Virus record (IMG/VR): IMGVR_UViG_3300032285_003220
Coordinates: 1-47,675 of that record
Strand: one strand, 5' to 3'
DNA length: 47,675 nt
From: a virus
Shown: piece after piece, positions 1 to 47,675 of the stretch
How the letters are laid out: the number at the start of each line of letters is the position of its first letter
Numbering within the stretch: the first letter of the stretch is position 1
The notes under the pieces: model-generated
Told to the model about the DNA's origin: nothing
What the model saw: the letters and a program-made list of their open reading frames with translations, nothing else
Database searches by the model: none
Position numbers and translations under genes: made by a program

Positions 1-2
1 CC

Positions 3-104
3 AATTTAGTATATACTGATGTTGCCGTGACTGGTGTCAATACAATCACTGTTACATTTGCAACACAAGATTCTGCCGTTTATCGCGTCGTTGTTACAGG
101 TTAA
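3..104 (+). CDS. C-terminus of a minor tail or fibre protein (partial)
   Basis: The frame is open from the window edge to a TAA at 102-104. It gives about 33 residues ending in YRVVVTG, a beta-rich, Thr/Val-rich tail typical of phage fibre or virion surface proteins. It lies 14 bases before the next fibre gene on the same strand. The 5' part is outside the window, so the family cannot be named. That it is coding is inferred from the open frame, its composition and the close spacing to a gene with a strong ribosome binding site. Confidence 0.55.
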   Translation, partial: NLVYTDVAVTGVNTITVTFATQDSAVYRVVVTG

Positions 105-118
105 AGTAAAGGAGCAGA

Positions 119-1360
119 ATGTCCGCTAAGTTTAAAAATGGTATAGATGTAAACTCACAGAAAATTACTTCTGTTGCAGATCCTGCTACTACAACCGATG
201 CTGCAACAAAAAAATACGTTGATACTCAGGATGCCCTTAATGCTAAATTAGCATCTGCTAATACTTTTACTGTTGCTCCTCAAACTGTTAATGTTGATAG
301 CGCTACCAATAAAGGAATTGTGATTAAAGCGGCTGCGTCTCAATCCGCCGCCCTTTTAGATGTTAGAAACAACGCTGATACAGCCACACTTGCATCAATT
401 AACAGCGACGGCTCTATTACTTGCGGAAACGTTATTGGCGGAACTATTAAAACAAATTTTGCGTTTGCATCAACTCTTGCTAATAAGGCTTATATTCAAA
501 TGACTTTGGATACTAACGGGGTTGGTATTGTACCAAACGGCGCAGCCAATAAAGGAATAGTTGTCAGAGGAACGGCTTCACAAACCGCGAATCTTCAAGA
601 ATGGCAAGATTCTACTCCTACGATACTTGCCAAAGTTGACCCTTCTGGTAACTTAACTGCCGCGTCTTTTGTTAAAACTAGTGGGACTTCTGCGCAGTTC
701 CTTAAAGCGGATGGATCGATTGATGATTTAAGTACCTCAACTACTGGCGGCGTTACTCCATCTTCGACTGCTGCTAATAAAATTGTTAGTGCGGGAACAA
801 CTCAATCAACGGTTGCGGTGTCATCAACAAACACTGTTACTGACCTGTACTCAGATTTCTTCAGTGTCAGCAAAAGCAGCGAATGCGCGACCATGCCTCG
901 CTTGATGATCAACCCCGGAACGCTCACGTTGACCACGGGGCAAGCCGTTGGTGTAATCGCTCGATGCACCGGCAAGCAAACAACTTTTACACAAGCCCGC
1001 TTTATGATTGACACAACGTCTGGCACAAATACGTTTCAGGTCACAGTGCACAACAGTGACGGCACACTCGTTACGAATGGTGCACAGAGTTCATCAAGCG
1101 TGACTGGTGGTGTCGTCACGACACTGACTTTCCCAAGCACGGGCGTCACGCTCACTGCGGGCGGCACGTACTACCTTGCCCTTTGGTTCTACACGGCAAG
1201 CGCTGGCACAGCGACAGCGAAAGGCATTGCGCTCAACAGAGTAGCTTTGGCTTCACCATCACCAGCGCTAACGAAAACTTACTCCGGTTGGACTGGTTCG
1301 GGCACGGCTTCGCTAACCACATCAGCAAGCAACATCCTGCCGTGGATTGAACTCATCTAA
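119..1360 (+). CDS. Tail fibre-like structural protein with grafted C-terminal domain
   Basis: 413 aa. The ATG follows AAAGGAG at 5 bases. The N-terminus holds the signature DPATTTDAATKKYVD (about residues 21-35), a motif of many phage tail-fibre proteins where the shaft starts. Residues 50-235 are Ala/Thr/Asn-rich with a repeated phrase (NKGIVIKAAASQSA near 64, NKGIVVRGTASQTA near 143), which suggests a repetitive trimeric shaft. From about residue 240 the base composition shifts to clearly GC-rich DNA and the protein becomes a compact beta-rich domain (LTLTTGQAVGVIARCTGKQ, then TLTAGGTYYLALWFYTA). That part is probably a receptor-binding or lectin-like head acquired separately. The fibre role comes from motif and composition; the target is unknown. 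Confidence 0.7.
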   Translation: MSAKFKNGIDVNSQKITSVADPATTTDAATKKYVDTQDALNAKLASANTFTVAPQTVNVDSATNKGIVIKAAASQSAALLDVRNNADTATLASINSDGSITCGNVIGGTIKTNFAFASTLANKAYIQMTLDTNGVGIVPNGAANKGIVVRGTASQTANLQEWQDSTPTILAKVDPSGNLTAASFVKTSGTSAQFLKADGSIDDLSTSTTGGVTPSSTAANKIVSAGTTQSTVAVSSTNTVTDLYSDFFSVSKSSECATMPRLMINPGTLTLTTGQAVGVIARCTGKQTTFTQARFMIDTTSGTNTFQVTVHNSDGTLVTNGAQSSSSVTGGVVTTLTFPSTGVTLTAGGTYYLALWFYTASAGTATAKGIALNRVALASPSPALTKTYSGWTGSGTASLTTSASNILPWIELI

Positions 1361-1423
1361 TGCAGCGCGACTCAAGCTGCAAGCACAAGCACGGGCGCAA
1401 CCGTTCACTTTGTCTTATTATAA
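838..1423 (+). other. GC-rich segment inside and past the fibre gene
   Basis: From about 838 the sequence becomes visibly richer in G and C and uses C/G-ending codons (ACG, GGC, CTC, AGC), while both flanks are AT-rich. The change continues past the TAA at 1358-1360 to about 1420. The same frame stays open for 20 further codons to a TAA at 1421-1423, giving SATQAASTSTGATVHFVLL. This looks like an imported 3' domain whose original end was cut by a stop codon, followed by a return to local composition. The borders are judged by eye. Confidence 0.55.
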
Positions 1424-1461
1424 CCTACTAAATAACCTAATACGAAAGAATAACTTATAGA

Positions 1462-1845
1462 ATGGCATTTATTGGCGCAAATACAAGTTCAAACTTTAAC
1501 GGTACCGCAACTTTTACCTCAGATTTTCTTAAAAGCGAAACTCACGATTATATTACGGGTTCTGTTTTTAGCTCTTCTGCTGGAAACTTTTATCTTGAAC
1601 AAAGTCCTGACGGAACCAATTGGGATCCAGCTACTAGCGGTGCCGTTTTAAACTTTACTGCAAATAATGTATCTGGTGGAACGCTACATGCGGCAATTGC
1701 AGTTTCCGCAAATATTTCAAGGCCTTTTATTGAGCAAATCGTTCTTCCTTATTGGCGCATTCGATTTGTTCGTAGTGCTGGTACTGGAACTCCAACATCT
1801 TTCCAGATTACTACTCGCACATCAGACTCTGGCGTTAAGTACTAG
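1462..1845 (+). CDS. Small beta-rich virion protein, function unknown
   Basis: 127 aa, between the fibre gene and the 1233-aa protein. I do not recognise the family. It is Ser/Thr/Asn-rich and aromatic, with phrases such as FYLEQSPDGTNWDP and PYWRIRFVRSAGTGTP. These resemble small beta-sandwich domains found on phage particles that describe noisy surface loops around a conserved core. It has no membrane segment or signal peptide. Codon use matches the AT-rich neighbours, not the GC-rich segment just upstream. A head or tail surface protein is most likely from position and composition; no enzymatic motif is visible. Confidence 0.6.
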   Translation: MAFIGANTSSNFNGTATFTSDFLKSETHDYITGSVFSSSAGNFYLEQSPDGTNWDPATSGAVLNFTANNVSGGTLHAAIAVSANISRPFIEQIVLPYWRIRFVRSAGTGTPTSFQITTRTSDSGVKY

Positions 1846-1853
1846 GATATCTC

Positions 1854-4800
1854 ATGGATCATAAAGGTCCTGAGCACCACTACGACGAAATTGAATCGCC
1901 TGAAAATGGGCGAACGGTTTTCTTTCAACAAGGCGAAATTCAACCTGAGACAGTTCAGGCTGAAGGTCAGGATCGTCCTTATCGCGGTCAACCTTCTGAT
2001 ATTAATTCAGAAATGACTGAGCGTAATACTCCCCTTGATGGAGCATCAGGTGATAGGGGTGGAAACCCCCTTGGCGAAGGCATTCTTGCCAATCTAAAAG
2101 ATAAAAAGCATATGGAAGAACTTGAAGAACTTGATGAGGCAACAGAGCCTGCCGGTCTTGGCGAAACTCATCCTGTAAAGGATAATCAATGGAAGCCCGG
2201 AGATAAGGGTGGTTCAATGGGCAGGGATGAAATGCTTGGTTCTGTTCGTAATAGCGGCGAGCATAGCTGGAGTGACCCCGGAGATGATAACAATCAAGAG
2301 CTTTGGGATCAGGTTGTTGAAGATTTTGAAAACGCTAAAGCTGAGCCTCATCAATCTACAAATAAGATTGCGGCAGCACCTTGGCTTGACGAAGAACCAG
2401 ATAATTTTCCTGTTGAGCAGCTAGGCTGGGATATTGTAGAGGTTGTAGAGCCTTCTAAGGAGCTTACAGAGGCCGTTAATAAATATTCTATGCCAATGCC
2501 TGAAGGTATTACAGATAATTTACATGAAGCTTTAATTGCCGTTAACGCTTGGGTGGAAAACCCAGAGGAAAATGGCAAACTTCGCCCTTATAAAGAGTAT
2601 TGGTCAGTCATTCGACCAAAAATTACACAAGGTAACGTTCGTATTGGAGTAGAAGACCCTCATATGGCAGATATTATTAATGACGTAGCTCGGACAAATA
2701 GCTTATCTGCTTTGGATAAAACTAGTAATTTAAATAAAATAGGCGAATGGACCGATTGGATTACACCCGCAGCGATTGCCGCTGGGACAATTTTAGCTCC
2801 AGAAATTGCCCTTCCTCTTGAAGGTGCTGCACTTGCCGAAGGCGCTGTTGCTGGTGGTACCGCTGCTGCCGAAGCAGCCGGAGTCGCTGGAGCAGAAACC
2901 TCTGGTGGAGGATTTTTAAGCGGCGTTGGTAATTTAATGAAAGGCGCTTTAGGTAAGAAAGATTTAACTAAAGAATTAGCAAAGAGCACAGGGAAAGAAA
3001 TTGTTAAAGATGTAACGGGATGGGGTAGTGGTCCGGGTGCGGCGCAACAACAGGCTGCGCCAGCAGTTCACGATCAATCGTATTATGCCAAAACTGCTTA
3101 CGTAAATTTGCGCAATCAAATATTAACGGCTATGCGTCAAAAAATAGCAGACCGTTATCGCTATATACCAGAGATTCATGATGTCATGACTCCAGCAGAA
3201 TTAGCAAAATCAAAACAAGAACGCAAAATCCCAGAATCTGAAATTGTTGAAAGACAAAAAAGAGACATTCAGCGCGCACAAGAAACCGGTTACGGAACCG
3301 GCGTATCTACTGGTCCAAATTGGAAAAGCACAGAGCCAACGGAAAGGCGTCAACCTCAAATTCCGGGAACCGGCACAACCGACGTACCCGGCAGGTTTAT
3401 GTTACCAAAATTAAAAATGCCAATAGATCCAACTACTGGCGAAGAAGTTGTTGGCGTAGATGGACCTATGAGTTGGGAAGTTGAAGGCTATGGTCAAGAG
3501 GAACCTCAACAACAAGTTCAGCAACCTCAACCACAACCACAAACGTCACCCACACCTCAAACGCCTCAGCAACCCCAAACTCCAACAGGAGGACAGGACA
3601 ACAGAGGTAAATGGCTTGGATATGGAATGGGCGCAATTCCCGGCGTATACAATTGGTTATTTAACAATCCAAATAAGGCGCTGCAAACTAAGCCATGGGA
3701 TCTACCAGTAAGAAATGAAGAATATTATGCTGGTCCTCGTCAATCTTCTTATGGAGATGAATACGAGCATCCATCTAGTATTACAAGAAGGATAGAGGAT
3801 CCTGAAAATATTGACCCTCATCAAAGATCAGATGAAAGTAATGACGATTGGGCTTATGACATGCTTGATGTTAATGAAATTGGATCAACTCATGACCCTC
3901 GCGGTAAAGATGATGCTAAAGAACGAATTAGGCGGCAGTTCGCTGCAAATGCAACAATGTCAGATTCTATTAAACAATTTATGGAATTCCTTCCCTTAAT
4001 TATGGAGTTCTTTTATTCAGAAGAGTCTGGTTTAGACCACCCTACTATTAAATTAATTCACGATAATTTAGAATCAGAACACCCCGGATACTTAGATCTT
4101 GCAACTGATGAAGATCAATACAAAATTTTAATAACGATTGATAATTATATGAATAAAAAAGAATCTGCCGCCACAGTAAGTCCACAATCGATGCAACAAA
4201 TTCCCACAATGGGAGTTAATGGTGTGTGTCCTAAATGCGGAAGCGATATGGGTCCGGATCAAGTTTGCCAGCAGTGTACTCCTGATACCGCCAAAGCGTT
4301 TTCTCCGGCAACTAGACCAAATATAACTTTAACACCAGAACTTAACATTACAGGAGCGCGTATGGCGTCAAATACACAGGGTCCTCATACCGATGAACAA
4401 CAGAATGCATTCATTGAGCATCTTCATGAAATGTTTGAAGCTGGAGAACTTGATGAAGAGCAAGTTGCTCAATTAGAAAGCATGATGTTTAACGAACCCT
4501 CTAATCCAGAAGTTACTAAAATTTGGTCAGAGATAGCAAATCAAGATGAACTTTTTGATGCTGCTCCTGAAGATATGGCACCTAGCCCACAAGAGCAAAT
4601 GCAAGGTATGGGCGCACCCGGTATGCCACCTGCACCCGGTGGAGACATGGGGATGGGTGGTCCTCCCGGTCCTGCTGGCCCTGCACCGGGCATTCCTGAT
4701 ATGAGCGCACCTACCCCTGCTGATCTTAACCCTGCTGGTCCCGGCGCAATGCCGCCTCCAATCATGTCTAGCGTAAGAAATGACATGCTTAAATCTATTC

Positions 4801-5555
4801 TTAAGCATGCTGCTGATTCTGCCGCTAGTACATGTCCTAAGTGCGATGGTCACACTACTGGTGTTGTAAATCAGTCTACTGGTGGATGCGAGTGCCGTTC
4901 ATGCGGTCATAAATGGGACGATAAAAATTTAATTCCTTCCGATGGTACTTCAACTGATACAAGCACAACTTCTAGCTTTTATCAGGCTTTAAATCTTGAT
5001 GAAGGCCCAACGGAAGTCATGCCCGGATCTGTTGATTCTTTTAGCGAGCCTGAAGAATTGGAAGAAGATGATTCTACTCATACTTGGGCAGATGATTCTG
5101 GTGAACCTCTTGAAGAAGGTAAAGAGTATGAAATTTATGCTCATAATTATGAAATTCCAGATGTTGGTCGCGTAGTTGAAGTTAAGCCCGATTCTATTGT
5201 TTATGAAATTGAATCTAATGGCGGGCTTCGTACCACAATTGAAATTGATCGCAAAGAAGCGGATCTTAATGGCTACCGTTTTGTTTCAACTGATTTTGGA
5301 TCAGAAGAGAATCCTGCTGGCATTGAAGAAAATATGGATTCTAAGAATGTTACCGCCCCCGGTCAAGATTCAGATCTTTCAACCCCTCATATTCAAATTG
5401 GTAGCTCGGTTAAAACTTCTGGACAGCATTACACCCCAATGCAGCAGCGCGAACTTATTGATGAGTATGGCGAAGCTCGCAACGCAGACAAACTTAATTT
5501 AGAAGGCACTCACTATGCCGATTCAGATCCCGATTATTTTCTTTTCGGTTGCTGA
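1854..5555 (+). CDS. Very large zinc-ribbon, Pro/Gln-rich head-region protein
   Basis: 1233 aa, starting 8 bases after the previous stop, with AGGA before the ATG. The N-terminal 180 residues are acidic and charged. About residues 300-345 form an Ala/Gly-rich hydrophobic stretch (ITPAAIAAGTILAPEIALPL) that could be membrane-active or a packed helix. A Pro/Gln linker lies near 550-580. Two zinc-ribbon-like clusters are visible: C792, C795, C805, C808 and C994, C997, C1012/C1014, C1017. A Met/Pro/Gly-rich tract lies near 910-965. It stands ahead of the protease and capsid genes, so a capsid-interior or portal-associated protein is the best guess. It is not a recognisable portal, and no catalytic motif was found. 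Confidence 0.6.
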   Translation: MDHKGPEHHYDEIESPENGRTVFFQQGEIQPETVQAEGQDRPYRGQPSDINSEMTERNTPLDGASGDRGGNPLGEGILANLKDKKHMEELEELDEATEPAGLGETHPVKDNQWKPGDKGGSMGRDEMLGSVRNSGEHSWSDPGDDNNQELWDQVVEDFENAKAEPHQSTNKIAAAPWLDEEPDNFPVEQLGWDIVEVVEPSKELTEAVNKYSMPMPEGITDNLHEALIAVNAWVENPEENGKLRPYKEYWSVIRPKITQGNVRIGVEDPHMADIINDVARTNSLSALDKTSNLNKIGEWTDWITPAAIAAGTILAPEIALPLEGAALAEGAVAGGTAAAEAAGVAGAETSGGGFLSGVGNLMKGALGKKDLTKELAKSTGKEIVKDVTGWGSGPGAAQQQAAPAVHDQSYYAKTAYVNLRNQILTAMRQKIADRYRYIPEIHDVMTPAELAKSKQERKIPESEIVERQKRDIQRAQETGYGTGVSTGPNWKSTEPTERRQPQIPGTGTTDVPGRFMLPKLKMPIDPTTGEEVVGVDGPMSWEVEGYGQEEPQQQVQQPQPQPQTSPTPQTPQQPQTPTGGQDNRGKWLGYGMGAIPGVYNWLFNNPNKALQTKPWDLPVRNEEYYAGPRQSSYGDEYEHPSSITRRIEDPENIDPHQRSDESNDDWAYDMLDVNEIGSTHDPRGKDDAKERIRRQFAANATMSDSIKQFMEFLPLIMEFFYSEESGLDHPTIKLIHDNLESEHPGYLDLATDEDQYKILITIDNYMNKKESAATVSPQSMQQIPTMGVNGVCPKCGSDMGPDQVCQQCTPDTAKAFSPATRPNITLTPELNITGARMASNTQGPHTDEQQNAFIEHLHEMFEAGELDEEQVAQLESMMFNEPSNPEVTKIWSEIANQDELFDAAPEDMAPSPQEQMQGMGAPGMPPAPGGDMGMGGPPGPAGPAPGIPDMSAPTPADLNPAGPGAMPPPIMSSVRNDMLKSILKHAADSAASTCPKCDGHTTGVVNQSTGGCECRSCGHKWDDKNLIPSDGTSTDTSTTSSFYQALNLDEGPTEVMPGSVDSFSEPEELEEDDSTHTWADDSGEPLEEGKEYEIYAHNYEIPDVGRVVEVKPDSIVYEIESNGGLRTTIEIDRKEADLNGYRFVSTDFGSEENPAGIEENMDSKNVTAPGQDSDLSTPHIQIGSSVKTSGQHYTPMQQRELIDEYGEARNADKLNLEGTHYADSDPDYFLFGC

Positions 5556-5587
5556 CTTTAAAACAACTTAAATCTAAAGGATAACAA

Positions 5588-6868
5588 GTGATGAATTATA
5601 CAACCCGTATCGTTAAGTCCGCTTCAGGACTCACTCAAAATGAGGCCCTTCTTTCGCTTCAAAATCATCGTCAGTTCCAGCCCGGAACTAAGATTGCTAG
5701 CATTCACAATCAGGGCGGTCATTGGGTTGCCAAGCTTCTTGTTCCTAAGACTTCAAACGAAGATGTAAAGCCTTGCGAGCATTGCGAGGATAAGGGTTGT
5801 CAGCATTGCAAGAAGACTGCCGCTGGCGCATTTGAAGATATTGATGAGTCGCCCGCCGATCTTCACGAAGAAAAGCATGAAATGGACGAATCTCCTCTTG
5901 AAGAAATTGAAGAGCATGAGCATGAGGATCATGAAGAAAAGCATGAACGCTCAGAGGATAAGAAGATTGCTGAACTTGAAAAGAAGATTGACCTTCTTCT
6001 TGACGCTCTTGGAATTAGTGAAAAGGGCGAGGATATGGATGAAATGCCAAAGGGTCCTTCTGCTGATCTTCCTGCTGCACCTGCACCTAAGGGTCCTAGT
6101 AAGTCAGATCCACTTCCTCCCGGATCTGGCGCAAAGCTTAAGCCCGGTGAGGTTCCTAACAAGCCCGGTATGACTCCTGTTGGCTCACCCGCATTTGCTT
6201 CAGTTAAGACTGCTAATTGCGAAGGCGAATGCGAAAAGGGTTCTTGCGAGCATTGCGACAGCAAGCGCGAAGCTAATGCTCCAATGACTCCAGCAACTCC
6301 TGCTACAGGTACTGCCTCAGGTCCAGTAGGCGCTCCTATGACCGGTCAAAGCTGCACCTGCCCTCCCGGTAGCCCATGCACTTGCGGCGCTTCAACAGGA
6401 TCGAATGCAATGGCTCCTGCATCACCTTCAGCTTCAGGCCCAGTAATGTCATTTACAGCTTCTAAGGCCGATCCTAGTCGTGACGTAAGCATTAGAATGG
6501 CTAAGGCTCAGCTTGAAAATACTTATCAAGGTTTTCGCGTAGCTCGCATTAAGCGCGATGGCAATGCCATTCATGCTCGGATGGAGCGCACAGCCGGTCC
6601 TCGCTGGGACGCTTTTAAAAATAAAGCAGAAAATGCTCTTGACCGTGGCGCACTTGGATTAATGACTGGCGAATGGACTCCAGATTCAGAAACACCGTAT
6701 TACCCCGGTCGTATGCGCAATGGTGAAATTACTCCCGAAACTCAAGTTAGAAACCCAAATTATGTTTGTCCAACTTGTAAACAAAAGGGAACGTGCAATT
6801 CTACATGTAGCAATGCAAATGCTAACAATGGCGATATTACTCCCGAATTAGCCGCTCTTCTACAATAA
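5588..6868 (+). CDS. Cys-rich acidic protein with duplicated small domain
   Basis: 426 aa; an ATG at 5591 is an equal alternative to the start at 5588. An N-terminal segment (about 17-54, ending GGHWVAKLLVPK) is echoed near residues 302-337 (MAKAQLENTYQGFRVARIKR), which suggests a duplicated helix-strand-strand unit. Four Cys clusters follow one another: C63/C66/C71/C74, then one with CEGECEKGSCEHC, one with CTCPPGSPCTC, and CPTCKQKGTCNSTC near the C-terminus. Between them are an acidic Glu/His-rich coiled coil (about 80-145) and Pro/Ala linkers. It shares Cys motifs and position with its two large neighbours, so it is probably part of the same head-assembly group. Its function is unknown. 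Confidence 0.6.
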   Translation: MMNYTTRIVKSASGLTQNEALLSLQNHRQFQPGTKIASIHNQGGHWVAKLLVPKTSNEDVKPCEHCEDKGCQHCKKTAAGAFEDIDESPADLHEEKHEMDESPLEEIEEHEHEDHEEKHERSEDKKIAELEKKIDLLLDALGISEKGEDMDEMPKGPSADLPAAPAPKGPSKSDPLPPGSGAKLKPGEVPNKPGMTPVGSPAFASVKTANCEGECEKGSCEHCDSKREANAPMTPATPATGTASGPVGAPMTGQSCTCPPGSPCTCGASTGSNAMAPASPSASGPVMSFTASKADPSRDVSIRMAKAQLENTYQGFRVARIKRDGNAIHARMERTAGPRWDAFKNKAENALDRGALGLMTGEWTPDSETPYYPGRMRNGEITPETQVRNPNYVCPTCKQKGTCNSTCSNANANNGDITPELAALLQ

Positions 6869-6881
6869 TTATTGTTAATTT

Positions 6882-7052
6882 ATGGCCGATGAAGAGTTAA
6901 TTATTAAAGAGTTTAATACTCTTCGGGGTCGGGTGCTTGGCCTTATTGAATCTTGGGGTCTTCCTGAGCGTCAAGAAAAAGGTTGCAAGGCTACCTTTAA
7001 GTCATTAACTTATGACGCAGAAAAGTCAATTCGGGACATTATAACTAAATAA
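6882..7052 (+). CDS. 56-aa acidic protein, unknown
   Basis: A short gene in the gap between the Cys-rich protein and the protease-like gene. The ATG is at 6882 and the TAA at 7050-7052. The protein begins MADEELIIKEFNTLRGRVLG and ends KSIRDIITK; it looks helical, with one Trp and one Cys. Upstream there is no strong ribosome binding site (ATTGTTAATTT), which lowers confidence. However, the frame fills the 213-base gap almost completely, has ordinary codon use and a soluble helical composition. A small head-assembly or regulatory protein is possible; I do not recognise it. Confidence 0.6.
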   Translation: MADEELIIKEFNTLRGRVLGLIESWGLPERQEKGCKATFKSLTYDAEKSIRDIITK

Positions 7053-7081
7053 TTTAGTTTATCCCACACTTAAGAGGCGAT

Positions 7082-10000
7082 ATGGCATTCACAAAATACG
7101 CCTCTTTAGAGGTTAGCAAAGTTCTAGAGATCAAGGGTTCCGCAGAGCGAGACGCTTCTGCTTCTCTTTCTAAGATTGCTGCTTTTGAAGATTATCGTAC
7201 TGAAGATGGTTATCTTTACGCTCGTATTCGCGCTATTTCTTCAAGGGTAAATAAGAATCATGATGGTTGGCCTTCAGTAGAGCTTGCTGGCGGTCAAGAG
7301 GTTTTTGATCGTCATACTTCTTCTACTGGCGGTTTTACTGTTAATGCTAATGCCAGCGATCAGTATGGTTTTTCTACTTTCCTTGGCAAGCCAATTTTCG
7401 TAGACCATCATAACTCTGATCCTTCACGCGCCCGTGGAGTCATTGTTGATGCCAAGCTTCATGTAGACGATCATAAGACTGCTGCTCAAAAAGATTCTTA
7501 TTATCGCGATGCTCCAGCCAATCACACTCCTCCAACTTGGGTTGAGCTTCTTCTTGAAGTTGATGCTAAATCATTCCCCAAGCTTGCTAAGGCAATCATT
7601 GATGGATCAAAGAATGCTAAGAATGGCATTGATGGATTCTCAATGGGATGCGACGTAGAGCGCTCCGTTTGCAATATTTGCAAGAACTCTGCTACTACTC
7701 CTGATGAGTTTTGTAACCATGTTCGCATGAAGGGCGCTATGTGCGATTACATCGATCCTGAAACGGGTCATAAAACTTCAAAGAAATCATATGAGGACTG
7801 CTACGGCATTAAGTTCTTTGAGATTTCAGCAGTATTCGATCCCGCTGATGAGACTGCTCTTATCCGCGAGGTTCGCTCTAATGTAAAGAAAGCTTCTATG
7901 GCTGGACCTTCAAATCAATTATTTGAAGAAATGAGCGATATTTATGAAAACGCCCGCTCAGAAACAAATTCAACAGGTACAGAGCCATGGGGCAATGATA
8001 CTGATTATGCAATCAGTAAAGTAAGGTCTTGGCTTTATAATTCAATCGATGACAATCCAACCGTAGAAAGACTTCTTAATGATTGGATGGAATATCGTAC
8101 AAGAAAGGTTCAATCTTCAATGAATAAATTTGCTCCAATTAGTGAGTATGACAAATATTTTGGCGGCACAGGCGCTGCTAAAAAAGCTTACGATTCAATG
8201 ATTGATCAGTATGGTGAAGAAAAAGGCGAGGAAGTTTTTTACGCCACGATGAACAAGAAAAAGAATAAGCAGGAAAAGAACTCTTCTGAAGGATTTGTTC
8301 CACCAGAGTCCGTACAGAACAATGCTAAGCGCGGCCTTGAAATGGTTGAAGCTGGCGAAGCTGGCGACGGTCTTGAATCTGCAACCAAGGGTCGCGCTCA
8401 TGATATCGCTTCAGGCAAGGCTCTAAGCCTTGATCATGTTAAGCGTATGCATTCATTCTTTGAGCGTCATGACAAGACTCGCCCAGATGATGGCGGCAAG
8501 GGTAACTCACCTTGGAAAACTGCTTGGATGCTTTGGGGTGGAGACTCTGGTCGCTCTTGGGCCGAATCCGTTGTTGGCAAAGAAGTCGGTCATGATAAGA
8601 GTGAAAAGACTTCTAATGATAAGCCACAAATTACTAAGACTCGCGCTCCTGAAGAAGTGGATACTTTGCGCGAAGATAAGGTTTGCGACATTTGTGGCGA
8701 AATTATGGATGGCCCACAGTGCGACGTTTGTGGTTATGAAGCAGAGCCTGAAGGATTTGGCGATCCTGATCTTAGCGCCGCTAAAAGGCATGACGATTCA
8801 GATGAGGCAAATGGAGAATCTTTATCAACTTTAGACGTTGATACTAATAATTTGCCTACGCTCTCTCATGTAACAGATGCCGGATGGACAGTATCCGATA
8901 CAAAAATTTCACAAATCAATAAAATTGAACGACCAATACTTCCGGTTCAGACGCCACCAGCGTCTAATGAACCGCAAGACTATGTTGTGAAGGACCCTAA
9001 ACAGCCCGTCACATCATCAGTTCGCACCGCATCGGATTTCCTTGCGGCTGCTGGTAACAGAAAAAGGAACAACATGGAAACACATATCGCTGACGCAATG
9101 ACAAGCGCACCGGCTGTTGCCAAGCCTGACTACAATACTGATGTAGTCGGAACTGGTGGCGTTGGTGGAGCTTCAAATGAAGACGCATCCAAGGCTAACG
9201 CTCAGGTTAATGTTACCGATATTGGTGGCATTTCCGGTGTTGGCACTGGCGATGAAAAGACAGTAGAAGTTGATCAGGGCGATGAACACTCAAAGAACAT
9301 TGAAGCTATCCATACGGATACTTTCCATGGCGATAAGGGTGACTCACTTGGTCAGCATGACCCTGTAACTGACGTAAGTAGCTATCAGGTATTTAATTCA
9401 GATAGCGCTACGCCTCTTACACATCATGAGCCAGCCGCAAAGGCTTCCTCATGGGTTGTATCAGACGTTCGTGGTGCAGAGCCTTCCGATCCAATGGGTA
9501 AGGCCGATGACCGCATTGATGTAACAGATGACAAGGGACCACATGCAATTACCACTCAGGATTCTGGCCCAACAGCCACTTTCCCAGATGGTAATAGCGC
9601 GGTTACTCGTCAGGCTGATCCAGTAGATCCTCAGAATAAGAGCTTTTACCACGATCAGAATAGTAAGGAACTTTACCCAACTGGAGTTGATTCTAAGGAT
9701 CACGCTTTTGGTGATGGTAATGATAGCACCGCTCACATCATGTCAGCTTTCAAGTTGGCTGATACTGAGATCGAACTTGGCATTCTTGACGCTTCACAGA
9801 AGTATGCAAGAGTTGCTGAGCTTGAAAAGGCAGCGCCCGCAGTTGTTGAGGCTTCACTGGCTTACGCTAATCGCGTTAAGACAGCGGGCCTTAAGAAGTC
9901 GGCGCGGACAGCTAAGAGGCTTCCGTCTCTAGTTAGGGAAGCAAGTACTGCTCCCGCAACAACTCAGGCAGATTCAGATGATTCTGCTCTGTTTATGTAA
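7082..10000 (+). CDS. Prohead protease-like / scaffold-like fusion protein
   Basis: 972 aa, preceded by AAGAGGCGAT. The N-terminal ~270 residues resemble phage head-maturation proteases: YARIRAISSRVNKNHDGWP, then FLGKPIFVDHHN with H109/H110, then GIDGFSMGC with S187, fitting a His/Ser serine-protease arrangement. A metal-binding-like cluster C197, C200, C211, H213 follows directly. About residues 405-495 hold a module (VPPESVQNNAKRGLE to WMLWGGDSGRSWAES) that I recall from other phage head proteins. A zinc ribbon (C535, C538, C547, C550) comes next. The last ~350 residues are low-complexity and acidic, ending in a helical basic tail (about 905-955), as scaffolds do. It lies two genes before the capsid protein. 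Protease is likely from the motifs; scaffold is inferred from composition. Confidence 0.65.
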   Translation: MAFTKYASLEVSKVLEIKGSAERDASASLSKIAAFEDYRTEDGYLYARIRAISSRVNKNHDGWPSVELAGGQEVFDRHTSSTGGFTVNANASDQYGFSTFLGKPIFVDHHNSDPSRARGVIVDAKLHVDDHKTAAQKDSYYRDAPANHTPPTWVELLLEVDAKSFPKLAKAIIDGSKNAKNGIDGFSMGCDVERSVCNICKNSATTPDEFCNHVRMKGAMCDYIDPETGHKTSKKSYEDCYGIKFFEISAVFDPADETALIREVRSNVKKASMAGPSNQLFEEMSDIYENARSETNSTGTEPWGNDTDYAISKVRSWLYNSIDDNPTVERLLNDWMEYRTRKVQSSMNKFAPISEYDKYFGGTGAAKKAYDSMIDQYGEEKGEEVFYATMNKKKNKQEKNSSEGFVPPESVQNNAKRGLEMVEAGEAGDGLESATKGRAHDIASGKALSLDHVKRMHSFFERHDKTRPDDGGKGNSPWKTAWMLWGGDSGRSWAESVVGKEVGHDKSEKTSNDKPQITKTRAPEEVDTLREDKVCDICGEIMDGPQCDVCGYEAEPEGFGDPDLSAAKRHDDSDEANGESLSTLDVDTNNLPTLSHVTDAGWTVSDTKISQINKIERPILPVQTPPASNEPQDYVVKDPKQPVTSSVRTASDFLAAAGNRKRNNMETHIADAMTSAPAVAKPDYNTDVVGTGGVGGASNEDASKANAQVNVTDIGGISGVGTGDEKTVEVDQGDEHSKNIEAIHTDTFHGDKGDSLGQHDPVTDVSSYQVFNSDSATPLTHHEPAAKASSWVVSDVRGAEPSDPMGKADDRIDVTDDKGPHAITTQDSGPTATFPDGNSAVTRQADPVDPQNKSFYHDQNSKELYPTGVDSKDHAFGDGNDSTAHIMSAFKLADTEIELGILDASQKYARVAELEKAAPAVVEASLAYANRVKTAGLKKSARTAKRLPSLVREASTAPATTQADSDDSALFM

Positions 10001-10033
10001 GAAAAAAGGAAACATTACTTTATTTTTACAATC

Positions 10034-10077
10034 CGCCGTCTAGAAACAATTGAAACGGCGTAACGCCCACAAGGCGT
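10034..10077 (+). promoter_or_regulatory. Two short hairpins in the leader of the decoration/capsid genes
   Basis: In the 117-base gap before the decoration-like gene, CGCCGT (10034-10039) can pair with ACGGCG (10055-10060), and ACGCC (10063-10067) with GGCGT (10073-10077) around a CACAA loop. Neither is followed by a T-run, so they are not ordinary terminators. They may stabilise the abundant capsid mRNA 5' end or mark a processing site. I see no convincing -35/-10 pair here. The function is inferred only from placement. Confidence 0.4.
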
Positions 10078-10117
10078 GAAACTAAAATCACAAAGATAAA
10101 ATAGGAAAATACATAAT

Positions 10118-10729
10118 ATGCTTAGACTAAAAAATCTAGCTAATAAGTATCAGAAGCGTACTTGTAGGCCTTTATACGCCAATACTCAGGCTACGCCTTA
10201 TGCTGCTACTTTGCACGTTGATCCTGCTGGCACAAACGGTTTCCGTACTGCCACTGGCGCTCTTAGAGTTCCACCAAAGATCAGCGGCTCTGCTGTTACT
10301 ATGGCCTACGTGGCTGCAAATGGTAATAGCATTTTTCCCGGTTCAGTACTTGCCCGTGTTAAGGGTACTGAGCAGGTAACAGTTGCTACTGGTGCTTCAA
10401 CAGAAGTTCCCTTCGGTCTTCTTGCCAACTTTGTTGGTGGAGATTACGACGAAGGTTTTTCAGGAGATTCTCTCCAAAATTCAGTAGGCGTTTGGCGCGG
10501 CCCTGACTCAGTATTTGAGATTCTTGCTCCTGCTTTCGATCCTGCTATTACTATCACCGATGGTACTAGCCTTGGTACCACTGTAACAAGTGCTGCCACT
10601 GGTGAGAGCATGCTTTACGCTGGTAGCGATGGTCGTCTTACTACATCACAGGCCTCTGGCGCTGTTGCAGTAGCTCGTCTCATTGAGAAGTCTAGCGCAA
10701 CCCGTATTGTCGTGGAACTATTGGTATAA
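10118..10729 (+). CDS. Putative capsid decoration / head-stabilising protein
   Basis: 203 aa, directly before the major capsid gene, the usual place for decoration or head-stabilising proteins. It is Gly/Ala/Thr/Val-rich and beta-rich. A short basic N-terminus (MLRLKNLANKYQKRTCRP) may be an arm. The core includes VTMAYVAANGNSIFPGSVLARVKG and FGLLANFVGGDYDEGF, and the C-terminus ends in a strand, ATRIVVELLV. An AGGAAA site lies about 11 bases before the ATG. Its codon use shifts toward that of the capsid gene, consistent with high expression. The role is inferred from position and fold-like composition. Confidence 0.6.
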   Translation: MLRLKNLANKYQKRTCRPLYANTQATPYAATLHVDPAGTNGFRTATGALRVPPKISGSAVTMAYVAANGNSIFPGSVLARVKGTEQVTVATGASTEVPFGLLANFVGGDYDEGFSGDSLQNSVGVWRGPDSVFEILAPAFDPAITITDGTSLGTTVTSAATGESMLYAGSDGRLTTSQASGAVAVARLIEKSSATRIVVELLV

Positions 10730-10739
10730 AGAAAGGAAC

Positions 10740-11819
10740 ATGATTAATATGGAAATTACATCACGCAAGGCTGTTTCATCAGCCGACTACGAGGCTAAGC
10801 TTGCTAACGCACCTAAGCTTACCAAGGAAGCAAAGGCACAGAAGCTTCAGTCAATCCTAAAGGATTCATCGAACGCTATGCGCCGCATCGGTCAGGGTAT
10901 GATCGGTCCCATTCAGATTCGTCTTCGTTATGAGGGCATTACTCGTAATGTTCTTATTGAAGATACTCTTGAGCGCGGTCCCCTTATGCCTTACGACATC
11001 CTTGACGATCTGGGCAGGGCTTATATCCTTAACCAGACCGACTCGGAAGTTAAGATCACCCCATTCGAAGGCAAGCAGGCATTTCCTCAGCTCTTCCGTA
11101 TCGCTACGTTCCCACGTATCCGTAAGGAAGATCTGTACTACCTTCGTGTAAACGCTGTTGAGTACGCACAGGACGAGAGCCGTCAGGCAATCCAGAAGCA
11201 GGAGGACGCCCGTCTTATCCTTCTTCTTGAGGCTGCTATTGCTGAGCTTGGTACTGCACGTAATAACAATACCTATGCCGGTATCGCCCCAACAGGTGGT
11301 ACTCAGACTGGTATCGCTGCTGGTAACTCAGGTGAGCAGACCGTTCTTATCGGTGCTGGTAACCCACTTGAGCCTAGCGACTTTTACAGCGCTGTTTCAC
11401 AGATCGAGATCAACCAGCTTGAAGCTCGCCGTGTCATCATTCACCCTGCTGACGCTCGCGATTTCTACAACTGGGATCTCAACGTAACTGGCTTTGAGTT
11501 CAAGGATAAGGTATTCGGTGGAGAGAAGATCACCACATTCGGTGAATTCCAGATCCAGCGCTCAATCATCGTCCCACAGGGCGAGGTATTCCTTACCGCT
11601 GAGCCTGATTACGTCGGTGTTATGCCCGTCATGTATTCACTTGACGTTGAAGAGAACCACAATGTTGAAACATTTTGGAAGGGTTGGGTCATGGACGAGC
11701 TTATTGGTATGCTTATCCTTAACGCTCGCGGCCTTTCACGTATTGTTAAGGGCGGTGCAATCTCTGATTACACAACCACTACAACAAGCAAGAAGCTAGA
11801 CATTTCAGGCCTCGCCTGA
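10740..11819 (+). CDS. Major capsid protein (HK97-fold type)
   Basis: 359 aa from the ATG at 10740; an ATG at 10749 (MEITSRKAVSS) is equally possible and lies about 11 bases from the AAAGGA, against 2 bases for 10740. A longer frame from 10683 would overlap the previous gene and ignore this site. The protein has the character of contractile-phage major capsid proteins. A charged helical N-terminal arm is followed by a long beta/alpha core containing LEARRVIIHPADARDFYNW and GVMPVMYSLDVEENHNVETF, and the C-terminal part reads GMLILNARGLSRIVKGG. Codons are strongly biased to C-ending forms, unlike the AT-rich neighbours, as expected for the most abundant virion protein. A strong terminator follows immediately. 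Confidence 0.85.
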   Translation: MINMEITSRKAVSSADYEAKLANAPKLTKEAKAQKLQSILKDSSNAMRRIGQGMIGPIQIRLRYEGITRNVLIEDTLERGPLMPYDILDDLGRAYILNQTDSEVKITPFEGKQAFPQLFRIATFPRIRKEDLYYLRVNAVEYAQDESRQAIQKQEDARLILLLEAAIAELGTARNNNTYAGIAPTGGTQTGIAAGNSGEQTVLIGAGNPLEPSDFYSAVSQIEINQLEARRVIIHPADARDFYNWDLNVTGFEFKDKVFGGEKITTFGEFQIQRSIIVPQGEVFLTAEPDYVGVMPVMYSLDVEENHNVETFWKGWVMDELIGMLILNARGLSRIVKGGAISDYTTTTTSKKLDISGLA

Positions 11820-11845
11820 TCCTAGCTTTCCTCTTTGAGGTAAAG

Positions 11846-11874
11846 AAAAGGCCCCCAGAAATGGGGGCCTTTTT
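11846..11874. terminator. Bidirectional intrinsic terminator after the capsid gene
   Basis: AGGCCCCC (11849-11856) pairs perfectly with GGGGGCCT (11863-11870) around an AGAAAT loop. A-run AAAA lies on the left and T-run TTTT on the right, so it can end transcription from either side. It lies between the plus-strand capsid gene and the 3' end of the convergent NlpC/P60 gene. Confidence 0.92.
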
Positions 11875-11892
11875 ATTTGCATTTATATTATT

Positions 11893-12543
11893 TTATAAAT
11901 CGCTTGGATGCCTAAGAGAATATGCTGAGCTGGGTCTTAAATCAGATTGCCATCTTGAGGGATTGGCTCCTGATGTATCAAACCTAATACCGGCTACATG
12001 CATGTATACATGACCTGAATTGGCGTAAATAGTAATCCATTTACCCGGACCTGATCTACCCCATGATGCTAGGTCACCAGATGTCATTGTTGCATCTAAT
12101 AATTTTGCTCCATGAAGGGCATATGACACCGATCCAGAACAATCGTAGCCAGATGCGCTAAACGATCCATGACCTCCGCCCCAAACATAGGGCAAATTAC
12201 GAATCTTGTTGCCAGCCCAAATAACGCTTTTTACAATTTTAGGTGCGTCTTTTGGAGCATAGGCTTCTCCTTTATATACAATTGCCTTAGAACCCTCTAC
12301 AACAGGCTTAGAAGGACTATCGATATTAATTCTCTTTATTACTCCGGCAATTCTCACTTTGCCAGTCCATTTTTCAATTGGAGCAGGGGGTTTTTGCTCT
12401 GGAATAACCCCACCATTGTCAAACAATTGAACAACTTCTTTATTAGCTTGCGGAAGATCCGCTTTCGCATTTGATGGGCAAATCATAGCAAGTGCTATCG
12501 CCGCAACTAGCGCGAATAATATTAGTGTTTTATGATTAAGCAT
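11893..12543 (-). CDS. Secreted NlpC/P60 peptidoglycan hydrolase
   Basis: 216 aa using the ATG at 12543, which has AAGGA 7 bases upstream; a GTG seven codons earlier is less likely. Residues 1-28 form a signal peptide: a basic start, a hydrophobic core LILFALVAAIALAM, then a small-residue end SNAKA. The catalytic domain is C-terminal: PYVWGGGHG, then GYDCSGSVSYAL with nucleophile C135, and NSGHVYM with H178, then RFDTSG and a terminal LRHPSDL. NlpC/P60 enzymes cut peptide bonds in peptidoglycan stems. This WGGGHG / GKWITIYAN form is one I associate with actinobacterial secreted enzymes. It is a lone minus-strand gene inside the late block, bounded by a terminator and a structured leader, so it behaves like a moron. 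It could act in lysis, in wall remodelling, or be a captured host gene. Confidence 0.88.
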   Translation of the reverse strand: MLNHKTLILFALVAAIALAMICPSNAKADLPQANKEVVQLFDNGGVIPEQKPPAPIEKWTGKVRIAGVIKRINIDSPSKPVVEGSKAIVYKGEAYAPKDAPKIVKSVIWAGNKIRNLPYVWGGGHGSFSASGYDCSGSVSYALHGAKLLDATMTSGDLASWGRSGPGKWITIYANSGHVYMHVAGIRFDTSGANPSRWQSDLRPSSAYSLRHPSDL

Positions 12544-12561
12544 AAATACATCCTTGGAACA

Positions 12562-12623
12562 CACTCATTTGTCCTACATTGACTTCGCAAGCCCTCTTAC
12601 TTAACAACTTAACGGGCTGAGTG
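12562..12623 (-). promoter_or_regulatory. Hairpin just upstream of the NlpC/P60 ribosome binding site
   Basis: On the minus strand CACTCA (12618-12623) can pair with TGAGTG (12562-12567), enclosing AGCCC/GGGCT (12614-12618 with 12590-12594) and an inner TTAA/TTAA pair. The base of the stem ends 6 bases before the AAGGA site at 12551-12555. It is a candidate translational control element. It matches no riboswitch consensus that I can recall. Confidence 0.4.
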
Positions 12624-12652
12624 AGACCAGTGGAAACAACTCCTTTCGTCGG

Positions 12653-12658
12653 ATTATA
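12653..12658 (-). promoter_or_regulatory. Possible -10 element for the NlpC/P60 gene
   Basis: The minus strand reads a perfect TATAAT at 12658-12653, about 110 bases before the start codon. No good -35 hexamer lies 16-18 bases upstream, so this may be a weak, activated or phage-sigma promoter, or chance in AT-rich DNA. Confidence 0.35.
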
Positions 12659-12729
12659 TAAAAAGCCAAACTGTAGCTTATGCGTAGACTATATCAGATA
12701 GTCAAAACGAGCAAGCTTTGGTTTGGCTT
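12658..12729 (-). promoter_or_regulatory. Long three-tier hairpin with T-run, possible attenuator or terminator
   Basis: Three nested perfect stems are visible: 12663-12671 with 12721-12729 (9 bp, AAGCCAAAC/GTTTGGCTT), 12675-12679 with 12713-12717 (AGCTT/AAGCT), and 12687-12692 with 12698-12703 (GACTAT/ATAGTC, 5-base loop). On the minus strand the outer stem is followed by TTTATAT, so it could terminate transcription running toward the NlpC/P60 gene, either as an attenuator or as insulation. On the plus strand no T-run follows. It is not a tRNA: a T-arm and acceptor CCA region are missing. The rest of the 12544-12826 gap has no gene that I can support. Confidence 0.5.
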
Positions 12730-12826
12730 CCCTAATTACTATATCGAATCCCTGTCTTAATCAGTGGCAAGTCTCGTTGTAGTTTTAAGTCAAGTCTTAT
12801 ATTGTTATAGAAAGAGAGAATAAATT

Positions 12827-13396
12827 ATGCCACCTAAGAAGCTAACCCCAAATGGTCAGGCTGCCGAACCCGTTGGAGCAAAGATTGCTGCAACTCGCAA
12901 GCCTGCTGCAAAGCCCAAGACGGCTCCTAAGAGGAGTGCGTCAACAAGCAAGTATGTTCGTAATGTTCGCGGCGTTAATGTTCGCGTTACATTTGATACC
13001 GGTCGCAAGATTGAACTTGCTCCTAGAGGTCAGCGCAATGACATGACCGCAATTAGTAAGGATGAGCTAGACGATCCTATCTTCCTTAATAACCTTGGTA
13101 GTCTTTACGAGGTCATTTCTGCCGCTGATGCGCAGGAGATTCGTGAAAAGCAGATGACTAATGCATCTACTTTATCACAGCCTCGCCCAGAGGACATTCT
13201 TACCGATCAGCTTGGTAATGCTGGTAATTTCACAGGTTTAGATAAGTCAAATACAGAAAAAAGTATTACAATCGGTCATCTTAATGAAGTAGAGGGTCGT
13301 CCAAATGAGGAAAAGGCTACTGAGATTAGTCGCGGTAGCGTTGGCCCTCGCGCTGTTGCAGTTCCCGGTAGTGATGGAACAAATGTTTACGGTTGA
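12827..13396 (+). CDS. Basic-tailed structural protein, unknown
   Basis: 189 aa. The first ~45 residues are Lys/Pro/Ala-rich and disordered (AATRKPAAKPKTAPKRSAS), like DNA- or RNA-binding tails. A compact domain follows (about 47-105): YVRNVRGVNVRVTFDTGRK, then DELDDPIFLNNLGSLYEVIS. The C-terminal part is polar and acidic. It begins the next plus-strand block after the NlpC/P60 insertion and lies 30 bases before a coiled-coil protein with a similar Lys/Ala tail. Both may contact packaged DNA or join the capsid to the neck. I do not recognise the family; the virion role comes from context. Confidence 0.55.
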   Translation: MPPKKLTPNGQAAEPVGAKIAATRKPAAKPKTAPKRSASTSKYVRNVRGVNVRVTFDTGRKIELAPRGQRNDMTAISKDELDDPIFLNNLGSLYEVISAADAQEIREKQMTNASTLSQPRPEDILTDQLGNAGNFTGLDKSNTEKSITIGHLNEVEGRPNEEKATEISRGSVGPRAVAVPGSDGTNVYG

Positions 13397-13426
13397 TTCA
13401 ATTTAAAATAATAAAGGAATTATATA

Positions 13427-13729
13427 ATGTTTAATATCGATAATTTTGTAGATGTTAACGCTCTTAAACAGCATCAGGGTCGCATTGCTTCTTATCTTGA
13501 AGAGGCAAAGAAAACGCTTGCTAATTATGAAAATGAGCTTAAAGTTGTTACAGAACGTTTAAAAACTCTTACAGCCGATTCGGTAGAATCTGTACAAACT
13601 GTTGCCGAAACAGTTGTTGAAAAGGTAGAAGAGGTTGCTGAAGTTGCTAAAGAAGAGGTTAAGAAGGCCGCTCCTAAGAAAGCTGCTGCTAAGAAGGTTG
13701 AGCCTGCAACTGAAGAATCAGATAAGTAA
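13427..13729 (+). CDS. Coiled-coil protein with histone-like Lys/Ala tail
   Basis: 100 aa; AAAGGA lies about 8 bases before the ATG. Residues 12-75 form a predicted coiled coil (HQGRIASYLEEAKKTLANYE, then VAETVVEKVEEVAEVAKEEV). The last 25 residues are KKAAPKKAAAKKVEPATEES, resembling histone H1-type C-terminal tails. This combination suggests a small oligomeric protein that can bind nucleic acid, perhaps in DNA condensation or as an assembly factor. It ends the short transcription block, directly before a terminator. Its function is unknown. Confidence 0.55.
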   Translation: MFNIDNFVDVNALKQHQGRIASYLEEAKKTLANYENELKVVTERLKTLTADSVESVQTVAETVVEKVEEVAEVAKEEVKKAAPKKAAAKKVEPATEESDK

Positions 13730-13750
13730 ACTTATCAATGTTTTAATGAA

Positions 13751-13780
13751 AGAGCCGCCTTGTGCGGCTCTTTTTATTTT
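13751..13780 (+). terminator. Intrinsic terminator
   Basis: AGAGCCGC (13751-13758) pairs perfectly with GCGGCTCT (13764-13771) around a CTTGT loop, followed by TTTTATTTT. It ends the two-gene block of the basic and coiled-coil proteins. Confidence 0.93.
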
Positions 13781-13812
13781 AAGATCATTTATTGCCAACA
13801 GTTAATAGTTGC

Positions 13813-14709
13813 ATGAGCCTTGGTTATGATAGACAACTTAAAATTGTTGCATTGGGCGATTCTGCCCGTCTTGTCGCTCGTCTTTATGATGATAATGATC
13901 AATTATATTCTTACGAGGATCTTGGATCGGTAAGTTTTACTATCCAATCACCTGCTGATCGTACAAATAACGATCCATCAGATAATAAAAAAAATTCAGA
14001 GTATGCCAATCCTGCTGAAAAAATAACTTTAGATGGAGAAATTTTAGAAGATGGCACTGGAGTTTTAATTTATGATGACACTACTCGCTTAGGTCATTAT
14101 ATTGCAGTTGCAACCTTTGAACTTGTTGATGGCACCACTCAATCAACAAGGGTTGATTTTGAAGTTTTTGATCCATTTGAAATTGTTGATACTCCAATTC
14201 GCGTTGTAGCAGATGGAGTTTGGACTAAACTTGAAGATTGCTTTGATGCTGAACACGAAGGTCCTTGGGTTCAAGATATGACTTTGCACTTTTTTCGTGA
14301 AGAAAAAATGGAAAAATTTATTGCAGATGCCCTTTTTGACATTAATTATCAAAATCCTCCTACTGCTTTAGGTATTAGCACTTTTGTAAATGCGGATAAT
14401 ACCGTTACTGATACTTATCCACTTCTTGTTCAAGGTATTTTTATCCAAGTCCTTCGTCATATTATGCGCTCTTATGTTGAGCAGCCAATGCCAACTGGTG
14501 TGCAAGTTGCATTTCAAGATCGCCGCGATTATCTTCAGCGTTGGGAAACAATGCATACTCTTGAAAAAGCTCAGTATGATCGTTGGGTTGCTCTTTACAA
14601 GCGTGGTTTTCTTCAGCTTGGTCACAGCAAGCTTCTTGTTTCCGCCAAGGCCGGTCGCCTTATTCCTGCCCCAATGCGAGCAAGGTCGGTTGGACGCGGT
14701 TATTGGTAG
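13813..14709 (+). CDS. Putative neck / head-completion protein
   Basis: 298 aa from the ATG at 13813 (MSLGYDRQLKIVALGDSAR). A TTG at 13792 would add seven residues. Neither has a clear ribosome binding site, so the start is uncertain. The N-terminal ~120 residues look like a beta-sandwich (VSFTIQSPAD, then GVLIYDDTTRLGHYIAVATF). The C-terminal half is helical (MRSYVEQPMP, RRDYLQRWETMHTLEKAQYD) with a basic end. A beta domain plus a helical domain, placed after the capsid block and before the sheath, fits a head-to-tail adaptor or collar protein. That role is inferred from order only. Confidence 0.55.
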   Translation: MSLGYDRQLKIVALGDSARLVARLYDDNDQLYSYEDLGSVSFTIQSPADRTNNDPSDNKKNSEYANPAEKITLDGEILEDGTGVLIYDDTTRLGHYIAVATFELVDGTTQSTRVDFEVFDPFEIVDTPIRVVADGVWTKLEDCFDAEHEGPWVQDMTLHFFREEKMEKFIADALFDINYQNPPTALGISTFVNADNTVTDTYPLLVQGIFIQVLRHIMRSYVEQPMPTGVQVAFQDRRDYLQRWETMHTLEKAQYDRWVALYKRGFLQLGHSKLLVSAKAGRLIPAPMRARSVGRGYW

Positions 14710-14742
14710 TATTAATTATAAATTACGACCCCTTAATATACG

Positions 14743-15228
14743 ATGGCAAACATTACACCATATCTTAGAAATCGACTTGTTCAACAAAGTTTGGGAATTT
14801 CTGCATCGCCAAGTTGGCACACAGCAACTTATGTAGGACTATTCGTAACTAGTCCAATTATTAATAATGATGGAACTATAACCAATGGCGTTGAAGTGTA
14901 CGCAGGTAGTGGCTACAGTCGTACACCGGTTTATGCTGCTTCTGCTAATGGTAGTCCTTACTGGACAATTAATTCAACGACTGGGGCTATGTCAAATACT
15001 GGGACTACGCCATCAACTAACGGGAAAATTTCATTTGGAACTGCTAGTGGATATTGGGCCGGAACGGCATCGCCAACAGCCTCAATTCCTATCGTCGCTA
15101 TGGGCGTTTGGGATGCGTTATCTGCTGGAAACCTTCTTTGGTTTGGCCCTTTGTCCGCCCCCGTCATGATGGCTAGCGGAGACACCTTTGATATTAGCGC
15201 TGGTAGCTTAGTTATTACCCTAACTTAG
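14743..15228 (+). CDS. Small virion protein of the YVGLF-type structural family
   Basis: 161 aa. The pattern WHTATYVGLFVTSP, then GVEVYAGSGYSRTPV, a GNLLWFGPL element near 130 and a final hydrophobic beta stretch (DISAGSLVITLT) recalls a common small phage structural family. Its members read YVGLYTSDP, GTEVSGGSYAR, GNLLFYG and end in LTVTLS; I recognise this from memory without a firm name. Members are tail or head surface proteins. The start has no clear ribosome binding site and lies 33 bases after the previous gene. Confidence 0.65.
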   Translation: MANITPYLRNRLVQQSLGISASPSWHTATYVGLFVTSPIINNDGTITNGVEVYAGSGYSRTPVYAASANGSPYWTINSTTGAMSNTGTTPSTNGKISFGTASGYWAGTASPTASIPIVAMGVWDALSAGNLLWFGPLSAPVMMASGDTFDISAGSLVITLT

Positions 15229-15236
15229 AGGGTTTA

Positions 15237-16079
15237 ATGACTAACTTTACAGACAACTCTACAAAAACTTTTCAGAGTACGGGCAATTTAAATGCCAATG
15301 TATCAGTTGCCTCTTTAATAGAGGCCACGGCATCATTAGCCGTCAACCTTGGAATTAAATATAAAGTTTATAATGAACTTTTGTATTTGTCTAAATATGT
15401 TGGAGAAGAATCTGCTCCTCAAGATATAAAACGTTTACGTCGTCAAGTCTATGACATGATGCGTCGCATGGGTCAACCCGTGATTATTAAAAAAATGCTA
15501 ACCATTGATGATGTAAATAATGGTTTTGCTGAACGTTCGCCTAATTTTGACAACATTTATGGTCAAACTCGTAATAATGATCATTTTTCTTGGGGTTCAG
15601 GATTTGTGTCAAAAGAAAAATCAGATGATGAATGGATTGATCCGTCAAGTGGAGACATTATAAAATCAGATTATGCTTCAAATTCATCTTGGGTTAAAGC
15701 ACCTAAATATAGGGGGTACGGTCCAAGCATTGTAACTTACTTAATACAACCCGATGCCGCGCAAGATTTCTTTACTTTAACTCCAACTGGTGCAATGATT
15801 CAAGTGCAAACTTCTCAAGTGACAATGGGTTGGTTTCCTAAAGTCAATGACAATGATTTAATTATTAATATTGAATTAGATGAAAACGGTTTTGTTGCCT
15901 CAACTACTCGTAGATACCAAGCCAAATTAACAAATCCAATTACGATTAGAGGTTTGGATCGTAAGGGTCGCAGGGAATATAATGGTGATTTAGGCAATCG
16001 TCACATGGTTAATCAAAATTATGAAATGACTTTAATACCTAGCAATCATGTGCTTATGAATGTTGAGACAGACAGATGA
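15237..16079 (+). CDS. Putative neck protein
   Basis: 280 aa; GAGGG lies 5 bases before the ATG. A helical N-terminal third (IKRLRRQVYDMMRRMGQPV) is followed by a beta-rich part with aromatic loops (NNDHFSWGSGFVSKEK, KYRGYGPSIVTYLIQ) and a basic region NPITIRGLDRKGRREY. It overlaps the next gene by 4 bases (ATGA), showing translational coupling. Between the adaptor-like gene and the sheath, this is the usual place of head-tail joining proteins. I do not recognise the family beyond that. Confidence 0.55.
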   Translation: MTNFTDNSTKTFQSTGNLNANVSVASLIEATASLAVNLGIKYKVYNELLYLSKYVGEESAPQDIKRLRRQVYDMMRRMGQPVIIKKMLTIDDVNNGFAERSPNFDNIYGQTRNNDHFSWGSGFVSKEKSDDEWIDPSSGDIIKSDYASNSSWVKAPKYRGYGPSIVTYLIQPDAAQDFFTLTPTGAMIQVQTSQVTMGWFPKVNDNDLIINIELDENGFVASTTRRYQAKLTNPITIRGLDRKGRREYNGDLGNRHMVNQNYEMTLIPSNHVLMNVETDR

Positions 16080-16732
16080 ATTATTTACCACAAAAAACAA
16101 TTAAATATAAGACTTATATAAAAACTGCTTTAATTGAGGCTTTAAAACCAGTTTTTCAAAATCACGTTGACGCTAAATTACAAAACACAAAGGTCATCAT
16201 TGATTTTCCTAAAGAAAGACAAGAATTTCCCGCCGTCATTGTTCAATTTTATGAAAGAGAGATTAAAAATGCGGGCGTTGGACATGAAGAAATTTTTCAA
16301 AATGAAGATGGTAAAATTTATAAATTTAAACATTATATTTATAATGGAGATATTGAATTTTCAATTAACGCCCTATCTTCACTTGATAGAGATTTAATTG
16401 CAGATACTATTGTACAAACAATAGCTATGGGCGATTTGTCTGATTATACAAATAATTTTTTTAATAGAATTTATCCGCCTAATCCTGAGTTTATTCCAGA
16501 TTCAGCGGGACATTATATTAATATCAATTCAGATAAAATTAATGGTTTAAATGAAAATACAAATAAAGTTCCATGGCAATCCGAAGACGATCTAATCTAT
16601 ACAACCTCTTACAGGGTTAATGTTTTAGGTGAATTTTATAGCCTTCCATCAGATATGCCATTTGAATATGTTTCTAAAGTATTTCTTTATCCATATGTTG
16701 GCGGAATTGAACCTGTACCTAAAATTGATTGA
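16076..16732 (+). CDS. Putative tail terminator / neck protein
   Basis: 218 aa. It begins in the ATGA overlap with the previous gene and ends 57 bases before the tail sheath. The core pattern FPAVIVQFYEREI, then GDIEFSINALSSLDRDLIAD and YTTSYRVNVLGEFY, resembles tail-terminator proteins (small alpha/beta proteins capping the tail tube), which commonly sit just before the sheath gene. The match is to general pattern and gene order, so the name is tentative. Confidence 0.55.
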   Translation: MNYLPQKTIKYKTYIKTALIEALKPVFQNHVDAKLQNTKVIIDFPKERQEFPAVIVQFYEREIKNAGVGHEEIFQNEDGKIYKFKHYIYNGDIEFSINALSSLDRDLIADTIVQTIAMGDLSDYTNNFFNRIYPPNPEFIPDSAGHYININSDKINGLNENTNKVPWQSEDDLIYTTSYRVNVLGEFYSLPSDMPFEYVSKVFLYPYVGGIEPVPKID

Positions 16733-16789
16733 CTCGCAACCTTTCTTTATTGACTTTCACTCTCACCTAATAACCGAAGGATTTAATTA

Positions 16790-18832
16790 ATGGCAACTTA
16801 TCAAGCACCCGGAGTTTCAGTTCAGGAAACCACGCAACCTAGCGTGGCTTCACTTATTGCAACTCCAGACGACATTTGTTTAATTGGCTACGTTCCTCAG
16901 TATGAAACTGTAAGTACTAGTCCAATTAAATTAAACGGCCTTGCCAAGGTCAATCTTGGCGTTCCTGCCACAAATTCTAGTACATTTTCAATTGCGTCAG
17001 TATCGGCAGTTGACCCTCTTAAGGGCGGCAGCGCTTATGTTAGCGCCAACGGATACACTAATACTCAATATGACATTGTTACAGAAAACAATCTTCAATA
17101 CATTCGTAGAGAAAAAGCTGCCACTGGCGATTTCTCAGCCGTGCTTACAAAAGCAATTCCGTCTGCTACTTCAACAGCTAATATTAAACTTAATGTAAGC
17201 ACGGGCAATATTCCTGCGGCAACAGCAAGTACACCGCAAACTATTCTTGTTGAAAACGACGCTATTACTTACACTGGTAATACAACAACAACTGGTGCTG
17301 TTACTTTGTCAGGTGTTACTCGGAGCACCACTGACAATGTTCCTGTTGCTCATGGAGCAACTACTACTATTACCGCAGTACAAACAACTGGTTCAGACGG
17401 TAGCACAGGATCAGGCTATGTTACTTATACAACCGGAACTACTCTTCACGGTTATTCAACGGGTGACACTGTAATCCTAAGTGGATTTAGTCCTGATGGA
17501 TACAATGGCACCTTTACTGTTACTGCCACACCAACAACTTCAAAATTTACCGTTGCAAATACAACAACTGGAACACCAACCACTTATGGAACCGTGTTGA
17601 CCACTGGCTCCGTTCCCGTTTATGTAGCGGCAACTGATACAACTGGAGCCACTCAAATTCCAGACGGAATATATGTCAATGTTGTTTGGAAATATACTCC
17701 ATCAAACCACTTTACCGCTCAGCTTTACACAAGCATGTCGGACATTATTAATAAATTTGGTCCCGCTTTTGTTGAACCCGATCAAAAAACTATTAATCAG
17801 CCAATAACTCTTGCCGCGTCTTTAGCCTTTCTTAATGGAGCTACTAGGGTATGGATTCAACCTTTGTTTAAATTAGTAAACAACGTACCAACGCAACCAT
17901 CAGACTCGGAGATTGCTGATGCCACAGCAACTTGGAACCCAACCTTGCAATTGCTGCAAGGTTTGGATAATTTAGGCGTAATCGTTCCAATTATTGGTCA
18001 AAGCCAAGGTGGCAATGCAAATTTAACAGATAGTATTCAACTTAACATTATTAAAGAGTGTCAAAAGTATACTGTTGCTCAAAGAGCATCTAATCAAAAC
18101 TATGTTATTTTAATCGCTGGCGAGGATGGCGTATCTAGTTCAAATGGACTTGCTAACACATTACGCGCACATGTGGCCAGCTTGGATAATGACCAGCAGG
18201 CTGTACTTGTTTCTCCAACAAAATTTCAAACTGTGTCTCCAAAGGGCGCTAATGTAGATATTGGTGGACAGTACGCTGCGGCTGCCGTTGCAGGTCGCAT
18301 GGTTAGTTTTGCGCCTTCAAAAACTTTGACTCGTAAGAGCCTTCTTGGTTTGACTTATGTTGATCCAAGGAGTAAAGATGATAAAAACCTTGATGCTCAA
18401 AACGGTCTCTTTGTTATTGAAACTAATAACAATGGTGTTACACAGGTAAGGCATGCATTAACTGTCAACACTCAAACTGTTGCTAAATCAGAACTTTCAG
18501 TTGTTAGAGCAAAACAAAAAATGGTTACTTCCATTATGCAGACAATTGATAATCAAATTATTGGCACCGTTGTCGCTGACAACAACGCTCCGCTTGTTAT
18601 TGAAAGCGCAATTAGAGGTGTATTACAAACACTTGTTAGCGATGGAGACATTGTTGGTTACGGGGATGTCGTCGCTACTGTTAGAGCGATTAGCCCAACA
18701 ATTATTGACGTAACTTTTAGTTATCGTCCATCATTCCCAGTCAATTACGTCAATGTATCATTTGCCGTAGATCTCACATCAGGATCATCAACATTAACTA
18801 ATACAAACAATTCAGGAGTAGCAAATGGCTAG
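16790..18832 (+). CDS. Contractile tail sheath protein
   Basis: 680 aa; GAAGGA lies before the ATG. The start YQAPGVSVQETTQPS and the C-terminal part (AKSELSVVRAKQKMVTSIMQ, then VNVSFAVDL) are typical of phage tail sheaths, whose contraction drives the tube through the cell wall. Residues about 115-260 are an inserted surface region built of two small modules: one around ILVENDAITYTG (152-163) with a TRSTTDN/HGATTTI continuation, and one around GYSTGDTVILSGFSPDGYNG. Both modules recur in baseplate genes of this window. The sheath stop overlaps the tube start by 8 bases. Confidence 0.92.
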   Translation: MATYQAPGVSVQETTQPSVASLIATPDDICLIGYVPQYETVSTSPIKLNGLAKVNLGVPATNSSTFSIASVSAVDPLKGGSAYVSANGYTNTQYDIVTENNLQYIRREKAATGDFSAVLTKAIPSATSTANIKLNVSTGNIPAATASTPQTILVENDAITYTGNTTTTGAVTLSGVTRSTTDNVPVAHGATTTITAVQTTGSDGSTGSGYVTYTTGTTLHGYSTGDTVILSGFSPDGYNGTFTVTATPTTSKFTVANTTTGTPTTYGTVLTTGSVPVYVAATDTTGATQIPDGIYVNVVWKYTPSNHFTAQLYTSMSDIINKFGPAFVEPDQKTINQPITLAASLAFLNGATRVWIQPLFKLVNNVPTQPSDSEIADATATWNPTLQLLQGLDNLGVIVPIIGQSQGGNANLTDSIQLNIIKECQKYTVAQRASNQNYVILIAGEDGVSSSNGLANTLRAHVASLDNDQQAVLVSPTKFQTVSPKGANVDIGGQYAAAAVAGRMVSFAPSKTLTRKSLLGLTYVDPRSKDDKNLDAQNGLFVIETNNNGVTQVRHALTVNTQTVAKSELSVVRAKQKMVTSIMQTIDNQIIGTVVADNNAPLVIESAIRGVLQTLVSDGDIVGYGDVVATVRAISPTIIDVTFSYRPSFPVNYVNVSFAVDLTSGSSTLTNTNNSGVANG

Positions 18833-19472
18833 TGACCTTATTGGCGCAAAAAATAGAATTCGAATTGCAGGTTCTGGTTTTACAGTTTTTACATGGGATG
18901 ACAAACCTATTCTTTTTGCTAAACAAATTGATCATGTTTCACCAATTCCCGTTTCTCCAACTAAGGAAATTCATCCGCTTGACGAGCCATACCCAGTAGA
19001 GCTAATTACGTCTCAAGCTGCGGGAATGGGTTCAATTACCCTTCAACTTTTTGAACTTTACGGCGCTCAAGTTTGGGAAAGACTTGCTAGTTATCTTGGT
19101 GGCGATGCTGCTGGTACATCAACTGTTACACAGGATTCTATTCTTGGTAAAGGAAATGGTCCAGTTGATATTGTAGGCATTTTTAATGCAGTGTCTAATT
19201 CACCTCGGCCAATTCGCATTGTTAAGTACATTAAGCCTCCACAAATTCGTGGTAAGACGATGAAACCTTATACAGAAGAATATCATAATTGCGTAATTTC
19301 TAATGTTGAAGATGGCGAACAAATTGAAATTGGCAAGCTTGAAATTGTTAAAAATGTACTTGTAAATTATACCTTTATGACACGCGGCGGACGTAATCCA
19401 ATGCTTAATCGTCGTTCAACAAACCTCGGTGGCGTTACTCCTTACGATTCAACGACCACTTCGTTTGGTTAA
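18825..19472 (+). CDS. Tail tube protein
   Basis: 215 aa, starting inside the sheath gene's last codons, with GGAG before the ATG. The sheath-then-tube order is near universal in contractile phages. The protein is beta-rich without repeats: IRIAGSGFTVFTWDDKPI, AAGMGSITLQLFELYG, then a central YHNCVISNVEDGEQIEIG and a C-terminal VLVNYTFMTRGGRN. These features fit the inner tube protein that forms hexameric rings below the neck. It is followed by a small stem-loop and the chaperone gene. Confidence 0.85.
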   Translation: MASDLIGAKNRIRIAGSGFTVFTWDDKPILFAKQIDHVSPIPVSPTKEIHPLDEPYPVELITSQAAGMGSITLQLFELYGAQVWERLASYLGGDAAGTSTVTQDSILGKGNGPVDIVGIFNAVSNSPRPIRIVKYIKPPQIRGKTMKPYTEEYHNCVISNVEDGEQIEIGKLEIVKNVLVNYTFMTRGGRNPMLNRRSTNLGGVTPYDSTTTSFG

Positions 19473-19493
19473 TTTATAAATAAAGTTTAAAGT

Positions 19494-19509
19494 AACCCCA
19501 TTGCGGGTT
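19494..19509 (+). other. Short stem-loop between tube and chaperone genes
   Basis: AACCC (19494-19498) can pair with GGGTT (19505-19509) around CATTGC, followed only by TATAAAG. It could be a weak attenuator lowering chaperone expression relative to the tube. Five pairs in AT-rich DNA could also be chance. Confidence 0.3.
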
Positions 19510-19523
19510 TATAAAGAAAGGTT

Positions 19524-20057
19524 ATGATGGAAAATAGTTTTGAAGTTAAAGACGAGTTCCCTGATGAGGCTATTGAAGATGTGAATGGCCTGCTTTGGCT
19601 TGGATACCTTGAAGATGTCGTTGACTATTGCGGTCATGAATTTGTTATTAGAACTCTTCGCTTAGAAGAGCAATTATTATGTTCTCTGCTTATTAAAGAA
19701 TATAATGAAACTATTGGTCAAGGCAAAGCTTGGGTTGCTGCTCAAGTTGCCTTATCCTTAATTTCTGTGGACGGCGATGAAGAATTTTGTCCAAAGGCCG
19801 GATTTAATAAAAAGGATAACGCCAGAGGACGATTTAATTATTTAATTAGCAATTGGTATGAACCAACAATTGTTCATATTTACAATGCTTATTTAAAATT
19901 ACTTGAAAGACAGGCTTTTGTCCTAGAGGAAATGGAAAATTTATCACAAGAGAGTCTGAGTACCTTTACGGCCTCGCCAGACTCTTCGGTGCAGAGGGCC
20001 GATTCGTCAACGGTGATGGAGATTATGGATATGCTGGAGACGGACGATCAGGATTAA
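19524..20057 (+). CDS. Tail assembly chaperone, short (unshifted) form
   Basis: 177 aa; AAAGG lies before the ATGATG (19527 is an alternative start). Its position between tube and tape measure and its helical acidic make-up (LRLEEQLLCSLLIKEYNETI, VHIYNAYLKLLERQAFVLEE) fit the N-terminal part of phage tail chaperones (G in lambda), which hold the tape measure during tail growth. After codon 140 the zero frame turns into a Ser/Thr-rich tail (ESLSTFTASPDSSVQRADSS), whereas the -1 frame encodes a conserved-looking domain. This supports a programmed shift at 19937-19943. Confidence 0.85.
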   Translation: MMENSFEVKDEFPDEAIEDVNGLLWLGYLEDVVDYCGHEFVIRTLRLEEQLLCSLLIKEYNETIGQGKAWVAAQVALSLISVDGDEEFCPKAGFNKKDNARGRFNYLISNWYEPTIVHIYNAYLKLLERQAFVLEEMENLSQESLSTFTASPDSSVQRADSSTVMEIMDMLETDDQD

Positions 20058-20296
20058 ATGCTGTTCAACGTAAACTTTTGATGTATAAGATTTCAAGAGA
20101 TTCAAAAATCCAATTTGAACAAAAAGAAATTGAATTAAAAAATAATATTTTTATTTCTAATCCTGATTTATATAGTACATTGTTTGATGATAATCAAACA
20201 GAGGAAGATTTTGAAATTGAGGCGGTTGTTCCTGAAACAGAGGACGACGTTAATAAATTGCTTGCCGAATTAAAACGGGAAGGTGTTATTAAGTAA
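19524..20296 (+). CDS. Tail assembly chaperone, long -1 frameshift form
   Basis: Zero frame 19524-19943 joined to the -1 frame from 19943 to the TAA at 20294-20296, about 257 aa. The -1 frame is open from 19907, giving a long overlap with the zero frame. After the slip it reads ITRESEYLYGLARLFGAEGR, then DGDYGYAGDGRSGLNAVQRK and a charged C-terminal region ending LLAELKREGVIK. This looks far more like real protein than the zero-frame tail. It matches the G/GT arrangement of tail phages, in which a minority shifted product recruits the tape measure. A separate TTG start at 20078 is therefore not needed. Confidence 0.85.
19937..19985 (+). promoter_or_regulatory. Programmed -1 ribosomal frameshift signal
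   Basis: Slippery heptamer A AAT TTA (19937-19943) lies in the zero-frame phase required for a -1 slip (AAT/TTA re-pairing on AAA/TTT). A 7-base spacer follows, then an 8-bp perfect stem: AGAGTCTG (19951-19958) with CAGACTCT (19978-19985). The 19-base loop contains GGCCTC, and GAGGGCC lies just downstream (19994-20000), so a pseudoknot is possible. Confidence 0.85.
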
Positions 20297-20806
20297 CCAG
20301 TTTCTCCATAGGTTTATCTCTTGCTCAGTTCCTTTGTAATAAAGAGATGGGCTAATTGAATTCATAGTGGGTCCTCGCCATGGTAGAGGCAACTTCTTTT
20401 TTTGATTATAAACCGAAGGCAACCCAAGGCAAAATGCTTTCCATTCATCTTGCCAGTACCCAGATTCAGTCCAAATCTTTTTGTAATTGTAATATTCTGA
20501 ATCAAATGGCGTTGGCAAACTAAGCGAGGTAAGATTCCAACCTCCAGTTTCGCCCGACATGTAATAATATTGATAAACATACTTTCGATAAACTTCCCAA
20601 GGATCGACTCCGCCTTGCTTCTCTAAACGCTTGCGTTGCTCTATTGTCTCTGAAACCCACCAATTAATTATTGAAATAGTAATCAATAAACCGGTAATTT
20701 TTAAAAAATTTGTATTTGATGCTTCGTTTGAATTGGAATTATTCCTTTGAAGAAAAATGACAGACAACCAGATTGCAAATAAAATTTTGTTTAGAGTTAT
20801 TTTCAT
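20270..20806 (-). CDS. Small membrane protein on the minus strand (moron-like)
   Basis: 178 aa, opposite to all neighbours, inserted between the chaperone and tape measure genes, which are normally adjacent. The N-terminus has two hydrophobic segments (about 4-19, KILFAIWLSVIFLQ; and about 36-51, ITGLLITISIINWWV), then a Trp/Tyr-rich soluble part of ~120 residues (DPWEVYRKYVYQYYYMSGET, SPSLYYKGTEQEINLWRNWL). Its 3' end overlaps the end of the frameshifted chaperone by 27 bases. No strong ribosome binding site precedes the ATG; a TATGCT lies about 13 bases upstream, so a leaderless or weak transcript is possible. The family is not recognised. Superinfection exclusion or lysis control is a guess from location and topology. 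Confidence 0.6.
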   Translation of the reverse strand: MKITLNKILFAIWLSVIFLQRNNSNSNEASNTNFLKITGLLITISIINWWVSETIEQRKRLEKQGGVDPWEVYRKYVYQYYYMSGETGGWNLTSLSLPTPFDSEYYNYKKIWTESGYWQDEWKAFCLGLPSVYNQKKKLPLPWRGPTMNSISPSLYYKGTEQEINLWRNWLLNNTFPF

Positions 20807-20841
20807 GGTTTCAACATTAGCATAAATAGAATGGAATTACA

Positions 20842-22584
20842 ATGCCAGACCCAAACAATATAGAAAACATAGGCAATGCCGCCATTCTTTCAATTTTGGG
20901 CGAAATTAAAACCGTTTTATCTGAAATTAATACTGGTGTTAGGATTGGTGGTGGCGCAGAAGCAGGAGGTATAGGGGGCGAAGCTTCTTCTGAATCACAT
21001 CCTCCTAATTCAACTATTACTCCTAGCGGACCAAGTAGTAGCATGTTTAAAATTGCTTCTGCTGCTGCAAGCAAATTAAGCACTTCTTTGGAGGCAAATA
21101 GAAGTAAACAAGAAAAAGAAGATGGCATTAGTCGCCCTCCTAAATTACCAGAAAGAGCCGCCGAACGAAGCGCTCAATTCTTTTCTAAAGCTGGGTCAAA
21201 TTACGTTCCCGCAGCTAAAGAATTTGTAAGTACCGTGTCTGATGCTGGAGCTAAATATGGAAAAATAGCTACGCAAATGAATCAAATTGGAGAGATGCAG
21301 GGTATCAGCGGATCAGGTGGAGACATTACTATTCCGGGAACAAGCGTTGGTTTTCGGTCGCCGTTCAATGATGCTTTGGTGGCAGGGTTAAAATTTAAAG
21401 CAGAGGCATTAAAAACTGGCATGCAGGCTGGTATCACTACCGGTCAAGCAGAAGAATACGGTAAAACAACTATTGGAATGGGTTACAATCAAGGAACTTC
21501 TGGATTTGATTCTATTTTTTCGGGATTAGTTGATTTAAATAAAAGCCTTGGGTCGGGCTTTGCAAGTGATCCGCAAGTTCAAGAAATGCTTGATAAATCA
21601 ACTAGGTATGGAACTAATAGCGTCAAGGATTTTACTGACGCAATGAAGGATTTAGTTCCCGCCGCAAGGTCTGCTCATGTTAATATCAAACAAATGACTA
21701 GTGATGCGGCTGCATTTGGAGACTTAGCAAGAAGTACAGGGGGAACATATCTAAGCGGAGTACAAACGATGACTGCAATGGCATTAAGTACCGGTCTTAA
21801 CGGCGCAACAATTGGTCGATTGCAGTCATCTGGATTAGTTCAAGCAAACTTAATGAGAGGCGCACAACTCAATCCATGGCAACTTGCTCAAGCAACCTCT
21901 GGGCAAAGAACTGACGCTATGTATAAAACCATAGACATGCTTTATAATCAAATGGGACCTGCTCCAAAAGACACCTATACAAAAGATCCTACGACTGGAC
22001 TCATGATAAGGCATTCTGGTCAAGATAAACGCGACGCTGATGTTGCCGCAATGCTTAATATTTCCGTTGAAGATTTACAAAAAACGAGAAGAACTGAGGC
22101 GACTTCTAAAAGTCGCGCTGTGGCTGAATCTGGATTTCAGGCGTATACTCAAAATGTCGCTCAGCTTGCTACAGATCCAAAAAAAGCAAATGCGCTTGCA
22201 GCACTTGCAACTGGTCAAACTAACGCGACGCAAGGTTTGATAAATGCCATGCATAATGCCGGTTTAGATCAAAAGGCAATCGATCAAGTAATGGCTGCTG
22301 GTCCGCATGGGCCTAATTTAACCGCCAGTCAGTTAGTTAAAAGAGCAAATGCTCAAAAGGCCGAATTTGAAAAATTAATTGGTCAGACTGGGGCGGCGGA
22401 AAACACTCCTCAAGGGGATAATGTAGTTACAATTAAATTATCAGATGAAAGTAGACGATATCTGCAAATTGATGGAGATCCTAGTGGCGAAACTAAAATT
22501 ACCGTGGGGTCAGGTGGCGTTCGTACATCAAGCAAGGGTCCGCCTGCATATAAACGAACTGGTAAGACTACTAGCGGGGGTTAA
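20842..22584 (+). CDS. Tape measure protein (short)
   Basis: 580 aa. It follows the chaperone pair (with the minus-strand gene between) and precedes the baseplate genes, where the tape measure belongs. It is Ala/Gly/Gln-rich and mostly helical, with a disordered, Gly/Ser-rich N-terminal region (about 35-70), a central helical region (VPAAKEFVSTVSDAGAKYGK, MKDLVPAARSAHVNIKQMTS) and a C-terminal Gly/Lys-rich tail. It has no transmembrane segment or lytic domain, unlike many long tape measures; here the lytic domains sit in the hub genes. At about 1.5 angstrom per residue it would set a fairly short tail; that figure is the general rule, not a measurement. Confidence 0.75.
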   Translation: MPDPNNIENIGNAAILSILGEIKTVLSEINTGVRIGGGAEAGGIGGEASSESHPPNSTITPSGPSSSMFKIASAAASKLSTSLEANRSKQEKEDGISRPPKLPERAAERSAQFFSKAGSNYVPAAKEFVSTVSDAGAKYGKIATQMNQIGEMQGISGSGGDITIPGTSVGFRSPFNDALVAGLKFKAEALKTGMQAGITTGQAEEYGKTTIGMGYNQGTSGFDSIFSGLVDLNKSLGSGFASDPQVQEMLDKSTRYGTNSVKDFTDAMKDLVPAARSAHVNIKQMTSDAAAFGDLARSTGGTYLSGVQTMTAMALSTGLNGATIGRLQSSGLVQANLMRGAQLNPWQLAQATSGQRTDAMYKTIDMLYNQMGPAPKDTYTKDPTTGLMIRHSGQDKRDADVAAMLNISVEDLQKTRRTEATSKSRAVAESGFQAYTQNVAQLATDPKKANALAALATGQTNATQGLINAMHNAGLDQKAIDQVMAAGPHGPNLTASQLVKRANAQKAEFEKLIGQTGAAENTPQGDNVVTIKLSDESRRYLQIDGDPSGETKITVGSGGVRTSSKGPPAYKRTGKTTSGG

Positions 22585-22589
22585 ACTTA

Positions 22590-23285
22590 ATGCACGAATT
22601 AATATTTAAACATCCATCCATGAAAGACAGTTTAGTTGTTAATGTAAAACCTAATGAAATCGTATGGGCGTATGGGTTAAATACTGTCAATTATTCAACA
22701 TATGGAGGAGAAGTTGTACAAATTTTATCTATGTATGTTGACGATTTAAATATTAGTGGAGAAGTTAGAACATATAGAGATATTGAAACTATTTATAAGT
22801 GGTTCATATCTTATATGCAAAACGCTACACAGGGTCGGGCAGGTGATCCTAAATATGACAGTAGACCCGTTGAAATGCACTATCCTCATAGAGATTGGAA
22901 GTTTTCTATTTGGCCTAAGAATTTACCCGGATTTACATATGGTACCGATGTTGTTGCACCAACATGGCAACTTCAAGCAGCGGTTTCTGAATTTGATGAA
23001 AAATTTGAAGATTCCGTCTTATCTTCTCAAGACTTTGCAGGCGTTTCTACTGAAGGTGGATTTGATCCATTTGGTACAGCCACGGCAGAAATAGGATTTC
23101 ATGAAAATAACCCTTGGAGCGCGCCGACAACCAAACAATACAAACAAAATGATCCAAATAGATGGAATGATGAGGTCACTCAATTTTATGGAAAGATTCT
23201 TCCGGCTTGGCTTGATAAAGCAGATTTTTCATCGCTTGGAGCAGATGTTTCTATACCTAAATGGGGACAGAATAAGAGTTCATAA
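22590..23285 (+). CDS. Tail-tip / baseplate protein
   Basis: 231 aa, right after the tape measure. Sequence phrases include VVNVKPNEIVWAYGLNTVNY, GGEVVQILSMYVDDLNISGE and RTYRDIETIYKWFISYMQNA: a beta domain followed by a helix, with a disordered acidic C-terminal half. This resembles the small proteins between tape measure and hub that start the baseplate (distal tail or hub adaptor). Its TAA shares a base with the next ATG (TAATG), so translation is coupled to that gene. The exact family is uncertain. Confidence 0.6.
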   Translation: MHELIFKHPSMKDSLVVNVKPNEIVWAYGLNTVNYSTYGGEVVQILSMYVDDLNISGEVRTYRDIETIYKWFISYMQNATQGRAGDPKYDSRPVEMHYPHRDWKFSIWPKNLPGFTYGTDVVAPTWQLQAAVSEFDEKFEDSVLSSQDFAGVSTEGGFDPFGTATAEIGFHENNPWSAPTTKQYKQNDPNRWNDEVTQFYGKILPAWLDKADFSSLGADVSIPKWGQNKSS

Positions 23286-24307
23286 TGGCAAAAGAAAAAA
23301 ATAATAAAACTCGTCCCAAGTCTCCTAAAAGACAAAAGAATGATGGTTTTTATAAAAACAATGCATATAAGCAAAGGTCTCAATACGAATCAAAAGAATT
23401 ACAAATTCTTGAAAATCGATCTGACAAGGGCTATGCAGTTAGTACGCCAAACATCAGCCCGGACAACAAAGGAGAAAATTGGAACGTTGCATTGCTATCT
23501 CCATTTGGCGCGTACATGAAATTGTGGGTTAATGAAATTAAAATTGATTTTTCTTTATCGGGTACAACAGGTCAAAGTCGCTATCGTAGACAATTCTTTC
23601 CAAGAGCATTTAATCAACCAAGGATGATTGTTTCAGGATCCATGCCAAATCAAAAAGAGTACAATAGGTTGGCATCTTTTGTTAGAGAGTGTCATTTTGC
23701 CGCAGTTACTGGCACACAAGACTTTTATGCAAATAAAGAAGGACAGTCTGATAAAGCAAGAAAGGGAGCCAGTGTAAGCGCTCAAACAATTTCTTTACTT
23801 GTTAAAGATTCAGGTCCTAGCGTTGTTAAATCCGCTCCTTTGCATACCAAAGGTGGTCACTTACCTTTAAAAGTTGAAGGATATATTACAAATATACGCG
23901 CAGGGGCTACAAAATTTAATTTTGCTCCTGATTTTGAATTTGAATTTATTCCAGCGTATTCGGTTATGAAAGCTGATAAAATTGGAATTTACGAAGATAT
24001 AGAGGATGACGGAAGTCACGTTTCATCATGGATGGACATTTATAAAGTTATTGGTCCACAACAAAGGAATCCAAATCAACCGCTTGGCTCGGGTCAACCA
24101 GTTAGAAACCCTCAATCAACTACAACTGTAACGGCAACGCGTGACACTTCATCTTTTGGTGCAACTAATCCTAATATTATTAAAGATCGCAAAAATTTTG
24201 CAGACGCTGTTAGAAATGGAACAATTGGCAAATCAAACGGCTCTGCTACTAATTCCCATAACCATAGAGCTGATCCAAGAAGTTATGGTTTTGGTGGGAA
24301 TAAATGA
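23285..24307 (+). CDS. Baseplate / distal tail protein
   Basis: 340 aa. The first 35 residues are very basic and disordered (KEKNNKTRPKSPKRQKNDGF). A folded region follows: ENWNVALLSPFGAYMKLWVN, FFPRAFNQPRMIVSGSMPNQ, then LVKDSGPSVVKSAPLHTKGG and LPLKVEGYITNIRAGATKFN. This order of strands, with a sentence-like FEFIPAYSV ending, fits a tail-tip beta-barrel protein that joins the tube to the hub. The C-terminal 80 residues are Asn/Ser/Thr-rich and probably flexible. It overlaps the first hub paralogue by ATGA. The role is inferred from position and composition. Confidence 0.6.
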   Translation: MAKEKNNKTRPKSPKRQKNDGFYKNNAYKQRSQYESKELQILENRSDKGYAVSTPNISPDNKGENWNVALLSPFGAYMKLWVNEIKIDFSLSGTTGQSRYRRQFFPRAFNQPRMIVSGSMPNQKEYNRLASFVRECHFAAVTGTQDFYANKEGQSDKARKGASVSAQTISLLVKDSGPSVVKSAPLHTKGGHLPLKVEGYITNIRAGATKFNFAPDFEFEFIPAYSVMKADKIGIYEDIEDDGSHVSSWMDIYKVIGPQQRNPNQPLGSGQPVRNPQSTTTVTATRDTSSFGATNPNIIKDRKNFADAVRNGTIGKSNGSATNSHNHRADPRSYGFGGNK

Positions 24308-25044
24308 AGAGGCTAGTTTATTCTCCATCAGTTAATGTTTGGATTAAAACCGATACTGGCGTTTTTGATTTAAGCCCTTATATAACCGGATTTAATATTG
24401 ACCGCAGAATTACTGCAACTAGTTATGCTAGTGTAAAATTTAGAAATCCAAAAGTTGATGACGGCCAAGGTGGGACAAGAATGCTTTTTACTGAACATTC
24501 ATCTAATGGTTCAATTGGTCCCATGTTCCATCCAATGGACCCGATCACAATTGTTTTAACTCGTATTAAAGGTCGCCCTGTTCAAGTTTTTAGTGGTTAC
24601 TGCGACACTACTCCATATATACAATTGTTACCGGGCGAGGCAGAGCTTACTGCTTCTTGTACTCTTAAAAGGTTACAATACACTTATTGGGATCCCGCTT
24701 TGCCCTTTGTACGAGACTTTATGAATAAAACAGGTTGGTCTACAACCGCCGAAGGAACTTCATTTAATCCGGATAATCATTTTAGCGGACCTTTACACGA
24801 TGGTAGCATAGGTTATCTTTTACATCAAATTTTAACAGAAATTGGTGGATGGAATGATAAAAATATTTATATTGAAAAGTTGCCTAGTAAACAAATTTCT
24901 ACTATAGTTAAAAAATTATACAGCGATACATCTAAAGAAAACGTTTCATCCATGAAAGAATTTCATGATTTTTTAAGTCAATTAATTGGATCTTCAAATT
25001 ATGGTGCCGCCAATACTACACCGTCAAATACTACAACTGGTTAA
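24304..25044 (+). CDS. Baseplate hub paralogue 1, no lytic domain
   Basis: 246 aa, starting in an ATGA overlap. It is the first of three tandem genes with the same N-terminal domain: MKRLVYSPSVNVWIKTDTG, then FDLSPYITGFNIDRRITATS, MFHPMDPITIVLTRIKGRPV, QVFSGYCDTTPYIQLLPG and CTLKRLQYTYWDPALPFVRD. This is a beta-rich hub domain like the N-terminal half of gpD/gp27-type baseplate hubs, which sit under the tube. It ends after a short Asn/Thr-rich tail where the two paralogues carry enzymes. It could be a truncated or a deliberately bare copy. Upstream GGTGGGAATAA can serve as the ribosome binding site. Confidence 0.75.
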   Translation: MKRLVYSPSVNVWIKTDTGVFDLSPYITGFNIDRRITATSYASVKFRNPKVDDGQGGTRMLFTEHSSNGSIGPMFHPMDPITIVLTRIKGRPVQVFSGYCDTTPYIQLLPGEAELTASCTLKRLQYTYWDPALPFVRDFMNKTGWSTTAEGTSFNPDNHFSGPLHDGSIGYLLHQILTEIGGWNDKNIYIEKLPSKQISTIVKKLYSDTSKENVSSMKEFHDFLSQLIGSSNYGAANTTPSNTTTG

Positions 25045-25053
25045 AGTTTTAAA

Positions 25054-26289
25054 ATGAAAAGATTAGTTTATTCTCCATCAATCAATGTTTGGGTCAAAAC
25101 CGATACCGGAGTTTTTGATTTAAGTCCTTATGTAACAAATTTTGCCGTTGACCGCAGAATTACCGCAACTAGCTATGCCTCTGTTACTTTTAGAAATCCT
25201 AAAGTGATTGACGAAAGAGATTCAAATAGAACTCGTTTTTTATTTACTGAACATATTTACTCAGATAATTCGGTTCGTCCTATGTTTCATCCAATGGATC
25301 CAATTATTATTACATTAACTCGTATTAAAGGTAGACCCGTCCAAGTGTTTACCGGTTATTGCGATACTACGCCGTATGTTCAACTACTGCCGGGAACCGC
25401 TCAAATACAAGCTTCTTGTACACTCAAAAGACTGCAATATACTTATTGGGATCCCGCACTTCCTTTTGTACGAGATTTTATGCTTGCCAATGGTTGGGGC
25501 GTTAGGGACGACGGAACTGCAATAAATTTTTCAGTTGAAGAAAGAGCAAATGCAAGTAAAGATAGTAGTTTAGGATCTCTTCTTTTAAATATTTTAAAAG
25601 AAATCGGTGGATGGAACGATAAAAATATTTACATTGAAGGTTTGCCAGAAAGTATTAAAACTACTGTTGCAAAATTATATGCGGATAATGCAAAAGAAAG
25701 TTCTGAATCTATTAATCAATTTAATGATTTTTTGCATAAATTAATTGGTGGTTCAGCATATGGTTCCCTTTCTGGACAATCAAACTCTTCTCTATCTAAT
25801 AGTAGTCATGGAACAGTTCCTGTAGCACCCCAAGGCGCTCCTCAACTTTTACAGAAATGGATTACTGAAGCTAATAGAATTCATAATCACACAACTGTTT
25901 ATTCTAAAGAAATGGCCAGAAGTACATTAGATCATCTTACTAATCCACCTACGGCTTTAGACGGATCGTATTTCTTTGACTGTTCAAGTTTTACATCTTA
26001 CATGATGAAATTTATTGGTAAATACGGTTTAAGTTATGCTGAAAGATCCGGATGGTTTGCAAATAATTGGGGAGTTCCCGGCAAAGGAAGATATATGACG
26101 GTTTGGGCTAACTCTGAACACGTTTTTACTGAAATAGTTGATAAAGATGGAAAATCTAAATTTATTGGGACATCAGGCTCAGTTGAAAAAGCTAATCACG
26201 GAGGTATGTACGGTCATACCCATACTGTTGGTTGGTTAGATAGTTATCCCACTGCTGGATTTACGCCTAGGCACATAGAAGGTTTGTAA
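25054..26289 (+). CDS. Baseplate hub paralogue 2 fused to NlpC/P60 hydrolase
   Basis: 411 aa. Residues 1-230 repeat the hub domain of the previous gene (MKRLVYSPSINVWVKTDTG, CTLKRLQYTYWDPALPFVRD). After a Ser/Asn linker (about 235-265) comes an NlpC/P60-like domain: YFFDCSSFTSYMMKF with catalytic C310, then GRYMTVWANSEHVFTEI with H356, GTSGS, and an ending GFTPRHIEGL. The order and wording match the secreted NlpC/P60 protein encoded near 12 kb (GKWITIYANSGHVYM, final LRHPSDL). The likely job is cutting peptidoglycan peptides during tail penetration. Its stop shares a base with the next start (TAATG). Confidence 0.85.
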   Translation: MKRLVYSPSINVWVKTDTGVFDLSPYVTNFAVDRRITATSYASVTFRNPKVIDERDSNRTRFLFTEHIYSDNSVRPMFHPMDPIIITLTRIKGRPVQVFTGYCDTTPYVQLLPGTAQIQASCTLKRLQYTYWDPALPFVRDFMLANGWGVRDDGTAINFSVEERANASKDSSLGSLLLNILKEIGGWNDKNIYIEGLPESIKTTVAKLYADNAKESSESINQFNDFLHKLIGGSAYGSLSGQSNSSLSNSSHGTVPVAPQGAPQLLQKWITEANRIHNHTTVYSKEMARSTLDHLTNPPTALDGSYFFDCSSFTSYMMKFIGKYGLSYAERSGWFANNWGVPGKGRYMTVWANSEHVFTEIVDKDGKSKFIGTSGSVEKANHGGMYGHTHTVGWLDSYPTAGFTPRHIEGL

Positions 26290-27473
26290 TGAAAAGATTA
26301 GTTTATTCGCCATCTGTAAACGTTTGGATTAAATCGGACTCGGGAGTTTTTGATTTAAGTCCTTATGTAACAAGTGTGCAAATTGATCGCAGAATTGGCG
26401 CTACTAGCTATGCAAGAGTAAAATTTAGAAATCCTCGGGTTTCAGATGAAAATAACTCTGGTCAAGTTAGATCAATGTTTACTGAAAGCGCTTCAAGTGA
26501 TGGAAGTATTCGCCCTATGTTTCACCCGATGGATCCAATTACAATCACTATGACTCGCATTAAAGGCAGACCAGTTCAGGTTTTTAGTGGTTACTGCGAT
26601 ACCACGCCTCACGTTCAACTGTTGCCGGGAATTGTAGCAATTGATGCCTCTTGTACAATTAAAAGATTGCAGTACACTTACTGGGACCCCGCCTTGCCTT
26701 TTATACGAGGGTTTATGCTTGCTCACGGATGGGGAACCGGTCCCGATGGATTAACTTTAAGTCCTGAAAATGAGGCTCGTAAAACAGCCGGTTTAAATGA
26801 TACTAGTATCGGCAATTTACTTTATTCGGTTTTAACAGAAGTGGGTGGATGGAGTCCCGATAACGTTTATATTGAAAAGTTACCCGGTGAACAAATTTCT
26901 ACTATAGTTAAAAAATTGTATGACGATATAACAAAAGAAAACGCTTCATCAATTAAAGAATTTCATGAATTTTTAACTAATTTAATTGGTAGTTCTAAAT
27001 ACGGTAATTCTACTTATGCCAATGGCGGTAATACTTCTAACACCGCAGGAGAGGGCAATAAAGACACTTCTGTAAAAAATGTAGGAAAAGATTGGGTATC
27101 GCTTATTAATCATTATTCAAATGGCAGATACAACTCCGAACAAGTTTATCGCAAAGCGTTGACCAACGGTAGTAATGGTGGCAACCCTAATGATAGAAAC
27201 ATTGTTGCTGAAAAAGCTAAAAAATGGAAGGTTCCCTTTTCTGTTTTATGGGGAATCTATGGTCACGAAAGCGGATTTGGGAAAGACAAAGGAAGTTATG
27301 AAAAAATGCCAAACTTTGGTTTAACTTATAAATACCCCGGAAATACCAATCTCGGTCCCATAAAGAGTAGATACATTGGAACGTCTGGAGATTTTGTTAC
27401 CGACGCAGAAGAAGTAGCAAAAAGTATACATGATTTGTACAAAAAATACAATGGTAAAGAACCTCAAAATTAA
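26289..27473 (+). CDS. Baseplate hub paralogue 3 fused to lysozyme-like domain
   Basis: 394 aa; AGAAGG lies 6 bases before the ATG. The N-terminal ~230 residues repeat the hub domain again (MKRLVYSPSVNVWIKSDSG, CTIKRLQYTYWDPALPFIRG). After a Gly/Asn/Thr linker the C-terminal ~125 residues carry a different enzyme type: WKVPFSVLWGIYGHESGFG with probable catalytic E327, then MPNFGLTYKYPGN and a final helix EVAKSIHDLYKKYNGK. The pattern fits a lytic transglycosylase or glucosaminidase-like fold cutting the glycan strand, complementary to the peptide-cutting neighbour. Enzyme class is judged from the GHESGFG motif only; the exact family is unsure. Confidence 0.78.
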   Translation: MKRLVYSPSVNVWIKSDSGVFDLSPYVTSVQIDRRIGATSYARVKFRNPRVSDENNSGQVRSMFTESASSDGSIRPMFHPMDPITITMTRIKGRPVQVFSGYCDTTPHVQLLPGIVAIDASCTIKRLQYTYWDPALPFIRGFMLAHGWGTGPDGLTLSPENEARKTAGLNDTSIGNLLYSVLTEVGGWSPDNVYIEKLPGEQISTIVKKLYDDITKENASSIKEFHEFLTNLIGSSKYGNSTYANGGNTSNTAGEGNKDTSVKNVGKDWVSLINHYSNGRYNSEQVYRKALTNGSNGGNPNDRNIVAEKAKKWKVPFSVLWGIYGHESGFGKDKGSYEKMPNFGLTYKYPGNTNLGPIKSRYIGTSGDFVTDAEEVAKSIHDLYKKYNGKEPQN

Positions 27474-27491
27474 TTATAAAAGGTAAGTTAA

Positions 27492-28991
27492 ATGTCAAAC
27501 AATTATTTAAAAGGTAAATTAAGAACAAAAGCTCCAAATAGTAGGGATGCTAAAACGATTTATCCATTTCCAAAAAGCTCTCATGTAAAACTTAATTTAC
27601 TTGCAGGTTATAAACTTAATGGAAAAACTGGCACTTTTTATCAAATGGATGGCAATCAAAATCATTTGCTTGCTATGTATGATGGGGTTGTTGCAAAAAA
27701 TGTAGCGCGTCAAGAAAGTGACGGATCGAATTCAACAAAAAGCATTTCTGTTCTTTTAAATGAGCCTTTAATATATACTTCAGACAATAAAACTAAAGTC
27801 AATATTGATCAAGTAGTTTATACCGCATTTGATAAAAATGGAAACGTTGTCGATATTGACCCTCCACAAAATTTTGACCTTTCTGGAGTTACCGCTGGAA
27901 ATATTATTGGAGAGGTTAATGCAAATGTTGCTTATGTGCGAGTTACCCTTGGTCCTCGTAGTCAGTTGGGTGGAGGCGGTCCATATTCAGACGAAATATC
28001 TACATACGTTGGACTGTTTGGAGAAAAAGTTGATGGAACGCAAGTTCCAAACCCAACTTCGGGTGGAACCTCTGGCGCAGATCCCGGACAAATAGCAACA
28101 GCAGCGGCCTTTTCTTCTTATTTTACATTGCCAAGCATTTTGGAAATGAAAGAGGCCATTTTGCTTACCGGGCAAAGAAGTCTTCTTAATGATAAGCCGT
28201 TACTGCCATTTGTTGAACAAATTGCGGCGGGTTCACTCAGAGAATTTATGTCTCTTCCTAATGGAGATTTTTATGCGTTTTATCCAGATTATTTTGGTGG
28301 ACTTGGCAAAACCGCTTATTGGGTTATTAAAGATATTGAAATTATAGACGGAAAGATAGATTTGTCCGACGATGAATTAGTAACTCATATGTATGTTGTT
28401 GGTGACACAATGGGTAGCGAAAGCGGAATTGGATACGGCACGGTTGATTACATTGATAGGATTAATACAGCGGGAGTTATTAATGTATTCAATGCGTTTA
28501 TGGCGGATTTTGTTAATGGTCCATCGACATCTGCAAGCGAATCTGGAATGGGTTCCGCCAAACCAAGTTTGCAAAAAAAGGAAGACGCTATTAAATTTCT
28601 TCAAAAATATGGAGCTAGACCACTTACAGAAGAAGTTGCGGCAATTAGATCTCCAATTTATGAAACTTTTTTGGCCTATCAACGATTTTGCTACATGTGG
28701 GCCAAGCAATTTAAAACAACATTTGAATTTACTTTTATGCCGGAGCTTTACCCCGGCGGAATTGTAGAATTTGAAGAACACGGGTTGCAATGTTATATAG
28801 AGCGGGTAGTACATAATGGTTCTTATGAATCTGGATTTACAACTACAGCGGAGTTAACAGCACCATCGGCAACAAGAGATGATTCTGGAAACCCGCATAA
28901 CCCAGATAAATCTTGGGTTCACGCCGGAATGATTAGATCTTGGGATAATCCCACCTCAGATGAAGTTGGCTCTCCTAAGGGCGCATATTAA
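27492..28991 (+). CDS. Baseplate hub protein (second hub component)
   Basis: 499 aa; AAAAGG lies before the ATG. The C-terminal third has the character of hub proteins: EEVAAIRSPIYETFLAYQRF, FTFMPELYPGGIVEFEEHG, then ERVVHNGSYESGFTTTAEL. The N-terminal part is beta-rich (ISVLLNEPLIYTSDNKTKVN) and a Gly-rich loop lies near 165-200. With the three paralogues providing an N-terminal-type hub domain, this gene could supply the complementary half of a split gp27/gpD-like hub. It is followed 15 bases later by the spike gene, the usual partner. Confidence 0.7.
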   Translation: MSNNYLKGKLRTKAPNSRDAKTIYPFPKSSHVKLNLLAGYKLNGKTGTFYQMDGNQNHLLAMYDGVVAKNVARQESDGSNSTKSISVLLNEPLIYTSDNKTKVNIDQVVYTAFDKNGNVVDIDPPQNFDLSGVTAGNIIGEVNANVAYVRVTLGPRSQLGGGGPYSDEISTYVGLFGEKVDGTQVPNPTSGGTSGADPGQIATAAAFSSYFTLPSILEMKEAILLTGQRSLLNDKPLLPFVEQIAAGSLREFMSLPNGDFYAFYPDYFGGLGKTAYWVIKDIEIIDGKIDLSDDELVTHMYVVGDTMGSESGIGYGTVDYIDRINTAGVINVFNAFMADFVNGPSTSASESGMGSAKPSLQKKEDAIKFLQKYGARPLTEEVAAIRSPIYETFLAYQRFCYMWAKQFKTTFEFTFMPELYPGGIVEFEEHGLQCYIERVVHNGSYESGFTTTAELTAPSATRDDSGNPHNPDKSWVHAGMIRSWDNPTSDEVGSPKGAY

Positions 28992-29006
28992 CAAGAAAGG
29001 TAAATT

Positions 29007-30563
29007 ATGGCGGTACAAGATCACATGAAACCGGGGTATGGTCCTCGCAGAGCCTGCACAATTACTACAGTTCATCCAAAAACTAGAAAAATAGAAGCGG
29101 CTTTAAAAGATCAAACAGTTGTTCAAATTGCAGTCTTTGATACAAGAGAATTTTTTGCTTGGCCAAAAGTTGGAGAAAATTGGATTATTCGACAGGCAAA
29201 TGGAATTTGGACCCTTGATCGTCGTGCAGATAACACCGATGATCTTAAAATCAATGATCTTGAACCGGGTCATGGAAAAATTGCAGCAGATGTAGTAAAA
29301 ACTCCTACTGGTAAATCAGTTGTAATTACCGATGATGCTAAAGCTGAAGGTCATTCTGTTTTATCTTACATAGATGATAAATGGCAGCCAAATGCCGATT
29401 TACAAATTAAAAGTTTAAGCGTTAGTGAAAAAGTTGTTTTTGGCGCTGGCGTTGAAATTTCAACTATATCTTCTTCTGGAGTAGGACAGGAAGCCAGTTT
29501 AAATTTAATTGAAACCGTGGGAGCAAAATATATTACTTTAAATGGTGGAAAGGGAACAATCAATCTTTCTGCGGCAAATCCCGAAGATCCGGATTCTGTC
29601 GAACTAGCTAAAAAATCTTCAGTTATTTTTGATAATAATGGATTAATTCAATTTTCTAAACAAGGGACAATTGACTTTAAATCCGCTAGTTTTATTTATT
29701 TAAATAGCAGTGCTTCTGAGAATGGCACTTCAGATGTTGCCGGAAGTATTTTTGTTGGAACTCTTGCTCCTTCGCCAGTAGCATCAATTAATTTTTATAA
29801 AAATCCTAAAAAAATTGAAATCAAAGATTCTCTTTTTGTTGATAGCGATGTAGAAATTACGGGAACTTTAAAAGTTAATACTACCAATGTAACAAATGTA
29901 ATTGGTCAAACTGTAACTGGGACCGATTACGTTTTGGCTAAAAATGATCTATATGTTGGAACAAGTTCATCAACCAACACCATTCATCTAAATGGATTAG
30001 ATGGATCAGCTAGATTTAATGGAATAGTGACTGCTAGTGGAGGAGTTGATACTAATGGTGGAAACATACATTCTGATGCCGGTGTAATTTATACTACAGG
30101 TGGAGTTGATGCCACGGGAGGGAATGTTAGAGCTGACCATTTTTATATTGGATCGGGAACTGGAAATCCTTTGGCTACTCAACTTTGGACACAAAATTTA
30201 ACAGGATATGATAGTGATAATAATAATTGGATTGTAGTTAGATGGACCATAACTCCTTCAAATTTTAATGTAATTTATTTTGAACAAATATGGCCCGTTA
30301 ATTCAACTCAAGGCACTTTATCTGCGGGGCAAGCTAAAACAATTTATTCAAATCAAGAATTGCCTAGTATTATACCCAATAATAGCATACTTCCATTATC
30401 TTCTGCTTTTTCTGGAGCTTCAGGAAATGGTTGGGTTTATACTTCAGCCGTTGGTTATGAAGAGGCAGGTAATCATCAAATTAAAATTGCTATTATTAAT
30501 TCAACAGCAAATGATAGAGTTGGTACTGGTTACGTTAAAGTTTTTGGATGGAAGTTTGGATAG
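29007..30563 (+). CDS. Baseplate spike with OB-fold domain and fibre-like C-terminus
   Basis: 518 aa; GAAAGG lies before the ATG. Residues 15-75 form an OB-fold-like domain (ACTITTVHPKTRKIEAALKD, FFAWPKVGENWIIRQANG), as in gp5/gpV spike proteins mounted on the hub. About 130-300 are strand-rich repeats likely to form a trimeric beta-helix (ASINFYKNPKKIEIKDSLFV, DVEITGTLKVNTTNVTNVIG). The last ~200 residues resemble fibre tips, with Gly/Asn/Thr loops (SGGVDTNGGNIHSDAGVIYT) and an end in YVKVFGWKFG. No lysozyme domain is fused here, because the lytic domains are on the hub paralogues. Confidence 0.75.
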   Translation: MAVQDHMKPGYGPRRACTITTVHPKTRKIEAALKDQTVVQIAVFDTREFFAWPKVGENWIIRQANGIWTLDRRADNTDDLKINDLEPGHGKIAADVVKTPTGKSVVITDDAKAEGHSVLSYIDDKWQPNADLQIKSLSVSEKVVFGAGVEISTISSSGVGQEASLNLIETVGAKYITLNGGKGTINLSAANPEDPDSVELAKKSSVIFDNNGLIQFSKQGTIDFKSASFIYLNSSASENGTSDVAGSIFVGTLAPSPVASINFYKNPKKIEIKDSLFVDSDVEITGTLKVNTTNVTNVIGQTVTGTDYVLAKNDLYVGTSSSTNTIHLNGLDGSARFNGIVTASGGVDTNGGNIHSDAGVIYTTGGVDATGGNVRADHFYIGSGTGNPLATQLWTQNLTGYDSDNNNWIVVRWTITPSNFNVIYFEQIWPVNSTQGTLSAGQAKTIYSNQELPSIIPNNSILPLSSAFSGASGNGWVYTSAVGYEEAGNHQIKIAIINSTANDRVGTGYVKVFGWKFG

Positions 30564-30605
30564 TAACCCTCCCGGATACTTTTTTCCGACAGGTTAATTA
30601 GTAAG

Positions 30606-31070
30606 ATGACTTGGAGTTTAAAATTACAAAACGGAGATTTGTCAATTGGATCGCAAGGTTTAGAAACCGTTGATAATGAACGTAAAATGATTCAAGATTT
30701 AACTCTTGAATTAAAACAACCAATGGGATCAGATATAAACAACCCTTCATATGGTTCGCTTATTGATGGAGGCATAAATTCCGATGGAGTAATTTATGAA
30801 AGTATTATTGGAGACACTGACCTATCAATGGTTGATTTAAGGGTAAGGTCAGAAATTTCAAGAATAATTAGTAATTATCAATCTAGGCAATTAGCTAGGG
30901 CCAAAGCTGACAAAATGAAATACAATTCACAATCTTTGACCAAGGGAGAAGTTTTGGCGGGAATAGAAGCAATTGACATAAATCAAAATTTAGACAAACT
31001 AGATGTGAGAGTTCATTTAAGAAGCGCTTTGGGATCCGTTGAAACAATTGAAATTATTTTAGGTTTATAA
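30606..31070 (+). CDS. gp25-like baseplate wedge protein
   Basis: 154 aa with the pattern of the gp25/gpW baseplate family: MTWSLKLQNGDLSIGSQGLE, then a helix KMIQDLTLELKQPMGSD, YGSLIDGGI, RVRSEISRIISNYQSRQLAR, and a final strand ALGSVETIEIILGL. Length is typical. These proteins sit at the core of each wedge and help start sheath assembly. It is coupled by a one-base TAATG overlap to the gpJ-like gene, its usual neighbour in many contractile systems. Confidence 0.85.
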   Translation: MTWSLKLQNGDLSIGSQGLETVDNERKMIQDLTLELKQPMGSDINNPSYGSLIDGGINSDGVIYESIIGDTDLSMVDLRVRSEISRIISNYQSRQLARAKADKMKYNSQSLTKGEVLAGIEAIDINQNLDKLDVRVHLRSALGSVETIEIILGL

Positions 31071-34000
31071 TGGCTAGTCAACAACAAATTATTAATAACA
31101 TTATCAATGACCTTAGGTTTAAGGTTCCTTCAATGTCCCTTATTGAGGGAACGCCCGAGCGTAGAATCATTGAGGCCGTCGCTCAAGCAATTGCCGAAAA
31201 TCAAATTGATTTAAATATTTTAAATGGCGGCCTTGATATTGATGCCAAGGTTGGATCTGATCTTGATAACATGCTTGGCCTTTTTGGTTTTGGTCGCCAA
31301 GTCGGAACAAAAGCAAGCGGATTTTTAAAATTATCTAGAAATACTAATGCTGATGCACCGTTGAGAATTCCTGCTGGCACTCAATTTTTGGCTAAAGCAG
31401 CTAATAATGGATCCGATGTTATTTTTATCAGCAATAGGTCAGTTATTATGGCCGCTGGAACAAAAGATGTAATAGTTCCCATTGAGTGCATTGAATCCGG
31501 CGAAAAAGGTAACGTTCCAGCAAATACAATTACCGATTGGAATGGCGCTGCTATTAACAGCATTATTAGTATTAATAATGAAGCTCCAATTGTCGGCGGA
31601 ACAAATAAAGAGTCCGATGACAATTTAAAAGCTCGATTTACGGCAACTGGACCATTTAGAAATTTGGCGGGAACTAGGGATAGCTATTTAGCCCTTGCTT
31701 TATCTACGTTATCTAAAAAAGCAACTATCATTGGACCATCTTCTAAGTATACAGAATACATTCAAGTTCCTGAGCTTCCAGATGATAATGGTGGAAATAG
31801 CTCTGCGTTGAATTACACAACTGCGTTATCAACAAACACTAATGCTAAGTTTATTTATGACAATTTACCATATCACGTATCAGATGATACAACATCATTA
31901 ATTACTATTTATACTCAAGATGCAGATTTTGTAATGAACACCAGCCCTTCGGCTAAAAATAAAGGTGACGCATATAGAGAATACGTAAATGGAATTAATT
32001 TAGACCCATTAAGCACTAGTGCTCCAACTATATATCAACCAAATGTTACGTTTACAAATGTATACACTGGTGATCAAAAAAACATTCAAACCGTTAGTCC
32101 AAAAGACGTTTTGTTTTTTGAATATTCTTATCTTTCTTCTGCTTCAAGAAATGATTATTTAAGAGGTATATCTAATTGCGTCGATATTTATGTTGATAAT
32201 TCTGATCCAGTTTTAGCCAATGTTGAAATGGCTAGGCCGGGTAATTATATTCCTGTAAAAACTTTTGTTCAAGATGATAAAACAAATTACCTTTATTATC
32301 AAAATTTTAGAAGAAAAAATGATAATCAATCTTGTCCAGTTCCCGGTCATATTTACACGCCTATTTTAAATCAACCATTAGTTGAATTACCAAATATGAT
32401 TTCAACTGCTAATGGAACTTTTATTAAAAATGTTCATTATTGGGAGGTCGAAGATTTCACTGATTTGAAAGGCACTATTAGAGCTAGAGATGGAATTGAG
32501 TGGGCAACAAAAATTAGAGCAATGTCAAGCGGCGATTCAGAAACTGGCCCTTATAGTGGTCAATATATAACTGATAGCGCCGCTGTTACTGGTCTGCTTA
32601 CATTGGGCATTAGCACTAGTGCGGACGCCGTTGGTGGTATTGGCACCATAATTAAATTTAATGAATCAATTCTTTTTCCTGATTTTGGAAAATTAATGAT
32701 TGATAATGAGCAGATAAGTTATCAAAAAATTGTAGATACTCCGACTCCCGCTAATAGCGGCTGGATGCCATTTCTTTCTTCTGATCCTGCGTCTGGAACC
32801 GATCAATATATTTGGTTTGGAAGCACTGCTGCTTTGCAAAAATATGGAACTACAACGTTGTCTGCCAATTTGTTATCGTCAATTACTACCGGCGGTTCAA
32901 TATCTGTTACTGCTAATATTAACTTGCCTCAACCAGTTGATACTAATGGTAGTCACCCATTTGTTGTTTTAATTGATGAAGAATTAATATCTTATAAAAC
33001 GACTAGTACTACAACAATTAATGGTGTGACCTACATCACTGGGTTAACAATTCTTGCCCGTGGCGTTAATGGAACAACGATTTCAGATCATAAATCTGGC
33101 GCGACTGTTAGTTCTTTTGTATGTTATAAAGATTCGGCGTACCGTTGTAAAACTTCGTATACTTACAATACTGGATCGAGTACAGTACCATATCCAACTA
33201 CTCCAGATTTAGATAATTATTATTGGGAAAAAATTGGCAATCGTTTACGTTTTGACGCTAGGGGCGATAATTCAACTACAGCCGTTTCTCATTTAGCAAA
33301 AAGCAATATTCAAACATTGTTTGATACTACTGAACAAATCTTATCTATTGAAAATTATACTTACAATGGAAATATTGTAACTCTTCAAGCGCGAGTAGAC
33401 GATGCCAAACAAATAACAACCGACGCATTGGTTCACGAAGCAACAACTCGTTATTTTAAACCTGATATCACAGTTATGTATGACAAGGGTCAAAATCCTA
33501 CAACTGTTAATAACAATATTGTTAATAGTTTGAAATTTTATTTTGACAATCAATATTTTGGTTCAACTATTCAACTTTCAGATATTTTACAAATTATTCA
33601 TAATACCAGCGGCGTAGATAATGTCAAATGGTCTAAAGACAATCTAGTTGCTTCTGTAGATAGCGCTGGTGATCCTAGGAATCGTTTAACTGAAGTTAAT
33701 AAATATGGAAATAGTGCAAAATATTCTTTACAAAAAATAAGTATTGGCGAAGGCGACTTAGGAGGAACACAGGCGACCTCTTATCTATTTTATTTAACTG
33801 ATGAAAATTCTTCAGGAAAATTACAATTTAATTATAATAACAATGATATTTTTGTAACACTTGACGCTAATTTAAATGCTAGCGTATTGAATTCTAAATT
33901 ATCATCTTTTGCCTCTGTGTCCGCTGTTAATTCAAATGCAAAACCAACAATAGATAACCCTTACACAATTACTTATTCAAAAACAAATGATGTAAATGAA

Positions 34001-34174
34001 TTAACAATTGTAAATCCAGAGTTAATTATTGAAACTAAAAAAACTTTCAATAATGACTTTTTACTCGGAGACAATCAATTAACATCGCTCGCCCTGTTGC
34101 AAGATGCTAGCACGGACATTTCACAAATTATTACAATTAGGGTTAAAGCTCAAAATACTTGGAATAAAGTTTAA
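31070..34174 (+). CDS. Baseplate J-like wedge protein with inserted modules
   Basis: 1034 aa. The N-terminal ~220 residues match baseplate J proteins (gp6/gpJ): IINDLRFKVPSMSLIEGTPE, GLDIDAKVGSDLDNMLGLFG, LRIPAGTQFLAKAANNGSDV, and IECIESGEKGNVPANTIT. Most J proteins are far shorter; here the middle is expanded by surface modules. Two follow the LIDNE pattern also found in the sheath and the 1023-aa protein: MIDNEQISYQKI (from 543) and VLIDEELISYKT (near 632), the second continuing to LARGVNGTTISDHKSGATV. The C-terminal part returns to J-like phrases (MYDKGQNPTTVNNNIVNSLK). Wedge function is well supported; the insert role is unknown. Confidence 0.85.
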   Translation: MASQQQIINNIINDLRFKVPSMSLIEGTPERRIIEAVAQAIAENQIDLNILNGGLDIDAKVGSDLDNMLGLFGFGRQVGTKASGFLKLSRNTNADAPLRIPAGTQFLAKAANNGSDVIFISNRSVIMAAGTKDVIVPIECIESGEKGNVPANTITDWNGAAINSIISINNEAPIVGGTNKESDDNLKARFTATGPFRNLAGTRDSYLALALSTLSKKATIIGPSSKYTEYIQVPELPDDNGGNSSALNYTTALSTNTNAKFIYDNLPYHVSDDTTSLITIYTQDADFVMNTSPSAKNKGDAYREYVNGINLDPLSTSAPTIYQPNVTFTNVYTGDQKNIQTVSPKDVLFFEYSYLSSASRNDYLRGISNCVDIYVDNSDPVLANVEMARPGNYIPVKTFVQDDKTNYLYYQNFRRKNDNQSCPVPGHIYTPILNQPLVELPNMISTANGTFIKNVHYWEVEDFTDLKGTIRARDGIEWATKIRAMSSGDSETGPYSGQYITDSAAVTGLLTLGISTSADAVGGIGTIIKFNESILFPDFGKLMIDNEQISYQKIVDTPTPANSGWMPFLSSDPASGTDQYIWFGSTAALQKYGTTTLSANLLSSITTGGSISVTANINLPQPVDTNGSHPFVVLIDEELISYKTTSTTTINGVTYITGLTILARGVNGTTISDHKSGATVSSFVCYKDSAYRCKTSYTYNTGSSTVPYPTTPDLDNYYWEKIGNRLRFDARGDNSTTAVSHLAKSNIQTLFDTTEQILSIENYTYNGNIVTLQARVDDAKQITTDALVHEATTRYFKPDITVMYDKGQNPTTVNNNIVNSLKFYFDNQYFGSTIQLSDILQIIHNTSGVDNVKWSKDNLVASVDSAGDPRNRLTEVNKYGNSAKYSLQKISIGEGDLGGTQATSYLFYLTDENSSGKLQFNYNNNDIFVTLDANLNASVLNSKLSSFASVSAVNSNAKPTIDNPYTITYSKTNDVNELTIVNPELIIETKKTFNNDFLLGDNQLTSLALLQDASTDISQIITIRVKAQNTWNKV

Positions 34175-34188
34175 CATTGGGGCTTTAA

Positions 34189-36210
34189 ATGGCAACTGGC
34201 GATAATCCAACATATAATGCAGTAATAGATCAAACGTTTTTTGTAGAGCCTAATAAAAGCTCTGCTAACGTCAAAATGTTGATTGATCAGGGTTGGTTTC
34301 CTGAAGAAATTTTTGACACTTCCCCAGATTCAATTCTTTCTAAATTTTTTGAGTCTTTAATGGGAATCAATGGCGTTGGTTCATTACGTAAAACTTTTTA
34401 TGAATCAAGATTAGTTTTAGAAGCAAATCATTTACAAAATGAACAACTTGAAAAATTTTACACAAATCCGTTAAAATTTAGTAAAAATATTACTAGTACG
34501 CCATTTTACGAAAATTACACGGAGGACCCTTTTGGTGTTTTAACTAAACAGCAGTGGGATACATTAAGAGCTAAAGATGAAAGTTACCGAAATCGCGTAT
34601 TGGACTTTTTACATGCTGCGCGACTTGGAGGTACAGTAGAAGGATTAAAATTAGCTGCTAAATCTGCCGCAGGTTATGAAGTAGATCTGATTGAAAATTA
34701 TCAATATATGTTTGATCAACACAGCGATGACGTAATTGGATTAGAAAGTTATCGCAGTAATCAATCTTTTAGAAATTACGATGCCAATGAATTTACGTTT
34801 GTACCCAATCAGGAAATTAGTCGAATTATTTATAAAAAAGTTAATTTTAAAATTTTAAACCCTGTTGATTCAGGTTCGATAGTAATTTCTTTTAATGGAG
34901 AGGAGGCAACAGTATTATTAAACAGTACAAGTAAAACTATCACCGCTTTAGATCTTTACACGGTTATATCTAATTTTAAAAGCGTAGGGTCTGGCAATGT
35001 TTCAGTAAAAGGGTCTTTGTCCTCAGGGTTTGAAATTAAATTTTTTAATAATTATTCAGATAGAGCCGATACCAGTTTTAAAATTGTGAGTAAGTTGTAT
35101 ACTCAAATGGATAAAACTAATCCTATTGAAGTTTTTATTACAGACTATCAATTTACCAATCCTTCCGATGAAGTTTCAGGCATCAATCAATATGATCGTT
35201 ATTTAATTAACGAAGTTATTGAACGAATTAAACCGGTAAATAGTTATGGAACTTATTCTACTGGTGAAAGTAATTATCAAAATCAAATTTATAGTAAAGT
35301 GAGTAGTAGCAGCGCCTATCATGAAGTAATTAATTACGTTACCGGCAGTAACAGCATTCAATGGCCCCCTGTAAATAAAACAAATTGGATTGAATCCGAA
35401 ATTGAAAAAGTTGCTTCAAAGACTCAAAATGCATCTAGTCAACATTATAGATGTTTTCATTCTCCAATTAAAATTGCAGCTTATAACGATGAGGCTTTAA
35501 ACGACGCTTCATATTTATCAAATTTTTCTACCATTGCATCTAATGATGGATATTTATCTGAGCATGCTGGTCCTTTTAATAAAATTTTTGCCGATACATT
35601 TAGAAACGTTCCCTTTTTACAAAACGTTTCAAATTCTGAAATTAAAAAAGCCAATTTAGCTTTGGCGGATTTTGCGCAACCTCTAGATGTAACATCTAGA
35701 TCAGAAGAGTATGACACAAGTTATGTCAACGATTTATATCCAATAACTGATGATTTATATCCAATTATTCAGAATAATAGCACGTACTCTGGTCAATATA
35801 AATTTTGGGCTTCAAATGAAAAAACCTCTGGTTCAGAATATTTAGAGGTAGATTTAGGTTCTCCAAAAGCAATTAATTTTATGACTGCACAAATTTTTAA
35901 ATTACCAATTGATATAGAAATAACTTATGATCAAATTGGATCGGGAAGTACAAGAAGTTTTCAATCCGTGATTCCTCAAAGTAATTCTTTATTTATTAAA
36001 TCATTGTATTTTAATCCTAGTGAAAAAAGTATTCCATGGAATTATTTAACTTATAATTTTACAGATAAATATGGAAACATTCCTTTTGCAAGGTATATAA
36101 GAATTAAGTTTACTAGAAGGTCTGATTTCTTTTTATCAAAAAAAACAGACGGTTCATTTAACCCTTGGCCCGTTTTAGTTAAAAATTTAAGAATAGGTAG
36201 AAACGTTTAA
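34189..36210 (+). CDS. gpI-like baseplate wedge / tail protein I
   Basis: 673 aa; GGGG lies 6 bases before the ATG. The N-terminal half has the sense of tail protein I (gp7-like): FFESLMGINGVGSLRKTFYE, DESYRNRVLDFLHAARLGGT, VEGLKLAAKSAAGYEVDLIE. It follows the J-like gene, the usual order. The C-terminal half contains a discoidin-like beta-sandwich suggestion (SEYLEVDLGSPKAINFMTAQ, RYIRIKFTRRSD), which may bind sugars or other baseplate parts. A 14-base direct repeat lies at 35731-35765 (DLYPITDDLYPI). The stop shares a base with the next start. Confidence 0.75.
   Translation: MATGDNPTYNAVIDQTFFVEPNKSSANVKMLIDQGWFPEEIFDTSPDSILSKFFESLMGINGVGSLRKTFYESRLVLEANHLQNEQLEKFYTNPLKFSKNITSTPFYENYTEDPFGVLTKQQWDTLRAKDESYRNRVLDFLHAARLGGTVEGLKLAAKSAAGYEVDLIENYQYMFDQHSDDVIGLESYRSNQSFRNYDANEFTFVPNQEISRIIYKKVNFKILNPVDSGSIVISFNGEEATVLLNSTSKTITALDLYTVISNFKSVGSGNVSVKGSLSSGFEIKFFNNYSDRADTSFKIVSKLYTQMDKTNPIEVFITDYQFTNPSDEVSGINQYDRYLINEVIERIKPVNSYGTYSTGESNYQNQIYSKVSSSSAYHEVINYVTGSNSIQWPPVNKTNWIESEIEKVASKTQNASSQHYRCFHSPIKIAAYNDEALNDASYLSNFSTIASNDGYLSEHAGPFNKIFADTFRNVPFLQNVSNSEIKKANLALADFAQPLDVTSRSEEYDTSYVNDLYPITDDLYPIIQNNSTYSGQYKFWASNEKTSGSEYLEVDLGSPKAINFMTAQIFKLPIDIEITYDQIGSGSTRSFQSVIPQSNSLFIKSLYFNPSEKSIPWNYLTYNFTDKYGNIPFARYIRIKFTRRSDFFLSKKTDGSFNPWPVLVKNLRIGRNV
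35731..35765 (+). repeat. 14-base direct repeat inside the gpI-like gene
   Basis: GATTTATATCCAAT occurs at 35731-35744 and again at 35752-35765, coding DLYPITD then DLYPI. It is a small in-frame duplication; no other function is evident. Confidence 0.7.
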
Positions 36211-38012
36211 TGACCGCTTTTACAAATAGTGGAACAATTTCAATAGTTTCTTATGGACACTGTTTTCTTACCGTTCCAGTAAAAACAAATTTAGAAACAG
36301 AAGCTAATTTTAAATTTAATGGCATTTCTGTTGATCAAAGTCAACAAAATAATTTTCTTACCGGCAATTCAATTTCAGCTTGTCAAGAATTTAAATTTCC
36401 TTTAGATTACATTAGAGCGAATCAAACAATTCCTGAATTAAGTGGATTTCAAATTTATGTTTCATCTATTAATAATTTAATTAATTCAAACGATACTGCT
36501 TCAATAAAATATTTTGTAGATCGTTATGATCCGTCAATGTATGGTTGGATAAATCTTGCTAGTGGAACTAAGGATTTATTTATTTCTGAAGAGTTTAAAG
36601 ATTATATAAATTCAAATAGCGAAGATAATTGGTTTAATATTGGATTTGAACCGGTAACTATAGATTCGACTTGGTTAAATAATAAATTTAGATTTAGAAT
36701 TTTTTGCAATTCTAATGTGACTAAGTTATATTATAAATCGCCTAACCCATTTGTTGATGGAACAGCTTTAGCGGTAGATGGAGTTTCTAATTTTAATCCG
36801 ACCGACGCATCTCTTTGTTTTAGAATTTTGTCTTCTGCGGCAGACGATAAAATAGACGTTTTTAATAATAAAATTAGATCCTCTGTATATGTTTCTAAAC
36901 CTTCAAATGTTGCGTCATTAAACGATGAATCCTATTGGATGTCAAAACCCAACCCTTCTAAATTTGCAGTTGAAAATTTATATTTTGATGTTAGCAAAAA
37001 TAACAATCCAACTTCAATAGATTCAGTGTTTATTGATCCAATTACTCCAAATGTCTATTGCAACATTTATTATTCTAATGATGACACTGGTCCGGGTATT
37101 GATAGTGATACTTGGAACAATTTGTTATGGACTAAAATTCCTAAAAATTATCAAATAACTAAAAAACAAAATTACGTATTTCCAGAACCTGTATTTGCAA
37201 AATACATAAAAATTGAATTTTCTCATCTTCAAGCGCAGTATTATTCAGCAGGTTCTTTTCAAAAACCAATTCTTTATCAAAAATATCCACAATGGGTTTT
37301 TGATTATTTTATTGCAGATTATGAATCAAAAAGAAATCAAACTTATGACCCATTTATTCAAGGTCAATTAGTTGTTAATTTTGATGTTCTTGATTTAGCT
37401 TACAATTATTATAAAGGCGACATTGTTCAAACCTCAAATGGTTTAATTGAAATTAATAATCGTAATGAAAATCAATCGCAAATTTTAGATATTATTACAG
37501 ATAAAAATAATTACAATTCTAAATCAATAGACGCAACAACTTTAAATCAAATTAAAACTTCTTTAAATCAATTTACGTCACATCCTGCGCTGGACTCTAC
37601 AACTGAAACAACCGTTGGCAAGGCGGCCACTCAATTAGCTTCAACCACTTTAGGAATGAACGTATCGGGTTATAAAATTATGACTGCATCAAATTATCCA
37701 ATTGAAGAAGTTTCTAGATCAATAGCTGATCCAATGCCCGTATCTACATTGAATCGAGATTCTGTTTTATTTGAAAAATATTTTCCAATTATGTCTTTTT
37801 ATATTCAATGCCGTCACGAATATAGAGAAGCTTTAGCAAAATTTGAAGATAATAGAGCGTATTTTGTTGGAATTAAAAAAGTTGCGTTTCAAAGATCAAA
37901 TCATGTTTCAACCAATGATTCTAAAATGTACACTTATGGTATAGGTGAGGGATCATTAAACGTTGAACATAATGACTTTGTTTTCATTGAAGAGTCTTGG
38001 AGGGCAAGATGA
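36210..38012 (+). CDS. Large baseplate/fibre structural protein
   Basis: 600 aa. The family is not recognised. It is strand-rich with aromatic loops: YSNDDTGPGIDSDTWNNLLW, then PVFAKYIKIEFSHLQAQYYS, the latter like the discoidin-type end of the previous protein (RYIRIKFTRRSD). A helical Asn/Gln stretch lies near 440-480 and a C-terminal YFPIMSFYIQCRHEYREAL precedes a final NVEHNDFVFIEESWRAR. It probably extends the wedge or carries a receptor-contact domain. TAATG joins it to the previous gene, and ATGA joins it to the next. Confidence 0.65.
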   Translation: MTAFTNSGTISIVSYGHCFLTVPVKTNLETEANFKFNGISVDQSQQNNFLTGNSISACQEFKFPLDYIRANQTIPELSGFQIYVSSINNLINSNDTASIKYFVDRYDPSMYGWINLASGTKDLFISEEFKDYINSNSEDNWFNIGFEPVTIDSTWLNNKFRFRIFCNSNVTKLYYKSPNPFVDGTALAVDGVSNFNPTDASLCFRILSSAADDKIDVFNNKIRSSVYVSKPSNVASLNDESYWMSKPNPSKFAVENLYFDVSKNNNPTSIDSVFIDPITPNVYCNIYYSNDDTGPGIDSDTWNNLLWTKIPKNYQITKKQNYVFPEPVFAKYIKIEFSHLQAQYYSAGSFQKPILYQKYPQWVFDYFIADYESKRNQTYDPFIQGQLVVNFDVLDLAYNYYKGDIVQTSNGLIEINNRNENQSQILDIITDKNNYNSKSIDATTLNQIKTSLNQFTSHPALDSTTETTVGKAATQLASTTLGMNVSGYKIMTASNYPIEEVSRSIADPMPVSTLNRDSVLFEKYFPIMSFYIQCRHEYREALAKFEDNRAYFVGIKKVAFQRSNHVSTNDSKMYTYGIGEGSLNVEHNDFVFIEESWRAR

Positions 38013-40393
38013 CTTATAGCACGTTTGAAGATTTAGAAAAAACTTATAAAGATTCTATATCTGATGATTTTTCAGATAATAATGGTTTTTGGAATAATTA
38101 TACAAATTATGATGTTGAACAAGCTGATCGCCTTCTTCTTCAAAAACATACAGACATTCGATCCTTTTATAATCTTTTAACTACGCCTACGTCAGTTTAT
38201 ACTTTATCAAAATATAAAGTTGGAACGTCTGCGGTTGATGCAAAATATTATTTAAGTAATCGGCATTTAAATTCAAATTCAACTAGCATTCAATCTATTG
38301 CCTCTGTTAATGAAAATTGGATATCATCATCAACTATTTCTAATTCTAAAGTTTTAAATGGATATTATGGTATTGATTTAACTTGCGCGGCAAATGCAAC
38401 CACCTCCGCGTACTCTGTTTTAACTTCAAGTGTTATCGATATTTCTAATTATGCAACGTCTGATTACATTGTTGCAACATTTCCAAATTACCCAAGTGGG
38501 TCAATTACTGGAGCTTCCTCTTACCTTGATCTTTCATCTGACGCAACTGGAGCGTTTGATTCTAATCAAACAACTTCAATCCCACTTAATAGTACAAATG
38601 TAAACCAAATAGGTTCTACTGGTCATTATGAATTAAAATGCACACTTTCTAGTTTATCAAGTGGCAAGTGCGATTTATCTAAAATTGCAGCGGTTAGGTT
38701 TAGAATTGCGATACCAAGCGGAGTGTCTTCGGCCCCTAGTTTTAAATGCATAAGTATCAGATGTGTCAGTGTAAATTGGCGCGATTCATTAATTGATATT
38801 GATACTGCTAATAATAGAATTTATAAAACTATTCCTAATAATTTTGTTGCATTTCCTACAACAACTTTATTAAATGGTAACACGGTACTTGTTAGAAGCT
38901 TTGGAAAATTGTTTACCACAGATGATCCTAAAATTTTAAATGGGTCGATAGCTGCAAATATAGAATTGGGCGACGTTAGTTTAAGTCAGACTGCCAATAA
39001 CGTTACTTCATCTAATGAATTTGCTTTTTATTTTAATTTAGGCACTCAAAAAACTACGCAAGGAAACCTTGGTGGGCCAAATGCTACAGTAAATCAAACT
39101 CAAGGTTACTTAACTGCCGCCGGTAAAAATATAGAATTAATTGACAATGTTTATGTTTCTATAAAACAAAAAGATCTTTCTGTAATTCCAACTGCTGCGC
39201 CCAATAGTAATTCACAAAATCAATCAAATTTAAATAATTATTCAAATAAAAATGGTAGATTGCAAAGCGATCTTAACGCAAAAAATCAAGCAGAATTAAA
39301 TCAAAATTTAAATCTTAACAAAATTGATTATTTAAAAATTAGTTTTAATTGGTATAAAAATGCTTCTTCGTCTCCAAGCGATTATCAATGTGTAGTTAAA
39401 ATTAATGATTCTTTAACAAATTTATACACATTTTTAATTCCTAACAATAATTTACAAAAATCTAAAATTATATTTAACCCTGTTTTAGAAGATGATTACA
39501 TTCAAATATTTGTTTATAAATATAATGAATATGATCAACCCAAATTAATTTATAAAACAAATAAAATTTTTAATACGCTTTTGTTTTCTAGATCAAGAGG
39601 CAGAATTGGATGGTCTGCAATTTTAAAAGATGCAGATTCTTATATTAATTTTATTCAATCTAGAGGTTTAGTTTACGGTGAATATAAGTCTAATGCGGCA
39701 AAAAGTCGAACTCCGGTTAAGGGAGTCAAATTGTTTTCGGATTATTCAAAAGATGTAGAATTAGTTACTTCTTTGCAAGGTTATAATGGCGCTGTTATTT
39801 CAGATGATAAAGAAAAATATAATAATGTAATTAGTACTAAAGTTTATTTATCTTCTAATTCGTTTATGAAAGGATTAACAACTAATCAATTTTATATTGA
39901 AGATATCAAAGACATATCTATTAATTTAAACATTTGGTCTTTGACTAATAAACTTAAATTTATTTTAATTAATTCTAGAGATCAGAGTATAATTTCCTTA
40001 ATTCCAAATTATTATAAAACTGGCGTTTGGTCTAATATAAATGTTAATTTTAAATCCGATTCTTTTGTATGCGGTAATTATAAATTTGCAATAATTTATG
40101 ATAACACTATAGATGAAATGCAATGGTGGGTTAATAATTTATCAATTAAAAAAAGATTAGTTAGTTGGGAAACTAGGTCTGATTCTAATTCATTAATTAA
40201 TTATGATTCTGAAAATTGGATCAATATTAAAAAAACTATAAATAATATAAATGACGGAGTTCTTTTTGATCAAAAAGGAACTAATTTACAATTTAGAGCT
40301 AGGGCTAAGAGTCATTATGCTTCTATTGATACTATTAAAATTTCCCCAATTTATGCTACATTGGGCAACTTTGTTTGGAGGGATGAATCATGA
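38009..40393 (+). CDS. Large baseplate/fibre structural protein
   Basis: 794 aa from the ATG at 38009, which sits in an ATGA overlap with GGAGG 5 bases upstream. A TTG four codons earlier is less likely. The family is not recognised. The N-terminal ~85 residues are acidic and helical (TFEDLEKTYKDSISDDFSDN); then come beta-rich Ser/Thr regions, an Asn/Gln-rich helix near 410-450 (QSNLNNYSNKNGRLQSDLNA), and further strands (FKFILIN-like phrases). The last ~100 residues again suggest a beta-sandwich (ENWINIKKTINNINDGVLFD). It is probably part of the outer baseplate or side fibres, from its place between the wedges and the repeat-rich 1023-aa gene. Confidence 0.65.
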   Translation: MTYSTFEDLEKTYKDSISDDFSDNNGFWNNYTNYDVEQADRLLLQKHTDIRSFYNLLTTPTSVYTLSKYKVGTSAVDAKYYLSNRHLNSNSTSIQSIASVNENWISSSTISNSKVLNGYYGIDLTCAANATTSAYSVLTSSVIDISNYATSDYIVATFPNYPSGSITGASSYLDLSSDATGAFDSNQTTSIPLNSTNVNQIGSTGHYELKCTLSSLSSGKCDLSKIAAVRFRIAIPSGVSSAPSFKCISIRCVSVNWRDSLIDIDTANNRIYKTIPNNFVAFPTTTLLNGNTVLVRSFGKLFTTDDPKILNGSIAANIELGDVSLSQTANNVTSSNEFAFYFNLGTQKTTQGNLGGPNATVNQTQGYLTAAGKNIELIDNVYVSIKQKDLSVIPTAAPNSNSQNQSNLNNYSNKNGRLQSDLNAKNQAELNQNLNLNKIDYLKISFNWYKNASSSPSDYQCVVKINDSLTNLYTFLIPNNNLQKSKIIFNPVLEDDYIQIFVYKYNEYDQPKLIYKTNKIFNTLLFSRSRGRIGWSAILKDADSYINFIQSRGLVYGEYKSNAAKSRTPVKGVKLFSDYSKDVELVTSLQGYNGAVISDDKEKYNNVISTKVYLSSNSFMKGLTTNQFYIEDIKDISINLNIWSLTNKLKFILINSRDQSIISLIPNYYKTGVWSNINVNFKSDSFVCGNYKFAIIYDNTIDEMQWWVNNLSIKKRLVSWETRSDSNSLINYDSENWINIKKTINNINDGVLFDQKGTNLQFRARAKSHYASIDTIKISPIYATLGNFVWRDES

Positions 40394-43300
40394 AAAAAAT
40401 TCAAAATTTAATGTTAGTTAATTTACAACCTACGCTTAGTATTAAAAGTAAAACTAATCAAAATTTTCCAAAATATGAAATTACAAATGTAAAATCATAT
40501 TACGATAATAATGGTACTATTTCAAGTGTTAGTCGAATCGCTGGTTCAGATATTTCATCGCCTAATAATCAAGATGCTTATGCTCAATTTGGTAATTATT
40601 ATTATGTTCCTAAATTTGATTCAACTTTTACAGATCCAACTTTGTGTCGGGTTAATTATTTAATTTCTTTTGATTCTAATAAAACAAATAAAATTATTAA
40701 ATGGCAACTTAAATATGGTGATGGAACTTATTCAGAAGGAATTGGCCCAGAAAATCTTTTACTTATTAATAATAATTTGTCATCCAGTGATACTACAATT
40801 AAAGCAAAATTAAATTTAAATGGTAATTTTCAAAAAATTTCAACCGTTGGAACACTATTAATAGATAATGAATATATCAATTATACTCAAATGGGGATTA
40901 ATTTAACTACGCCAACTTGGTCATCAATCAATTCTTATGGTTATGGAATTTTGCTTAATGATATATCCTCTACTGATACAACAATTAAAGTTTCAAATTT
41001 AGAAAAATCATTTACAGGCGTTTCCGGACTTTCTGCAACTAATGTATTTACTAAATTAGGACATGATTTGACTAATGGTACTGTCATTACACTGTCATCT
41101 TTGTCTGGAGGGTCTAATTTAAGCACTTCTTCAACTTTTTATTATGTTATTAACTCTGATATAGCTAAGGGAACTTTTCAACTTTCAACAAGTGCTAGCG
41201 GCTCTGTTCAAACTTTAGGCTCAGATGTTGCCTCCGTTACTATCAATGTTTCTAATTATAGTAAATTTGCAAGTTCGGGATCAATTTTAATTGATGACGA
41301 AGTTATATCTTATACAACAGCATCGAGTGATCCCGATTCAACTAATAAACCTGCAATTGCAACGGGCAATTTTAGCACTGCATCTGGAACTTTATTAAAA
41401 GATTTACCCGCTTCAAAATCAGATATTATCACCGGGGGAACAGAAGCCAATGATTTTTTTGAAATTAATTCAACTGATAATTTTCCAGAATCGGGAACAA
41501 TTTTAGTTGATAATGAACAAATTAATTATAATAAAAAAACTAATTACGGTAAGATATCTTCGATAGCAGTTTTAGCAGATGGAGTTCTTACAATTAAAGT
41601 TGAAAATCATAATCTTGTAAGTGGATCATTAATTAAAATTAATGGTTGCAATCCAAATAAATACAATGGATGGTATTATGTTAATCAAAAAATTAGTAAT
41701 GACATTTTTAATGTTATTAATTCAGAAGCTATTACAGATGAACTTATAATTGTCACAAACGCAATTTTAACACCAACTTTATATGAATTGACTCGGGGAG
41801 TCAATGGAACAACGGCAACATCTCATGCGACAAACGCAATTGTTAAAAATATTAATGTTACTAATGTTGTTGAGTCAACGGGTAATTTTAAAATAGGGTC
41901 CTTAATCAAAGACGCTTCTAACACCGTTATTCCAACTGACACTTATATTTCTAATATTCAAAACAATATTTATTCTGAAGGTTTAATATCTTACAACGGT
42001 ACAAGTGTTACGGGTTATGGTACTAATTTTACGTCAAACATGATTAATAAAATAATTACTTATCCTGATGGAACAGAAGCAAAAATTGTTACTCAACCAA
42101 GTGCAACTTCATTAACAACGAATACCACTTCTACAAAATCTTCTATTTTTTATGTAAATTCTGCGCAATCGTTACCAATAGGTACTTATTATAAATGTAT
42201 TTATTACACATCTGCACCTCACAATATTGAAATTGGAGATTATGTTACAGTTTCAAATATGAACGACACAGATTACAGTTTTAGTGGAACGGTGGTTGAT
42301 GCTGGTCAACCAACAGCAATTGGAATTTTAACAACAGTAGTTGGAACATCAGGAACACCAACAACTACTGTTGCTAAAAATTCTTCTTATACTTTGACTG
42401 CTGCCGCCGGAACTTTTAGAACTAAAGAGATTGTTGACGGAATCTTGGTTACTGGAACCGCCGTATTTGCTATTTCTAATTACAATAGCGACACTTCAGT
42501 TACGGCAATTTGCTTACAATCTGGTAATTTAGCGTCTAATAAAAAATTTGAATTAACTTATAACGTTCCTAGCAATACATTTGATATTGCAGCGGCAACG
42601 GCAAGCGGAACTATATACACTATATATACAACAGGCGATCATGATTTAAAATCAAATGATTATATAACAATATCTGATGCTAGAATACCTGCATACAATG
42701 GAACTTTTAAAGTTACAGTTACAAATACAACAACTTTTACTATTACTGGATTAACTAGTTCCCCCGATAGTATGAACCCGCTAGACAAAAACGCAATTGG
42801 TTCAAATGGAACAATTGTTAAAAATGCAAATGTAATGTTTGCATTATTAAAATCAACCGATCCGGGAGCTACTTCAGATGGAAAAGGAACCTCTGGCTCG
42901 TTAAGTCAAGTTAACGTTTATAAAAAATATAAAATTGTCAATGGTTTAAATATAACTTTAAATCAACCTGTTAAATCTAATAGTTCAAATTTGACTTTTT
43001 ATACTCCGGGACCAACATTGACAACATTAAATTGTACAAGGGGTACTCAAAGTACAACTGCAACTAATCATTATAAAGATACTTCGGTTGGTCAATTGGC
43101 TGTTTATAACAATGTTCCTTATGTAGCAATTCAAAGTCATAGCGCAACAACTACTACACCCAATAATTCAAAATATTGGTTAAAAATTGATGATCAAAAA
43201 CTTATTATAACTTTTAGTAATTTAACCAGAGGGGCTTTTGTAACTACTGCCGCTTCTCATAAAATTAATAGTTTAATCAAAGGTGTAATTAAAACTTCGC

Positions 43301-43461
43301 ATTATTATCAATATGATGGAGGCGAAAATCAAAATGGATTCATGCATGTTGTTTTAACAGGTACTGATAATCATAATAGAAATTTTGTGTATAATACAAT
43401 CGTTTATCCAAAAACTGATACGGAAACTAATTGGACGACTAATACACAATTAACTTCCTAG
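40390..43461 (+). CDS. Repeat-rich 1023-aa baseplate or fibre protein
   Basis: 1023 aa, starting in an ATGA overlap. It contains at least three copies of an IL-I/V-DNE-I-Y module: IDNEYINY at 158-165, IDDEVISY at 301-308 and VDNEQINY at 373-380. The last leads to TRGVNGTTATSHATNAIV (468-485); later TRG copies occur near 885 and 970. It also has several GD-x-V/I-x-I...YNGTF-type modules (SLIKINGCNPNKYNGWYYV, YITISDARIPAYNGTFKVTV). Both module types are shared with the sheath insert and the J-like protein. This modular, Ser/Thr/Asn-rich make-up fits a long surface or fibre protein. The 3' end overlaps the convergent helicase by 12 bases. Confidence 0.7.
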   Translation: MKKIQNLMLVNLQPTLSIKSKTNQNFPKYEITNVKSYYDNNGTISSVSRIAGSDISSPNNQDAYAQFGNYYYVPKFDSTFTDPTLCRVNYLISFDSNKTNKIIKWQLKYGDGTYSEGIGPENLLLINNNLSSSDTTIKAKLNLNGNFQKISTVGTLLIDNEYINYTQMGINLTTPTWSSINSYGYGILLNDISSTDTTIKVSNLEKSFTGVSGLSATNVFTKLGHDLTNGTVITLSSLSGGSNLSTSSTFYYVINSDIAKGTFQLSTSASGSVQTLGSDVASVTINVSNYSKFASSGSILIDDEVISYTTASSDPDSTNKPAIATGNFSTASGTLLKDLPASKSDIITGGTEANDFFEINSTDNFPESGTILVDNEQINYNKKTNYGKISSIAVLADGVLTIKVENHNLVSGSLIKINGCNPNKYNGWYYVNQKISNDIFNVINSEAITDELIIVTNAILTPTLYELTRGVNGTTATSHATNAIVKNINVTNVVESTGNFKIGSLIKDASNTVIPTDTYISNIQNNIYSEGLISYNGTSVTGYGTNFTSNMINKIITYPDGTEAKIVTQPSATSLTTNTTSTKSSIFYVNSAQSLPIGTYYKCIYYTSAPHNIEIGDYVTVSNMNDTDYSFSGTVVDAGQPTAIGILTTVVGTSGTPTTTVAKNSSYTLTAAAGTFRTKEIVDGILVTGTAVFAISNYNSDTSVTAICLQSGNLASNKKFELTYNVPSNTFDIAAATASGTIYTIYTTGDHDLKSNDYITISDARIPAYNGTFKVTVTNTTTFTITGLTSSPDSMNPLDKNAIGSNGTIVKNANVMFALLKSTDPGATSDGKGTSGSLSQVNVYKKYKIVNGLNITLNQPVKSNSSNLTFYTPGPTLTTLNCTRGTQSTTATNHYKDTSVGQLAVYNNVPYVAIQSHSATTTTPNNSKYWLKIDDQKLIITFSNLTRGAFVTTAASHKINSLIKGVIKTSHYYQYDGGENQNGFMHVVLTGTDNHNRNFVYNTIVYPKTDTETNWTTNTQLTS

Positions 43462-45345
43462 AATATACATAAAGTCTTTTTTGCTCATCCTTTGGCTAAT
43501 TGCTTGATCGGCAATAGCTCCCTTAAAGATGGCATCATGATATCCCATTTTGTCAAGGACGACTTTAAGTTTTCTGTCTTCTACTGAGTTTGCCATTAGC
43601 AGTGTGTAAAACCTGACGGTTTCAAAGTTAGATGTAACTCGGTGAATGCGATTCTCGCGCTGAGTATAAGTAGACCACTTCCATGGCAAGTCGTAATGAA
43701 TGCATACGGAACCAACTTCAAGGTTAATAGAATCTGAACCTGCATCCGAAGACAAGAACACTTGAATATTTGGATCTGTCTTAAACTTATCTTCTGCTTC
43801 TTGTCTTTGCTTTGCCGTGCCGCCATAGTAAACATGAGATACGCCCCACTCGTCAAAGTACTTGCGCAAATCTGGCATTAATCCATTATTGAATGCAGAG
43901 AACACAGTAATCTTTTCATCTGGATGTGCTTCTGTAATGAGGGATTTAAGCACCTCTAACTTTGCATGACCATCATTGGTAAATTTTTCAGGTTTAATAA
44001 CATCCATTAGCTTAGCTGCAACTTCTGATCCTGACTTGTCAGGCGCACTAGCGCCCAAATCAAATGCTTCTTGTACCGCTGCCTCAAATGCCTCAAATGC
44101 AGCGGCAGAATTAAGAACCATCGATGGCATGTTGCAGATCATCTGAAGTATTGTAATAATTGCAAGGATGTTTACGTCGTCCGGATCAACCTTACGAGCT
44201 TCTTTGCGCACTGAATCATAAAGACTGCGCTGCTTATCATTCCAATCAATAAAGTATGGCTCAGATATAACATTAGGAAACATCTTTGCAATGTCTTGAT
44301 CGTGCTTATCTACCTGATGAACAATATGAGAAGCCTTAAGTCCCATCTTGTCTAGGTTGTGCCATGCCGCTGGTTTATTGCGATCAAAATAATCGTATCT
44401 TGCGACGTACTCATTACGAAACTCTTTGACGGTTCCGTAAACATCTGGATCAATAATCCTAATGCAGTTGAAAAAATCTTCTGGATTATTTTCAATTGGT
44501 GTTGCTGACAGCATGTATTGCCGTAGCTCAGCCCGCTCTCTATCTTTCGATACTTGCGGGGGTGGTGTCGTATAAAGACACTCAACTACACCTTTATAAT
44601 TCTGGGACGATCTGGTTTTTAGTTTAGTTGGCATCTCATCCCAAATGATAAAGACGCGCTTGCCTCCGATTATGTTCTTTAGTTCTTCTGTGTCTACTCT
44701 AAACTTCTCATAGTTGAGAATGAGTACGGTTTTGTCAAAAGAGACCTCTGAATAAAGTTTTTCCCTTTTAGCTCTATTGCCACGAATAACGGTTGAATCA
44801 ATTCCTACAAGCCTCTCTAGGCTTCTCTGGGTGTTAATAGTGTTGTGACTCTTTACCACAAACAGTGCTAAGTCAAAATTGTCTTGGTCGTAGTGATATT
44901 TGAGCAATGCTGAGGCAATAACAGTTTTGCCCGTTCCAGTAGACCACTCAACTACTCCGCCCTTAAGATCTTTAAGAAAGTTGAATCCTTGAACTTGAAA
45001 AGGAAGAAAACCATTAATTGTATTATCAAATGGCGATTCAATCTTAACTTCGGGTACATTATCTAATGATAGATACTGATCAATGTTTGGCGTTGGATCT
45101 TGCGTCCAAACCACTTCTTTGTTTAGATCTTTGCAAAGAGAAAGAAATCCATCAATCCGTGCCGTTGATACAGACCTGTACCTGCCAATGTATTTATCAA
45201 CTTCATAAAAGAAGGATTCATCAAAAGCATTAACGAGCCATTGATCTACAAAATCAGGATGAGGGTCAAGGATTACAAAATTGCTTCTGTGATCCTCGCC
45301 CTTCTCATCAAGTTCAAATAGTAATTCGGATGTAAGTAGTTTCAT
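43450..45345 (-). CDS. SNF2/SF2-type DNA helicase
   Basis: 631 aa. Motifs of an ATP-driven superfamily 2 helicase are clear: Walker A STGTGKT (135-141), DExx motif WDEM (235-238), motif III LSATP (279-283), motif V region SSDAGSDSINLEVG, and motif VI TQRENRIHR (561-569). The TQRENRIHR and YDLPW wording is typical of the SNF2/RapA-like group. It likely remodels DNA or protein-DNA complexes in phage replication, recombination or transcription. It is the last gene of the minus-strand operon, and its start overlaps the stop of the HTH gene by 4 bases. The long N-terminal ~110 residues are outside the helicase core. Confidence 0.9.
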   Translation of the reverse strand: MKLLTSELLFELDEKGEDHRSNFVILDPHPDFVDQWLVNAFDESFFYEVDKYIGRYRSVSTARIDGFLSLCKDLNKEVVWTQDPTPNIDQYLSLDNVPEVKIESPFDNTINGFLPFQVQGFNFLKDLKGGVVEWSTGTGKTVIASALLKYHYDQDNFDLALFVVKSHNTINTQRSLERLVGIDSTVIRGNRAKREKLYSEVSFDKTVLILNYEKFRVDTEELKNIIGGKRVFIIWDEMPTKLKTRSSQNYKGVVECLYTTPPPQVSKDRERAELRQYMLSATPIENNPEDFFNCIRIIDPDVYGTVKEFRNEYVARYDYFDRNKPAAWHNLDKMGLKASHIVHQVDKHDQDIAKMFPNVISEPYFIDWNDKQRSLYDSVRKEARKVDPDDVNILAIITILQMICNMPSMVLNSAAAFEAFEAAVQEAFDLGASAPDKSGSEVAAKLMDVIKPEKFTNDGHAKLEVLKSLITEAHPDEKITVFSAFNNGLMPDLRKYFDEWGVSHVYYGGTAKQRQEAEDKFKTDPNIQVFLSSDAGSDSINLEVGSVCIHYDLPWKWSTYTQRENRIHRVTSNFETVRFYTLLMANSVEDRKLKVVLDKMGYHDAIFKGAIADQAISQRMSKKDFMYILGS

Positions 45346-45935
45346 TGCTCTTGTTTAGCAGCGGGCAAGCCCGGAGTCTGCAACAGTTCTTTGGTTCGAC
45401 CAAGGATCTTTTCCCACATCTCTGGAGGGGCGACTTCTCTAATAGCCTGCATAAAAGCATTGAATTGAGTTCTAATCTCATCAAGGGCTGCGCCTTCTGT
45501 GCCAGAGTCCATCTTTTCCTTAAGCTGGATCAGTGTAGCAACATCCTTAACCTCAACTGGAACATCGCCATTGAGAAGAGCTTCAAAACCCTTCTGAATA
45601 GCTACGTCAATATATACACGCCTAGCAATGGCTCCATTAATGCCTTCTTCAACATTAGCCTGAGCCTCTTCTGCTTCAGCAGCAATAATCTGGCGAATAG
45701 CAGCCTCTTCATAATTCAAATGATTTTTAGCATGGCGACCAATAGACTGACGATTAATATCAAAAATCCTACTAATCTCAGAGTAACTTGTGCCAAGCGC
45801 AATCATTCGATCAATGGCCTTAGAGAAATCACTAGAGCAAACATTGCACCTAGGATCTCTGTGATGCACAGGGGTCTTAACTACAACCTTTTCAGGCTTG
45901 TTGTTATCAAATTGTGGTTTATTAAATTGGGGCAT
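45342..45935 (-). CDS. Small-terminase-like HTH DNA-binding protein
   Basis: 197 aa. After a polar N-terminus comes a Cys pair (C30, C33) followed by a helix-turn-helix (about 36-72): SKAIDRMIALGTSYSEISRI, then DINRQSIGRHAKNHL. This arrangement recalls small terminase subunits and related phage HTH proteins that select packaging DNA. The C-terminal half is helical and could oligomerise (EVKDVATLIQLKEKMDSG). It lies next to an HNH gene, a common neighbour of terminases. The large terminase is not in the window, so a transcriptional role remains possible. The ATG has only a weak ribosome binding site and overlaps the upstream gene's end by 14 bases. Confidence 0.6.
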   Translation of the reverse strand: MPQFNKPQFDNNKPEKVVVKTPVHHRDPRCNVCSSDFSKAIDRMIALGTSYSEISRIFDINRQSIGRHAKNHLNYEEAAIRQIIAAEAEEAQANVEEGINGAIARRVYIDVAIQKGFEALLNGDVPVEVKDVATLIQLKEKMDSGTEGAALDEIRTQFNAFMQAIREVAPPEMWEKILGRTKELLQTPGLPAAKQEQ

Positions 45936-46668
45936 TAGTTATTTCAATCTTGAGTTCATTTATACGCTCGTTTGAAAGCATAGCATGGTGTTTGAAATGA
46001 CAGTTTGAACATAACAGGTCGCATTTATCAAGCTCTGGAACAATTACTGTATCCCAAGGCATTTTCTTTGGAGACGAAAGTTCTTTTGTTGTAATACCAA
46101 ATGATTTAGTGCTTGGATCTCGGTGATGAAATTGAAGCGCGGATGGATGATCTTCTCCGCACTTGCAAGCTCCGCCAAGATAGTTAATTGCGCGGATTTT
46201 GTTTTTCATTTGATATTCTTTAACGTAAGTTTTAGTATTTTCTCTATATTCTTCGTTACTATGATATATATCTTTTACTCTTTTTCTCATGCGTTGTTTT
46301 AAAACTTCATCATGTTCAACGTCATATTCAATGCCATGCCATTTATTGGCCCAATCTACTCTATCGCCAACATAAAGATGCTTGGGATTCATGCAATAAT
46401 GATCATTGCAAGTATGCATAATCCATTCATCTTTTTCAATCGGCCTATAAGAAATTTCAAACAAAACCCTATATGCGGTTACATTGACACCTTCGGTACT
46501 GATAGTGGGCGGCCTAGTGCCATTGCCATTAGCGCCCTTCCAAGGCCAGCATTCATCCTCGCCTCGCTTTTCAATCTTTTCCCACAGACGATCAGCAACC
46601 GGCCTAGGTTTAGGCCCAGTTTTCTTAATCTCTTTAATCCGCTCTTGGTTTTTTAATGAGTATGCCAT
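45922..46668 (-). CDS. Double-HNH endonuclease
   Basis: 248 aa using the ATG at 46668, with AAGGA 6 bases upstream; a TTG 16 codons earlier is less likely. Two HNH-like zinc units are visible. The first has C40, then H85, C87, H90, C92, N94, H97 (HTCNDHYCMNPKHL), as in the HNH_3-type homing family. The second has C168, C170, H181, H182, C220, C223, H227 (ACKCGED, ALQFHHRDP, LLCSNCHFKHH), as in common HNH nucleases. Between them is a charged helical linker. It may be a homing endonuclease placed next to packaging genes, or a nuclease that acts with packaging. Its end overlaps the next gene by 14 bases. Confidence 0.85.
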   Translation of the reverse strand: MAYSLKNQERIKEIKKTGPKPRPVADRLWEKIEKRGEDECWPWKGANGNGTRPPTISTEGVNVTAYRVLFEISYRPIEKDEWIMHTCNDHYCMNPKHLYVGDRVDWANKWHGIEYDVEHDEVLKQRMRKRVKDIYHSNEEYRENTKTYVKEYQMKNKIRAINYLGGACKCGEDHPSALQFHHRDPSTKSFGITTKELSSPKKMPWDTVIVPELDKCDLLCSNCHFKHHAMLSNERINELKIEITNAPI

Positions 46669-46735
46669 AATTTTCCTTGCATTAGATAGTTTAGCACATA
46701 TTACATTGCGCACCAAGTATTAATATAGCAGTACA

Positions 46736-47212
46736 CTATCTGTAATATGAAGCTCCATTAGATTTACGCTGTTCAGGACTGTTGACCTTACGACCATCTG
46801 GGTGAGTTCTATTGTAAATACCTGCAACAATAGAAGGATCTGGCGTTCCAATAGTAGTGTAAATTTCTCTACGACGACGCTGATGGAGATGCTCTTCAAA
46901 AAGAATTGGAGCATCGCCCTTGATTCCCTTGACTTTGCCTTCGCCCTGATACCACTTGTGACCATTTTTGCATTCAAACTCAGGAAAATCAATGATTAAC
47001 TCATTGCCCTCTTCATCTGCAACGCTTTGAGAGGTCGGATTAAAATTACCTGTCTCCTTGCCCTGCTCCTCGCATTCACGACAAATCTCATTCTTAGCAT
47101 CTTCCCTAAGAAAATCATCTGCTAATTGATTAAGTTGAGTATTAGTGTACTTACGACCGTCTTCATACTCAAGACCTTCTTCGTAATTATTCCATCGACT
47201 ATGCCACGCCAT
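46736..47212 (-). CDS. Zinc-ribbon-like protein, unknown
   Basis: 158 aa from the ATG at 47212, with AGGAG/AAGG upstream; an earlier start would extend further into the neighbour. A charged helical N-terminus (HSRWNNYEEGLEYEDGRKYT) is followed by a split Cys set: CRECEEQ near residues 44-47, and an ECKNGHKWYQGEG near 80. These can form a zinc ribbon, with the HKWYQGEG sense seen in several phage proteins. The C-terminal part is basic (EEHLHQRRRREIYTTIGTPD). It lies in a DNA-processing operon, so DNA or RNA binding is plausible. The family is not recognised. Confidence 0.65.
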   Translation of the reverse strand: MAWHSRWNNYEEGLEYEDGRKYTNTQLNQLADDFLREDAKNEICRECEEQGKETGNFNPTSQSVADEEGNELIIDFPEFECKNGHKWYQGEGKVKGIKGDAPILFEEHLHQRRRREIYTTIGTPDPSIVAGIYNRTHPDGRKVNSPEQRKSNGASYYR

Positions 47213-47582
47213 TTTCAACCTTCTCCTCTGCAAAGTACTCTTCTGCTAATTGCATCATAGCCTGCTCTACATACTGACCAACTGAAACTGTTGTGATACC
47301 CATGATGTCAGCAACATCTTTTTGCTTCTTGTCTAAAATGACATTATAGTAAACTGCCTCTCGCTTACGAGCAGAGAGGGTTTGCAATCCATGATCTAGG
47401 TCCCATAGTGAAATGTTAATGGTCTCTTTGCTTTTTGTGCCATCATCGTTATACACCCAATACGAATGCTCAATGATATGGGTTCCTTGACTTGCATATA
47501 ATTCTTTAAAAGTATAATAATGTCTATATACTTCTCTTAATACCCGATGCTTTGGAATTGGTTCACTTAGTTCTTTTTTCAA
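47199..47582 (-). CDS. Sigma-factor region 4-like regulator
   Basis: 127 aa with a TTG start (AGGA 7 bases upstream). The C-terminal part (about 70-115) matches sigma region 4: LSARKREAVYYNVILDKKQK, then DVADIMGITTVSVGQYVEQA, a helix-turn-helix that contacts the -35 element. The N-terminal half carries aromatic residues (YWVYNDDGTK) and has no recognisable sigma region 2. It may redirect host RNA polymerase to phage genes or act as a DNA-binding regulator. Its start overlaps the end of the upstream resolvase-like gene by 20 bases and its end overlaps the next gene by 14 bases. Confidence 0.7.
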   Translation of the reverse strand: MKKELSEPIPKHRVLREVYRHYYTFKELYASQGTHIIEHSYWVYNDDGTKSKETINISLWDLDHGLQTLSARKREAVYYNVILDKKQKDVADIMGITTVSVGQYVEQAMMQLAEEYFAEEKVENGVA

Positions 47583-47675
47583 TTTTATATCCTAATGCTG
47601 TAAGGCCAACTGCGAATGCATCGCAATGATCGAACACTTTCTTCCACTCTGGTTTAAACCGTTCTGTGGACGGAA
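47563..47675 (-). CDS. RuvC-like Holliday junction resolvase, C-terminus (partial)
   Basis: The minus frame is open from the window edge to a TGA at 47563-47565. The 36 visible residues end with DHCDAFAVGLTALGYKIEKR. The HCDAFAVGLTAL phrase matches the last conserved motif of RuvC-type nucleases (D-x-x-D-A-x-A-V-x-L-T), which resolve four-way DNA junctions and are common in large phages. The 5' part is outside the window. It overlaps the sigma-like gene by 20 bases, indicating one transcript. Confidence 0.6.
   Translation of the reverse strand, partial: PSTERFKPEWKKVFDHCDAFAVGLTALGYKIEKRTK

Follow-up and report, generated by a model that had tools for sequence, protein, structure and literature searches.

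The window analysed here, i.e., the whole 47,675-nt stretch of viral DNA, encodes in succession a sheath protein, a tail assembly chaperone, a probable tape measure, two small proteins, a group of hub proteins, a probable spike, a baseplate protein and a J-like wedge protein, and from the tape measure onward this order is that of Myrna and Rhodococcus phage E3. The features that bear on the hub and its surroundings are the following:

20842-22584, plus strand: probable tape measure gene, given for context (weak match to Pfam PhageMin_Tail; position as in Myrna and E3)
24304-25044, plus strand: hub N-half copy 1, 246 aa, no cargo (ORF; N part of phrog_2810)
24739-24798, plus strand: variable loop of copy 1, residues 146-165, a candidate address element (loop comparison)
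25054-26289, plus strand: hub N-half copy 2, 411 aa, with a predicted C-terminal NlpC/P60 cargo domain (C310, H356)
26289-27473, plus strand: hub N-half copy 3, 394 aa, with a putative C-terminal lysozyme-like (transglycosylase-like) cargo domain (E327)
27492-28991, plus strand: hub C-half, single copy, with the hub part at about residues 190-480 (C part of phrog_2810)
27492-28061, plus strand: leader of the C-half, M23-peptidase-like but without the catalytic His/Asp (alignment against L006 and L005)
29007-30563, plus strand: gene next 3' of the hub, probably for the central spike or a minor tail protein, given for context (gene order as in Myrna and E3)
30606-31070, plus strand: baseplate protein (phrog_2669, E=2e-15)
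31070-34174, plus strand: baseplate J-like wedge protein (Pfam Baseplate_J, E=1e-20)

As the original prediction had it, three consecutive genes share an N-terminal hub domain with the motifs quoted there (e.g., FHPMDPI); the N-terminal ~240 residues are 62-68% identical among the three paralogues. Their different endings were also read correctly for the first two copies: copy 1 stops directly after the shared domain and copy 2 continues into a domain with C310 and H356, both conserved in relatives. The genes lie in the same direction with 9 nt between copies 1 and 2 and a 1-nt overlap between copies 2 and 3, a spacing that leaves no cargo concealed by a frameshift. All the invariant hub residues are kept in all three copies, and the hub domain of the cargo-free copy is as constrained as those of the other two (pN of 0.108 in copy 1 versus 0.096 and 0.117), with the reservation that the loss of its cargo may be too recent for this constraint to say much. 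Copy 1 is closest to copy 2 of the related phage L004 (82% identical), which bears an SLT domain; dS is saturated, making synonymous divergence unusable for dating such events. No fourth N copy was found in the window or in the searched records of its relatives.

The three N-halves match residues 47-270 of the 952-residue phrog_2810 model (E=4e-35, 2e-33 and 6e-36), a virion protein in PHROGs, and the gene that follows matches residues 649-921 of the same model (E=8e-57). The AlphaFold2 model of the N-half contains a confident barrel at residues 10-120 (pLDDT about 90) with the tube-like fold of gp27/gp44/VgrG-type hubs. The structures in the PDB that the model matches best are contractile-system hubs, namely AlgoCIS, E217, Anabaena CIS, VgrG and MuSo2 (E=4e-4 for both 7aef_q and 8eon_E). 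As hubs of this type require, the genes are placed between the tape measure and the spike and wedge genes. The phrog_2810 match, the gene order and the fold matches thus point to the trio being one half of a split baseplate hub. The designation of the shared domain as a hub therefore stands as to identity, which is supported by gene order and by comparison of the predicted fold, but it applies to the N-terminal half only, the C-terminal half being the product of 27492-28991. An internal duplication, with the N-half homologous to the C-half, was considered and rejected, as no signal of it was seen.

Whereas the two barrels are encoded by separate genes in the window, they are fused into one chain in relatives. 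The single-chain hub of the Bxz1/Myrna group (Myrna gp132, Rhodococcus phage E3 gp119) has the same N and C halves in the same neighborhood, and Myrna gp132 is a single 963-aa gene product with an NlpC/P60 domain between the halves. The window retains homologs of both parts of this phrog_2810 family but departs from its single-gene, single-copy layout, with four genes (a C-half and three N-halves) in place of the one in Myrna and E3; by descent, its hub belongs to the Bxz1/Myrna family, minus the single-gene arrangement. The chain is cut within the lytic insert, such that the N genes bear their cargo C-terminally and the C gene has an M23-type leader at its N-terminus. This leader matches Pfam M23 in L005 and L006, but in the window and in L004 its catalytic residues are missing, and it evolves faster than any other part (pN 0.28 versus 0.04 for the hub part of the C-half); in the window it has decayed. 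In the predicted structure of a fused homolog, L033, the insert is disordered and PDB matches cover at most 317 columns, one half at a time, and for this reason the packing of N against C cannot be read from it.

With respect to the cargo domains, C310 and H356 of copy 2 are invariant in seven homologs, and the best solved-structure matches of its cargo profile are nearly all NlpC/P60 proteins (RipA/RipB, LytE, CwlO), with marginal E values of 0.005-0.5. The copy 2 protein itself has no Pfam match; the fused relative Myrna gp132 is above the curated cut-off of PF00877, and the NlpC matches of L010, L013 and L032 are below it. We consider the NlpC/P60 identity predicted for this cargo to be good. 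The lysozyme-like assignment of copy 3 in the original prediction is weaker than this: its E327, the candidate catalytic Glu of an ES motif, is indeed invariant in three homologs, but the family match is below cut-off (Pfam SLT_2, E=0.02) and no PDB match was found for the cargo. A further NlpC/P60-like stretch (Pfam E=6e-4, below cut-off) occurs in a 223-aa ORF at 11893-12564 on the minus strand, amid plus-strand virion genes, whose product is possibly a separate lysin.

A search for the trio in related phages had been suggested as a check, and whole-record searches recovered exactly three N-halves and one C-half (3N+1C) in six further IMG/VR phages, two of them with records of 127 and 132 kb (L011 is a near-identical record to L009). 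Their cargoes, called from matches to Pfam or PHROGs or from resemblance among the relatives, are, at positions 1, 2 and 3:

L004: NlpC; SLT; lysozyme-like
L005: M23; no recognised domain; SLT_3
L006: amidase; transglycosylase; DPBB-like (by eye only)
L008: GDSL + VanY-like (both below cut-off); NlpC-like; no recognised domain
L009: esterase-like + amidase; NlpC-like; DPBB (below cut-off)
L010: amidase + SLT; NlpC; no recognised domain (resembles the second of L005)

From this list, nearly every trio combines peptide-side with glycan-side chemistry. Cargo is not tied to the N-half that carries it: it differs on the matching N-halves of window copy 1 (none) and L004 copy 2 (SLT), and at positions 1 and 3 L009 has other cargo than L010 with the N-half retained. 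The first-position paralogues of L008 (5101-6723) and L009 (8001-9866) combine a GDSL/SGNH-esterase-like domain with a VanY-like or amidase domain, and the former possibly acts on wall decorations.

Architectures were established from scans of viral contigs and whole-record counts of N and C halves. The commonest among the relatives is the fused single gene, which in the Myrna/Bxz1 group encodes a chain of ~800-1,010 residues with an N-barrel, lytic insert and C-barrel. The isolate relatives (211 records, from phages of Mycobacterium, Gordonia, Rhodococcus and Eggerthella) have essentially one hub place each and no paralogues, copy 3 matching 210 places in 210 records, the C-half 211 in 211 and copy 1 213 in 211. 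Searches of bacterial and archaeal genomes found no relatives. L012 has a split hub with a single N and a single C gene (1N+1C). L013 (5291-10808) by itself has two complete hub sets that differ in architecture (2N+2C), namely a split N and C pair beside a fused N-lytic-M23-C gene. In L032 (5354-12147), two N-halves are followed by three C-halves with M23, M23 and NlpC-like leaders (2N+3C), i.e., the tripling is on the C side instead of the N side. Three N genes are hence not universal, as L032 and L013 attest, and more than three of either half were not found in any record counted.

In the tree of C-halves, the seven 3N phages (the window and the six others) form one clade (support 84/75, not starred), with the 1N+1C phage L012 as its sister within a starred clade. 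Given this topology, one split and one triplication suffice, and no later gain or loss of an N gene is seen among the seven phages on this tree. The order of events suggested by the sequences is a fused hub that was first split and later underwent a single triplication, after which the number stayed at three while cargoes were swapped or lost. Independent triplication in each lineage was judged less economical in view of the single clade in the C-half tree and the position-keeping loops of L008, L009 and L010 (see below). The trio persists over deep divergence.

In the tree of N-halves, on the other hand, the copies group by phage group. The N-domain tree rejects the NlpC-bearing N-halves as one ancient vertical lineage (AU p about 1e-75), and yet the NlpC cargoes themselves share 35-56% identity from group to group, a likeness that, set against the N tree, is better accounted for by gene conversion than by vertical descent. 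In several genomes the paralogues have exact common DNA tracts of 28-64 nt, as opposed to at most 20 nt in orthologues with 82% identical proteins, and these longer tracts argue for gene conversion between the paralogues. Such conversion reconciles the single clade of the C-half tree with the by-group clustering of the N-half tree. Gene conversion among tandem copies is possible without co-assembly of their products. Every N-half of the window can be paired clearly with a single one of L004 despite a changed order, copy 1 corresponding to copy 2 of L004 and copy 2 to its copy 1.

One segment behaves differently from the rest of the N-half. In L008, L009 and L010 the hub cores are more alike within a phage than between phages, but the loop flanked by a conserved GW and, after it, D-S-S-I-G is matched best by its positional counterpart in the other phage (normalised scores 0.34-0.57 versus ≤0.20 elsewhere). 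For L008 against L009, the shuffle p on the diagonal is 0.0003, the lowest value the test can give, and ≥0.035 elsewhere. Because the match holds though the cargoes of L009 and L010 differ at positions 1 and 3, the loop tracks position and not cargo; judged from these comparisons, it escapes homogenisation in the three phages. The position-specific signal is seen in L008/L009/L010 and, trivially, in the close pair of the window and L004; comparisons of L005 with L006 and of distant groups did not show it. In the window the loop of copy 1 has similarly placed equivalents in copies 2 and 3, and the copy 1 model is of low confidence at residues 159-165.

As N and C are held at 1:1 by fusion in the relatives, and the solved hubs of this fold are trimers (PMC10996793, PMC10966104), there should be three N places per hub; each of the seven genomes of the clade has three N genes, even where one copy lacks cargo. 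The best reading, which we consider on balance probable, is a hub in which a homotrimer of the C chain is combined with three N chains that differ from each other. The ancestral hub would have been one chain with an N-barrel, lytic insert and C-barrel, forming a trimer around the spike; a cut inside the insert would have left each half with a piece of it at the cut end, and the N-half gene would have triplicated once after the split. The present hub would then consist of three C-halves (27492-28991) and three N-halves, normally one per tandem gene, giving a virion with a single NlpC/P60 peptidase, a single lysozyme-like glycan cutter and a position left empty, rather than three identical sets. 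The variable loop at about residues 145-165 might mark which N-half adjoins which, while gene conversion would keep the common core alike so that all three fit one ring. We infer the co-assembly, the trimeric ring, the 1:1:1 ratio, the role of the loop as an address and the use of the enzymes at wall penetration from these patterns. A heterotrimer with defined positions predicts a number of N genes equal to that of the places and a constrained cargo-free copy. In its strictest form, i.e., an obligate, ordered 1:1:1 heterotrimer with the loop as address tag, one each of three exchangeable tools and a uniform core, the proposal is tentative and has somewhat less than an even chance.

A looser arrangement, possible but rather unlikely in our estimation, is that of mixed trimers in which interchangeable N-halves fill the three places at random and give varied enzyme sets, as bet-hedging or for dosage. 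Nearly equivalent, homogenised cores are consistent with it, a cargo-free copy would simply dilute bulky cargo, and the 2N+3C of L032 suits a loose rule better than a strict one; yet it explains neither the exact count of three in seven genomes nor the cargo-independent, position-specific loop of L008, L009 and L010. The original prediction had also allowed for alternative hubs, each virion using one N paralogue three times, with three classes of particle differing in wall-cutting ability. This would keep to the known rule of homotrimers with lytic cargo, as in diffocin CD1368 (PMC10996793) and A-1(L) gp15 (PMC10966104), but a hub made of copy 1 only would have no lytic domain at all, the leader of the C-half being decayed, and nothing would hold copy 1 under full constraint. 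There is, moreover, a single C gene, the N genes all point the same way at intervals of 0-9 nt and show no sign of switching, and the retention of exactly three is left unexplained, as is the loop. The lack of a second C-half and the enzyme-free hub of copy 1 make such alternative hubs less likely than the heterotrimer, and we regard them as improbable. Least probable of all, and quite doubtful, is a single structural N-half with the other two as duplicated carriers, free virion-attached lysins or decaying copies: tandem duplicates often decay and copy 1 of the window lost or never had cargo, but all three keep every invariant hub residue at low pN, neither surplus nor broken copies turn up, and the trio has outlasted deep divergence.

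For the heterotrimer, the closest working likeness is the set of VgrG-1, VgrG-2 and VgrG-3 of Vibrio cholerae, three hub-spike paralogues for which a heterotrimer has been proposed (PMC8668125, PMC3166118) and of which VgrG-2 has no extension and the other two carry effector domains (PMC3166118, PMC8668125), which makes them a precedent. These VgrGs differ from the present system in being full hub-spike chains of a secretion system, neither split into halves nor encoded by a fixed tandem trio but by scattered genes. As a caution, the apparent requirement for more than one VgrG in Aeromonas SSU proved to come from the effectors and not from the heterotrimer (PMC8668125). Among hubs with lytic cargo, the diffocin hub-hydrolase CD1368 is a gp27-like trimer with a lytic transglycosylase and an NlpC/P60 endopeptidase (PMC10996793), and gp15 of Anabaena phage A-1(L) is a hub trimer with several hydrolase domains, two of them shown to be active (PMC10966104). 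Since these solved hubs are trimers of one chain, their cargo comes in threes: CD1368 has both enzymes on the one chain, three times over (C3), whereas in the window they are on different chains, and the one-chain homotrimer of gp15 is unlike the several N genes of the window. The literature searched, with most subscription journals outside its scope, yielded no phage with a heterotrimeric hub. The contrast originally drawn took fusion of the cargo to the spike or tape measure as its baseline, which is the wrong one in that the relatives carry their lytic domains on the hub chain; what is new here is the spread of lytic cargo over paralogues of a split hub chain. If the heterotrimer is real, the phage would have broken the three-fold symmetry of its tip to carry different tools in each particle, as T6SS spikes may do, and the loop would suggest a code for ordered assembly. 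The series from fused to split to tripled hubs, with the parallel 2N+3C and 2N+2C forms, would then be a natural history of a homotrimer becoming a heterotrimer.

The phages related by the hub point to an actinobacterium as the probable host, and the G+C content of the window (38%) would fit a low-GC actinobacterium, e.g., one of the freshwater Nanopelagicales. Elsewhere in the tail region, the gene for the tail assembly chaperone is immediately followed by a small plus-strand ORF (20078-20296), which may extend it through a frameshift of the kind annotated in Myrna. Between the chaperone and tape measure genes there is a 178-aa ORF without a family match on the minus strand (20270-20806), which is conserved in L004 (2748-3284, minus strand) and has shorter minus-strand counterparts at the same place in L005 and L006. 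Downstream of the tail genes, the opposite strand encodes an SNF2-type helicase (43450-45345, minus strand), followed by a helix-turn-helix protein and a homing-endonuclease-like protein with a match to a zinc-binding loop.
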